From positions 1-43,314 of the IMG/VR virus record IMGVR_UViG_3300020470_000039: a stretch of DNA of 43,314 nucleotides. One strand, 5' to 3'. The notes below the pieces were generated by a model. The model was not told the DNA's origin and searched no databases. It worked only from the letters and a program-made list of their open reading frames with translations. This document shows positions 1-43,314 of this stretch, piece by piece. Numbering within the stretch: the first letter of the stretch is position 1; every line of letters begins with the position of its first letter. The translations under genes were made by a program, and so were the position numbers. This stretch comes from a virus.

Positions 1-179
1 TTAACAGGATGTAAGTACCAAGGCATTGTACGTGATATGTTACCATTACCATTGCCTAGTTCCCATTTAGCATCGGACTTGACCTTGATAAACTCTGGTT
101 TCTTATCACTCCTAGTCTTACGTTGCTTTGAATTTAATGCCTTAACATTATCATCAAATGCTTTTTGTGTTCTAGGCAT
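1..179 (-). CDS. Hypothetical protein, 3' end beyond the window
   Basis: An open minus-strand frame starts at ATG 179 and is still open at base 1, so only the first 59 residues are visible. It begins MPRTQKAFDD and is rich in Lys and Asn, with no recognisable domain. Its start overlaps the end of the next gene upstream (172-474) by 8 bases, which fits the tight packing of this block and supports translation. It is unlike any family I know; a small phage accessory protein is all that can be said. Confidence 0.6.
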   Translation of the reverse strand, partial: MPRTQKAFDDNVKALNSKQRKTRSDKKPEFIKVKSDAKWELGNGNGNISRTMPWYLHPV

Positions 180-474
180 CCCAATTAACTGTTCGTCTTA
201 GATAATTATATCCGATCTTTCTACGACCCTCGTGAGTCTCTAGAAGATCGGTGATCTCTTTATCTGATACTTTCATGCGTTGAATGCGTTTCATACATGC
301 TGGAGTCTTATTAAGGACGTACTTCTGATACTGAGAGATAGAATACTCTTCCTTCTCAGTATCAGTGATCTGCTCCTCTGGTGTGGGGAACTTCTGTACC
401 TCAACAGTATCACTCACATTCTTTCTAAAATCGTCCACATGGACTTGTTCTGTTGGGGCTGATTTAACCTTCAT
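172..474 (-). CDS. Hypothetical phage protein, 100 aa
   Basis: A 100-residue charged protein beginning MKVKSAPTEQ, with a basic C-terminal half (KRIQRMKVS, RRKIGYNYLRR) that could bind nucleic acid, though no motif proves it. Its ATG overlaps the stop of the upstream 45-residue gene in the form ATGA, indicating translational coupling. No signal peptide or membrane segment is seen. Function unknown. Confidence 0.65.
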   Translation of the reverse strand: MKVKSAPTEQVHVDDFRKNVSDTVEVQKFPTPEEQITDTEKEEYSISQYQKYVLNKTPACMKRIQRMKVSDKEITDLLETHEGRRKIGYNYLRRTVNWDA

Positions 475-608
475 AGTTTACATTCTCCACATAGTTGTAA
501 GAGTTCATTGATTTCCTGTTTTAACTGTTCTTTGCCCTTGCTAGATTGCTCCTTAACCAATTTAATGGTTAATTCATCAATCATCGCTTGGAGCTCTGAT
601 TGAGTCAT
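471..608 (-). CDS. Small hypothetical protein, 45 aa
   Basis: ATG at 608, TGA at 473-471, giving 45 residues starting MTQSELQAMI. It is mostly helical in character, charged (Lys/Glu), and ends with a Cys-x-x-Cys pair (LCGEC) that could bind metal or form a disulphide. It overlaps the end of the upstream gene by 32 bases and the start of the downstream gene by 4. The coupling on both sides is the main argument that it is real. Function unknown. Confidence 0.55.
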   Translation of the reverse strand: MTQSELQAMIDELTIKLVKEQSSKGKEQLKQEINELLQLCGECKL

Positions 609-846
609 AGAGCTTCTTGATGTCATCTTGGCATGTATAAATTGTGAGTTCCTTATTTAGATGTTTTATATCCAACCAATGAAAGAACTCTTCGTAGACA
701 CATTGTGCATCTGCGAATCGCTCTTCATTGACTAAAGTGACTATGTAATCCATAGCCCACTCACATATACTATCACGTGTAGCATTTACACGTAAATCCT
801 CACCATCAGGGTCACCATCAGTTCGATGGTACTCATGGTTGTTCAT
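577..846 (-). CDS. Hypothetical phage protein, 89 aa
   Basis: An 89-residue acidic protein beginning MNNHEYHRTD, with a predicted-helical middle (EWAMDYIVTLVNEERFADA). No recognised motif. It overlaps the upstream gene (833-1081) by 14 bases and is part of the same run of small genes. Function unknown. Confidence 0.6.
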   Translation of the reverse strand: MNNHEYHRTDGDPDGEDLRVNATRDSICEWAMDYIVTLVNEERFADAQCVYEEFFHWLDIKHLNKELTIYTCQDDIKKLYDSIRAPSDD

Positions 847-1081
847 AAGTCAGCACATTGTTAAGATGATCATATGAAACAAACTTAACACTATCAGGCA
901 ACAATTTGTTGACTGCTGCTGCAAAATCATTAGGATACTTACCAAATAGTCTCCAGAAGCGTTGCTCATGATCATAATCAAGATCTCTCTTTGGATAGAT
1001 CCTGACCTGACCTGCTGACCTTACTTCAGGGATAACTGGAACTTCAATGAGTTCTAGTAGTTCATCTAAGATTAAATTCAT
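833..1081 (-). CDS. Hypothetical phage protein, 82 aa
   Basis: An 82-residue protein beginning MNLILDELLE. It is the first gene downstream of the sigma70-like promoter at 1103-1131 and so probably the first gene of the small-gene operon that runs to the left edge. No recognised domain. No strong Shine-Dalgarno is visible in the short leader. Confidence 0.6.
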   Translation of the reverse strand: MNLILDELLELIEVPVIPEVRSAGQVRIYPKRDLDYDHEQRFWRLFGKYPNDFAAAVNKLLPDSVKFVSYDHLNNVLTYEQP

Positions 1082-1102
1082 GTTGAGGATGCTCTGTAAT
1101 AC

Positions 1103-1131
1103 AATTTAGCACAAGAATGGGCAAAAGTCAA
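1103..1131 (-). promoter_or_regulatory. Sigma70-type promoter for the leftmost operon
   Basis: On the minus strand TTGACT (1131-1126), a 17-base spacer and TAAATT (1108-1103), with an extended -10 TG two bases upstream of the -10 box. The start would fall near 1096, about 15 bases before ATG 1081. It matches the bacterial housekeeping consensus, so it suggests early transcription by host polymerase. The same TTGTGCTAAA core recurs upstream of 3822. Confidence 0.55.
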
Positions 1132-1134
1132 TCC

Positions 1135-1467
1135 CTATCTAAGATAGAGATAACCACCTGCCCAGTCTGCTCTCTGAATGCACTCACCATATGATACTTC
1201 ATCGAGTAAATTATATCTTGCTATCTTTGCTGGTCCTCTCCATGATGCTGGTTTGAATACATCACCAGTCTTCTTATCAATGAATGCATGTACACTCTCT
1301 TGATTGTTGATCATGTTGATCTTCCAATACTTACGACCTTCAACAACATCAAACACAGTATCAGATGAATATCCTCTTCTATCATAATTTGTTTGAAGTG
1401 CCTGACCGAGTATGATTACTCTGTCTGCTATCTTCATTGTGTCTGGGTAGAATGCTGTTTTAGTCAT
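1135..1467 (-). CDS. Conserved marine-phage protein of unknown function, 110 aa
   Basis: The C-terminal half contains VHAFIDKKTGDVFKPASW, then GPAKIARYNLLD, and ends DWAGGYLYLR. I recognise this pattern as a small family widespread in phages of marine bacteria, with no assigned function. The visible features are conserved aromatic and basic residues and no membrane segment or signal peptide. It lies between the methyltransferase gene upstream and the small-gene operon downstream; the downstream promoter begins just inside its 3' edge. Confidence 0.7.
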   Translation of the reverse strand: MTKTAFYPDTMKIADRVIILGQALQTNYDRRGYSSDTVFDVVEGRKYWKINMINNQESVHAFIDKKTGDVFKPASWRGPAKIARYNLLDEVSYGECIQRADWAGGYLYLR

Positions 1468-1497
1468 GACTTCTGGGTGTCCTTGATTGGTATGTAC

Positions 1498-2451
1498 CTA
1501 TAATAACGGTAATTTCGCTGGAATGGTGGCAATACGGTCACTTTGTAAACTGGCATAGTCCTCATGCAGTTCACATCCAATGTATGCTCTATTATGTTTC
1601 TTAGCAACCATCGCAGTAGTTCCTGATCCCATGAATGGATCAAGTATAATATCACCCTCCTCACTACCTGCTAGAATGCATGGTTCAATGAGATCAGGTG
1701 GATAACAAGCGAAATGAGCACCCTTATAAGGTTTATTGGTCACCGACCAGACAGATCGTTTATTCTTTTTTGGATAACTCTTTGCAAGACCTGAATGTGG
1801 TTGTAGTCCTGTTCCCTTGTTATGATATTTTCCTTTGGATCTATCTCTTGTTCCCCAGTCTTTTGCTGGTTCTTTGATTGCTTCATTATTATAGTAATAT
1901 TTCTTACTCTTACTTAATAAAAATATGTACTCATGTGATTTAGTACACCTATCCCTGACTGATTCAGGCATTGGATTAGGTTTATGCCAAATAATATCTT
2001 GCCTTAGATACCATCCATCAGCACGTAGTGCAAATGCTAACATCCAAGGTATACCAATTAAATCTTTTTCTTTGAGTCCTTCGAGTCTATTTCCTCTGCG
2101 AGGACACACATCTGGTAAGTCTTGTCTAGTATTTGAGACTGTCTGTTTTGCCAGTCCTTGTCCCCTTCCAGGTCTGTAATTATAGTAACTATCGCCAATA
2201 TTAACCCAACAAGTTCCATCATCTGTGAGCACATCACGTACACTCCTGAATACCTTCACTAAATTATCTATAAATTCTTCAGGTGTTTGCTCTTGTCCAA
2301 TTTGTTTATCCTCACCACCATAGTCTCTTAGACCATAGTAAGGTGGTGATGTAACACACATACGTGGTCTCTCAGCAATACCAGTGGTAATGTGACCATG
2401 TAATGTCTTCAGTGTGTCTCTACAGTCACCGAATAATATAGTATTTCTCAT
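1498..2451 (-). CDS. Orphan DNA methyltransferase, amino-methyl type
   Basis: An S-adenosylmethionine-dependent DNA base methyltransferase. The catalytic motif TSPPYYGLRDYG is near the N-terminus and the cofactor-binding motif DPFMGSGTTAMVAKK is near the C-terminus. This is the motif order of the beta class, which methylates adenine-N6 or cytosine-N4; the SPPY form is common in N4-cytosine enzymes but does not settle the base. No restriction gene is next to it, so it is probably used to shield phage DNA or alter expression. I place the start at ATG 2451 (MRNTILFGDC), which overlaps the stop of the small membrane gene as ATGA; an in-frame ATG at 2493 would add 14 unlikely residues. Confidence 0.88.
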   Translation of the reverse strand: MRNTILFGDCRDTLKTLHGHITTGIAERPRMCVTSPPYYGLRDYGGEDKQIGQEQTPEEFIDNLVKVFRSVRDVLTDDGTCWVNIGDSYYNYRPGRGQGLAKQTVSNTRQDLPDVCPRRGNRLEGLKEKDLIGIPWMLAFALRADGWYLRQDIIWHKPNPMPESVRDRCTKSHEYIFLLSKSKKYYYNNEAIKEPAKDWGTRDRSKGKYHNKGTGLQPHSGLAKSYPKKNKRSVWSVTNKPYKGAHFACYPPDLIEPCILAGSEEGDIILDPFMGSGTTAMVAKKHNRAYIGCELHEDYASLQSDRIATIPAKLPLL

Positions 2452-2618
2452 AGATGATTCCAGTGACGAATTACCCCTGCAACAATAAAACAATTAGTAA
2501 TGAGATAAGAAAAGAATATAAGAGAACGTACCAAAACAACGTGATTGTCGTATCGTTTTGTTCTCGCATCAGAAAACGAACCCAGTGCATACTTCCAGAT
2601 CCTCCATGCTCTAACCAT
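2448..2618 (-). CDS. Small membrane protein, 56 aa
   Basis: ATG 2618 to TGA overlapping the methyltransferase start. The protein starts MVRAWRIWKYALGSF and has one hydrophobic stretch (about residues 27-50, VVLVRSLIFFSYLITNCF followed by IVAGVI), so it is a single-pass membrane protein with a basic N-terminus facing the cytoplasm by the positive-inside rule. I have the impression of similar short membrane proteins in cyanophages, but no function is known. The four-base overlap with the methyltransferase argues that the frame is used. Confidence 0.65.
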   Translation of the reverse strand: MVRAWRIWKYALGSFSDARTKRYDNHVVLVRSLIFFSYLITNCFIVAGVIRHWNHL

Positions 2619-2685
2619 ATAATGCTACGTTATGTGATCTGCGAGGTGGTGTGTACTTAACCACTGTGGGTCTAGTCACACTCAT
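2611..2685 (-). CDS. Possible 24-residue leader peptide
   Basis: ATG 2685 to TAG at 2613-2611, encoding a basic 24-residue peptide starting MSVTRPTVVK. The stop overlaps the start region of the 56-residue membrane gene, the geometry of a coupled leader. There is no good ribosome site and it is short, so it may be a chance frame. Confidence 0.25.
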   Translation of the reverse strand: MSVTRPTVVKYTPPRRSHNVALYG

Positions 2686-2711
2686 GTATATTTTTAATAG
2701 TAAATCAGAAC

Positions 2712-2996
2712 TCATGATACCTGATAAAATGTGTATTTTAGAAATAGTTCTTCACCCTTGTGTATCTTACGTAGTGTCTTAATGAAGTATTTGTCCTCCT
2801 CACACCACTTAACACAATTAGGATCATCACTATGATTAATGAAACCACCAAGAGGTGTCCTGTAAATAACCTCATCTACAATAATATGGGACATACCTAG
2901 CACAAGTCCTGATGGGATATCCTCCAAAGCAAAAACGCCCTGTCCTGCGACAGAGCTATCCTTAATGTGTAATCGACTAGGTAACGCTTGATACAT
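2712..2996 (-). CDS. Minimal SET-domain protein, putative protein-lysine methyltransferase
   Basis: The 94 residues contain the core signatures of a SET domain in order: VAGQGVFALEDIPSG near residue 16, where the G-x-G binds S-adenosylmethionine; the knot motif GGFINHSDDPNC near residue 50; and KGEELFLKYTF near the C-terminus, with the conserved Tyr. SET enzymes methylate lysine side chains of proteins. At 94 residues this is shorter than usual and lacks flanking substrate domains, although the catalytic elements look complete. The target is unknown; candidates are host ribosomal or RNA-polymerase proteins or phage virion proteins. It sits alone between small unknown genes with short gaps. 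Confidence 0.8.
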   Translation of the reverse strand: MYQALPSRLHIKDSSVAGQGVFALEDIPSGLVLGMSHIIVDEVIYRTPLGGFINHSDDPNCVKWCEEDKYFIKTLRKIHKGEELFLKYTFYQVS

Positions 2997-3011
2997 GATA
3001 AAATAATAATG

Positions 3012-3251
3012 TTATACTTCTCTAATTGCCCTCTTATAACATTTAGATAAGTGTTGTTCAAGTTTAACATCATCAACACCAGCACGTGATGCTAGTTTCA
3101 ATGATGATATGGGATCAACTTCCCACATAGCATGTACAAGATATCTAATCTCGCACGTTGTTAGTTCTACTTGAGTCACTACTTTAGTATGTTTATCATA
3201 CTCCATACTAATTGGTTGTTGGTCTTCGTGTGTGAAAAAATCACCACTCAT
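3012..3251 (-). CDS. Hypothetical phage protein, 79 aa
   Basis: A 79-residue protein starting MSGDFFTHED. Its C-terminal half (SLKLASRAGVDDVKLEQHLSK) looks helical. Its ATG overlaps the stop of the upstream gene as ATGA, so it belongs to the operon led by 3577-3822. No family recognised. Confidence 0.6.
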   Translation of the reverse strand: MSGDFFTHEDQQPISMEYDKHTKVVTQVELTTCEIRYLVHAMWEVDPISSLKLASRAGVDDVKLEQHLSKCYKRAIREV

Positions 3252-3577
3252 GAATCATCCTCCTGATTTTGTACAAACAATTCATCCTCACCATGTATTT
3301 GACCGCTTTGATATTCTATAGTAAACTCATCCTTAGACATTCTATGTTCTATTGGAACATCTCTTGAGTAGTCTTCATAAGCAGCATCAATTTCAGCATG
3401 TTCTAATGCCTCCCTGATGGTCTTGGTGTGCTCTGGGTCACACGATGCAACAATCTCAGACAATTTAAATACATCTTCTGCACTTAAGTTGACTGAGAAT
3501 GTAGTTTTTGGTATAGTGGGATGAGTTTTTTCTAACTCATTTATCACACCATTTAACCATTCAGTATTTGAATCCAT
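3248..3577 (-). CDS. Hypothetical acidic phage protein, 109 aa
   Basis: A 109-residue acidic protein starting MDSNTEWLNG, with a Glu/Asp-rich tail (VQNQEDDS). The middle is compatible with helices, with no recognised motif. It overlaps both neighbours by 1 and 4 bases, typical of coupled small phage genes. Confidence 0.6.
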   Translation of the reverse strand: MDSNTEWLNGVINELEKTHPTIPKTTFSVNLSAEDVFKLSEIVASCDPEHTKTIREALEHAEIDAAYEDYSRDVPIEHRMSKDEFTIEYQSGQIHGEDELFVQNQEDDS

Positions 3578-3822
3578 TAGTAACGTGAGGGAATCGCATC
3601 ATAATCACGCACATCAATAAATGCACGTGGGTTAGACAATGATTGGACATATTCAACTACCTGATTATTCAGGTTCATCAAGTCATCATAACACATTTGG
3701 TTATGAGCACAAGACCTAAGTTGATTGTCTGGTTTCAGCAATGACTCTAGCATGATTGCTTTTGCTCGATCCCACTTCTCAAATGATGTGGGTACTTCAT
3801 CTAGACTTCGCTGATCCTTCAT
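3577..3822 (-). CDS. Hypothetical phage protein, 81 aa; first gene of a small operon
   Basis: An 81-residue protein starting MKDQRSLDEV. The ATG at 3822 is preceded by a strong purine-rich ribosome site (AGGGAGG) about 3-9 bases upstream, the best in this region. Promoter elements lie 20-45 bases further upstream. The stop base is shared with the start of 3248-3577. Function unknown. Confidence 0.65.
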   Translation of the reverse strand: MKDQRSLDEVPTSFEKWDRAKAIMLESLLKPDNQLRSCAHNQMCYDDLMNLNNQVVEYVQSLSNPRAFIDVRDYDAIPSRY

Positions 3823-3840
3823 GGCCCTCCCTGTTTTTAG

Positions 3841-3867
3841 TATTTATTTTATAATATGTTCATTTTA
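3841..3867 (-). promoter_or_regulatory. Extended -10 promoter plus T4-type late box
   Basis: On the minus strand TGC followed by TAAAAT (3867-3862) forms an extended -10 element without a clear -35. A few bases downstream AATAAATA (3848-3841) matches the NATAAATA form of the T4/cyanophage late box read by gp55. Both would transcribe the operon starting at 3822. Which of the two is used cannot be told from sequence. Confidence 0.4.
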
Positions 3868-3896
3868 GCACAATTTAGTATTAAATGCGACTATCT

Positions 3897-4196
3897 TTAT
3901 GATGAATAAAGATTTCCCCTTTTAAAACTGTTGCGTAAGAATCCCCACTTATCATATACTACAGGAAATGTTACAGCCTTGTAACGTAACTCCTCAAACT
4001 CTTCTTGTGATAGAGTCCAGTTAAGAATCTTCCACACGTTACGTGCATTCCTACACTTACGTGATTTAAATAGTCTCATCTTCCACTTGTGCTCAGTCTC
4101 CTCAAATGTTGGTGGATACTGTGCGTATAATGCTTGAGCGTTCACAGTATTGTGAGCAGCATTATCATATGTTTGATAATAAAACTTGGTGGTCAT
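3897..4196 (-). CDS. Hypothetical phage protein, 99 aa
   Basis: A 99-residue basic, aromatic-rich protein starting MTTKFYYQTY, with a Lys/Arg cluster in the middle (KMRLFKSRKCRNARN). Nucleic-acid binding would fit the charge but no fold is recognised. It starts at the base where the upstream gene 4196-4435 ends. Confidence 0.6.
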   Translation of the reverse strand: MTTKFYYQTYDNAAHNTVNAQALYAQYPPTFEETEHKWKMRLFKSRKCRNARNVWKILNWTLSQEEFEELRYKAVTFPVVYDKWGFLRNSFKRGNLYSS

Positions 4197-4435
4197 TACT
4201 CAACCTCCTCAAAGTAAATACCATGAAGTGCATTGAATGCCTCAAGATTTAAATAATCATCATCTTGATACTTCATGCAGTCAGCATCATCAGGTGCTAC
4301 AATAAACTCTTCACAGAAATACTCTGCGTTAACACCTACAGTACAAGCAGCATGAATAAGTTCATCAGTCTGCTCGAAGTTGCATCCTAGTTGTTGGACA
4401 CAGTACTCAACGTCTTCAATTAGTTGGTTGAACAT
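4196..4435 (-). CDS. Hypothetical acidic phage protein, 79 aa
   Basis: A 79-residue acidic protein starting MFNQLIEDVE, containing several Cys residues. It begins 16 bases after the U-run that ends the structured RNA at 4451-4658, so readthrough of that terminator could express it; otherwise its promoter is not evident. Function unknown. Confidence 0.6.
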   Translation of the reverse strand: MFNQLIEDVEYCVQQLGCNFEQTDELIHAACTVGVNAEYFCEEFIVAPDDADCMKYQDDDYLNLEAFNALHGIYFEEVE

Positions 4436-4450
4436 GACTGTTTAATAAAG

Positions 4451-4658
4451 AAAAAAGGTGTTGAGGGAGTGGGGCATCATGACGGGTTTCACCCGAATGC
4501 CCAAATTTACCCTACGGGAATCGCTTACACCTGTACCCCCACCACTTTCAACCATCAGTCTTATGTGTGCTGTGATAGGTTTCTACCAACCTCATGTCCA
4601 CGCTTCTAAGTCGTGGCGGTCAGTAGGTTTGGGGCGTAGGAACCACATATCCCTCAAC
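4451..4658 (-). ncRNA. Novel structured RNA, about 208 nt
   Basis: The RNA is predicted to start at G4658, seven bases after a consensus -10 box, and to end in six U residues (4456-4451). Its two ends pair perfectly: GUUGAGGGA (4658-4650) with UCCCUCAAC (4468-4460). Inside are several clear helices. One is CUACUGACC with GGUUGGUAG (4626-4618 and 4591-4583), enclosing CCACG/CGUGG. Another is AACC-AUCA with UGAUGGUU (4581-4573 and 4557-4550). A long hairpin pairs GGGCAU with AUGCCC and CGGGU with ACCCG around a three-base loop (4502-4472). No credible protein frame uses the stretch. It does not look like 6S (not rod-like), tmRNA, RNase P or SRP RNA. Class and function are unknown. Confidence 0.75.
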
Positions 4659-4664
4659 TTTTAT

Positions 4665-4693
4665 ATAATAACACTGATTAAAGGGAGTGTCAA
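4665..4693 (-). promoter_or_regulatory. Consensus sigma70 promoter of the structured RNA
   Basis: On the minus strand TTGACA (4693-4688), exactly 17 bases, then TATTAT (4670-4665). This is a perfect -35 box with optimal spacing and a one-mismatch -10 box, the strongest housekeeping promoter seen in the window. It predicts transcription by unmodified host polymerase from about 4658. Confidence 0.8.
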
Positions 4694-4724
4694 GACCTTG
4701 TGGACAGTAAGAGAACTGTCTATA

Positions 4725-4820
4725 CTAGACTGAACGTGCCTCCTGAATCAGATACTGTTCGATAACAGCAAGGAGCTGATTACCATTCTGTGCTGCTTCA
4801 AGTGCTTCAAAGATGTTCAT
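4725..4820 (-). CDS. Small protein, 31 aa
   Basis: ATG 4820 to TAG 4727-4725. The product starts MNIFEALEAA and is an amphipathic, probably single-helix peptide. An AAGGGAA ribosome site lies about nine bases before the ATG. It ends about 30 bases before the -35 box of the structured RNA gene. The ribosome site and biased composition support it; function unknown. Confidence 0.5.
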   Translation of the reverse strand: MNIFEALEAAQNGNQLLAVIEQYLIQEARSV

Positions 4821-4891
4821 GGGGTTGTTCCCTTAACGACTTCCTTACTATACAGCAGTTCAGACCCCCTGCAACCGACTGTGTGACACTT

Positions 4892-5587
4892 CTAGCAATG
4901 GCACGTGAGACTAGTATAATAGTACTCCCTCTCATCCCTTGCTTTCAAGGCACTCTTAGGTGCTCCCTTCCTATGCATGTTGAACCCTATAATAGTCCTA
5001 CGCTCATCTGTTGGGTTTGCTCCTCCTCTATGCTTCCACCATGCTGGCCATAGTATAAGGTCACCCTCCTTCACATCAGCAGTATACCATTTAGAGTTAT
5101 CGTACTCATCCCTGAACTGAGTGGGTATAGAACCATCAGGGAACTCAACATATAATACTGCACTGATTCCCTTCTGACCATGATCATGGAGTCCATGATA
5201 CTGATCTCTCATACAGGTCTCATACCACAAATCCATGATATGATAGTCTTCATGTATTGTGCTCTCCTCCTTAAACTCATTAATATATGGTTTGAGGATC
5301 TGCATCAGATCATGAGCATATAATGGTAATGGATTTACTTTCTTATTACTTGTTAACTTATCACTGAAGAAATCAGTATCAAACTCAGTACCACATAAAT
5401 CTCTACTGATCCTATCATCTGCCTGTGGTATCTCATGTTGATGCTTCTTCATCTGAGTGTATACTTCAGTGTCAATGTTCTCCTTACCCCTCAATGGGTC
5501 GATCATTGCCAGTATCTTCTTCTTATTATCCTCCCAGTTATCAATATGATATACAAATACTGGTGTAGGGACAGGATATTGTCTCAT
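4892..5587 (-). CDS. Putative 2-oxoglutarate/Fe(II) oxygenase
   Basis: A 231-residue protein resembling the phage 2OG-Fe(II) oxygenase group with an N-terminal His-x-His. YHGLHDHGQKGISAVLYV (about residues 131-148) gives the first metal ligands and a core beta-strand; KEGDLILWPAWWKHRGG gives the distal His; and RRTIIGFNMH supplies the Arg that would bind the 2-oxoglutarate carboxylate. Such enzymes hydroxylate proteins, sugars or small molecules using O2; the substrate here is unknown. It overlaps the next oxygenase gene upstream by 4 bases, so the two are probably translated together. Confidence 0.75.
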   Translation of the reverse strand: MRQYPVPTPVFVYHIDNWEDNKKKILAMIDPLRGKENIDTEVYTQMKKHQHEIPQADDRISRDLCGTEFDTDFFSDKLTSNKKVNPLPLYAHDLMQILKPYINEFKEESTIHEDYHIMDLWYETCMRDQYHGLHDHGQKGISAVLYVEFPDGSIPTQFRDEYDNSKWYTADVKEGDLILWPAWWKHRGGANPTDERRTIIGFNMHRKGAPKSALKARDEREYYYTSLTCHC

Positions 5588-6279
5588 TCAAATGTCCTCC
5601 AATGATCAAAGTGAATCATACCTGTATCTAAATTAGTATACTTAGGGTCAAGTAGTAATTTAATATCACCAGCAATAGATCTAATGTTAGTTCCCTTGCC
5701 TGAGCCACCACTGACTCCATGCTTAAGACTACTTGGAAATACCAGTAGATCACCTCTTTCTACTTTCACAGATGATATACCACTATTAATATAATTTAGT
5801 TCACCAATAATACTTCTGTTTGGATCTGGTTTAGTATCAAACAAACCACCAGCATAACAATTATTATTATTCTCACTATAAAATGTGATAGTTGAATTAT
5901 CAGGTGGATTCACATAGTATACAAATGATATATCTGATGATGCATGAGTATGTGGTGTCATACTATCACCAAAATCTTTAATTGTAAACCAAGACTTCAT
6001 GATGTATGGTATAATCATATCAGTCTTGATATTTGCTACGTGTAAACACTCCTTGACTTCATTTAATAATGCAGAAAAAAATGGATTTAATGTGCTATCA
6101 TGGTGTAGCATACATTTATCTCTAGTTTCACCAGTCAGGGGATACCTACCATCTTGTGCTTCATTGGGATCAAATTGATATTCTTTCATTTGATACAACA
6201 CATCACTCCAATGCTGCCAATCTGGAAACTTACGTTGGTAAATAACTGTAGGAAATATCGAATGTAATAATGTTGTCAT
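5584..6279 (-). CDS. Putative 2-oxoglutarate/Fe(II) oxygenase
   Basis: A 231-residue protein with PHTHASSDISFVYYVNPP (the His-x-His ligand pair and the following strand), VERGDLLVFPSSLKHGVSG (distal His) and a late Arg in NIRSIAGDI. This matches the pattern of the TIGR02466-like oxygenases common in marine phages. Its start codon (6279-6277) overlaps the start codon of the plus-strand oxygenase gene (6278-6280), so the two genes diverge with no space between them, and each promoter must lie inside the other gene. Confidence 0.75.
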   Translation of the reverse strand: MTTLLHSIFPTVIYQRKFPDWQHWSDVLYQMKEYQFDPNEAQDGRYPLTGETRDKCMLHHDSTLNPFFSALLNEVKECLHVANIKTDMIIPYIMKSWFTIKDFGDSMTPHTHASSDISFVYYVNPPDNSTITFYSENNNNCYAGGLFDTKPDPNRSIIGELNYINSGISSVKVERGDLLVFPSSLKHGVSGGSGKGTNIRSIAGDIKLLLDPKYTNLDTGMIHFDHWRTFE

Positions 6280-7087
6280 GATCGAATCATATAATTCTTA
6301 CTTAGATTTGGATAGTGCTAAGGCATTAAGACGTGAGTGTGATAACATATTAACACATGATCCGTTAGAACAAAAGACATGGTGGTATGGTTTTAATAGA
6401 CCCCCACAAAATATACTGGAAAACTTTATATTCCAGTCAGCAAGACAACACAATGTATTCCATAGTTATATTGGTGCTGAGTGGTGGATTAGATCACATG
6501 ATAGTTTAGATAGCAGTTGGATATTCCATGTTGATGGTGATCTTGGTCAGTCACGTCGTGGTGACCAATATTGTGCTGCTCCGTTCTCTACTATAACATA
6601 TTTAACTGACTACGGTCAACCAACTGTAATACTGGACTACATGCATGACTGGATGAAGAAACACTTTTATATAATGGGTGATAATGCATGGACATTCTGG
6701 TCATCACCTAAGATGGGTAAACATATTAATTGGTCACTACCATATTTTCATGGAGTACCACATAACTATGGATACTTACCTGAGGGTGAGAAGAGAGTTA
6801 CACTCATGTATAATGTATGGAAGACTAAACCTTGGGAACCTGAATGTATTGAATACAATCTAAAATACAAAATCTCAGGTGGTGAGGTTAAACTCATACC
6901 TGAGAAAGACAATGATATTCAATGGTTAGAACCACATGGATATTTTACTACTAAACTTGAGGATGCTCTTGATGTAGCAGTCCAGTATCATGGATATAAT
7001 AAGAGAGGTAAATCATGGATTGTTACTCAGTACGCACCAGATGGAGTTGATACTACCCCACGTTTTCCCACGCAAGAGTCCCATTAG
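6278..7087 (+). CDS. Putative 2OG/Fe(II) oxygenase, inverted gene
   Basis: A 269-residue protein on the plus strand, opposite to all neighbours. WIFHVDGD (about residue 90) gives a His-x-Asp metal pair, PYFHGVPHN the distal His, and KRVTLMYNVW a candidate 2-oxoglutarate Arg, which supports an oxygenase jelly-roll. It lacks the His-x-His of the two neighbours to its left, so it is not a recent inverted copy of them. Its 3' end overlaps the end of the convergent gene 7053-7397 by 35 bases. No promoter is evident. Substrate unknown. Confidence 0.65.
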   Translation: MIESYNSYLDLDSAKALRRECDNILTHDPLEQKTWWYGFNRPPQNILENFIFQSARQHNVFHSYIGAEWWIRSHDSLDSSWIFHVDGDLGQSRRGDQYCAAPFSTITYLTDYGQPTVILDYMHDWMKKHFYIMGDNAWTFWSSPKMGKHINWSLPYFHGVPHNYGYLPEGEKRVTLMYNVWKTKPWEPECIEYNLKYKISGGEVKLIPEKDNDIQWLEPHGYFTTKLEDALDVAVQYHGYNKRGKSWIVTQYAPDGVDTTPRFPTQESH

Positions 7088-7397
7088 CATTAAATACACA
7101 CGCATAAATGTAATGGTCAGCATCAGGGCATAGACTAGACTTAGGGAACCAGTCTTCACCTACTGACTGTGCATTAATTGCATCATTATAATGATACGAA
7201 CCAAATGTAGATAGTTTTAAATTTGCTAATACTTCATCAGGTAAGAATGCTTCATACCATGTCCATATAGTATTAATCTTATCTGTATCAGCTTTTGCTT
7301 CAAGATCTCTTAGCTTACTACCATTATACCAAAGAAAAGGTGTTCCCTTTGCTTTAGCATAGTCACTTAGTGTCTCCTGTAGTGCTTTGTAATCCAT
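7053..7397 (-). CDS. Hypothetical phage protein, 114 aa
   Basis: A 114-residue protein starting MDYKALQETL, rich in aromatic residues (LWYNGSK, WTWYEAF, HYIYACVF). No recognised family. Its start lies 35 bases inside the 3' end of the upstream oxygenase gene and its 3' end overlaps the inverted oxygenase gene. Context suggests an accessory to the fibre/oxygenase block, as inference only. Confidence 0.55.
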   Translation of the reverse strand: MDYKALQETLSDYAKAKGTPFLWYNGSKLRDLEAKADTDKINTIWTWYEAFLPDEVLANLKLSTFGSYHYNDAINAQSVGEDWFPKSSLCPDADHYIYACVFNANGTLAWENVG

Positions 7398-8106
7398 ATG
7401 ATTGTTGTTGTAGTTCGTAGTTATATGTAGAGGAATACTCCCTCATCAATTTATATTTAATAGCATTAAAGTATGTATCTGGTTTAATATCTGGTTCCCA
7501 CTTACTCTCATCTAATGAGTTTAATGCATAGTGCATCAAATCCTGATAATCATAGAGTAGTTCACGAATAAATGCATTCTGAACAAGGGTTTCAACCCAC
7601 ATTACACATACTCTACGTTCACCCTTAGTCACTGGTCTAACAGAATGCCAATGGTTTGGATCAAACCAAATTGCTTCTCCCTTCTTTAATCTATATGAAT
7701 ATGATTCTGATCCTACACGTATCCATAGATCACCACCTTCATACTCAGTCTCATCGTTAAGAGCAGTAATCATTACATAATCTGTTCTCAATGACCATTT
7801 ACCTGGTGCTCCCATCAATGGTGCATCATTATGAAAATCATACATTGCATCTTCATCAGCATTATATTTAACAAACATAGGACCAGTAGTTCTACGTGTT
7901 AAAATTGCTCTAGCAAATATTGATGTCCAAAACTTATCCATGAACATCTGACTGCACTTGCCGTCATTGTCCTTCATCTCTTGGTTACGTTTGATCTTAC
8001 GATCAGAAGTACCAGATGCTTTACCATCCTCAAATTCATTAAAGTCATAAAAATTTTGGATGTGGTCGCAAACGACATCATCCAACCACTTCATTCTTCG
8101 TATCAT
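7363..8106 (-). CDS. PKHD-type (PiuC/YbiX-like) hydroxylase
   Basis: A 247-residue 2OG-Fe(II) enzyme. YDFHNDAP gives His-x-Asp, RTDYVMITALND followed by YEGGDLWI is the strand pair typical of prolyl-4-hydroxylase-like folds, and GEAIWFDPNHWHSVRPVTKGERR gives the distal His and the Arg in the manner of the PiuC/YbiX hydroxylases (pattern split: GEAIWFDPNHWHS then VRPVTKGERR). Members of this group hydroxylate proteins or siderophore-type substrates. It lies three bases downstream of the tail-fibre chaperone gene and probably shares its transcript. Confidence 0.78.
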   Translation of the reverse strand: MIRRMKWLDDVVCDHIQNFYDFNEFEDGKASGTSDRKIKRNQEMKDNDGKCSQMFMDKFWTSIFARAILTRRTTGPMFVKYNADEDAMYDFHNDAPLMGAPGKWSLRTDYVMITALNDETEYEGGDLWIRVGSESYSYRLKKGEAIWFDPNHWHSVRPVTKGERRVCVMWVETLVQNAFIRELLYDYQDLMHYALNSLDESKWEPDIKPDTYFNAIKYKLMREYSSTYNYELQQQSYGLQSTTGDTK

Positions 8107-8108
8107 AA

Positions 8109-8966
8109 TTAACTAGATTGTGCTTTAAATTCGTCTAGTAGTTTCTGTTCTTGTTCAATACGTGCAACCAATGCTTCAACAGGATCAGTAATATGTGATA
8201 TATTAGGACCATTGAATAATGGTGCTGGTCTGTGGAATTGAATAGCAAGCATAACAAATCGTTGCATTGCTTCTTCCATTCCTGCACCTGTACCGTGAGG
8301 TGGGAAACTTACATACTGTTCATCAGTTGATAAGTATGCTACTCCCTCATTATAAGGTAAAAAGTGCTCTTTGTAAACCTTTGGATCAATTGGTACTTTA
8401 ACTGTAGTAACTACGTTAACACCAGGATCTGTGAATACATCAGGTAATGCTCTGATCTTAACTCTCCAGTCTTTCCACTGTTGTTTCTCTTCAGCAGTGA
8501 CTGGTGCATCCTCAAGCATTGTCCAATCAGATGTATGAAGAAAGAAATTCCTCCATGCTTTAACTCTAGTGAGAGTAATACCAGTTTCTTTCTCTAGTAT
8601 ACGTTTAAACTTCTCATCAACAGTTGATTGATCAATAGAGATAACAGCATCATATGCTTCTCTAACCTTCTGAACAAACTCACGTACATTATCGATTGGT
8701 GGTTCAGTAAAAAGATAATCCTTCCAATAATACTGTCCAGTGGTGTGGTTACGAACATAGATACTCTTATCACATTTCCAAGTTTCAGATGCACCATTAC
8801 TGTACTCAAAGTACTGTAATTTATCACGATCAGAACTCCATAAAGGATATAATACTGGTGCAATATAAGTATCCCAATGATCGTCTGTTATTGTTCTTGT
8901 ACCTGAGCCACGAGTAATTTGTCTCGATGGTCCACGTATGATTAAAGTATTATTGTTTAATTCCAT
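8109..8966 (-). CDS. Tail-fibre assembly chaperone-like protein
   Basis: A 285-residue protein. The central segment HTSDWTMLEDAPVTAEEKQQ followed by WKDWRVKIRALPD (about residues 147-180) is the hallmark of the phage tail assembly chaperone domain (TDW...L.D.P...W..YR..LR..P). The N-terminal half resembles a fibre-associated domain and the C-terminus ends in a Glu/Gln-rich helix. It probably assists folding or attachment of the neighbouring fibre proteins. It sits between two oxygenase genes downstream of the fibres. Confidence 0.7.
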   Translation of the reverse strand: MELNNNTLIIRGPSRQITRGSGTRTITDDHWDTYIAPVLYPLWSSDRDKLQYFEYSNGASETWKCDKSIYVRNHTTGQYYWKDYLFTEPPIDNVREFVQKVREAYDAVISIDQSTVDEKFKRILEKETGITLTRVKAWRNFFLHTSDWTMLEDAPVTAEEKQQWKDWRVKIRALPDVFTDPGVNVVTTVKVPIDPKVYKEHFLPYNEGVAYLSTDEQYVSFPPHGTGAGMEEAMQRFVMLAIQFHRPAPLFNGPNISHITDPVEALVARIEQEQKLLDEFKAQSS

Positions 8967-8967
8967 T

Positions 8968-9669
8968 TTATACTGGCTGTTGATAGAACCATCCTGTTAC
9001 TATGTATTTAGTTCCTTTAAGAACTAGATTACCCTTGTGAGAGTGTGTATAACCTGCTGGCCAGATCACTACTGTACCTGTACTTGGTTTAATCCTTCTC
9101 TTTTGATAGAAGAACTCAGTCTCACCACCTTCAAAATCTTCATTAAGATAGATCATCCACACTGCACATCTAGCATGTTCACCATATGAACCATCTTCAT
9201 GATGCCAAACATGATAACCACCACCTTCAGGTGTCTTCTGACATTTAATTGCGAATGATGTTAGAGGGATTTGAGTTAAAGATGAATACTCTGCACAATA
9301 ATGATTGATACATGTCTGTAGATACTGATTAATACGAGCAGACAATTGACTATCCATGTTATCTAACATAATAGAATAGTCTCTTCTACCCAATCCTTTA
9401 TTACCAAACTGTGCTACTCCAGCCATGGAGTTCTCATCACCATCACAAATATTAATCTTCTGCAAATCACCAGACATATTTCTTTCTACTGCCTGTTCTT
9501 CCCACCTATTGTGAAATCCAATAATATCATTACAAAATGCCTGAGGCACAAAGTTAGGCCAGATTGCGATAAAATCATCAAATTCTGCCTTATTACCCAT
9601 CAAATGAACAGGTACAATCGGATTCACCATCTCAACATAGTTAGATGCACCACTACTCGTTATCGCCAT
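8968..9669 (-). CDS. Prolyl-4-hydroxylase-like 2OG/Fe(II) oxygenase
   Basis: A 233-residue protein with the clearest P4H-type pattern in the window: YHVWHHEDGS (His-x-Asp ligands), CAVWMIYLNEDFEGGETEF (core strands), STGTVVIWPAGYTHSHKGN (distal His) and KYIVTGWF at the end, with Lys rather than Arg as the likely 2-oxoglutarate partner. Enzymes of this type in cyanophages are thought to hydroxylate proteins. It directly follows the glycine-rich fibre gene, so fibre protein is a plausible but unproven substrate. Confidence 0.82.
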   Translation of the reverse strand: MAITSSGASNYVEMVNPIVPVHLMGNKAEFDDFIAIWPNFVPQAFCNDIIGFHNRWEEQAVERNMSGDLQKINICDGDENSMAGVAQFGNKGLGRRDYSIMLDNMDSQLSARINQYLQTCINHYCAEYSSLTQIPLTSFAIKCQKTPEGGGYHVWHHEDGSYGEHARCAVWMIYLNEDFEGGETEFFYQKRRIKPSTGTVVIWPAGYTHSHKGNLVLKGTKYIVTGWFYQQPV

Positions 9670-9676
9670 AATTTAA

Positions 9677-12166
9677 TCAGTAAGCCTTAATAAGATATTT
9701 AACCCTAAAGTATTTTAGCACAAGAGGGACTGCTGTGCGTGGAACTATACCTGCTGAAACTTCTAATTGTTCAGCACCAGTCATAGTCATAGTACCTTCG
9801 TTCAATGTAATACCTGCTTGAGACGGTGTTACAGACAAGGTTTTCTCAGTAATAAAGGAGACAGTCTCACCTCTATCATTCTGTTCATTTTCATTTATCT
9901 TGTTTTTACCATAAGCATTAGTATAAGCATCAGATGTACCAGCGTCACCATACTCTTGTGGAGTTTGGTCAGCAGCAGAGGATGGGAATGATCGGTTGGA
10001 ACCCCAGATTATTCTAACACCTCCACCTCCACCATTACCACCATAAGCAGTGACTATACCATCATAGAAACATGCACCACCACCTCCACCAATTGTACCA
10101 CCATCACCACCATTGACTGAACCGTAAGCAAAGTTACCTCCAGTACAATCATTAGTGCTGTATCTAGCAACTGGTGTGGTGTTGTCTGTGATATCCCATA
10201 CTACCCACGCAATACCAGCTGGGTTTATATCCCATTTGTTATTAGAAGTACCATTATTATTATTTTTAATGGTAAATGTGATAATATGTTTACCTTCTGC
10301 TAATGTACCTAGTGAATGTACAGTTGATGGTGTACCTGAATTAGTAGAACTAAAGGTTGTGTCTAACAATGTAGTACCATCAGGTGCAACCCATTCTAAC
10401 GTACCTTCATTATCTGCTGCAACCTCTATTTGTGCTGGATAACCACCACCAGAACCTATATTTAACACAGAACCAGCAGTTTGTACAGTACCAAGATAAG
10501 GATCTGTATCAGAACCAGGATTTGCTGGTACTATAGGATAGATAGCATTCTGTTGCATGAATGTACTCCATATGCTATACACAGCACCTCCAGTACCACC
10601 AGAATTATTTACTGTAACTCTATACCAGTTCTCAGTCTCTAGTGTAGCAGATTTAAATGCAGAATTATTATTTGTACCTTCACCGTCTGTAGCTGGGGCA
10701 ACAGCAGATCCAGCAGTACCACCATTCATTTGTGTATAGGTAGCAGTCTGGTTAAATGGTAGACCACCAACACCGTCGTTTCCTTTACCTTTAAGACCTA
10801 CACCACCTCCACCAGCACCATGTCCAACTAGACTAGAACTGGATCCAGCACCACCACCTCCTGATAATGTCGGTGCATCATGAGGTGATGCTCCTCCTCC
10901 ACCATTTCCAGAATATCCACCAGCTCCACCGCCACCTCCATAAGATGTAGATGAACCACCATTACCACCACCGTCTCCATTATAACTACCACCTACACTT
11001 GAATCACTACTGTTTGAGTCATTACCTGATCCAGCACCATAACCACAGACTGTAGCACGATTGATAAAATAACTATCTCCACCTGGATGATTACCAGACG
11101 CATTGTCTTGACCACCAGTACCACCAGTTCCTACGACTACAGGGTATGAGGATCCTTCGGTTACTGATATCGTATTCTTATAGGCAAGGCCACCGCCTCC
11201 ACCTCCTTTTGTACCACCAGCACCACCAGCACCACCACCAACACATACCACATCAATTGTGGTAACACCAGCTGGACATATCCATGAGTATGATCCAGGT
11301 GTAGTGTATGATGACTGACCTATTGCTTCTTGACTAGTACCACCAGATTGTTCATGTGCATATGTTGGTGATATATCATATGAATACATTGCACCTTCAG
11401 CTTCAGTCTTACCTCTTGTTGGTCTAAACTCTGATAGGTAATGAGTATGCTCTGCTGAGTATCCCATTTCTTCAGGAGCCCATGCTACAATTTGACCTGC
11501 ACCAGTATCATAGTTTGTAGTATTATCTCCTGTTGCTGGTGTACCAGCATCCATAGATTGTCTCTCGTCTCTCTCACTACACAAAACCAAATGGTTATGT
11601 GGTGGTGGACCATTTAATGCTTTTGCTTCTAAAGGACCAATAGTAACACTAGCAGTACCAGTCAGTTGACCACTAACAAATCCAACTACATTACTATATC
11701 CTGTAATTCTTACACTACCAAAAGTATATTCTTTTAACTGTCTTGCTCTGGATATATACCACTCACCACCCATATCTCCTACTTCCATAGAAGAATCATC
11801 AGGAGTCAAACTACCAGGTCCATCTACTCCACCAGGTCCATTAATTCTCTTCATTCTTAAATCTGGTAACTTAAACGTACCAGATAACGTACCACCATAG
11901 TTTCTTAGATCAATTGTATTAGGATCTGCCCCACCATACTTATTACCTATCGCTTCATATAATAGTGGGAAGTCTGCTATATTTAAATTAGCACCATCAC
12001 AGTAAAGATATCCTGGATAATTGTATGAACAGTTAGATGATACAGTAGAACCATTGTTCAAACTATATTCATCAACATACACAGCCACGATAGATCCTAT
12101 CGGAGCACCAGTATCATGAATCTGATCCGAGTAATGGTTGTGAAATGAGTGTGCTAATCTTGGCAT
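9677..12166 (-). CDS. Tail fibre with collar domain and glycine-rich domain
   Basis: An 829-residue protein. Residues about 20-110 form a phage tail collar domain (GSIVAVYVDE, PGYLYCDGANLNIADFPLLY, GTFKLPDLR). From about 295 to 480 comes a Gly/Ser-rich region (VVCVGGGAGGAGGTKGGGGG and repeats) of the kind seen in fibre-tip adhesins, then a beta-rich part; the end is KYLIKAY. Collar-domain proteins form short fibres that bind the host surface, and the glycine-rich loops may be the variable receptor contact. It shares a TGATG stop/start overlap with the upstream fibre gene. Confidence 0.85.
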   Translation of the reverse strand: MPRLAHSFHNHYSDQIHDTGAPIGSIVAVYVDEYSLNNGSTVSSNCSYNYPGYLYCDGANLNIADFPLLYEAIGNKYGGADPNTIDLRNYGGTLSGTFKLPDLRMKRINGPGGVDGPGSLTPDDSSMEVGDMGGEWYISRARQLKEYTFGSVRITGYSNVVGFVSGQLTGTASVTIGPLEAKALNGPPPHNHLVLCSERDERQSMDAGTPATGDNTTNYDTGAGQIVAWAPEEMGYSAEHTHYLSEFRPTRGKTEAEGAMYSYDISPTYAHEQSGGTSQEAIGQSSYTTPGSYSWICPAGVTTIDVVCVGGGAGGAGGTKGGGGGGLAYKNTISVTEGSSYPVVVGTGGTGGQDNASGNHPGGDSYFINRATVCGYGAGSGNDSNSSDSSVGGSYNGDGGGNGGSSTSYGGGGGAGGYSGNGGGGASPHDAPTLSGGGGAGSSSSLVGHGAGGGGVGLKGKGNDGVGGLPFNQTATYTQMNGGTAGSAVAPATDGEGTNNNSAFKSATLETENWYRVTVNNSGGTGGAVYSIWSTFMQQNAIYPIVPANPGSDTDPYLGTVQTAGSVLNIGSGGGYPAQIEVAADNEGTLEWVAPDGTTLLDTTFSSTNSGTPSTVHSLGTLAEGKHIITFTIKNNNNGTSNNKWDINPAGIAWVVWDITDNTTPVARYSTNDCTGGNFAYGSVNGGDGGTIGGGGGACFYDGIVTAYGGNGGGGGVRIIWGSNRSFPSSAADQTPQEYGDAGTSDAYTNAYGKNKINENEQNDRGETVSFITEKTLSVTPSQAGITLNEGTMTMTGAEQLEVSAGIVPRTAVPLVLKYFRVKYLIKAY

Positions 12167-13344
12167 CAGTACTTAATTAAATATTCGAGTACAACATAAG
12201 GTGATACAACATCATCAAATTTAGTAACGCTACTAGTTCTAATAGTAACGCTTGCCTCAAGACCATCTGGTCTTACTGTAGTCACATCAGTTTGAACTTG
12301 GTAAGAAGTCTCACCTACCTCTCTAGTTAGTCTATGACTATGAGAAGTAAAGTCTGTAGTATCAGATCCTGGTGGAGATTCTGATGCTATTTCTATATTT
12401 CTAGCAGCAGGATATGCTAGTGTAGTATCATCTACACGAGTATCATATGGTCTACCCCAACCAACATTAATAGCAGTATTACTAGGCCACGAGGAAGCAG
12501 TCTTAGATTGTATCTGTAGATTGGTTGGCCATAATGACTGGTATTGAGCACCAGTGTCTGTAGTTGTAGCACCACTAGATTGACCCCAACCCATGAAATA
12601 TCGTTTGAAGTTACCGCAGTTGTTGTTACAGTTTCCTTCACCACTTGGTGGTCCTTTCTGCTGATAGTACTCTCGTGCTCTTGCTTGACAGTCGCTGTTA
12701 GTAACATCAATAGGTGCATCAGCAACAGCAAGATATGATGGTTGAGATCTTGATGGGTGAGCAGGATCATCTTTAACAGCAACCCTATATGTATTAGCAA
12801 AGTGACCGTGAGAACCAATAGCAGATGCTGAAACACTCTCAGTCTCAGATGTAGTTGGAATAGTCCAACCTATGTTACCATTAAGAGCAAAGGTTTGTTG
12901 TGGTACAGTAAATACTCCATTGAATCCAATAGTAGCACTGTTACCAACATTAGATGTAATCTCAACACCAACACCAGCTTTCATAACTACATTAGTATTC
13001 TCACCAGCACCTACAGTCTTCTCTATATTCCTATACTGTCCTACGTTAGCAGATGTTGCTGCTTCAATATGTTTAGAACCTAAGTCTGGTACTTGAAACT
13101 GTGTGTCTAATAGAGTTTGATCTGTCTTCTTGTAGATACAACCAGCACCAACTCCTAAAATTCTTGCTAACTCAGGATATAATGATGCACTATAAACTGA
13201 TCCATCACACCTCAAATAACCTGCTGGTAATTTTTCAACATTCTGTGATGAGTCAGGGTCATTGTCCATCACAGGTACAGACCAATTAATTATAGTACCA
13301 GGTGCAGTCCCTAATTTAGATTTTTCTTTTTGATAAAACTTCAT
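12166..13344 (-). CDS. Tail-collar fibre protein
   Basis: A 392-residue protein. The N-terminus holds the collar domain (GTIINWSVP, PAGYLRCDGSVYSASLYPEL, FQVPDLGSK). The rest is beta-rich and Thr/Ser-rich, with a Cys cluster in the middle (GNCNNNCGNF). It ends VVLEYLIKY, like the neighbouring fibre protein, suggesting a shared C-terminal strand. Second of three tandem collar proteins, probably paralogues or subunits of one fibre. Confidence 0.82.
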   Translation of the reverse strand: MKFYQKEKSKLGTAPGTIINWSVPVMDNDPDSSQNVEKLPAGYLRCDGSVYSASLYPELARILGVGAGCIYKKTDQTLLDTQFQVPDLGSKHIEAATSANVGQYRNIEKTVGAGENTNVVMKAGVGVEITSNVGNSATIGFNGVFTVPQQTFALNGNIGWTIPTTSETESVSASAIGSHGHFANTYRVAVKDDPAHPSRSQPSYLAVADAPIDVTNSDCQARAREYYQQKGPPSGEGNCNNNCGNFKRYFMGWGQSSGATTTDTGAQYQSLWPTNLQIQSKTASSWPSNTAINVGWGRPYDTRVDDTTLAYPAARNIEIASESPPGSDTTDFTSHSHRLTREVGETSYQVQTDVTTVRPDGLEASVTIRTSSVTKFDDVVSPYVVLEYLIKY

Positions 13345-14937
13345 TTAGAATGCCCTGATAATATACAACATACTAAGTGCTGGAGTCTTTACATCCACAT
13401 TGATATTTAGTGCAGATGGTAGGTTTTGTGGAGTGATTGTAGTAGGAGATCCAGATGCAGTACTATCAACTTGTATATCATTTACAGGCACAATAGTTGG
13501 TGGTCGTAAGTAACCAGCATTCATAGTAACTTCAAATGTATAATGACTATGTGAATCGATATCAGGATGCTTTTCTCTATTATGATTCAAACATACTGGG
13601 AATGTTTTAGATGTCTGAGGTGAACCAGGAGTAAACAAGTTAGCAGCAACATCATTTGCTTGGTTTTCATATCCATACCAGTTCTTATAACTGGTTAAAT
13701 TACCAGTAGAAGACATTTTAGGGTTAGTATATGAATTACCAGCATTACCATCATAAGTTGCACCAATAGGTCTAGGTATTGGACCACTCCATACTGGTTG
13801 AGGAGCACCATACTTAGCATTGGTTGCATCATATGCAGTACCAACAGAGTTAACTGCACTTAGTCTAGGTATAGATGTATCAACTAACGTAACACCAGAT
13901 TGGAATCTAGTTACCAAACCATAACCACCTGGTTGTGATGCATCATCATTGAAGTAATCAATATCACCACCTTCACCAGCAACAATTACTTTTTCCTTTT
14001 GATTATTCTCACAACACTGTTGAGCACCAGGACATTGAAATGCCTCAACCTGTCCACCATCATCGATAGCAGTTGAATATCCAGGTACTAGTCCAGAAGG
14101 ATTAGCATGTCTATGTGCTGGCATGTGATCCTTACTTAACTTCCTAGGTATTGTATAGAATGTCTTGAAGTAGGAAGGTGGATTAACACTAAAATTTCTT
14201 ATTTGTCCTGCTAAGTTACTAGAGTCTGTAATATTAAAATTAATATCAGCAACAGCATTAGCAGATGTGGCAGGAGTTACACCACTACCATCACCATCAA
14301 TCAACTGAACATTACCAGTACCTGTTGGTGTAATAACAGAAGCAACAGATGGTAGTGTCCATGATATCTTAAGTACCAGATCATCTTGACCTGATGGTAA
14401 TGATGCTTTAGGAATAGTTAGTTCATCATTAATAGTAAAACTTTGACCAGGACTTACAATCTTAGTAATACCTGCTCTACCTGTTACATCAACGTCAATT
14501 GTAATATCTAATCCTGATCCACCACCAGCACTGGTTAATCCTGTGAAATTATATGTTGCTGGTGTTCTAAGAGTATCAATTTCACCAGAAATAATAACTA
14601 TACCACCAACAGCACCATTAGCATAGTTCTGACCCATTTGTAATGCAGTCTCACTAACATATGCTTGTTCATAATCAGTCAGTACTCTACCATTCAACTG
14701 TGGTAATTGAAATGTATCTACTGCTTTAACATAAGTATCATATGCTCTACCGTTAAGGTTACCACCATATGTGTTACCAAGGACAGATGCTAGTACAGGA
14801 TAATCTGCACCATCTAAGACCTGTCCATTACATTGCATCCATCCGTCTGGTATAGTGGATCCATCGCCAGTCCAAGGGACAATAGTCCCTATACCAGCAC
14901 CTCTCATCTTTTTATTAGATTCGTAGTAACTACTCAT
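13345..14937 (-). CDS. Tail-collar fibre protein
   Basis: A 530-residue protein. The collar domain is near the N-terminus (GIGTIVPWTGDG, PDGWMQCNGQVLDGADYPVL, FQLPQLNGRV), then a beta-rich region, a Cys-containing segment (CPGAQQCCENNQ) and a C-terminus ending MLYIIRAF, again like the other two collar proteins. It is the first of the three tandem collar genes, four bases downstream of the giant structural gene, and is probably co-transcribed with it. Confidence 0.82.
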   Translation of the reverse strand: MSSYYESNKKMRGAGIGTIVPWTGDGSTIPDGWMQCNGQVLDGADYPVLASVLGNTYGGNLNGRAYDTYVKAVDTFQLPQLNGRVLTDYEQAYVSETALQMGQNYANGAVGGIVIISGEIDTLRTPATYNFTGLTSAGGGSGLDITIDVDVTGRAGITKIVSPGQSFTINDELTIPKASLPSGQDDLVLKISWTLPSVASVITPTGTGNVQLIDGDGSGVTPATSANAVADINFNITDSSNLAGQIRNFSVNPPSYFKTFYTIPRKLSKDHMPAHRHANPSGLVPGYSTAIDDGGQVEAFQCPGAQQCCENNQKEKVIVAGEGGDIDYFNDDASQPGGYGLVTRFQSGVTLVDTSIPRLSAVNSVGTAYDATNAKYGAPQPVWSGPIPRPIGATYDGNAGNSYTNPKMSSTGNLTSYKNWYGYENQANDVAANLFTPGSPQTSKTFPVCLNHNREKHPDIDSHSHYTFEVTMNAGYLRPPTIVPVNDIQVDSTASGSPTTITPQNLPSALNINVDVKTPALSMLYIIRAF

Positions 14938-14940
14938 GAC

Positions 14941-17900
14941 TTAAATCTCCACGAGCCACCATCCCCTATATGTAGACGGTATTGTGTTACCTGCTCCATC
15001 TGTTGTTCCTGCATATACTAGACCGAATCCTGCGTTACGTGTTTGTACAATCAACTCACCTCCACCATAAGGACCACCTGCACCATTGCCGTTAGCAATC
15101 ATAGTACCAGTTGCGTCTCCTTGTAACGCAACCCCTGCTGGAGCACGTACAACTAGAGATGCACTATATGTTAGTGATCCACTGACTTCGATGAACCTAA
15201 TCATATCACCTGTTTCTGCATCTGCTGGTAGTGTGAATACACTGGTAGCAGTGATAGCGATCATATAATTTCTACCTGTTACACAAGTAGCATCAGCACT
15301 TAAGAACTCCCACTTGAGTCCACCATTCTTACCCCAGAACCTATCTTGTCCGAATGCATTAATAGCAGCATCCTGACGTACTTGGAAACTACGGTTAGAA
15401 CTTACACCAATATTAGTTATATTAAGTGCATAATCTGTTGTAGATGGTGTAGCGGTGTCTGTGCTAACAATGTTAACATGACCACCATTGACTGTTAAGT
15501 CTCCATCACCAAGTGCTGCACCAGTAGTTCCTGGAGCAAGACCAATTCTTGTATCACCAGTCTGTGCATCTACATGGAATCTACCATTGTCGTTAGTTGG
15601 GAACTGTACACCAGATGTTCCACTAAAGATGGTAAAGTCATCATCTATTTGTAGATGACCAGATGCTTCAACATCACCTGTAACTGCATTAACATAGAAT
15701 GCAGACTTAGCATCATCATTAGATCCAGCATTACCATCATTATTAACTCTGAGGTTACCTGCTAACCATGTTTGACCATCCTTATTGATGATTGCCTTAG
15801 GATTAGTTACAGTACCGTTACCAACAACTGTGAACTTACCATCACTATCAACGGTTAGTCTTGTAGCTGGTATTGGTTGACCATTGAGGATTCTGAACTG
15901 GTTGTCTGTTGAATTTGTATCAGCATCACTGGTGAGATTGATATCATACTTCTGTGTGCTAAGGATAGTAGAACTAACTCCACCATATACAGAGTCAATT
16001 ACGAAACGATCTTGGTTAGCACCATTATGTACTCTAAACTTCTCAGCATTAGTATCATTAACTGCTGTGATCTGTACAAATTCACCAGATGGGCATGTAG
16101 CAGATGCACTTAGTCTTAGATAATCATTGATTGAGAACTGACCACCAAACTCAGCAAGTGATAGTAGAGTACTACTGAAGTTCAATACAGAACCAGCAGG
16201 AGTACCACTAACTGCGATTGCAGTACCATCAGGATCAAGTGATAACTGGAACCTAGTTACATTCTGACCACTATCATTAACAGAGTTAACAACGAAGTAT
16301 GTTACTGGTGCTAGTTCTACACCAACAATACCACCAGCATTAGAGAACTGTACTGCATCACCAGATGCTAGTTCATTAATAGGAACTTCAAGTGTATCAG
16401 TTACATCATTAACAGTACTGATTGTTGGAGTTGTTGAGTTAACAGGTACTCTACCAGTTAGATAGGTAGCACCACCAGACTTCTCAAGTTTCCAGATAAC
16501 CTCGTTGTCTGCGTGTGCTGTAACAGTTGTGCAATCTACACCCCTAGCAACTTCAACCAACCTTGTATTAATATCTGGACCTGGAGAGACAACCTCAACC
16601 AATTCTGTTCCTATGATAAGGATATCACCGATCTTAATACCTTCAATGTTATTGATTGGTAGTTTAGTGTAGTCTGCATCAGCAGAGTTACCTGTCCAAT
16701 CTGTTGTACCAGAACCAGTATCAACTGTGTGGTTCTGTAGTGTTACACCTGTTGATGTACCAGGTGTACCAGAAACAACAATAGCATTTGCTGGATTCTC
16801 ATCAGTTGAAACTCTAAATGTACCAGCAGCTTTATTGCTGTTAACAACATAGTAGGTTGTAGATGTATTAATATTGTTGGAAAGACCACTAGTATCAGTG
16901 AACCTAACTTGGTTACCATCTAAGAAGTAGTTGTCTGCTACAGATAATGTACCATCAGCACCATTAACACTAGTAATGATCTGAGCACCGTCAATATCAC
17001 TAACATACTTGTAGAAATCAACGTTAAGATCATTAAGACTACCAGCGTTATGTGCTACAGCAGAAGTGTTTAACCTTGCTCTGTTAACTGTTACAGTACC
17101 ACTGTTAGAACCACCATGCATAGTGATATCACCATACATGTCTGTATCACCATTAACTTTCAGAGAGTTTCTAATCTCTGTAGTACCAGCAACACCACCA
17201 ATTAGGAATTGTGATGCTCTAGTTGCAAAATTAACAACAGAACCAGCACCAGCTCTGGTGAATAGGTTAATAGTAGAAGCATTAGACTGTAGATCTCCAC
17301 CATTGACCTCTAGGTCACCATCAAGAATGGTCTGAGCATTCTTAACTGTTAGTGTGGAGTTAGCAGTATTACTAAATGCACCACCAATTGTGATTACTGA
17401 CTTGTTAGTAGTAGTATCAGCAACTGTACCAATATTAATTGTTGAATCAGTTGTGCTTGTGTGTATACGTAGAGCAGCTGCCTGTGTTACATTAGTACCA
17501 ATCTCAATCTGTTGAGCATTAGCAGTAGTGTTAAACAGGAATGCATTCTCTACATCACCACCAACAGCAAGTGTTGTAGCATTGGAGTTAAGGAGATTGA
17601 ATGATGCTGTATTTGTTGTGATGTCTCCACCATCAACATTCAGATCACCATCAATATCTGCATTAGCACCAGCACCAAGTAATCTAAGTGTTCCCTTAAC
17701 AGTTAAGGTATCACCCAACTCACTTCTATTAGTGTTAATACCAACTCTTGTCTCTTGTGTAGAAACTCTTAAGGTAGCAGCACTTGATGGACTATCAGAT
17801 GAACCACCAACTAAGAATGCTTCATGTAAATTAGTCTCAGTCTTGGATAATGTTGGATCAGTGAGGTAACTATTAATTGCCTTACCACTGATAAATGCGT

Positions 17901-20900
17901 TACCAACAACATCTAAGTTTGCTCTTGGTTCTTGCTGATCGTAAGTAGTACCAGAAGAAATGTATGTTACGAAACCATACTCATGTGAGTTATGTGGTGT
18001 ACGTGCGATGGTGTTAATACCAACCTTGTACTGACCAATTGCTTCAGTATTAGTTCTAATTGCTTCAGAACCAATAATACCTGTCTCCTTCCAGTTCTCA
18101 TCAGAACGCTCAAGAGTTGCAGTTGGTTCTGAACCTGGAGTCCAGTTGTATGTTGCTGATGTAATAGTATTAGCAACTACAAACTCAATGTATCCATCAT
18201 CAGATCCAGACTGATCTGCCTTAGTAACTACCCACTTACCATTGATCTGTGGGTTACTGAATCCTTGAATACGGATTGTCTTACCGACAACCATCTCAAT
18301 TCCAGTATCATCGTTAGTAAGAACACCAGACCAGTTAATCTTAACTGTAGATGTACCATTAGTTACAACATCTAGGATGCTTGCTTCTGGAATAATGGTG
18401 TAGTAGTTAGCATAGATCCAACCAATTGAACCACTCTTCTCAATAGATCCACCCTTATAGAGGATATCACCTGCCTGTGGGTTAGCATCAGTGTTAGAAG
18501 AAACGTAGTATTTAACTACCTGATTAGCATTAAATGTTGCTGATTGGTCAGGAGTTCTGTTACTTGGAACATTCTCTGTGTAAGAGAAGTTTGTGCGTAT
18601 GCTATATTCTTGTCCTGGGAAGATAGTTGTACCACGACCTTTTATGTGGTAAACAGCCGAGGAAATTTTATTCCTACTGATCCAAATGTCACCGTTATTT
18701 CGGTCAGCCCAAGATCCACGTGTAAGTGTTACATCTTCTGCACCACCATCAGTTCTTGGATTAGAAAGAATAGTAAGAGCAGGAGACTCAGTTGGTGGTT
18801 GAGTACTGATAATTACTCTATTATTGAAGTAACTAACACCCTCAACAGTAATCTTATCCTTAAATGTAACAGGAGTATCGAATGATGTTACGAGTGTACT
18901 AATAGTATCAGTATCATCAACAGATGATGTAAGTTGTGCTTTCTCTAGGAATGTTTCTTCACCAGTGATAGCATCAATCTTACGGTTACCAATGTATAGG
19001 TCACCATTAGAGTTTAGACCTGTGTAGAATACAATACCACCATCTTCTCTCTTAGCCTGTGCATAGTAATCTTGGAATTCAGATAGTATAACTTCTTGAC
19101 GTACAGGAAGACCAGTTGAGTAGTTACCTGGACCAAAACCAAGGTATTCAAACGTATGGTTACCAGATCTAGCAATAGATGGTCGTCTAAGTTCAATGTA
19201 TACCTTCTGATCATGGATAGAAGGAGCATCACCAGCAATAGCAATCTTTCTTTGCTCTGAACCAGAAGTAGCATTACCACTCTGTGCTTTCAGTTCATTA
19301 GATCCACTGTAGCTGTAGTCTTTAAAGTATGCAGTCTCAGTAAGATCTGTGACTGATTCCTTGGTCATAGAACGCTTCGCATCATTAACCCAGACAAGAC
19401 CATGTGTATAGTTGTCTGCGAAACTGCTAGAAGCAGGTGGGTCAGTGATTAAACTATCCTTAGTACCATTGTTATCAACTACCTGATACCATGTAGGATC
19501 ATTCTTATAATCTAATGGATATAGTGAGGAGATAGGTTGAGAGAACTTAAAGTTCTGGAAGTTCTGTCCAACACCAGCACCACGAGGTAGAGGTGATACG
19601 TTACCACGTACAGCAGTTAGATAGTAGATACCATCTTGTTGATCAGCAACACGATCCTGAATTGTTTCACTATCAAAGATGTAGAATGTATCTTCAATCT
19701 GAGGTACATCATCTACTGAAACAATCTTATAACTGTTACCAATAGAGTCATTCATTGTGTCGCCAGGTGTTAACGTAAAGACGTTAGCACCACCAACAAC
19801 GTAGAGATTATTAGACTTACTATCTCTACCATTGTTAACATCTGATACTTGATCAGCATAGACAGCACCCTGTTGGAATCTTGTATTTGTTAGGACATCA
19901 TATGTTGGTCTAGCACTTACATCCTTAAGGATAATATAATGCTTAGTTCCTGATGCAAAGTATGCATGGATGTAACCGAAACCACTGCTACCACCAGTCC
20001 ACTGTACAATGTTACTTGGTGTAGAACTTGTCTTACTTGTAGAGAAAGCACCTGCTTGTGGTGCAGTTATCTCTACAGTATGGAATACTGTATTCTTAAG
20101 TGAAGGTGCATTAGTATCATCAACTTGATGGTCAAATGCTGTTACCTGTAGAAGATTCTGAGCTCCAACTGTTACCTCTCTAGCAGAACGAATACTGAAC
20201 CTCATGAAGTTGTCAGTATTAACTACGCAAGGATTGTTATCTGGATCGTAGATGTACTTCTCTTGAATACTACCTGACTGTACTGCTGAATCAAATGCAA
20301 CCTTAGTCATACCTAGAACTTCAGCAGCATTCTGTGTCTGTGGGTTACGGAACTCTGCCTTAGTAGGTGAACCACCAACAGGTTCTAGAGTAATATTCTG
20401 TGGTAGAAGGTTACGCTTATCATCTGTACGAACCTTCATAACAAATCCATTGTTTGGCTTCCTTAAGGAACCAGGATATGTTTTTGGTTGTACATAACGT
20501 AAACGATAGATACGATCATTTGCCTTACGCTCATCCTTCAGACGAGTGTAGTAGGAGTCTGTAGTCTGTGTCTGACCTGAAGCAGCATCATAGTCTGTCT
20601 GTAATAACCTACCAATAATGTTATCATCATTAGTAGACTCATCCTTAAGGTTCAAGTACCACAAACCATCAGGTATTGCAGGTTGTCTTGAAGCACTAGT
20701 ATCAACAAACGTTGGGTCAAATCTCATTGGTGATGTACGCTTGTTAGCGAAGACATACCAGAATTGTGTTGGGTTGTTGTCTAACTGTACCTCTGGTGAT
20801 CCAAGGATAGCATTCTGTGCAGTCTCAAAGATCTTAAAGGTATCTTCTGACTCATATCTTACATAGTATTCTACAGTTGGTGAAACCTGTGCTCCACCAC

Positions 20901-23900
20901 CACCAGCAACAGTAGGTAGAGTACCTACATTACCATCAGATCCAGCAGTTCTGAAGAATACCCTTTGGATTTCATCAGCATTGAAACTACTGCTTGGTTT
21001 ATCGAATATATGTGCAACGTCTGTCTTAAGGATAGTACCACTTGTTCCATCAAAAGTACAACGATACTCATGTAGATCATAAGCACTATCAAGAACATAC
21101 TGCTGAATAAGAATCTCTACATCATCAGCAAGTGATTCTGTTTCAGATGAGTAGATGTAGATACCAGCAGCAGCATTTTCCTTGGTGTTAGCAAGCATCA
21201 GTTTAGTCTGATCTCTACCATCAAAGATGCCGTTATAAACATTAGCATCATTATAATTAAATGGTTGAGTGTTACGACCTGGAGCAATTACAAAGTAAGT
21301 TCTGTTAGGTTGGAAACCTTGTGGTAGACGAACATCTCTCTCATCTAAACCAACAGCACCTGCCTTAGCACGAGCAACAAGTCTTACTGGTGTTCCAGTC
21401 TCAAACTTATGAGGGTTAGTACCACCTGCATCAACAGTGAATAGAGTACCACGTTGAGCAAACTGATCAGAAGATACTGATGGGTTAGCACGTGCAACTA
21501 CATTCTGTGATGGAGATGACTTAGTTGTAGCAGCAAACTGACCAGCGTTGGTAGAGAATGCTGTAACACAATCAGCAGTAGCAGTTACAAATGTATGTGG
21601 GTAGTTACCACCTGTCTTGATTGCAAATGACTTAGCACTATCAAATAGATGGTTGTAAGTACCACCAGAGATAACAGCACCAGATGTAGCAGATACAAAT
21701 GTGTGAGCATAATCACCACCAGTGTTAACAACAGATCTCTTGATGCTGTTAGCAACACCACTTACAAATGTATGTGCAGTTGTATTGGTAGAAGGGATAA
21801 CATCTAATACTTGTACATCAAATGTATCTGTAGTAACACCAGATATCTTTAACCATGCTCCACTAGCAGGGTCAGTAGCACGAGGATATGCATGGTTAGA
21901 AGCATTACTATCCTCAGTACAACTGAAGGTTAATGCACCATCAGCAATCTTAACATGGTCATCATTCTTCATTCCATGACCTGCTGCTGTAACAGTCATA
22001 ACACCTGTAGTAGGGTTATAAGCAGCGTTAGTAGGTGTTAAATCAGTTGCAGGTACAAATGTGTGAGCAGTTGTATTTGTAGAAGGTGCAGATGATAATA
22101 CATTAATAGTTACAACACCAGTCTGTCTCTGAACTCCACTAGCAGTAGCAGAAGTAAATGTATGTGCTGATACGTTAGTTGAAGGTTGAGCAGGAAGAAC
22201 CTGAACATCAAATGTATCTGTCTGTACATTAGAAATCTCTAACCATGTACCAGATGCATAGTCAGTAGATCTAGGATATGTCTTAGCAGCAGTGTTACCA
22301 TCAAGATCACATGTAAATGTTAATGAATCATCAGCAATCTTAATTCTATTACCATTAGCAAAGTTATGACCTGTAATAGTCAAGGTCATAATACCTGTAG
22401 TTGGATTATACTGAGCAGCTGTGACTGTGTGAGAAGTAGTTCCAACAGCAGTGATAGGTGTAGAAGTATTTGCTACAGGGTCAGAAGCACGAGGATACTT
22501 GTGTTGAGTACCATGACTATCTTCATCACAAGTAAAGATCAATGACTCTTCAGCAAGTCTAATACCATCACCAACATCAAGTGTGTGGTCACCAATGGTA
22601 AGTTCCATATCACCCGAAGTTGGGTTATATGAAGCAGCAGAAACATCGAAACCAACTATAGGAGACTGACCTATGTTAACTGTAATAGTGTTAGCATCGG
22701 CTGCCTTAATAGGAATTGCTCTGTTATAGAATGGGTCACTTGTACGTGGATATGTCTTAGTTGCTGTGTTACCATCCATTGCACATGTGAAGGACAGTGA
22801 GTTAGCAGCAATCTGAATTGACTCACCCTTCTTAGTAAGACTATTAGCAACAGCACTTACGAATGTGTGTGCAGTTGTGTTAGTGGATGGTGCTTGTGCT
22901 AATACTTGAACATCAAATGTATCATTAGTGACGTTAGAGATCTCAGTGTAAGTACCGCTAATTGGGTCACTAGAACGTGGATACTTATGCTGAGTAGCAT
23001 TACTATCTTGAGCACATGTAAATGTAAATGCCTCGTCAGCGATCTTAATCTTATCTCCTTCAAGGAATCCATGACCAGAGCATGTGATAGTCATCACACC
23101 TGTAGTAGGATTATATGCAGCACCTGTAGGAGTCTTGATTCTCTCTGGAGCTAAAGTATGACTACCAATAGTCATCTGTAAGTCACCAGTCAATGCATTG
23201 TAAGTAGCAGCAGTTACATCATGAGTTACTGCTGGTGATGCACCAACATTAACTGATATAGTACCTGTCTGTTTCTTGATAGCATTAGCAGCAGCAGTTA
23301 CAAATGTATGAGCAGAGGTATCAGGAGACTGACCAATGTTAATTGTAAACTCATCATCATTTGGTTTAGCAATGATCTCTAACCATTCACCAGCAGCATC
23401 ATCTGTAGGACGTGGATAGTTGTGCTGTGTAGCATTACCATCCTTAGCACAAGTAAATGTTAATGAGTTATCAACAAGTTGAACTCTATCACCAACAAGT
23501 ATGATACCATTAGTACCAGCAGAATCAAAGGTGTGTGCTGAGATATCAGAAGAAGTTCCTACATTAACAGTGAATGTATTGTTATCCTTCTTAGTAATAA
23601 CCAATGCAGCACCTGAAGCAGGGTCTGTAGGACGTGGGTAAGAGTGAGTAGTATTATTACTATCCTTAGCACATGTGAATGTGAGTGAATTATCTGCAAT
23701 GATAATACTATCACCAACTAAGAATCCATGACTGTTACTGGTAATAACCATCTCACCAGTAGTAGGATCATATGTAGCAGCAGATGCAGTCTTAGTAGTA
23801 CGTGCTTTAAATCCGTGAGTAGCAAGAGTTAAAGTAAGTTCACCTGTTGTTGGGTTGTATACAGCACCAGTTGGTGTATGATCAGATGATCCAACAGCAG

Positions 23901-26900
23901 TAATCTCAACAGAAGTATTGAATATAGGATCACTAGGACGTGGATAACTATGGAGTGAACCATAATGATCCATATCACACTTAAAGTTAAGTGAGTTATT
24001 ATCAATCTTTAAGTTAGTACCACTATTAAGTGTGTGGTTACCAATTGCTAGTTCAAGAACACCAGTTGTAGGTGTGTATGTAGCATCAGCAACATTATAT
24101 CCAACGATAGGTGTAGCACCAACATTAACCTTAACTGAATCTGTTGTAAGATCAGTAATACTTAATAGACTATTCTTATGTGCTGGATCTCCTACACGTG
24201 GATAATCATGGTTAGATGCATTAGCATCCATACCACAAGTGAATCTCAATGCACCTGTATCAATCTGAATCTTATTAGCAGCACTCAAACCATGAGCAGC
24301 CATAGTAAGAGTTAGATCACCAGTTGCAGGATTATATGCTGCATTAGAAGGTGTAAATGTTCCTAACTGTTGTTGCTGACTACCAGCAGTATCAATACCA
24401 TACTCAATCAACTGGAAGAGAGCATCAACTGAAGAAACAACATCAGCACAATATACTCCACCAACAGGAGATGGATCTGTAGTAATACTACTATCAGATA
24501 CCTGAGTATATGTTGTAGTAACACCAGCTCTTGGTGTATATGATACGTTCTGAACTACAGTCTTAGCAATTTCTTTTGCAATTCGGAATGCATAGATAGA
24601 CTCTTGCTCTTCTCCATCTAGGTGAGCACCTGTAACATAGAGATTAGCAGCATCCCAAACTTTATTGTTTGAACCAAACTTGACGTTATATGCAACAGCT
24701 TCAACAACATCTACAATATCATCAAAGCAGTTTATATCACCACCTGGAACAGTATGTGAAGGATATTGAATCTTCATATCCTTGACTGCTACGTCAGCAA
24801 TATAATTCTTGTTAGCAATCAATAGGTCATATGCATCAGCAAAACGATCACCAACTGGGTTAATACCTTGGTTGATAATTGTCTTAATGTTATCAAAGTA
24901 AGTAACAACAGCAGCAGAAGCTGTAGCACACTCTGGATATACTGTATCAGTTGTGATAGTAGTATCTACTGTACCTGTAGTAGAAGACCAGATACCCTTA
25001 CGATCACCATTCTGATCCTCTAATTTAAATACTAACTTAGCACTAGCATTAGTACCCGTTGCATTTCTAGTAGTACCCGTTGATAGGTAACTCCTCTGGC
25101 CAGCAACTACAGCACCAAGTTCAATCGTTGTAGCATTAACAATATTCCTGATATATGTGTCTGTAGGAATATTTGTTGTGGTAAGTGAGGATGGATCAAC
25201 AGTAGTGTTATTAGCATTAACTGTTGTATACTCCTCAACCTTCATACCAATAGCAAGACCAACAGTAGAAGGAACTGTAACTAAGGCAGAACCATTAGAT
25301 ACAGAACAACCTAATTGTAGGTAATCCCAGTTACGGAATGAAGCAATAGCAAGGTCACGAGCATATTCATAACCCTCTAGTGTTTCAAACTTCTCATTAT
25401 CAATGTAATTTAATTCACCAGCACTAAAGTATGCTTCAGCAGCCTGAATAGTATTGATGTTACCACCAAGACGTAAGTCAGATACAATAGCATCAATAAT
25501 TAATCCAATGTCTCTCTGACATTTGGTGATAATAATATTTTTCTGTAGAAGAGCAGGATACTTAGTAGTAATATATCCGTATGCTTCTTCTGCAATTAAG
25601 TCTTTGTTATCTTCAATTCTATTAGCAGCATCCTGATTCTTGTTATCTACAACTACTGTAGTAGGGTTAAGAATCTGGAGTGATGTTGGGAATGAACTAA
25701 AACCAGATGGTGTTAGAGTAGCATTATAGATTGAATCTGATGGTGTGGTCTTACCAGTTCCAGTACCATAAGGATCCAACTCAACAAAGATCTTCTCCTT
25801 ACTCTTAGCACCAATTCTAAATCCATTAAGAGTTGCAGCAGGACGGTTCTTAGGATCTGTAACACCAGTACCAGCATAGTACAACTTAGTAGGTGAAGCA
25901 GAGTTCCTAGATGCCTGTACATCCCATGTATAGTAATCTACTTGATCTTGATTAGCAGCAGAATCATTTAATTTCTCTGGTGGAATGATTGCATCAATGT
26001 AACCACCCTTATCCTGTGCGAATGAATATCCTTTAAATCCTTTTGCGTGTAATGATGTATTACCGAAGTTAGAGTTTGAGTTGGTGATACTCATATCACC
26101 ACCACTTTCCATTAGGAAGTGATCAGCGAAACCAACAGCGAAGATACTAACACACTGAATGAATGAATCATTAATTGCCTTGATGTGGCAGTTTCTCCAG
26201 TCATCCTTCCAGTATGCATCACCCTTGGTGTGGTAAGGGACTGTTGCAAATGCATCGGAAAGAGATGCTTGGTTCCAAGTGTTTGTATATTTGTCGTAAC
26301 GGATGAATGCTCTATCGTCTTTCTGTAGAGATACACCAGTATACTGAGCACAGACCATAGACTTAAAGCCTGAAGCCTTGCTACCATCTGCTAATAGACC
26401 ACAAATACCCCATGTTGACCTGATAGACAGGTTGAACATGTATGGAGATGCAGATTCAACAGAGTCTACTTCTGCCTGTACATAAGCATTAGCAGAAAGA
26501 CCATTACCTGTACCATATGTCTGGTTATTCTGTAATCCTAAGGATGCTACAGTACCAGGCAATTCAAAACTAAATTTCCTACGATTAGCAGAATCAATAG
26601 CAGACACACTGAATGTACCATTCAATGCATCATCCAATCCATTACTCTGTACAGCAAAGAACTGATCCTTAATGTAACCGTGAGCAACCTTTGTAGTAAC
26701 ATTAACAGTAACATTACCAACAGGAGATGAATCAACAACCTGAATGCTCTCAATAGATCTCAAGTCAGATAGAGGACCAACAATGCGGTTCTCACTAACA
26801 TTCTGACTGAACTCATTAGTATCATCAATAGTAGGTTGATACTGAGCAAATGATGTTGCTATCTTACTATAATATAATTCAAGTTCTGTCTTCTCAGCGT

Positions 26901-27573
26901 ACTGGAATACAGTTATCTTGTGGTGTGAGTACTCAGGTATAGCAAGGTTAGCATTATCATTTTTACGATAATAAACCTTACCTACAGCATTATTATTATC
27001 ATATAGAGGAGACTTACTTGTAATATCTCCATCCTTAATAGTGAACTGCCAAATGTAAGCACCGCCTGTTACATTGAAAATGGAAGTTCTACCTTGTTCC
27101 TTATCAGCAGGATCAGGAACATATAAAGGACGTATATGAGTTCTACGAAGGTCGTAACCAATCAGAGAGCAACCACGAGGAACGACACAACCGCCATCTG
27201 TGCCGTTAAACTTGTATAGGACGTTATCTGGATTGGACAAATCCAAGACACTTGCATCAGTCCATGTTGATGTGGACTGATCGAAACCAAAAACAGGAGT
27301 ACCAGAAGTTGTTGCTAAACCAGGTCTGTTATCAATATAATGGTCACCAGGCATCAGCATGATGGTGAACTCATCAAATCTGTCGTTGTCTATACCTGGT
27401 AGGTACGAATATCTCGAAACTTCAATAAAAGCTCTCTGTATCGTCTTGAATGGACGGGTTGGAGAGTTTCCTCTATTATCTAATTCGTCAGATGCATTAA
27501 AATCATCTGGCGAGACGTACAAATATCTTCCAGACTTACTGGAGATTAAGTTATCTAATCTGGTTAGCGGCAT
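14941..27573 (-). CDS. Giant virion structural/long fibre-like protein, 4210 aa
   Basis: One uninterrupted frame of 4210 residues. The N-terminus (LYVSPDDFNASDELDNRGNS, then TRPFKTIQRAFIE) is the start seen in very large cyanophage structural proteins and looks like a pectate-lyase/beta-helix fold. Residues about 1080-1960 hold nine repeats with FTC..D and YPR..D signatures. Later parts (TLRVSTQETRVGIN, then DLNVDGGDITTN) resemble long-fibre beta-structures, and the end (STYRGWWLVEI) resembles a fibre tip. It is probably a fibre or whisker on the tail or baseplate. A late-type box lies 40 bases before the ATG. Length makes it the largest gene here by far. Confidence 0.8.
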   Translation of the reverse strand: MPLTRLDNLISSKSGRYLYVSPDDFNASDELDNRGNSPTRPFKTIQRAFIEVSRYSYLPGIDNDRFDEFTIMLMPGDHYIDNRPGLATTSGTPVFGFDQSTSTWTDASVLDLSNPDNVLYKFNGTDGGCVVPRGCSLIGYDLRRTHIRPLYVPDPADKEQGRTSIFNVTGGAYIWQFTIKDGDITSKSPLYDNNNAVGKVYYRKNDNANLAIPEYSHHKITVFQYAEKTELELYYSKIATSFAQYQPTIDDTNEFSQNVSENRIVGPLSDLRSIESIQVVDSSPVGNVTVNVTTKVAHGYIKDQFFAVQSNGLDDALNGTFSVSAIDSANRRKFSFELPGTVASLGLQNNQTYGTGNGLSANAYVQAEVDSVESASPYMFNLSIRSTWGICGLLADGSKASGFKSMVCAQYTGVSLQKDDRAFIRYDKYTNTWNQASLSDAFATVPYHTKGDAYWKDDWRNCHIKAINDSFIQCVSIFAVGFADHFLMESGGDMSITNSNSNFGNTSLHAKGFKGYSFAQDKGGYIDAIIPPEKLNDSAANQDQVDYYTWDVQASRNSASPTKLYYAGTGVTDPKNRPAATLNGFRIGAKSKEKIFVELDPYGTGTGKTTPSDSIYNATLTPSGFSSFPTSLQILNPTTVVVDNKNQDAANRIEDNKDLIAEEAYGYITTKYPALLQKNIIITKCQRDIGLIIDAIVSDLRLGGNINTIQAAEAYFSAGELNYIDNEKFETLEGYEYARDLAIASFRNWDYLQLGCSVSNGSALVTVPSTVGLAIGMKVEEYTTVNANNTTVDPSSLTTTNIPTDTYIRNIVNATTIELGAVVAGQRSYLSTGTTRNATGTNASAKLVFKLEDQNGDRKGIWSSTTGTVDTTITTDTVYPECATASAAVVTYFDNIKTIINQGINPVGDRFADAYDLLIANKNYIADVAVKDMKIQYPSHTVPGGDINCFDDIVDVVEAVAYNVKFGSNNKVWDAANLYVTGAHLDGEEQESIYAFRIAKEIAKTVVQNVSYTPRAGVTTTYTQVSDSSITTDPSPVGGVYCADVVSSVDALFQLIEYGIDTAGSQQQQLGTFTPSNAAYNPATGDLTLTMAAHGLSAANKIQIDTGALRFTCGMDANASNHDYPRVGDPAHKNSLLSITDLTTDSVKVNVGATPIVGYNVADATYTPTTGVLELAIGNHTLNSGTNLKIDNNSLNFKCDMDHYGSLHSYPRPSDPIFNTSVEITAVGSSDHTPTGAVYNPTTGELTLTLATHGFKARTTKTASAATYDPTTGEMVITSNSHGFLVGDSIIIADNSLTFTCAKDSNNTTHSYPRPTDPASGAALVITKKDNNTFTVNVGTSSDISAHTFDSAGTNGIILVGDRVQLVDNSLTFTCAKDGNATQHNYPRPTDDAAGEWLEIIAKPNDDEFTINIGQSPDTSAHTFVTAAANAIKKQTGTISVNVGASPAVTHDVTAATYNALTGDLQMTIGSHTLAPERIKTPTGAAYNPTTGVMTITCSGHGFLEGDKIKIADEAFTFTCAQDSNATQHKYPRSSDPISGTYTEISNVTNDTFDVQVLAQAPSTNTTAHTFVSAVANSLTKKGESIQIAANSLSFTCAMDGNTATKTYPRTSDPFYNRAIPIKAADANTITVNIGQSPIVGFDVSAASYNPTSGDMELTIGDHTLDVGDGIRLAEESLIFTCDEDSHGTQHKYPRASDPVANTSTPITAVGTTSHTVTAAQYNPTTGIMTLTITGHNFANGNRIKIADDSLTFTCDLDGNTAAKTYPRSTDYASGTWLEISNVQTDTFDVQVLPAQPSTNVSAHTFTSATASGVQRQTGVVTINVLSSAPSTNTTAHTFVPATDLTPTNAAYNPTTGVMTVTAAGHGMKNDDHVKIADGALTFSCTEDSNASNHAYPRATDPASGAWLKISGVTTDTFDVQVLDVIPSTNTTAHTFVSGVANSIKRSVVNTGGDYAHTFVSATSGAVISGGTYNHLFDSAKSFAIKTGGNYPHTFVTATADCVTAFSTNAGQFAATTKSSPSQNVVARANPSVSSDQFAQRGTLFTVDAGGTNPHKFETGTPVRLVARAKAGAVGLDERDVRLPQGFQPNRTYFVIAPGRNTQPFNYNDANVYNGIFDGRDQTKLMLANTKENAAAGIYIYSSETESLADDVEILIQQYVLDSAYDLHEYRCTFDGTSGTILKTDVAHIFDKPSSSFNADEIQRVFFRTAGSDGNVGTLPTVAGGGGAQVSPTVEYYVRYESEDTFKIFETAQNAILGSPEVQLDNNPTQFWYVFANKRTSPMRFDPTFVDTSASRQPAIPDGLWYLNLKDESTNDDNIIGRLLQTDYDAASGQTQTTDSYYTRLKDERKANDRIYRLRYVQPKTYPGSLRKPNNGFVMKVRTDDKRNLLPQNITLEPVGGSPTKAEFRNPQTQNAAEVLGMTKVAFDSAVQSGSIQEKYIYDPDNNPCVVNTDNFMRFSIRSAREVTVGAQNLLQVTAFDHQVDDTNAPSLKNTVFHTVEITAPQAGAFSTSKTSSTPSNIVQWTGGSSGFGYIHAYFASGTKHYIILKDVSARPTYDVLTNTRFQQGAVYADQVSDVNNGRDSKSNNLYVVGGANVFTLTPGDTMNDSIGNSYKIVSVDDVPQIEDTFYIFDSETIQDRVADQQDGIYYLTAVRGNVSPLPRGAGVGQNFQNFKFSQPISSLYPLDYKNDPTWYQVVDNNGTKDSLITDPPASSSFADNYTHGLVWVNDAKRSMTKESVTDLTETAYFKDYSYSGSNELKAQSGNATSGSEQRKIAIAGDAPSIHDQKVYIELRRPSIARSGNHTFEYLGFGPGNYSTGLPVRQEVILSEFQDYYAQAKREDGGIVFYTGLNSNGDLYIGNRKIDAITGEETFLEKAQLTSSVDDTDTISTLVTSFDTPVTFKDKITVEGVSYFNNRVIISTQPPTESPALTILSNPRTDGGAEDVTLTRGSWADRNNGDIWISRNKISSAVYHIKGRGTTIFPGQEYSIRTNFSYTENVPSNRTPDQSATFNANQVVKYYVSSNTDANPQAGDILYKGGSIEKSGSIGWIYANYYTIIPEASILDVVTNGTSTVKINWSGVLTNDDTGIEMVVGKTIRIQGFSNPQINGKWVVTKADQSGSDDGYIEFVVANTITSATYNWTPGSEPTATLERSDENWKETGIIGSEAIRTNTEAIGQYKVGINTIARTPHNSHEYGFVTYISSGTTYDQQEPRANLDVVGNAFISGKAINSYLTDPTLSKTETNLHEAFLVGGSSDSPSSAATLRVSTQETRVGINTNRSELGDTLTVKGTLRLLGAGANADIDGDLNVDGGDITTNTASFNLLNSNATTLAVGGDVENAFLFNTTANAQQIEIGTNVTQAAALRIHTSTTDSTINIGTVADTTTNKSVITIGGAFSNTANSTLTVKNAQTILDGDLEVNGGDLQSNASTINLFTRAGAGSVVNFATRASQFLIGGVAGTTEIRNSLKVNGDTDMYGDITMHGGSNSGTVTVNRARLNTSAVAHNAGSLNDLNVDFYKYVSDIDGAQIITSVNGADGTLSVADNYFLDGNQVRFTDTSGLSNNINTSTTYYVVNSNKAAGTFRVSTDENPANAIVVSGTPGTSTGVTLQNHTVDTGSGTTDWTGNSADADYTKLPINNIEGIKIGDILIIGTELVEVVSPGPDINTRLVEVARGVDCTTVTAHADNEVIWKLEKSGGATYLTGRVPVNSTTPTISTVNDVTDTLEVPINELASGDAVQFSNAGGIVGVELAPVTYFVVNSVNDSGQNVTRFQLSLDPDGTAIAVSGTPAGSVLNFSSTLLSLAEFGGQFSINDYLRLSASATCPSGEFVQITAVNDTNAEKFRVHNGANQDRFVIDSVYGGVSSTILSTQKYDINLTSDADTNSTDNQFRILNGQPIPATRLTVDSDGKFTVVGNGTVTNPKAIINKDGQTWLAGNLRVNNDGNAGSNDDAKSAFYVNAVTGDVEASGHLQIDDDFTIFSGTSGVQFPTNDNGRFHVDAQTGDTRIGLAPGTTGAALGDGDLTVNGGHVNIVSTDTATPSTTDYALNITNIGVSSNRSFQVRQDAAINAFGQDRFWGKNGGLKWEFLSADATCVTGRNYMIAITATSVFTLPADAETGDMIRFIEVSGSLTYSASLVVRAPAGVALQGDATGTMIANGNGAGGPYGGGELIVQTRNAGFGLVYAGTTDGAGNTIPSTYRGWWLVEI
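21700..24360 (-). repeat. Nine imperfect protein repeats within the giant structural gene
   Basis: Coding repeats of roughly 70-110 residues. Each has YNPTTG followed by a hydrophobic strand and His-Gly, then IADxSLTFTCxxD with a conserved Cys, H-x-YPRxxDP, and often a NTTAHTF segment. Nine YPR motifs can be counted. Units differ in sequence and spacing, some lacking the AHTF segment, so they are old or diversifying duplications. The edges given are approximate. Confidence 0.75.
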
Positions 27574-27611
27574 GATTAAATATTTCTCTGCTGATTATGG
27601 TTGTCCTTGGG

Positions 27612-27770
27612 TTATTTATCAGAGTTAGATCCTGCCTTTTCACGCATTTCTTCATGCAATCGTTCAGTTGCATGTAGTTTTTCCAATGCTGCTTTAAGTT
27701 CAGGTGTTTCTTCCCATTCCCAAGTCTCTTCCCTGCCCTTCTTATCTGTTTTGGTGAATGTTTTTTTCAT
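27612..27770 (-). CDS. Small charged protein, 52 aa
   Basis: ATG 27770 to TAA 27614-27612. The protein starts MKKTFTKTDK, has a Trp/Glu patch (ETWEWEETPE) and a helical, charged C-terminus. A late box overlapping the previous stop codon precedes it. It lies between the oxygenase and the giant fibre gene and could be a fibre co-factor, but no family is recognised. Confidence 0.6.
   Translation of the reverse strand: MKKTFTKTDKKGREETWEWEETPELKAALEKLHATERLHEEMREKAGSNSDK
27613..27620 (-). promoter_or_regulatory. Late promoter box for the giant fibre gene
   Basis: GATAAATA on the minus strand, matching the NATAAATA late box of T4-like cyanophages, with transcription expected to start about 30 bases before ATG 27573. 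It overlaps the last codons of the 52-residue gene (GAT AAA TAA). Confidence 0.45.
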
Positions 27771-27790
27771 AGTATATTATGACCCGATAG

Positions 27791-27798
27791 TATTTATT
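27791..27798 (-). promoter_or_regulatory. Late promoter box for the 52-aa gene
   Basis: AATAAATA on the minus strand, overlapping the stop codon of the oxygenase gene (TAA at 27796-27794) and 20 bases before ATG 27770. It fits the NATAAATA late pattern. Confidence 0.45.
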
Positions 27799-28411
27799 GT
27801 GGAACAAAGTAGTTGAAGTTTATCACAGATTTAAATCTGGTGTCAATTTGACTAACTCCTCTATGTTTTATATTGCTAGGAAATGTTATAAACCTGTTAG
27901 CGACACAGTTTACAGTAGAACCATCCTCAAACTCAGTATAACCATCATTTGTATTTAAATAAAATATTGATGTGGTCATAGTGTTGCAAGGAAGATACAT
28001 CTCCTGATCTTTTTCTGATACATTAGAAAAATACGTATGATCTGGATCTGATCTCTTGTTTACCTTCTTAGAATAATCCCAGTGAAATTCACTTTTAAAT
28101 CTCTCTGGTTTTAATGGTTCTAAGTTCGCTTTTACCTTATAGATGGCGAGAAATTCCATTCTCTCTAAGATAGGAATCAATTTCTCAAAATAAGGAGATT
28201 GTTTATAGGTCAACCCACCAAAATGACTCTCCATTCTAAAAAATGGGTGAGTAAACTGATAGTTCTCTAAATGATCCCAATCCTCCCCGTTAACTTTATG
28301 CTCACCATAATACCAAGGCAACTCTCCAAACAACATAAACTGCCTTAGATCGTTGAATTCCTTCTTTGAAAGGAAATCATCCACTAAGCTTATATTTAGA
28401 TTGTTAGTCAT
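27794..28411 (-). CDS. Putative 2OG/Fe(II) oxygenase
   Basis: A 205-residue protein. EFHWDYSKK gives His-x-Asp, TTSIFYLNTNDGYTEFEDGS gives the core strands, RFITFPSNIKHRGV the distal His, and RFKSVINFNYF the Arg and final strand, so all the expected ligands are present. It overlaps the halogenase gene by 8 bases, implying coupled expression. Substrate unknown; joint action with the halogenase on one metabolite or protein is possible but not shown. Confidence 0.78.
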   Translation of the reverse strand: MTNNLNISLVDDFLSKKEFNDLRQFMLFGELPWYYGEHKVNGEDWDHLENYQFTHPFFRMESHFGGLTYKQSPYFEKLIPILERMEFLAIYKVKANLEPLKPERFKSEFHWDYSKKVNKRSDPDHTYFSNVSEKDQEMYLPCNTMTTSIFYLNTNDGYTEFEDGSTVNCVANRFITFPSNIKHRGVSQIDTRFKSVINFNYFVPQ

Positions 28412-29993
28412 TATTAAGGTTCTTCAGTTGAAATTCTTTTCCAAATGGGACTACACCTGTTCCTCTTTTCTCTGTATGATGCATTCTCCATCCAGCTTTT
28501 TTAGGATCTAAGTTAGCTAAAACACCTTTTTGCGAAACCCATTTAATCTTCTTCCTGTTCATCTCTAGAAACTCATGTTGTTTCTTTGCTAACTCGTATG
28601 CCTCTCTTGGTTCTGTCTGATACATCAGATAGTTTTTAATAGACTCATACTTAAACAACTTCAGTCCTCTAGCAACCTGAATATAATTGTCCAGACCCCA
28701 CTGTGATCGTTTCCTACTTGATACAGGACCATTACCAAATGCAGTAGCATCTAAGAACTCCTTATCACACTTCTCTATAATATCTTTACACCATTCAGTT
28801 CTATGAGTCTTCATATACCTCCAGAACTCAGAATCCTCCCTGTCTGTAACATAATGGAATGCAATAAACTCACATGTATCTGCCCATAGATCTTCATTAA
28901 CAGCATTATAATTCTTTCTGGACAACTCAAGATTATTGAAAGCAGGGTTATAAGCATTGAAATCATACACCTGTTTAATAATACCGTGAATAGAAGTTGC
29001 CTCTAATGGTTCTGCAAATCCACTAGCAAGACCAATTGCTAAACAATTACCAATCCATGCCTCTTTATAATATCCTGGTTTATATCTGATAATTCTATCA
29101 GTATCAAGACCTGTACCAAATTCATTCTTCAACCAAACATCATATTTCTCTCTTGCTTCTTCATCAGAAGTGAATTTAGAAGAATATAAAAATCCAGTAC
29201 CCCACCTATTTCCAATAGGAATTTTCCATATCCACCCAACATCAGTTGCTTCACATACTGTATATGATGGAACTTCTTCAAACTCATAAGGAACTTGTTG
29301 TGGTATTGCTCTATCTAATGGAAGATACCATGAAGTATCAATCCATTGTGGATTCAAGTGCTTAAACAATACAGTATTAAAACCAGAAGCATCTATAAAG
29401 AAATCTGCTTCAACTCTACGTCCATCCTCAAGTTCTATATGTTGTATATTCTTACATTCTGGATCAACTCGTACCTTATCTACAACAGCATCAGTAAATT
29501 TTACTTTATGGGAATTAGTTAACCTCTTAAATAAGAAATCTGAAAAATTCTTAGTATCGATGTGTAATGCATGATTATACCTCCTAAAATCCCTATCAGG
29601 TACTTTTGTGCTTTTCTTGTTGTATAATACTCCACCATTGTACTTTTTCTCTAATAAAGAATAGACAGTACTTGATAAAACATTCTCTCCTTCATCAATA
29701 CCACCTAATTCGGCAAATCCATGAAAATAACTCTCATTTGGTCTCCAATTCTTAAAATCAATACCTAATTTTACACTACCACCACATTCTCTAAGAATCT
29801 CTTCACTACTCGTACCCGTTAACTGACAGAATAAACCCGTAAGAAATGGAGTAGTACTCTCTCCTACACCAATATTCTTTGCTCTAGAGTCATATATTAC
29901 TTCTACCTCGACTCTATTATTCCAGCATCCTTTAATTAGCGAAGCAGCGATCAATCCTGCACTACCAGCACCAACGATAACGATCTTTTTCAT
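28404..29993 (-). CDS. Flavin-dependent tryptophan-halogenase-like protein
   Basis: A 529-residue protein with the FAD-binding G-x-G-x-x-G (IVIVGAGSAGLIAA) at the very N-terminus, the GWIWKIP motif at residues 253-259, Lys75 in SVKLGIDF and Glu331 in EPLEATS. The last two match, as I align it, the catalytic Lys79 and Glu346 of PrnA. The motif set is therefore complete for halogenating an aromatic substrate with FADH2, O2 and halide; a flavin reductase must come from the host. The start at 29993 puts the Rossmann motif in its usual place; a GTG at 30023 would add 10 residues. Such genes occur in cyanophages, and the true substrate is unknown. Confidence 0.87.
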   Translation of the reverse strand: MKKIVIVGAGSAGLIAASLIKGCWNNRVEVEVIYDSRAKNIGVGESTTPFLTGLFCQLTGTSSEEILRECGGSVKLGIDFKNWRPNESYFHGFAELGGIDEGENVLSSTVYSLLEKKYNGGVLYNKKSTKVPDRDFRRYNHALHIDTKNFSDFLFKRLTNSHKVKFTDAVVDKVRVDPECKNIQHIELEDGRRVEADFFIDASGFNTVLFKHLNPQWIDTSWYLPLDRAIPQQVPYEFEEVPSYTVCEATDVGWIWKIPIGNRWGTGFLYSSKFTSDEEAREKYDVWLKNEFGTGLDTDRIIRYKPGYYKEAWIGNCLAIGLASGFAEPLEATSIHGIIKQVYDFNAYNPAFNNLELSRKNYNAVNEDLWADTCEFIAFHYVTDREDSEFWRYMKTHRTEWCKDIIEKCDKEFLDATAFGNGPVSSRKRSQWGLDNYIQVARGLKLFKYESIKNYLMYQTEPREAYELAKKQHEFLEMNRKKIKWVSQKGVLANLDPKKAGWRMHHTEKRGTGVVPFGKEFQLKNLNND

Positions 29994-30029
29994 GAAAATT
30001 TTACCAGAGAAATTTTTCGCCACTCCTAT

Positions 30030-30037
30030 TATTTAGA
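30030..30037 (-). promoter_or_regulatory. Possible late box upstream of the halogenase
   Basis: TCTAAATA on the minus strand, a one-base variant of TATAAATA, 37 bases before ATG 29993 and just after a GC-rich hairpin (30038-30054). The same variant occurs at 31473-31480 and 42209-42216. Confidence 0.35.
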
Positions 30038-30058
30038 GGGGGCATTTCACCCCCAATG

Positions 30059-30331
30059 AGTCACTTGGGTAACAAGGCTGACTTAACCCCGATCACTTGT
30101 CCTTAGACAGTCGCCAATTGGCGAGCATTCGCAGTAGGAATGCGAGTGAATGCTACGATGTTATTCGCAGCAGGTGTATCTGTTTTGGCAGATATGGTTT
30201 GCTTATCCAAGCAGGTTTCAGTCACGATCCATAACACCCTGTCGAAACCTGGGCATCCCCCCGAAATGGAGATGAGGGGAATCGAACCCCTGTCCAGAAT
30301 ATCGGTGTCGTCACCTATCCTCAAAAGAGGA
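30059..30331 (-). ncRNA. ssrA: Permuted (two-piece) tmRNA
   Basis: The acceptor half comes first in the gene: T-arm AGGGG-UUCGAUU-CCCCU, then CAUCUCC and A at 30267. After six spacer bases (30266-30261) the second half starts GGGGAUG at 30260, which pairs with CAUCUCC to form a full seven-pair acceptor stem. It is followed by the conserved GGUUUCGACAGGG. A short open frame with a cyanobacterial-type tag follows (30168-30103), then a terminal hairpin (30083-30059). This order is that of the circularly permuted tmRNA of marine cyanobacteria, matured to two RNAs. It rescues stalled ribosomes. Outer ends are approximate; CCA is not encoded. Confidence 0.85.
30103..30168 (-). other. tmRNA tag-peptide reading frame
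   Basis: Reading from GCG 30168 to TAA 30105-30103 gives a 21-residue tag that begins ANNIVAFTR and ends RQLATV. The start matches what I recall of marine cyanobacterial tags (ANNIV.FSR or ANKIVSFSR), which end in VAA. Here the C-terminus is longer and ends in Thr-Val. The resume codon could also be the preceding GCT, adding one Ala. Confidence 0.7.
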
Positions 30332-30403
30332 AGCCACCAGTCGGATTTGAACCAACGACCTTCGCTTTACAAAAGCGTTGCTCTACCACTGAGCTATGAT
30401 GGC
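30332..30403 (-). tRNA. tRNA-Thr (UGU)
   Basis: A cloverleaf with acceptor GCCATCA/TGGTGGC, D-arm GCTCAGTGGTAGAGC, anticodon loop TTTGTAA (anticodon TGT, reading ACA) and T-arm GTTGG-TTCAAAT-CCGAC. The discriminator base is T and CCA is not encoded. Last tRNA of the cluster, directly before the tmRNA. Confidence 0.88.
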
Positions 30404-30413
30404 AAAAAATTAG

Positions 30414-30487
30414 TAGGAGTGATGAGATTTGAACTCACACTGTGACGATTTTAAGTCGTCTGTCTCTACCAATTGGACTACACTCCC
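30414..30487 (-). tRNA. tRNA with UAA anticodon (Leu), short variable arm
   Basis: Acceptor GGGAGTG/CACTCCT with a first G-U pair and discriminator A, anticodon stem GACGA/TCGTC around CTTAAAA (anticodon TAA, reading TTA), and T-arm GTGAG-TTCAAAT-CTCAT. The variable region is only five bases (ACAGT), whereas bacterial tRNA-Leu normally has a long arm. The D-arm pairs only three bases (GTC/GAC). Confidence 0.8.
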
Positions 30488-30490
30488 TGG

Positions 30491-30564
30491 CGACTCAGGT
30501 AGGATTTGAACCTACGACCGATTGCTTAGAAGGCAATTGCTCTTGTCCACTGAGCTACTGAGTC
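30491..30564 (-). tRNA. tRNA-Arg (UCU)
   Basis: A regular cloverleaf: acceptor GACTCAG/CTGAGTC, D-arm GCTC...GAGC, anticodon stem ATTGC/GCAAT with loop CTTCTAA (anticodon TCT, reading AGA), and T-arm GTAGG-TTCAAAT-CCTAC. Discriminator G; CCA not encoded. Confidence 0.9.
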
Positions 30565-30568
30565 AAGG

Positions 30569-30640
30569 TAGGACTGTCGGGAATTGAACCCGATTCACAC
30601 CGTTATAAGCAGTGGGCCTTAACCAATAGGCGACGGTCCC
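30569..30640 (-). tRNA. tRNA-Ile (UAU)
   Basis: Acceptor GGGACCG/CAGTCCT with one C-A mismatch and a first G-U pair, anticodon stem CACTG/CGGTG with loop CTTATAA (anticodon TAT, reading ATA), T-arm TCGGG-TTCAATT-CCCGA and discriminator A. First tRNA of the cluster, 10 bases after cpeT, with which it is probably co-transcribed. Confidence 0.85.
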
Positions 30641-30650
30641 AACATTTGAC

Positions 30651-31208
30651 TCATGTACTTGGTTGAATTATATCATGCCTCCTGTAGAATTTCAAGTGTC
30701 CCCACTTAGCACCCCAGACCTGAGTTTTGGTTTCGACATCGAAACCCTTGTCCAGCACCCAATATGAATCCTCGGTCAGTTCTATTTCATTTTGTAAAAA
30801 TGTTTTCCTGCCCTTATAGTCTACAATACATTCCTGAGTATCAGTCTGACCATAGTATACACAACCATCTAATCTAAACCTAATATCACAACCAACTCGT
30901 TTTTCTAAAAGTCTAAGTTTCCAGTCATCAAGATTATTGCATCCAACATAAGGTTTTGGATTAGATATAAGATTATTACTGATAATATAATCGCTACCAT
31001 CCTTAACTATCTTCAATATAAACTGTCTGTATGGATTTGTGGGTTGATAAGCATATGCTTGCTCACCATAATATAATCCATCTGCTAGTTTAACATGAGA
31101 TATGTTTATGTGTGCATAACGACTAGGATCTTTCATTGCTTGGTGTTGATTGGAGAAATGACCAACCAAGCAATCTTCAAAGGTTTTCAAGAGCACCTTC
31201 CTTATCAA
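30651..31208 (-). CDS. cpeT: CpeT/CpcT-family phycobiliprotein lyase
   Basis: A 185-residue protein with the family signatures: GLYYGEQAYAYQPTNPYRQF near residue 45, GCDIRFRLDGCVYYGQT with conserved Gly and Cys in the middle, and SYWVLDKGFDVETKTQVWGA followed by KWGHLKFYRR near the end. CpeT-type lyases attach phycoerythrobilin to a cysteine of phycoerythrin; the gene is a known auxiliary gene of marine cyanophages. Full length for the family. It overlaps the upstream gene by 32 bases and is followed by the tRNA cluster. It points to a host with phycoerythrin. Confidence 0.88.
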   Translation of the reverse strand: MIRKVLLKTFEDCLVGHFSNQHQAMKDPSRYAHINISHVKLADGLYYGEQAYAYQPTNPYRQFILKIVKDGSDYIISNNLISNPKPYVGCNNLDDWKLRLLEKRVGCDIRFRLDGCVYYGQTDTQECIVDYKGRKTFLQNEIELTEDSYWVLDKGFDVETKTQVWGAKWGHLKFYRRHDIIQPST

Positions 31209-31464
31209 TCAGAGGAACATCAAATAACAAGGGATGTAATTCTTCTTCTATCATATATTCAGAATTCCTATGGATCTCTATATCATTAAACTCTGGATTA
31301 GCAGCACATTCATATAGAATCCAAGGATCTTCTTTCTGTTCTCTAGTCAATGGGTCATACGTAAACGGTTTACCATGAATGAAGTACATCCTTACAGGAA
31401 CCGAATCGCAGAAACAATAACTCGCACTGAGTGTATAACCCTTGAACTTCATCGCACTCATCAT
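31177..31464 (-). CDS. Hypothetical phage protein, 95 aa
   Basis: A 95-residue protein with candidate starts at 31464, 31461 and 31452 (MKFKGYTLSA). It has two Cys residues and an acidic C-terminus, and no recognised domain. It precedes cpeT with a 32-base overlap and follows a strong terminator and a late-type box, so it is the first gene of the cpeT-tRNA-tmRNA transcript. Confidence 0.6.
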   Translation of the reverse strand: MMSAMKFKGYTLSASYCFCDSVPVRMYFIHGKPFTYDPLTREQKEDPWILYECAANPEFNDIEIHRNSEYMIEEELHPLLFDVPLIDKEGALENL

Positions 31465-31472
31465 TCTGCCAG

Positions 31473-31480
31473 TATTTAGA
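31473..31480 (-). promoter_or_regulatory. Possible late box upstream of the cpeT operon
   Basis: TCTAAATA on the minus strand, directly after the terminator U-run and 9-20 bases before the candidate starts of the 95-residue gene. The intergenic position makes this copy more credible than copies inside genes. Confidence 0.4.
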
Positions 31481-31510
31481 CAAAAAAAGAGACCCCGAAG
31501 GGTCTCTTTG
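31481..31510 (-). terminator. Rho-independent terminator with UUCG loop
   Basis: On the minus strand AGAGACCC-UUCG-GGGTCTCT, a perfect eight-pair stem with a stable UUCG tetraloop, followed by seven U residues. It ends transcription of the secreted-protein gene 31533-31925 and isolates it from the cpeT operon. Confidence 0.92.
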
Positions 31511-31532
31511 ATCCATCTCGAACTAGAGATAT

Positions 31533-31925
31533 TTAGAAAGTGAACTTAGCACCTACTTTAGCACCCCAATCAATGATTGTGTCGCCATCTGTGTCTTCAC
31601 CGTTAGAAGCACCAGAAACCTCACCGTAAAGAGCAAGATCTTCGTTAACACCATAAGAAGCACCAACCTTACCAGAAAGTTCTGTTTCTGTATCGTCAGT
31701 AGACTCACTATGGTTTAGTGCAGGACCACCTTGTACGTAGTATGCAATCTTACCTTCGCCAACTGTACCCTCGTAACCTACGTGGATGTCAGTAGCTGCT
31801 GAAGAATAGTCTCCATCAGGATAAGACAAGTTGCTTTCGACATTCACGTATGGACCAGCAAAAGCGGCTCCAGCGAGAAGGAAAGGTGATGCAGCTACAG
31901 CTGCGATTGTTGATTTGATAGACAT
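31533..31925 (-). CDS. Secreted small beta-barrel/porin-like protein
   Basis: A 130-residue protein from ATG 31925. Residues 1-23 are a typical Sec signal peptide (MSIKSTIAAVAA, then a hydrophobic run, AFA before Gly24). The mature part has alternating beta-strand patterns (YVNVESNLSY, ADIHVGYEG-like, KIAYYVQGG, WGAKVGAKFTF) and ends in Phe, as outer-membrane barrels do. The gene has its own dual promoter, a structured leader and a strong terminator, so it is a one-gene unit. It may alter the host outer membrane or block superinfection; this is inference. An upstream in-frame ATG at 31949 would spoil the signal peptide. Confidence 0.72.
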   Translation of the reverse strand: MSIKSTIAAVAASPFLLAGAAFAGPYVNVESNLSYPDGDYSSAATDIHVGYEGTVGEGKIAYYVQGGPALNHSESTDDTETELSGKVGASYGVNEDLALYGEVSGASNGEDTDGDTIIDWGAKVGAKFTF

Positions 31926-31955
31926 GTTTGTTTTTAAAGTGTCTCGCAAGGATAC

Positions 31956-32016
31956 AAAAAGACCCTGCGGATGGTAGATTGCTCCGACATGAGCATCTTA
32001 GTTACATCTACAGGGT
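31956..32016 (-). promoter_or_regulatory. Structured leader with attenuator-like hairpin
   Basis: In the leader of the secreted-protein gene ACCCUG (32016-32011) pairs with CAGGGU (31967-31962) and GAUG with CAUC, with an inner GCUC/GAGC hairpin. The element is followed by C and five U (31961-31956). The arrangement looks like an intrinsic terminator 31 bases before the start codon, so it may attenuate the gene or release a short RNA. No known riboswitch class is recognised. Confidence 0.5.
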
Positions 32017-32049
32017 TACGATAGTTTCGAGTCCTGAGTTATGTAAAGT

Positions 32050-32087
32050 TATTTATACATAATAACATTTTCTTTGGGATCGGTCAA
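32050..32087 (-). promoter_or_regulatory. Overlapping sigma70 and T4-late promoters
   Basis: Minus strand: TTGACC (32087-32082), 17 bases, TATTAT (32064-32059), and immediately after it TATAAATA (32057-32050), the exact T4 late box. The gene below could thus be transcribed early by host sigma70 and late by the gp55-type factor. The sigma70 part is nearly the same as the promoter of the structured RNA at 4665-4693. Confidence 0.7.
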
Positions 32088-32107
32088 CCCACCCTTGTGC
32101 CAGTTTG

Positions 32108-32221
32108 TTAACTGTCCTCCTCTTGGTTTAATTGATCAACCCAATCTTCATCGGGTATGAAGACGATTGGACCTTCAGCGATACGTTCTTTAAGTTCGTC
32201 TAGAAGTTCATCGTCATCCAT
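32108..32221 (-). CDS. Small acidic protein, 37 aa
   Basis: ATG 32221 shares a base with the TGA of the needle gene (TGATG), giving tight coupling. The product starts MDDDELLDEL and ends NQEEDS; it is strongly acidic. Last gene of the baseplate operon. Function unknown; the position suggests a virion or assembly cofactor. Confidence 0.55.
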   Translation of the reverse strand: MDDDELLDELKERIAEGPIVFIPDEDWVDQLNQEEDS

Positions 32222-33387
32222 CAGTTTAACATAATCATAGCACCATAAAGGACTAGATTCTTTGTGGCAGTGATAGTACCAATACCTGATGTAGCTACAG
32301 TATAGTTACCTTGTACTGTTTTAGTAGACATTCCACTAATTGTTTCAGTCTCATTACCAGTAAGAGTCCTTGTTAAATTCTTACTCCACGTCTGAGTAAC
32401 ATCATCTGTTACAGTTTGCGTTAGTTTCTTGGTAATAGTCTCTGTGTGGTTACCTGTTATAGTTTCTGTTAAATTACCAGCAGAGATAGTGTTAGTTACA
32501 TTACCTGAAGTAAAAGTATTTGTATGATTACCAGCAACACTAGTGAATGATGTATTGCCCTGCATTACCTTAAGAGAACAAGCATCTGATTGAATTGCTG
32601 TAGATACTGGTTTACCAGGTGTACCAACAACATTCGCACCTAACTTACCTGTTACCTCGGCAGACATATCACCAACTACTTTGAACTTCATATGTCCAGC
32701 AGAAGTGAAATTAAAACTAGATCTTGGATCTAATATCTGACGGATAGTATACTCACCAGTAACATTCTGTGTGATACCACCAGTGACTGTATTATTAATG
32801 AATGTAGTATCAGTTTTAAACGTGTTACCTACAACTGATACTGCACCTCCACCACCATTTCCTCCTTGGATATTAACCTTCTGTCCAACGAGGTTCAAAT
32901 CATTGGTTGCTCTAACACTAACATTCTTACCTTTTAATGATACTGCACCATCTACAGATTCTACATTAACATCACCAAATGATTTGATAGAGATTGGTTT
33001 CTCCTGATCTAGGAAATTCTCAATCTCAAGGTTAAGTTTACCACCAACCTTAAGTGTTAGGTCACCCCATGCCCTTAAGGTCATGTTGCCCCCATCATCA
33101 GAATCACCTACCTTGGAAGCACCAAGGAATACATTACCCTTCTCATCAAAGTCTAACTTCTGACCATTATCTGTACATAAAATGAATGTTGGTCTGCCCT
33201 CATCATTAACCTGTCTAATAATTTTACAACCAAGAAGTCTCTCGGCAGACATAAGTGCCGATTCAGTAGCGGAACCAGGTGGAGTAGCAGGTGGTTTCTT
33301 ACCTGTAGGTTTAGGAACTCCGTTCTGTGAAAGTCCTTGTTGAGTATTCTTTACTGATTCTTGTGTTTGACTCGTCATGTTGGGCAA
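32221..33387 (-). CDS. Baseplate needle/spike protein (gp5 C-terminal-like)
   Basis: A 388-residue protein. After a disordered Pro/Thr-rich N-terminus, most of the chain is made of short repeating beta-strands (VNVESVDGAVSLKGKNVSV; later TNTISAGNLTETITGNHTET and similar), the pattern of the triple-stranded beta-helix formed by the C-terminal part of T4 gp5 and by VgrG spikes. The gp5-like OB-fold protein is encoded just upstream with a 13-base overlap, so hub and needle appear split over two genes. It would pierce the host outer membrane. Confidence 0.7.
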   Translation of the reverse strand: MPNMTSQTQESVKNTQQGLSQNGVPKPTGKKPPATPPGSATESALMSAERLLGCKIIRQVNDEGRPTFILCTDNGQKLDFDEKGNVFLGASKVGDSDDGGNMTLRAWGDLTLKVGGKLNLEIENFLDQEKPISIKSFGDVNVESVDGAVSLKGKNVSVRATNDLNLVGQKVNIQGGNGGGGAVSVVGNTFKTDTTFINNTVTGGITQNVTGEYTIRQILDPRSSFNFTSAGHMKFKVVGDMSAEVTGKLGANVVGTPGKPVSTAIQSDACSLKVMQGNTSFTSVAGNHTNTFTSGNVTNTISAGNLTETITGNHTETITKKLTQTVTDDVTQTWSKNLTRTLTGNETETISGMSTKTVQGNYTVATSGIGTITATKNLVLYGAMIMLN

Positions 33388-36236
33388 TCAACGTATCTAC
33401 CTGTACCAATCTTCGCATATCCTAGCAGATCTCTAGTCTCACTGTCAAGACAACTCAAACTAGCAAGTGCATATGCACCATAACCTCCACCACCTACGAT
33501 TTCAACCTTAGGTGCTACATCAAAGATCTTTGTTCTATCAACAACATCAAATCCAATAACAAGACCATCTGAATTGATTCTAGCAGTAACTAAAGTAGAA
33601 TCTCCATCAACATAAACAGTAGGTGTTGAAGTATATCCTAGACCAGGTCTAGTTAATGTAAGAGAATCTAATACACAACTGACAGTCTCTGGTTTGTTAG
33701 TAACGTAGTTAGTTCCTCTTTGTGTAACACGTATCTCTGTAACATATCCATCAGAGTCAAGTAAAGGTATCGCCATAGCACCCCATCCCTGACCTGTAAT
33801 AGCAATGTTAGGTGGAAGTATATAAGGATCACCAGGATTATTGATAGGTATCTCAATGATCTTACCACCTGGATCAACAATAGGATCACCAAGTGTGGGT
33901 GGAGTAAATCCTGGATCCTCTAAAGGTGGAGTAGGAGAACTAAACTTCACTTCTTGACCTAGTATATCAACATCTGCTACTGCACCAGTACCATTAATCG
34001 AGAATCTTAATTTCTCTACACCCTCTACATTTATATCCTCTGCTATACCAACAACTACTAATGACTTATTGTTCTCAATAGCAAAGGTTCCAAATAGATT
34101 ACCACCAATAATATCTGACTGAGTAATATCAGTACCAAATAATGAATACCCCATAACAGTTCCATTAGGTATACCATTAGTTGCAATAGTATATGTAATG
34201 AACTCTCCTTCTTTATACTGAAGTTTATCTGAGGTTACACCAACACTTATCTCACCTGTAATAACCTCTATAGGAATAGTAACACCTGTATCTGGTAATT
34301 CTCTATTAGGATCATCAGGAGTACCACCAGTTATAGGTTCAATTACAATAGGTGTACCACCAGGTCCAGTGAAAGGTGGGATATATGGAGTTGGATCTCC
34401 TGGTTCTGGTTCAGGAATCAATCCTATAGTTACAGTTGCTTCTGTATTGGTAAATGATGCTTCTCCAACACCAGTAGAATAATCAATCTCTATAATAAAA
34501 TCTTCTGGTGTATCATTCTCTGAATCTTTGATTGTTTGTATCTCAATAATTCTTTCTGTCTGATTAGCACCAAATCCTAAGATACCACTGACTGCTATGT
34601 AATCTTCACCAGCAGTAGCACTACCATCTATCGATTTATAGGTAACAGAACTGGATGCTTGTGTGTATCCTGAACGCAACACCTTAACATATGCTTTGTC
34701 TCCTTCGAGAACATTAGCATCTACAATCTCATAATTTACAAGTCTTTCTGTTGGTGTAGGATCTCCATCACCAGGTGGAAGTGTACCTGCTCCTGTTGAT
34801 GGTGGGTTACCATAGATCAATTCATTATTACCACCACCAGGAAGAATCTGTGGAGTTCCACCATAGATGATACCACCAGTCATAATTGGAGATGGGTATC
34901 CCCTAGCATCATTACAAACACTCTGACCATAATCCAGAGGTCCATTTGCTATATCTTCAAGAAGATCATCTAAGAAATTACTCTTCTCCTCTTCCTCCTT
35001 AGCAGTACATCTTGTATTCTCATCACCACACTTAGAATCAAGACCACCACAAGAGATTCCAAGGATAGACATAATCTTAAACATTGCACCACCAACGATG
35101 TTCAATGCATTCCCTGCTATACTTAGAATTGATTGTAGAGGACCAAGTACAGCTTGGAGAAGATTGTTCACGAAGGACATGATCTTGTTTATGATAGCAT
35201 TAACAAAGATATCGACCTGACATGTTGCTGCTCTGAATACCTTTAAAAGATAATCAAAGATCAAACTTGTAATGAAGTCAGTCAATCTCTCCATGATGTC
35301 CTCAATAGAACATCCTATCTTCTCAAGCATTTGCTCCAACCATGCTTGAACACCATCTAGGATACCTTCAAATGGAGAGAGAATTAATTTAACAAGATAT
35401 TCCACACCCTTCCTTAGTGCAGCAATAATCTCTCCACGTATCCGAGCCATAGCATCACGAACGACTCTAAGAACCTTGTTAATATACCCCTTGGCCTTAT
35501 TCACATAACTAAAGATCTCACCATTGGCCTTACTAACAAGGTAGTCACCCAAGTTACCACCACTCTCATCAACCATCCTAAACAATTCACTCAAGATATA
35601 CTTGATGTCCTTCTTAGTCTCTCCATTACACTCTGCCTGTGCTACAGCAACACAAACTTGAGTACCTAATGGGTTTGCTACACTATTCTTACCTCTATGG
35701 GCAAGATCTTGTGCAGAATAATTCCCTGTGGAAGTACCTGCAACTACACCAGATGCTAAGTTCTTATTTGTCTCCTTAGCATCAACTGGTTGATCTGTTA
35801 CTGGATTTGTCCTAGCATTAATTTTAGGTGTAAATGAAAGACAATTCAACTCAGCAACAGCCTGAGTCATCTGCTCTGGTGGTTCATCAGCAGCATTAGC
35901 AACGTGACCAATAGAATGAAGAATTAAAGGTTTAGTCTTCTCTGGATCCAACCAGAGACCTAAAACCCAATCACTTGGTTCAAGGTTAGCAGTTGCACCA
36001 GATGCTCCACCATCTTTGTATGGTATTGTAACTGGTAGTGCAGCTTGAGCCCAAGGTAAATCTTCCCTAGGTACGTCAGCACATATAGATGAATGAGCAC
36101 TAACAATCCTGACCCTAAAACGGTTGGAGTTCTTAGGGTTGTCAACTTCTTCTACTTGTCCTACCCACCATTGAGCTCCATCGGAACCAATATTAAAGGT
36201 AGGTAATAGTGAGTTAACTACAGGATCCATAATCAA
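33375..36236 (-). CDS. gp5-like baseplate hub protein with Calx-beta domain
   Basis: A 953-residue protein. Residues about 20-125 form the gp5 N-terminal OB fold (WWVGQVEEVDNPKNSNRFRV, LPWAQAALPVTIP, SDWVLGLWLDPEKTKPLILH). A helical hydrophobic region follows (about 225-385). Near 500-605 a Calx-beta domain is suggested by VLEGDKAYVKVLRSG, SATAGEDYIAVSG and SENDTPEDFIIEI. The C-terminal part is Pro/Gly-rich and beta-rich. No lysozyme domain is seen, unlike T4 gp5; a hydrolase is found in the tape-measure-like protein instead. Confidence 0.75.
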   Translation of the reverse strand: MIMDPVVNSLLPTFNIGSDGAQWWVGQVEEVDNPKNSNRFRVRIVSAHSSICADVPREDLPWAQAALPVTIPYKDGGASGATANLEPSDWVLGLWLDPEKTKPLILHSIGHVANAADEPPEQMTQAVAELNCLSFTPKINARTNPVTDQPVDAKETNKNLASGVVAGTSTGNYSAQDLAHRGKNSVANPLGTQVCVAVAQAECNGETKKDIKYILSELFRMVDESGGNLGDYLVSKANGEIFSYVNKAKGYINKVLRVVRDAMARIRGEIIAALRKGVEYLVKLILSPFEGILDGVQAWLEQMLEKIGCSIEDIMERLTDFITSLIFDYLLKVFRAATCQVDIFVNAIINKIMSFVNNLLQAVLGPLQSILSIAGNALNIVGGAMFKIMSILGISCGGLDSKCGDENTRCTAKEEEEKSNFLDDLLEDIANGPLDYGQSVCNDARGYPSPIMTGGIIYGGTPQILPGGGNNELIYGNPPSTGAGTLPPGDGDPTPTERLVNYEIVDANVLEGDKAYVKVLRSGYTQASSSVTYKSIDGSATAGEDYIAVSGILGFGANQTERIIEIQTIKDSENDTPEDFIIEIDYSTGVGEASFTNTEATVTIGLIPEPEPGDPTPYIPPFTGPGGTPIVIEPITGGTPDDPNRELPDTGVTIPIEVITGEISVGVTSDKLQYKEGEFITYTIATNGIPNGTVMGYSLFGTDITQSDIIGGNLFGTFAIENNKSLVVVGIAEDINVEGVEKLRFSINGTGAVADVDILGQEVKFSSPTPPLEDPGFTPPTLGDPIVDPGGKIIEIPINNPGDPYILPPNIAITGQGWGAMAIPLLDSDGYVTEIRVTQRGTNYVTNKPETVSCVLDSLTLTRPGLGYTSTPTVYVDGDSTLVTARINSDGLVIGFDVVDRTKIFDVAPKVEIVGGGGYGAYALASLSCLDSETRDLLGYAKIGTGRYVDCPT

Positions 36237-36499
36237 TCGTCATAAATTAAACACTCTGGTTCATCTGGATGTTGGTCACAAAAGAGTTCAATGCAGTTAG
36301 GATCGTGATGATCTCCTGCTTCAATCTCATCATGATGATGCTCTTCATATTCTATTAGATCATGGAGTTCTTCCTCAATGTGTCTCCTCGTTTGAGGATT
36401 TGTTGTTGGATCATCCAAGATCTCTTTGTCTTTTTTAATGTGTGCTTCTATTGATTCCATAGTAGTAAATGCATTAGGTCGAAGTCCCAGGCTCTTCAT
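36233..36499 (-). CDS. Small His- and acid-rich protein, 88 aa
   Basis: An 88-residue protein with a His/Glu/Asp-rich stretch (EYEEHHHDEIEAGDHHDPN) and Cys residues, which could bind metal. It overlaps both the hub gene upstream (26 bases, if the first ATG is used) and the gp5-like gene (4 bases). An internal start at 36460 (MESIEAH) would avoid most of the overlap. Function unknown, probably baseplate-associated. Confidence 0.6.
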   Translation of the reverse strand: MKSLGLRPNAFTTMESIEAHIKKDKEILDDPTTNPQTRRHIEEELHDLIEYEEHHHDEIEAGDHHDPNCIELFCDQHPDEPECLIYDD

Positions 36500-37817
36500 A
36501 ACCGTAAGAGTCTCTATGTAATTTTAACACCGTCTTGACGTTCATGGTAGGTCTATCATAAAATCTAGACAATTGGGTGATCAAATAAACCCCACTGTTC
36601 TCGGTATCTGTTGGAGCCGTCGCTCTTTCATCTTGGGTTACCGAACTTGGGAGGATTACATTGACTTTTTCCCCTACAACTAAATCGAGATTTCCTGGGA
36701 CTTCAATCTTCAATCCTTGTGTATTTAGGAGATAATTCCGTGAAATAGACTGTACCAGAGTATTCTTAGTCCAATCTTTTATCTCAGCATCAACTGATGC
36801 ATTATCCTGACCACTATAATATGCCTCATTTGAAATGATAGAAGAAGTAATTCTAGTAGGTGTCTTTGATAGTTTTATCTGACCTTCTGTGAGTTTTTCA
36901 TTCGCTCCTAAATGTGATTGATTATCATATTCATCTTTAGCAGAGAAGAATCCAGTCTCCACATATCCAGTATCAAAATTATATGTTTGTAATTCAGAAC
37001 AATATGCTCCTAAGCGTAATCCCTCCATAACATTGATCTCACTCTCAAACGTAACATTAGTTATTACATTAGACAATGATCCATCTGGAGTTGCGGTATC
37101 TACAAAAGTTCTTCCCTTTCCATCACCACCTGGAAGATCTTTAGTAGGATCACATAGATTATTAATAGATCTGAAGTTAAACCCTTTAGCATTCTCAAAG
37201 AACATAAACCCTGAATGTCCTGTTAGAGTTGAGTTATCACTACCACTATCTGTCCTTGGTGTTGGTGCAGACATTGACTTGTATAATAGATTTGCACAGA
37301 CAGTGAATGGTGTTTTATTAGATGCAATAAAGACAGATTTATTAGTTGCCTCATCAGCAAAAAAGTCCTTATCACTCTTAAGAAAATCCTCTATACACTC
37401 CTTTGCTATATCATGAGGATATCCCTTCATTGTCTTACTGATTCTAACTCCCTCATTCTGTAATGCTTCCTTTGATATCAAACCCATGTTATAAGTCTGA
37501 ACTTTATTGGATATAACAATATCACCTAAACGATAAACATAGAACTCATACTCATAATCCTGATCAGTTCCATCCTCTCCTGGTGCTGATACTTCTATAG
37601 TAACCTTTTCATATCCTTGTATGGGTGCTTCTGAACGAGCATTCATACCAGAATCAATAATGAATAGATTAGCAGTAATGAATGGTTTAGATATATCCTC
37701 ATAGTACATGAATCCAAATACAATGGGAGTCATATTATATGTCTTACCATCATGAGTCTCTATCTCCACCTTCTTCCAGGCAAAACTAGAGGGTGATTGT
37801 GACGTATCCTGACTCAT
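36474..37817 (-). CDS. gp27-like baseplate hub protein
   Basis: A 447-residue protein. Segments such as FITANLFIIDSG, KTPFTVCANLLYKSMS and GFMFFENAKGFNFRSINNLC fit the gp27/VgrG-type tail-hub fold that joins the tube to the spike. Position between the tape-measure-like gene and the gp5-like gene is as expected for gp27. It begins one base after the upstream stop. The assignment is from pattern and position, so the exact T4 equivalence is tentative. Confidence 0.65.
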   Translation of the reverse strand: MSQDTSQSPSSFAWKKVEIETHDGKTYNMTPIVFGFMYYEDISKPFITANLFIIDSGMNARSEAPIQGYEKVTIEVSAPGEDGTDQDYEYEFYVYRLGDIVISNKVQTYNMGLISKEALQNEGVRISKTMKGYPHDIAKECIEDFLKSDKDFFADEATNKSVFIASNKTPFTVCANLLYKSMSAPTPRTDSGSDNSTLTGHSGFMFFENAKGFNFRSINNLCDPTKDLPGGDGKGRTFVDTATPDGSLSNVITNVTFESEINVMEGLRLGAYCSELQTYNFDTGYVETGFFSAKDEYDNQSHLGANEKLTEGQIKLSKTPTRITSSIISNEAYYSGQDNASVDAEIKDWTKNTLVQSISRNYLLNTQGLKIEVPGNLDLVVGEKVNVILPSSVTQDERATAPTDTENSGVYLITQLSRFYDRPTMNVKTVLKLHRDSYGYEEPGTST

Positions 37818-40529
37818 TTATCTCTGACCTATAGACCACATAGTTAAATTAGCTAATCCAATAGCATTACTATCAGTAATAGGTTGCCAAGCACTACCAC
37901 CTAACTCTGCTTCTGGTTTTGCTGGTGTTTGCTTTGATGCATTAGCTAATGCAGACAACCCAGCTGCCTGTAGCATCATTGCAGTATCATTTGTATTCTG
38001 TTGTATTGTTGGTTGAATTGCACTAATTGGTGTTGGAGGTTTTGTAATGAGAGAATCAGAATTAACATATCTCTTCCAATCATCTCTCTCAAAAGATGGA
38101 TCAAATTGAATATGACTACCTGATGCTTCTTCCAAGTAATGATAGAAATTAGCTTTTTCATTAGGAAGTATATCAGTTGCACCCATATTATGTCTTTCAC
38201 TTACACCTTTAAAATCTGTCCTCCCTTTTAATACCATCAATGCTTCTATAATCTTAGCCATTCCTTTCTGTCCAGTCAACCTATTGAACTGCTCTCTACT
38301 CATTGCCTCACCAGGTTTATATCCTTCATACTGACCCTCTGCTGTAACAATATCTTTCGCTGAAGCACCAGCACCACCCCATCTAGCATCAGCCATCCTG
38401 TTTATGATACTTGCTGCAACATAATATTGATCATCATCTGGTCCTGCTTCACCTTGAACTGCTCTGGTTATATACTCCCAATCTTCTGCTGTTAAATTTA
38501 ATTGTCCTCCTGCAACACCAGGTAGACGTTCATTAGTCCTAGTACTAGTCCTAGTTTCTGCTGGAGGAGAAGGTGGTTCTCCCTGTGCAAATGGTAACAT
38601 ATTTCTCAAATTAGAGGGTAAGAATTTATCTGCGAGACCTCTGATTCCTGTTGTTAATCCTGAGAACATATTCTCAAAATGACCTTTAAGTTGATCAAAT
38701 GCTGCTAACGATGACCCACCAGAAGGAGTCATATTAGGCATATCAAAGATATTCGCAAGTGGTTGTAGCAACTTCTGTATACCTGGTTTTACTAGATCTC
38801 CTAGTGGACCTAAGAATCCAGGTAACTTAGCAGCCATTGCCATTATACCACCACCTGCTGCCTTCATGGGTACTTCTATAGCCGATGCTAATGCATCATG
38901 CAAACCACCTCTGAATGACTTACCTAATGGAGTAAACGTAACAAGTTCCTTACCTGCCTCACCACCCATCAATCCTCTAGTTATCTCAGGGTTGTCTACA
39001 ATATATGATCCACCCTCTGCATTCTTTATTGGTGATTCTGGTTGATTAGAAGCATTAAGATCACTACCTTCACTTGTTTTTCCATCCTTTAAGTTCTGTA
39101 CTGCACTATCTGCATGATCTCCATATAGACCAAGTGCTCCAAATCCACCTACTTCATCAGGTACTATATTAAGGAAGTCAAATTGATTTAAAAATTTTCT
39201 ACCAGACTCACGTATATTAGCATCAACCTCAGCCATCACCTTATTAGACTCATCAAATCCACCAGTCTTAATAAGTGAATTAGCACCCTCATATAGAGCA
39301 CGGAATGGGGTTCCTACTATTTCTAATGCACCAGATAAACCATCAGTAAGACTACCAAGAACATTCTTAGCTTGATTACTTCCATCTCCACGTATCCAGT
39401 CACCAACACCACGAGTCATCTCACCAACGAATGATGATGCTAACCCAGTACCAATAACAGTCATTGCTGGTGCTAATACACCACCAACTATTCCACTACC
39501 ACCAGTAGCAGCAGCTCCACCACCACCAGCAAGTAATGTTGTATCAATAGCAGCATCAGCATAGTCAACACCAGCACCAGCAAAATCTCCTTCAGCAAGA
39601 GACATTGTTCCTGTTACTGCACTCAATAAAGGAATAGCATTTTTAACACCAGGTGTACTTAAGAACTTAGCTATACCAAGATCAGGTATCTTAGGCATCT
39701 CTGGCATCTTAAGATTCTTTAGTGTATCTTGAAGACCACTAAACATTCCTTTATTTGGAGTTACACCATCCAGATTCTTTAATGCTTTCTCTGCTGCTTC
39801 CCTCTCATTAATAGGAGTATTAGGATGATTAATAAGATTAGTAAGTTTTTCTTTCTTACTTAAACGTGTTACATTAGATGATGGTAATAAATTCTGTGTC
39901 CCTCTAACATTAGCATTTGGAATCGCACTACCAGTAAGCAACTTCGTAGAGGATGCTGGTGGAAGCATCGATGCTGATGGAAGCATACGTGCGGAAGGAA
40001 GAAGTCTCCTAGCCCATTTAAATGCTCTTACAGCATCACCAAGACCTTGAATTAAATCCCATAGACCACCGCCACCGCCACCTTTCTTTGCACCCTCAAG
40101 CAATCCATATGTTTGAGTTCCAGATAAATCCTGTGTCTGCTCTAACCTCTCTTCTCTTCTAAGTCTCTTTTGCTCTCTAAGAGCATCTGCCTGTACTTCA
40201 ACCGAAGCAGCTAATAGTCTGGTTTGTCCTTCAACTAACTGATTAGTCTCCTCAACTTCCTCAACAACTGTCCATAATACATCAATTATCCTAGTGAGTC
40301 CACCCCCACTACCTGTAAAATCGTCCTGAGGCTTGACAAGATCACTCTGTGATGGTCCTAGCAAATCGCTAGTCGCACCAGTTATCATCAGATTATCATC
40401 ATCAATCTTTACGAACGCATTCTTCGTTCCCGTAAAGAAATCAGGAATATCTTTAATTGCCTGACTCAACCGTTTATCTAACGGTGAATCACCTGATGTT
40501 GTTTGGTATCCTTGTGTTCCAGATGGCAT
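37818..40529 (-). CDS. Tape-measure-like hub protein with SleB-type hydrolase domain
   Basis: A 903-residue protein. The N-terminal part has coiled-coil character (VEEVEETNQLVEGQTRLLAA). Residues about 290-376 are hydrophobic and Gly/Ala-rich (IDTTLLAGGGGAAATGGSG), as in tape-measure proteins. Near residues 675-805 lies a cell-wall hydrolase domain of the SleB (Hydrolase_2) type: DWEYITRAVQGEAGPDDDQY with the expected Glu, VAASIINRM and QYEGYKPGEAMS. It probably sets tail length and opens peptidoglycan during injection. The frameshifted chaperone gene just upstream supports the tape-measure reading. T4 gp29 would be the positional match. Confidence 0.7.
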   Translation of the reverse strand: MPSGTQGYQTTSGDSPLDKRLSQAIKDIPDFFTGTKNAFVKIDDDNLMITGATSDLLGPSQSDLVKPQDDFTGSGGGLTRIIDVLWTVVEEVEETNQLVEGQTRLLAASVEVQADALREQKRLRREERLEQTQDLSGTQTYGLLEGAKKGGGGGGLWDLIQGLGDAVRAFKWARRLLPSARMLPSASMLPPASSTKLLTGSAIPNANVRGTQNLLPSSNVTRLSKKEKLTNLINHPNTPINEREAAEKALKNLDGVTPNKGMFSGLQDTLKNLKMPEMPKIPDLGIAKFLSTPGVKNAIPLLSAVTGTMSLAEGDFAGAGVDYADAAIDTTLLAGGGGAAATGGSGIVGGVLAPAMTVIGTGLASSFVGEMTRGVGDWIRGDGSNQAKNVLGSLTDGLSGALEIVGTPFRALYEGANSLIKTGGFDESNKVMAEVDANIRESGRKFLNQFDFLNIVPDEVGGFGALGLYGDHADSAVQNLKDGKTSEGSDLNASNQPESPIKNAEGGSYIVDNPEITRGLMGGEAGKELVTFTPLGKSFRGGLHDALASAIEVPMKAAGGGIMAMAAKLPGFLGPLGDLVKPGIQKLLQPLANIFDMPNMTPSGGSSLAAFDQLKGHFENMFSGLTTGIRGLADKFLPSNLRNMLPFAQGEPPSPPAETRTSTRTNERLPGVAGGQLNLTAEDWEYITRAVQGEAGPDDDQYYVAASIINRMADARWGGAGASAKDIVTAEGQYEGYKPGEAMSREQFNRLTGQKGMAKIIEALMVLKGRTDFKGVSERHNMGATDILPNEKANFYHYLEEASGSHIQFDPSFERDDWKRYVNSDSLITKPPTPISAIQPTIQQNTNDTAMMLQAAGLSALANASKQTPAKPEAELGGSAWQPITDSNAIGLANLTMWSIGQR

Positions 40530-41409
40530 TATTTTTGTTGCTTCTGTTTGAGTTCCTCAAGGTATTGGGTAAGAAGTGCAAGATATACAATTCTTTCCCA
40601 GGGCATCATATTATCTAGCTCAGTCAAACTATATTTATGGTGTTGCATCAGGGCAAAATTAGTTTGAAAATACTCTTCCAAATTTGTATGGAAGAGTGCT
40701 ATCCGAAAAAACTTTGTAATCCCTCTATAGTATATGTAGAACTCTTTCCTGTATTAGGATTAGTAACCTCAAAAGTATGACTCAACTTAGGCATAGTTGC
40801 AAAGAAATTAGACATCTCCTTGAACTGCTCTGAAGTAAGAGACTCCACAAATGAAGTCAATTCCTTCTTAGTACAATCCTTCGCTTCTGTTACCTCATCA
40901 CCTTCAAAAATCTGATCTATAGAGTTAATAACGATGTTCATACCATCTAACTCAGCATCCTTTACAAACTGAGTCTCAACAAACTGTTTAAGACTAGGAT
41001 ACTTCATAATAACACCAACTTTATCAGTAATCATAACCTTGTCTGTATGACCTTCTGGTTTAATTACCTCAACATCATTAATATTAATAGTATGAGAGAC
41101 TTGTGTGTTCTCATCATCCATACACTTAACATTAAGAGTTATCTCTTCCCCTACAGAAGCAGCACGTATTCTGAGGAAAAGATACTCTAAATCAAAACTA
41201 GGCAGTTCTTCTGGTTTCACACCACGTGTGACAACACATGCCTTTATTGTATCTACTAATGCTTGTTGTATTTGCTTCTCATCATTCGAGTCCATCGCAA
41301 TAAGAAGTACTTTCTCCTCTTTAACAAGAAACGGACGGTATTTAATTTTTTTACCTGTAGATGGAAGTTCCAACTCATATGTCGGTGCGGTAACCTTTGG
41401 TAATGCCAT
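40529..41409 (-). CDS. Frameshifted tail assembly chaperone, 293 aa (gp26 with -1 extension)
   Basis: The heptamer T TTT TTC (40711-40705) sits in the gp26 reading frame two codons before its stop. Slippage by -1 there leads into a frame that stays open to TAA 40531-40529, adding 58 residues (RIALFHTNLEEYFQTNFALM, then MPWERIVYLALLTQYLEEL) to 235. The stop overlaps the start of the tape-measure gene. This matches the G/GT chaperone arrangement of lambda-like tails. An internal ATG at 40648 could also give a separate 39-residue protein. Confidence 0.65.
40632..40639 (-). promoter_or_regulatory. Possible late box before the tape-measure gene
   Basis: CATAAATA on the minus strand inside the frameshift extension, about 100 bases before ATG 40529. 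It fits NATAAATA but lies in coding sequence, so it may be chance. Confidence 0.25.
40699..41409 (-). CDS. gp26-like baseplate hub/tail assembly protein
   Basis: A 236-residue protein resembling the T4 gp26 family: the N-terminus PTYELELPSTGKKIKYRPFL followed by VKEEKVLLIA, then FDLEYLFLRIRAASVGEEIT, and a C-terminus ending LQSFFG. In T4 gp26 is needed for hub assembly. The -1 slippery site at the end suggests it acts as a tail assembly chaperone made in two lengths. A late box overlaps the stop of the upstream gene. Confidence 0.75.
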   Translation of the reverse strand: MALPKVTAPTYELELPSTGKKIKYRPFLVKEEKVLLIAMDSNDEKQIQQALVDTIKACVVTRGVKPEELPSFDLEYLFLRIRAASVGEEITLNVKCMDDENTQVSHTININDVEVIKPEGHTDKVMITDKVGVIMKYPSLKQFVETQFVKDAELDGMNIVINSIDQIFEGDEVTEAKDCTKKELTSFVESLTSEQFKEMSNFFATMPKLSHTFEVTNPNTGKSSTYTIEGLQSFFG

Positions 41410-41425
41410 AATGTAAACTTTTTTT

Positions 41426-41433
41426 TATTTATG
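41426..41433 (-). promoter_or_regulatory. Late promoter box for the gp26-like gene
   Basis: CATAAATA on the minus strand, overlapping the stop codon of the tube-initiator gene (GCA TAA ATA), 17 bases before ATG 41409 and followed by an A-rich stretch. It fits the NATAAATA late pattern. Confidence 0.5.
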
Positions 41434-42208
41434 CGATATCTGAGGATGATAAATCCAGTTCACCATCGTTATTTGTGTCAAATAGTTGAGATACCCAACC
41501 AAACAATCCTCCACCTGGTGAAACTGTATGATCATTATAATAGACATAATGCTTACTGTAATAGAAATTACCAGTAACTTTAACTAATGTTGATCCACCA
41601 AAAGAAAGTGGTACAGTTTCAACACTATATGGATATGCATCTTGTAATACATGAACCATAGAAACTCTCTGAGTATCACTAGTTGGTCCTCTTTCTACCT
41701 TAGCAACTTGTAGTGTAGATACATATGACTCTGGATAACGTAACCTAGTAGTCCTATTTCTCTTCTTTAAACCATCACCAGTTATAGACATCATTTGTCC
41801 ATAAGTTTTTCCTGATGTTTGAGGAAAATACTTCTCCTTATCATATGGTCCTTCCTCATCAGACTCTTGAAAAATATACTGCCACCATGAATTAAGGAAC
41901 TTATATGGTTCCATGTTAGCATCAGCCATCCATCCTAACTGGAAATCTGTATACAATTTAGTATGTGGATATGATACCTGTCCTTCACCTAGGTATTTTC
42001 CTGTTGTTTGACCAGTCGCTGACTGTGCTGATGGTAATGATGCTTCATCACAAAAACCTTCATATATGTCTGAATCTGATAGAACAGAATCCATATGTTT
42101 TTGTAAATCAGCCGCCAAAGAAAATTTTATAGCGAATCCATTCGACATCGCCATACCACCCCTCTGTGCTATGCGATTAATCTGATCCTTAATAGTAGTT
42201 CTAGACAC
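41429..42208 (-). CDS. Tail-tube/tube-initiator-like baseplate protein (gp48/gp54 type)
   Basis: A 259-residue protein with the T4 gp19 tube-fold pattern: SNGFAIKFSL, FCDEASLPSAQSATGQT, VSYPHTKLYTDFQLGWMADA and KFLNSWWQYIF. Its position beside the hub genes points to a baseplate tube initiator (gp54 or gp48) rather than the major tube protein. The C-terminus DTNNDGELDLSSSD has the spacing of an EF-hand calcium loop. It starts with GTG 42208; an ATG at 42154 has a better ribosome site (AGAGGGG) but would remove an N-terminal helix expected in this family. Confidence 0.7.
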   Translation of the reverse strand: MSRTTIKDQINRIAQRGGMAMSNGFAIKFSLAADLQKHMDSVLSDSDIYEGFCDEASLPSAQSATGQTTGKYLGEGQVSYPHTKLYTDFQLGWMADANMEPYKFLNSWWQYIFQESDEEGPYDKEKYFPQTSGKTYGQMMSITGDGLKKRNRTTRLRYPESYVSTLQVAKVERGPTSDTQRVSMVHVLQDAYPYSVETVPLSFGGSTLVKVTGNFYYSKHYVYYNDHTVSPGGGLFGWVSQLFDTNNDGELDLSSSDIA

Positions 42209-42216
42209 TCTAAATA
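42209..42216 (+). promoter_or_regulatory. Possible late box, plus strand
   Basis: TCTAAATA, 29 bases before ATG 42245 of the head-completion gene. With the mirror-image box at 42237-42244 it makes a 36-base divergent promoter region. The variant differs from TATAAATA by one base. Confidence 0.4.
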
Positions 42217-42236
42217 TAGTACGGGGAATTATATTT

Positions 42237-42244
42237 TATTTAGT
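42237..42244 (-). promoter_or_regulatory. Possible late box, minus strand
   Basis: ACTAAATA on the minus strand, 29 bases before GTG 42208 of the tube-initiator gene, placed symmetrically to the plus-strand box. It would start the leftward tail operon. Confidence 0.4.
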
Positions 42245-42682
42245 ATGGCTTACTCAGGGTTATACAGACCAATAAACCCTAAGAAGTATAGAGGTAATCC
42301 AAGTAGGGTTATCTATAGATCATTATGGGAACGAAAGTTCATGATCTTCTGTGATCACACACCATCTATAGTCGAGTGGGGAAGCGAAGAGGTTATCATA
42401 CCTTACCGTTGTCCCACTGATGGGAGAATACATAGGTATTATCCAGACTTTTACATAAAAGTACTAACCAAAGAAGGTAAATTCGCAAAAAGCATAGTTG
42501 AAATAAAACCTAAGAAACAAGTCAAGGGTCCAGATAAGAACCCTAAAAGGAAAACTATAGCATGGAAGAAATCTGTAATGACCTTTATGAAGAATAAAGC
42601 AAAGTGGAATGCTGCGGAAGACTGGTGTGATGATAGAAGGATGAAATTCATGATCCTTACAGAGGAACACCTAAATGTCTAG
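42245..42682 (+). CDS. 4: Head completion protein gp4 (gp50 type)
   Basis: A 145-residue protein closely fitting the T4 gp4 head completion family: the start GLYRPINPKKYRGNPSRVIY followed by RSLWERKFMIFCD, then EWGSEEVIIPYRCP, RIHRYYPDFYI and SIVEIKPKKQ. The Glu/Asp/Lys set (WE, PDF, EIKPK) is that of a TnsA-like endonuclease fold. The protein completes DNA-filled heads before tail joining. Full length for the family. It is divergent from the tail operon and overlaps the next gene by 8 bases. Confidence 0.9.
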   Translation: MAYSGLYRPINPKKYRGNPSRVIYRSLWERKFMIFCDHTPSIVEWGSEEVIIPYRCPTDGRIHRYYPDFYIKVLTKEGKFAKSIVEIKPKKQVKGPDKNPKRKTIAWKKSVMTFMKNKAKWNAAEDWCDDRRMKFMILTEEHLNV

Positions 42683-43313
42683 AGAAACTATATTTGAAGA
42701 AGTAAAAGAAAAAGCAGGATCACATGCTAGAACTGCATCGTGGTATAGGAAGCAGGTGCGTACAATTGCTAAGAGATTCCAAGATGCAGAGACTGTAATG
42801 GAAAAGATGCAAGCAGATGAAAAGAAAGAGACATTAACAGACGATAAATTTCAAGATACTAATAGATCTAGAACAGATGTAAGAAAAGGACACCTATACC
42901 TATTTGAATATTCCGCAACAATGGAAAGAATACCATATTGGGATGAGTTTCCATTGTTGTATGTTATAGACCATAATAATAGGTCATTTAGGGGTGTAAA
43001 TCTACATTATATGCAACCTAAGTATAGAAATGGTATTATAAAAACTTTAATAGAAGATAACCTTCTCCGTGTACCTAAAACTACCTTTCATAAATACATT
43101 CGACAAGGTGTGCGCTCTAGGTTCCTCGACTTAGGTGTAGCAGAATGGCAAACTGCGATATTCTTGCCTGTTGAAAATTTTGTCTATAGAAAACAGAAAA
43201 AACTGTACACCTATAGAAAAGATAAGATTTGGAATGAAACCTATACAAAACGCAAAGATCGTTTTTCTATGAAACGTGTAATTGAGTTATACCCTGGACA
43301 ATCAGCAGAATGA
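42675..43313 (+). CDS. Conserved phage structural/packaging protein, gp2-like candidate
   Basis: A 212-residue basic protein. The middle has a pattern I recognise from many tailed phages: KGHLYLFEYSATMERIPYWD, then FPLLYVIDHN, FRGVNLHYMQPKYR. The gene follows gp4, as head-completion and DNA end protector (gp2) genes lie together in T4, so gp2-like is my best guess; a gp53-like wedge protein is the other positional option but the sequence does not look like T4 gp53. The TGA ends one base before the window edge, so the gene is complete. Confidence 0.5.
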   Translation: MSRETIFEEVKEKAGSHARTASWYRKQVRTIAKRFQDAETVMEKMQADEKKETLTDDKFQDTNRSRTDVRKGHLYLFEYSATMERIPYWDEFPLLYVIDHNNRSFRGVNLHYMQPKYRNGIIKTLIEDNLLRVPKTTFHKYIRQGVRSRFLDLGVAEWQTAIFLPVENFVYRKQKKLYTYRKDKIWNETYTKRKDRFSMKRVIELYPGQSAE

Positions 43314-43314
43314 C

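Follow-up and report, generated by a model that had tools for sequence, protein, structure and literature searches.

The window analyzed here, a 43,314-nt stretch of viral DNA, carries a predicted RNA gene that is found in viruses of marine cyanobacteria and fits no catalogued RNA family. The RNA of the window is a core of about 115 nt combined with an exchangeable insert that elsewhere appears as a separate RNA domain, and we are highly confident that it represents a new class of structured RNA with exchangeable modules. Comparison of homologues shows the predicted fold, its strand, its phage-wide conservation, a copy number that is usually one, a promoter of its own in most cases, and the reciprocal nesting of its domains.

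The RNA gene and its core fold

A sequence-only reading of this region had proposed a stand-alone, non-coding 208-nt RNA behind a sigma70 promoter, closed by a stem that opens on the start base itself. The promoter (TTGACA-17-TATTAT with an extended -10) is present and matches 11 of 12 consensus positions, and the start base, G4658, follows the -10 hexamer at a distance of 7 nt and opens P1, the perfect nine-pair closing stem formed by 4658-4650 with 4468-4460 (Table 1). A run of six U residues (U6) begins three bases beyond this stem. Because promoter-like sites overall are no commoner than in shuffled sequences (47 versus 46.4, background level), the promoter alone is weak proof. Single-sequence folding energy gives modest support for an RNA gene, with a minimum-energy fold of -71.2 kcal/mol (z = -2.3; 6 of 200 shuffles equally good), compared with z = -1.9 for the opposite strand. 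In agreement with the non-coding assignment, no open reading frame on the RNA strand reaches 60 aa. The RNA sits in a run of small genes, with genes for several 2OG-Fe(II) oxygenases, for a DNA methylase and for T4-like baseplate proteins nearby, and Pfam and PHROG searches with the 79-aa protein encoded downstream gave no match. Elsewhere in the window are a gene of the tryptophan-halogenase family (28404-30023) and a gene for a small SET-domain protein (2712-2996).

Table 1. Coordinates of the RNA gene, its structural elements and its immediate context.
Feature	Position	Strand	Remarks
-35 hexamer TTGACA	4688..4693	-	with -10, 11/12 consensus matches; 17-nt spacer
-10 hexamer TATTAT and extended -10 TG	4665..4670	-	sigma70-type consensus scoring
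Whole RNA as proposed	4451..4658	-	G4658 start, U6 end (4456-4451); ends inferred
P1 5' strand GUUGAGGGA	4650..4658	-	pairs with 4468-4460; 8/9 pairs with double-sided changes
P1 3' strand UCCCUCAAC	4460..4468	-	perfect 9-bp stem with 4658-4650
P1b 5' strand GUGG	4643..4646	-	pairs with 4472-4469 CCAC; GC:31 AU:13, UA:37 CG:12 AU:2
P2 5' strand CCUACG	4635..4640	-	pairs with 4516-4511 CGUAGG; 99.7% paired, 5/6 pairs covary
P3 arm and exchangeable insert	4537..4634	-	CCCC 4634-4631 / GGGG 4540-4537
Domain A in insert	4583..4626	-	S1 4626-4619/4590-4583; S2 4616-4613/4601-4598
Remaining insert AAACCUAUCACAGCACACAUAAGACUGAUGGUUGAAAGUGGU	4541..4582	-	CAG/CUG hairpin (by inspection); CUG/CAG in relatives
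Conserved single-stranded 20-nt loop GUACAGGUGUAAGCGAUUCC (GUUCAGGUGUAAGCGAUUCC)	4517..4536	-	leads back from P3 to P2
Junction strand GUAAAUUUG, P2 to P4	4502..4510	-	nearly invariant; outside search word
P4 (GGCA/UGCC) and P4b (CGGG UGAAA CCCG) hairpin	4473..4501	-	P4b cap UGAAA; P4 100%, P4b 97.5% paired; 6/8 pairs covary
ORF of 31 aa, MNIFEALEAAQNGNQLLAVIEQYLIQEARSV	4725..4820	-	context, upstream of promoter
Gene for 79-aa hypothetical protein	4196..4435	-	context, 15 nt downstream of U-run

Relatives of the region were found by blastn in P-SSM2 (where the RNA would span 56,695-56,820), in P-SSM5 and in the genomes of four marine viruses from single cells, where they occupy intergenic, unannotated DNA wherever annotation exists. 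An 18-base word from the shared part matched at least 120 IMG/VR viral contigs; from the fetched viral loci, 121 usable copies of the core were extracted and an alignment of 51 sequences was built. The homologues were mostly collected by this exact 18-mer, and their counts are lower bounds; many come from similar samples and hence are not independent. A covariance model of the core, with E-values reaching 1e-33, finds one strong copy each in P-SSM2, P-SSM5 and 11 large contigs, two copies in one locus (L022), and none in P-SSM7 or S-SSM4. Among 390 cyanobacterial genomes there was no convincing copy of the core, nor was the pattern of the insert's domain A (described below) found in them. Two weak matches of the core model in these genomes miss the greater part of the conserved core and were taken as chance, and a 15-mer scan of bacterial genomes gave chance matches only, none having the flanking core.

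The core is a three-way junction closed by P1 and P1b, with P2-P3 and P4 as its other arms. In the 51 sequences, 93.9% of the helix cells (30 pairs) are paired and 23 of the 30 core base pairs show double-sided compensatory changes, with a covariation score of 0.502 versus 0.179 after shuffling and 0.06-0.142 for slid partners. P2, for instance, also occurs as CUACUG/CAGUAG, CCUAUG/CAUAGG, CCAUAG/CUAUGG, CUCUAG/CUAGAG and GCUAUG/CAUAGC. Its 5' strand was originally located by complementarity and was rechecked in 34 copies where geometry fixes the partner, and in this selection-free subset 33 of 34 pair perfectly, versus a shuffled mean of 10.4. In well aligned rows, GU wobbles outnumber AC mismatches 23:1, and the minus strand is therefore the RNA strand. 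The insert lengths of homologues differ by numbers not divisible by 3, so that it is helices, not a reading frame, that the homologues keep. Overall, the comparative covariation is decisive support for the predicted structured RNA; the search for homologues and compensating changes that the sequence-only reading had proposed thus came out in its favor, and the multi-branched, non-6S-like shape that it had described covaries as a three-way junction.

The conserved 20-nt loop partly coincides with the search word, and its invariance is therefore partly built in; homologues found without the word, by blastn and other routes, largely keep the loop too, with one changed base in L260. The internal arms had been drawn only partly right from the single sequence. 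An unconstrained fold of the window RNA mispairs P2 and P3 (base-pair probabilities 0.31 and 0.07). The completed comparative structure of the window RNA has -69.7 kcal/mol, 1.5 above the minimum. A GGG(U)/AUUCCC pairing in place of P3, given by the minimum-energy fold and by RNAalifold, was rejected, as it is broken in two sequences in which P3 covaries.

Exchange and nesting of domains

The inserts carried by the P3 arm span 19-236 nt in homologues, with the same modules recurring among copies, and in many copies the arm is reduced to a minimal hairpin, CCCCGAUUAAGUUUGGGG. Domain A, which forms part of the insert in the window, is laid out as S1, a two-base link, the hairpin S2, whose internal loop GAC..UUAGAAGC is conserved, and then ACAUGA. 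Its S2 helix has 100% of cells paired, 36 double-sided changes and a covariation of 0.597 versus 0.139 after shuffling, and compensatory pair types are present in S1. Domain A stands alone in P-SSM7, S-SSM4 and S-SSM6b, directly after a promoter and with a long closing stem of its own, and it occurs with an empty loop in at least 78 viral contigs. In several copies the two loops of the domain A-type insert host other modules, and further modules enter after the GGUUGA of the insert (L090, L041, L060 and L280).

The nesting also occurs in reverse. In three independent loci (L098, L067 and L014) the core lies within the S2 loop of domain A, the inverted order reading CUCUGAC[core]AAGAAGCAGAG, and L066 and L076 are arranged alike. 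The proposal of a stand-alone 208-nt RNA thus holds in that there is a predicted RNA gene with its own promoter, but not in that the RNA would be a single entity. Among the modules, a list of which was drawn up by inspection, M3 (GCAAGGAUCUAUGGUUGUCUC..) was seen alone, in P3 of the core, in domain A and inside M2, and M5 was seen inside M7. M3 lies inside domain A in P-SSM5; in P-SSM2 the same site holds another insert and M3 is just downstream. None of the modules tested, M2-M11, was found in 0.92 Mb of bacterial control loci. These arrangements suggest that the viruses may assemble RNAs from interchangeable parts, much like protein domains.

Several further features of the modules were observed. 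The region of P-SSM2 at L003:3090-3400 and that of P-SSM5 at L004:600-900 constitute a natural experiment for the swapping of nested modules. In the viral loci analyzed, all 32 copies of M11 (GGAUGUGCC..hairpin..AACAUCC), including L003:3306-3390 of P-SSM2, have a 6-base palindrome directly after them; these palindromes are of five kinds (GCTAGC, CACGTG, CCTAGG, CCATGG and CTATAG), are often just upstream of a gene start, and could serve either for dimerisation of the RNA or as a recognition site in the DNA. M10, located downstream of the core (L010:6946, L018:3109, L092:5003 and others), resembles an H-type pseudoknot and has the covarying pairings CAACCC/GGGUUG, GGUAACCC/GGGUUAGC and GGUAUUCC/GGAAUAGC. 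In addition, a closing motif, GGCAU..GUAAGUCC, is common to many modules (e.g., in L003, L009, L017 and L092) and is possibly a generic adapter, and GTAAG[TA]CC was counted 111 times in the viral loci (1.03 Mb) versus 22 times in the control loci (0.92 Mb).

Probable action in trans and alternative explanations

A -10-like box stands immediately 5' of P1 in 86 of 119 homologues, in 10 of these just after an upstream terminator-like hairpin. The U6 run after the closing stem, to which the sequence-only reading had pointed, is present in the window, but terminator-like ends are not general, since TTTT within 12 nt after P1 is found in 20 of 113 homologues and the U-run is thus not conserved. Some cores follow other modules or lack a U-run and so may belong to longer transcripts. 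Conserved flanking ORFs are on the same strand as the RNA in 398 cases versus 29 on the opposite strand. A promoter before P1, a single copy and varied next genes together speak more for an independent RNA gene than for the leader of one gene, and the RNA is probably trans-acting rather than cis-acting. When the window and parts of P-SSM2 were searched for antisense targets of the conserved loop, the RNA itself was the only match at up to 4 mismatches. Another upstream context, GGGGG.CGNNTAAAGTGTN(6-9)GTGTGAGGG, was seen in L006, L016, L018, L019, L100 and others, many copies of this type having no obvious sigma70 -10; it is possibly another promoter class. DNA methylases flank a number of homologues.

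A cis-acting leader of the downstream gene (riboswitch, antiterminator or attenuator), in which P1 and the U-run would form a switchable terminator, is unlikely. The next ATG in the window is 15 nt past the U-run, a distance that would allow for a leader, the conserved single-stranded loops are aptamer-like, and the minority of copies with a U-run after P1 would suit a terminator. However, instead of a coherent gene set at constant distance, the next gene downstream belongs to 19 families at distances of -29 to 845 nt, the commonest family accounting for 18 of 92, and this variation makes a single-gene cis switch unlikely. Furthermore, the core is usually present once per genome, most copies lack the U-run, and where the core is nested in another RNA its P1 is no terminator of a following gene.

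That the modules are a family of mobile DNA elements (MITE-like or double-hairpin-like), whose hairpins act as DNA in transposition and look like RNA only as a by-product, is improbable. Their positions in loops, in tandem and nested within each other, and the presence or absence of modules between close relatives, would be expected of such elements, and mobile-element behavior may explain the spread of the modules. However, the 23:1 ratio of GU to AC and the strand bias shared with the genes indicate RNA, a promoter is conserved before P1, the core is single copy, and inspection by eye revealed neither terminal repeats nor duplicated targets.

It is quite improbable that the core and modules are catalytic RNAs or processed precursors, i.e., small ribozymes or RNase substrates through which the RNAs mature. 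The strong conservation of the junction strands and the existence of compact modules that resemble pseudoknots, such as M10, would be compatible with this, but Rfam gives no ribozyme match in the window (E<=10) or in six homologous loci (E<=0.5), and there is no consistent context for a cleavage site. Chance structure in ordinary intergenic DNA, to which the folding z of only -2.3 and the background level of the promoter scan might point, has a negligible probability, being already contradicted by the comparative data: the strong covariation in 51 homologues, the covariance-model E-values and the lack of the modules in the bacterial control loci.

We therefore lean towards a phage-encoded, independently transcribed, trans-acting structured RNA composed of autonomous, exchangeable domains that bind partners. 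Because each domain is separately conserved, the order of nesting is irrelevant and the neighbors vary, we infer that each domain would act alone in trans, most simply by binding. The core, with its GUGUAAGCGAUUCC and GUAAAUUUGG strands, three-way junction and UGAAA-capped P4b, and each of the modules would be putative binding sites for specific partners, the likeliest of which would be host or phage proteins. Through nesting, several domains could share a single promoter for their expression and a single closing stem for their protection. The leading guess is that the RNA serves early in infection as a decoy or scaffold, and one that binds a host or phage protein is put forward tentatively; the early, abundant expression and the sequestration of a host protein suggested by the sequence-only reading would likewise be guesses. 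Cyanophages manipulate host RNA turnover, for example by RNase E induction (PMC9692554), so that a nuclease or RNA-binding protein would be a reasonable first candidate.

A wider reading, conceivable and rather doubtful, would be a combinatorial cyanophage RNA toolkit, in which a dozen or so autonomous domains with their own partners are shuffled by mutual nesting. If so, one transcript would be a polycistronic scaffold used in taking over the host or in countering its defences, and the RNA of the window would be a two-domain assembly. Shuffling of domains by mutual nesting is typical of the way proteins evolve, and we are not aware of any natural RNA system described so far whose independent structured domains replace each other, join in tandem and nest reciprocally. 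Searches of open-access full texts turned up neither the present RNA nor a reciprocal nesting of structured RNA domains. Since the RNA occurs in the cultured phages P-SSM2 and P-SSM5, its expression, partners and deletion phenotypes are directly testable. The system sits in abundant ocean viruses, and its RNA families, as yet unannotated, could be added to Rfam and used with viral metatranscriptomes.

Comparison with known RNA classes and elements

In line with the earlier statement that the RNA is of no recognized class, Rfam 15 gave no match at gathering cut-offs, none on 4400-4760 when the threshold was relaxed to E<=10, and none at E<=0.5 in the six homologous loci; it does detect the tRNAs and tmRNA elsewhere in the window. 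ARAGORN and Rfam place tRNA and tmRNA genes only at 30012-30640; there, a phage tmRNA that fits the cyanobacterial and permuted Rfam models lies among four tRNA genes. 6S RNA is one long hairpin with a large central bubble. The present RNA is like it in being, as predicted, independently transcribed and in having a long closing stem, but it differs in its covarying three-way junction and conserved loop strands.

GOLLD, ROOL and OLE are large, ornate, multi-branched non-coding RNAs of bacteria and phages whose biochemical role is unknown (PMC12286853). The present RNA is likewise an orphan structured RNA with a multi-branched fold, but its core of about 115 nt is far smaller than the several hundred nt of GOLLD and ROOL, it has exchangeable nested domains, it is without an Rfam match, and nothing in the present analysis points to oligomer cages.

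The RNAs known from cyanophages include the wcaG, manA, glnA, PhotoRC-II and abiF motifs and CfrI; of these, wcaG, manA, glnA and PhotoRC-II are elements acting in cis on particular nearby genes, and CfrI is antisense to psbA (PMC2864571, PMC12197685). As with these, the RNA described here would be a structured or regulatory RNA of T4-like cyanophages, but its sequence and structure match none of their Rfam families. It is also not antisense in the manner of CfrI, being intergenic with neighbors on the same strand, although ORFs on the plus strand exist at the locus.

Finally, mobile double-hairpin elements and other small mobile sequences of bacteria insert into loops of structured regions (PMC2229807). 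The core does not occur in multiple copies per genome as a mobile element would, whereas the modules do show loop insertion and presence/absence polymorphism, and they resemble double-hairpin elements as small structured units inserted in the loops of others. Unlike such elements, the modules combine conserved sequence and predicted structure with promoters of their own when they stand alone, a strand bias and a GU bias.
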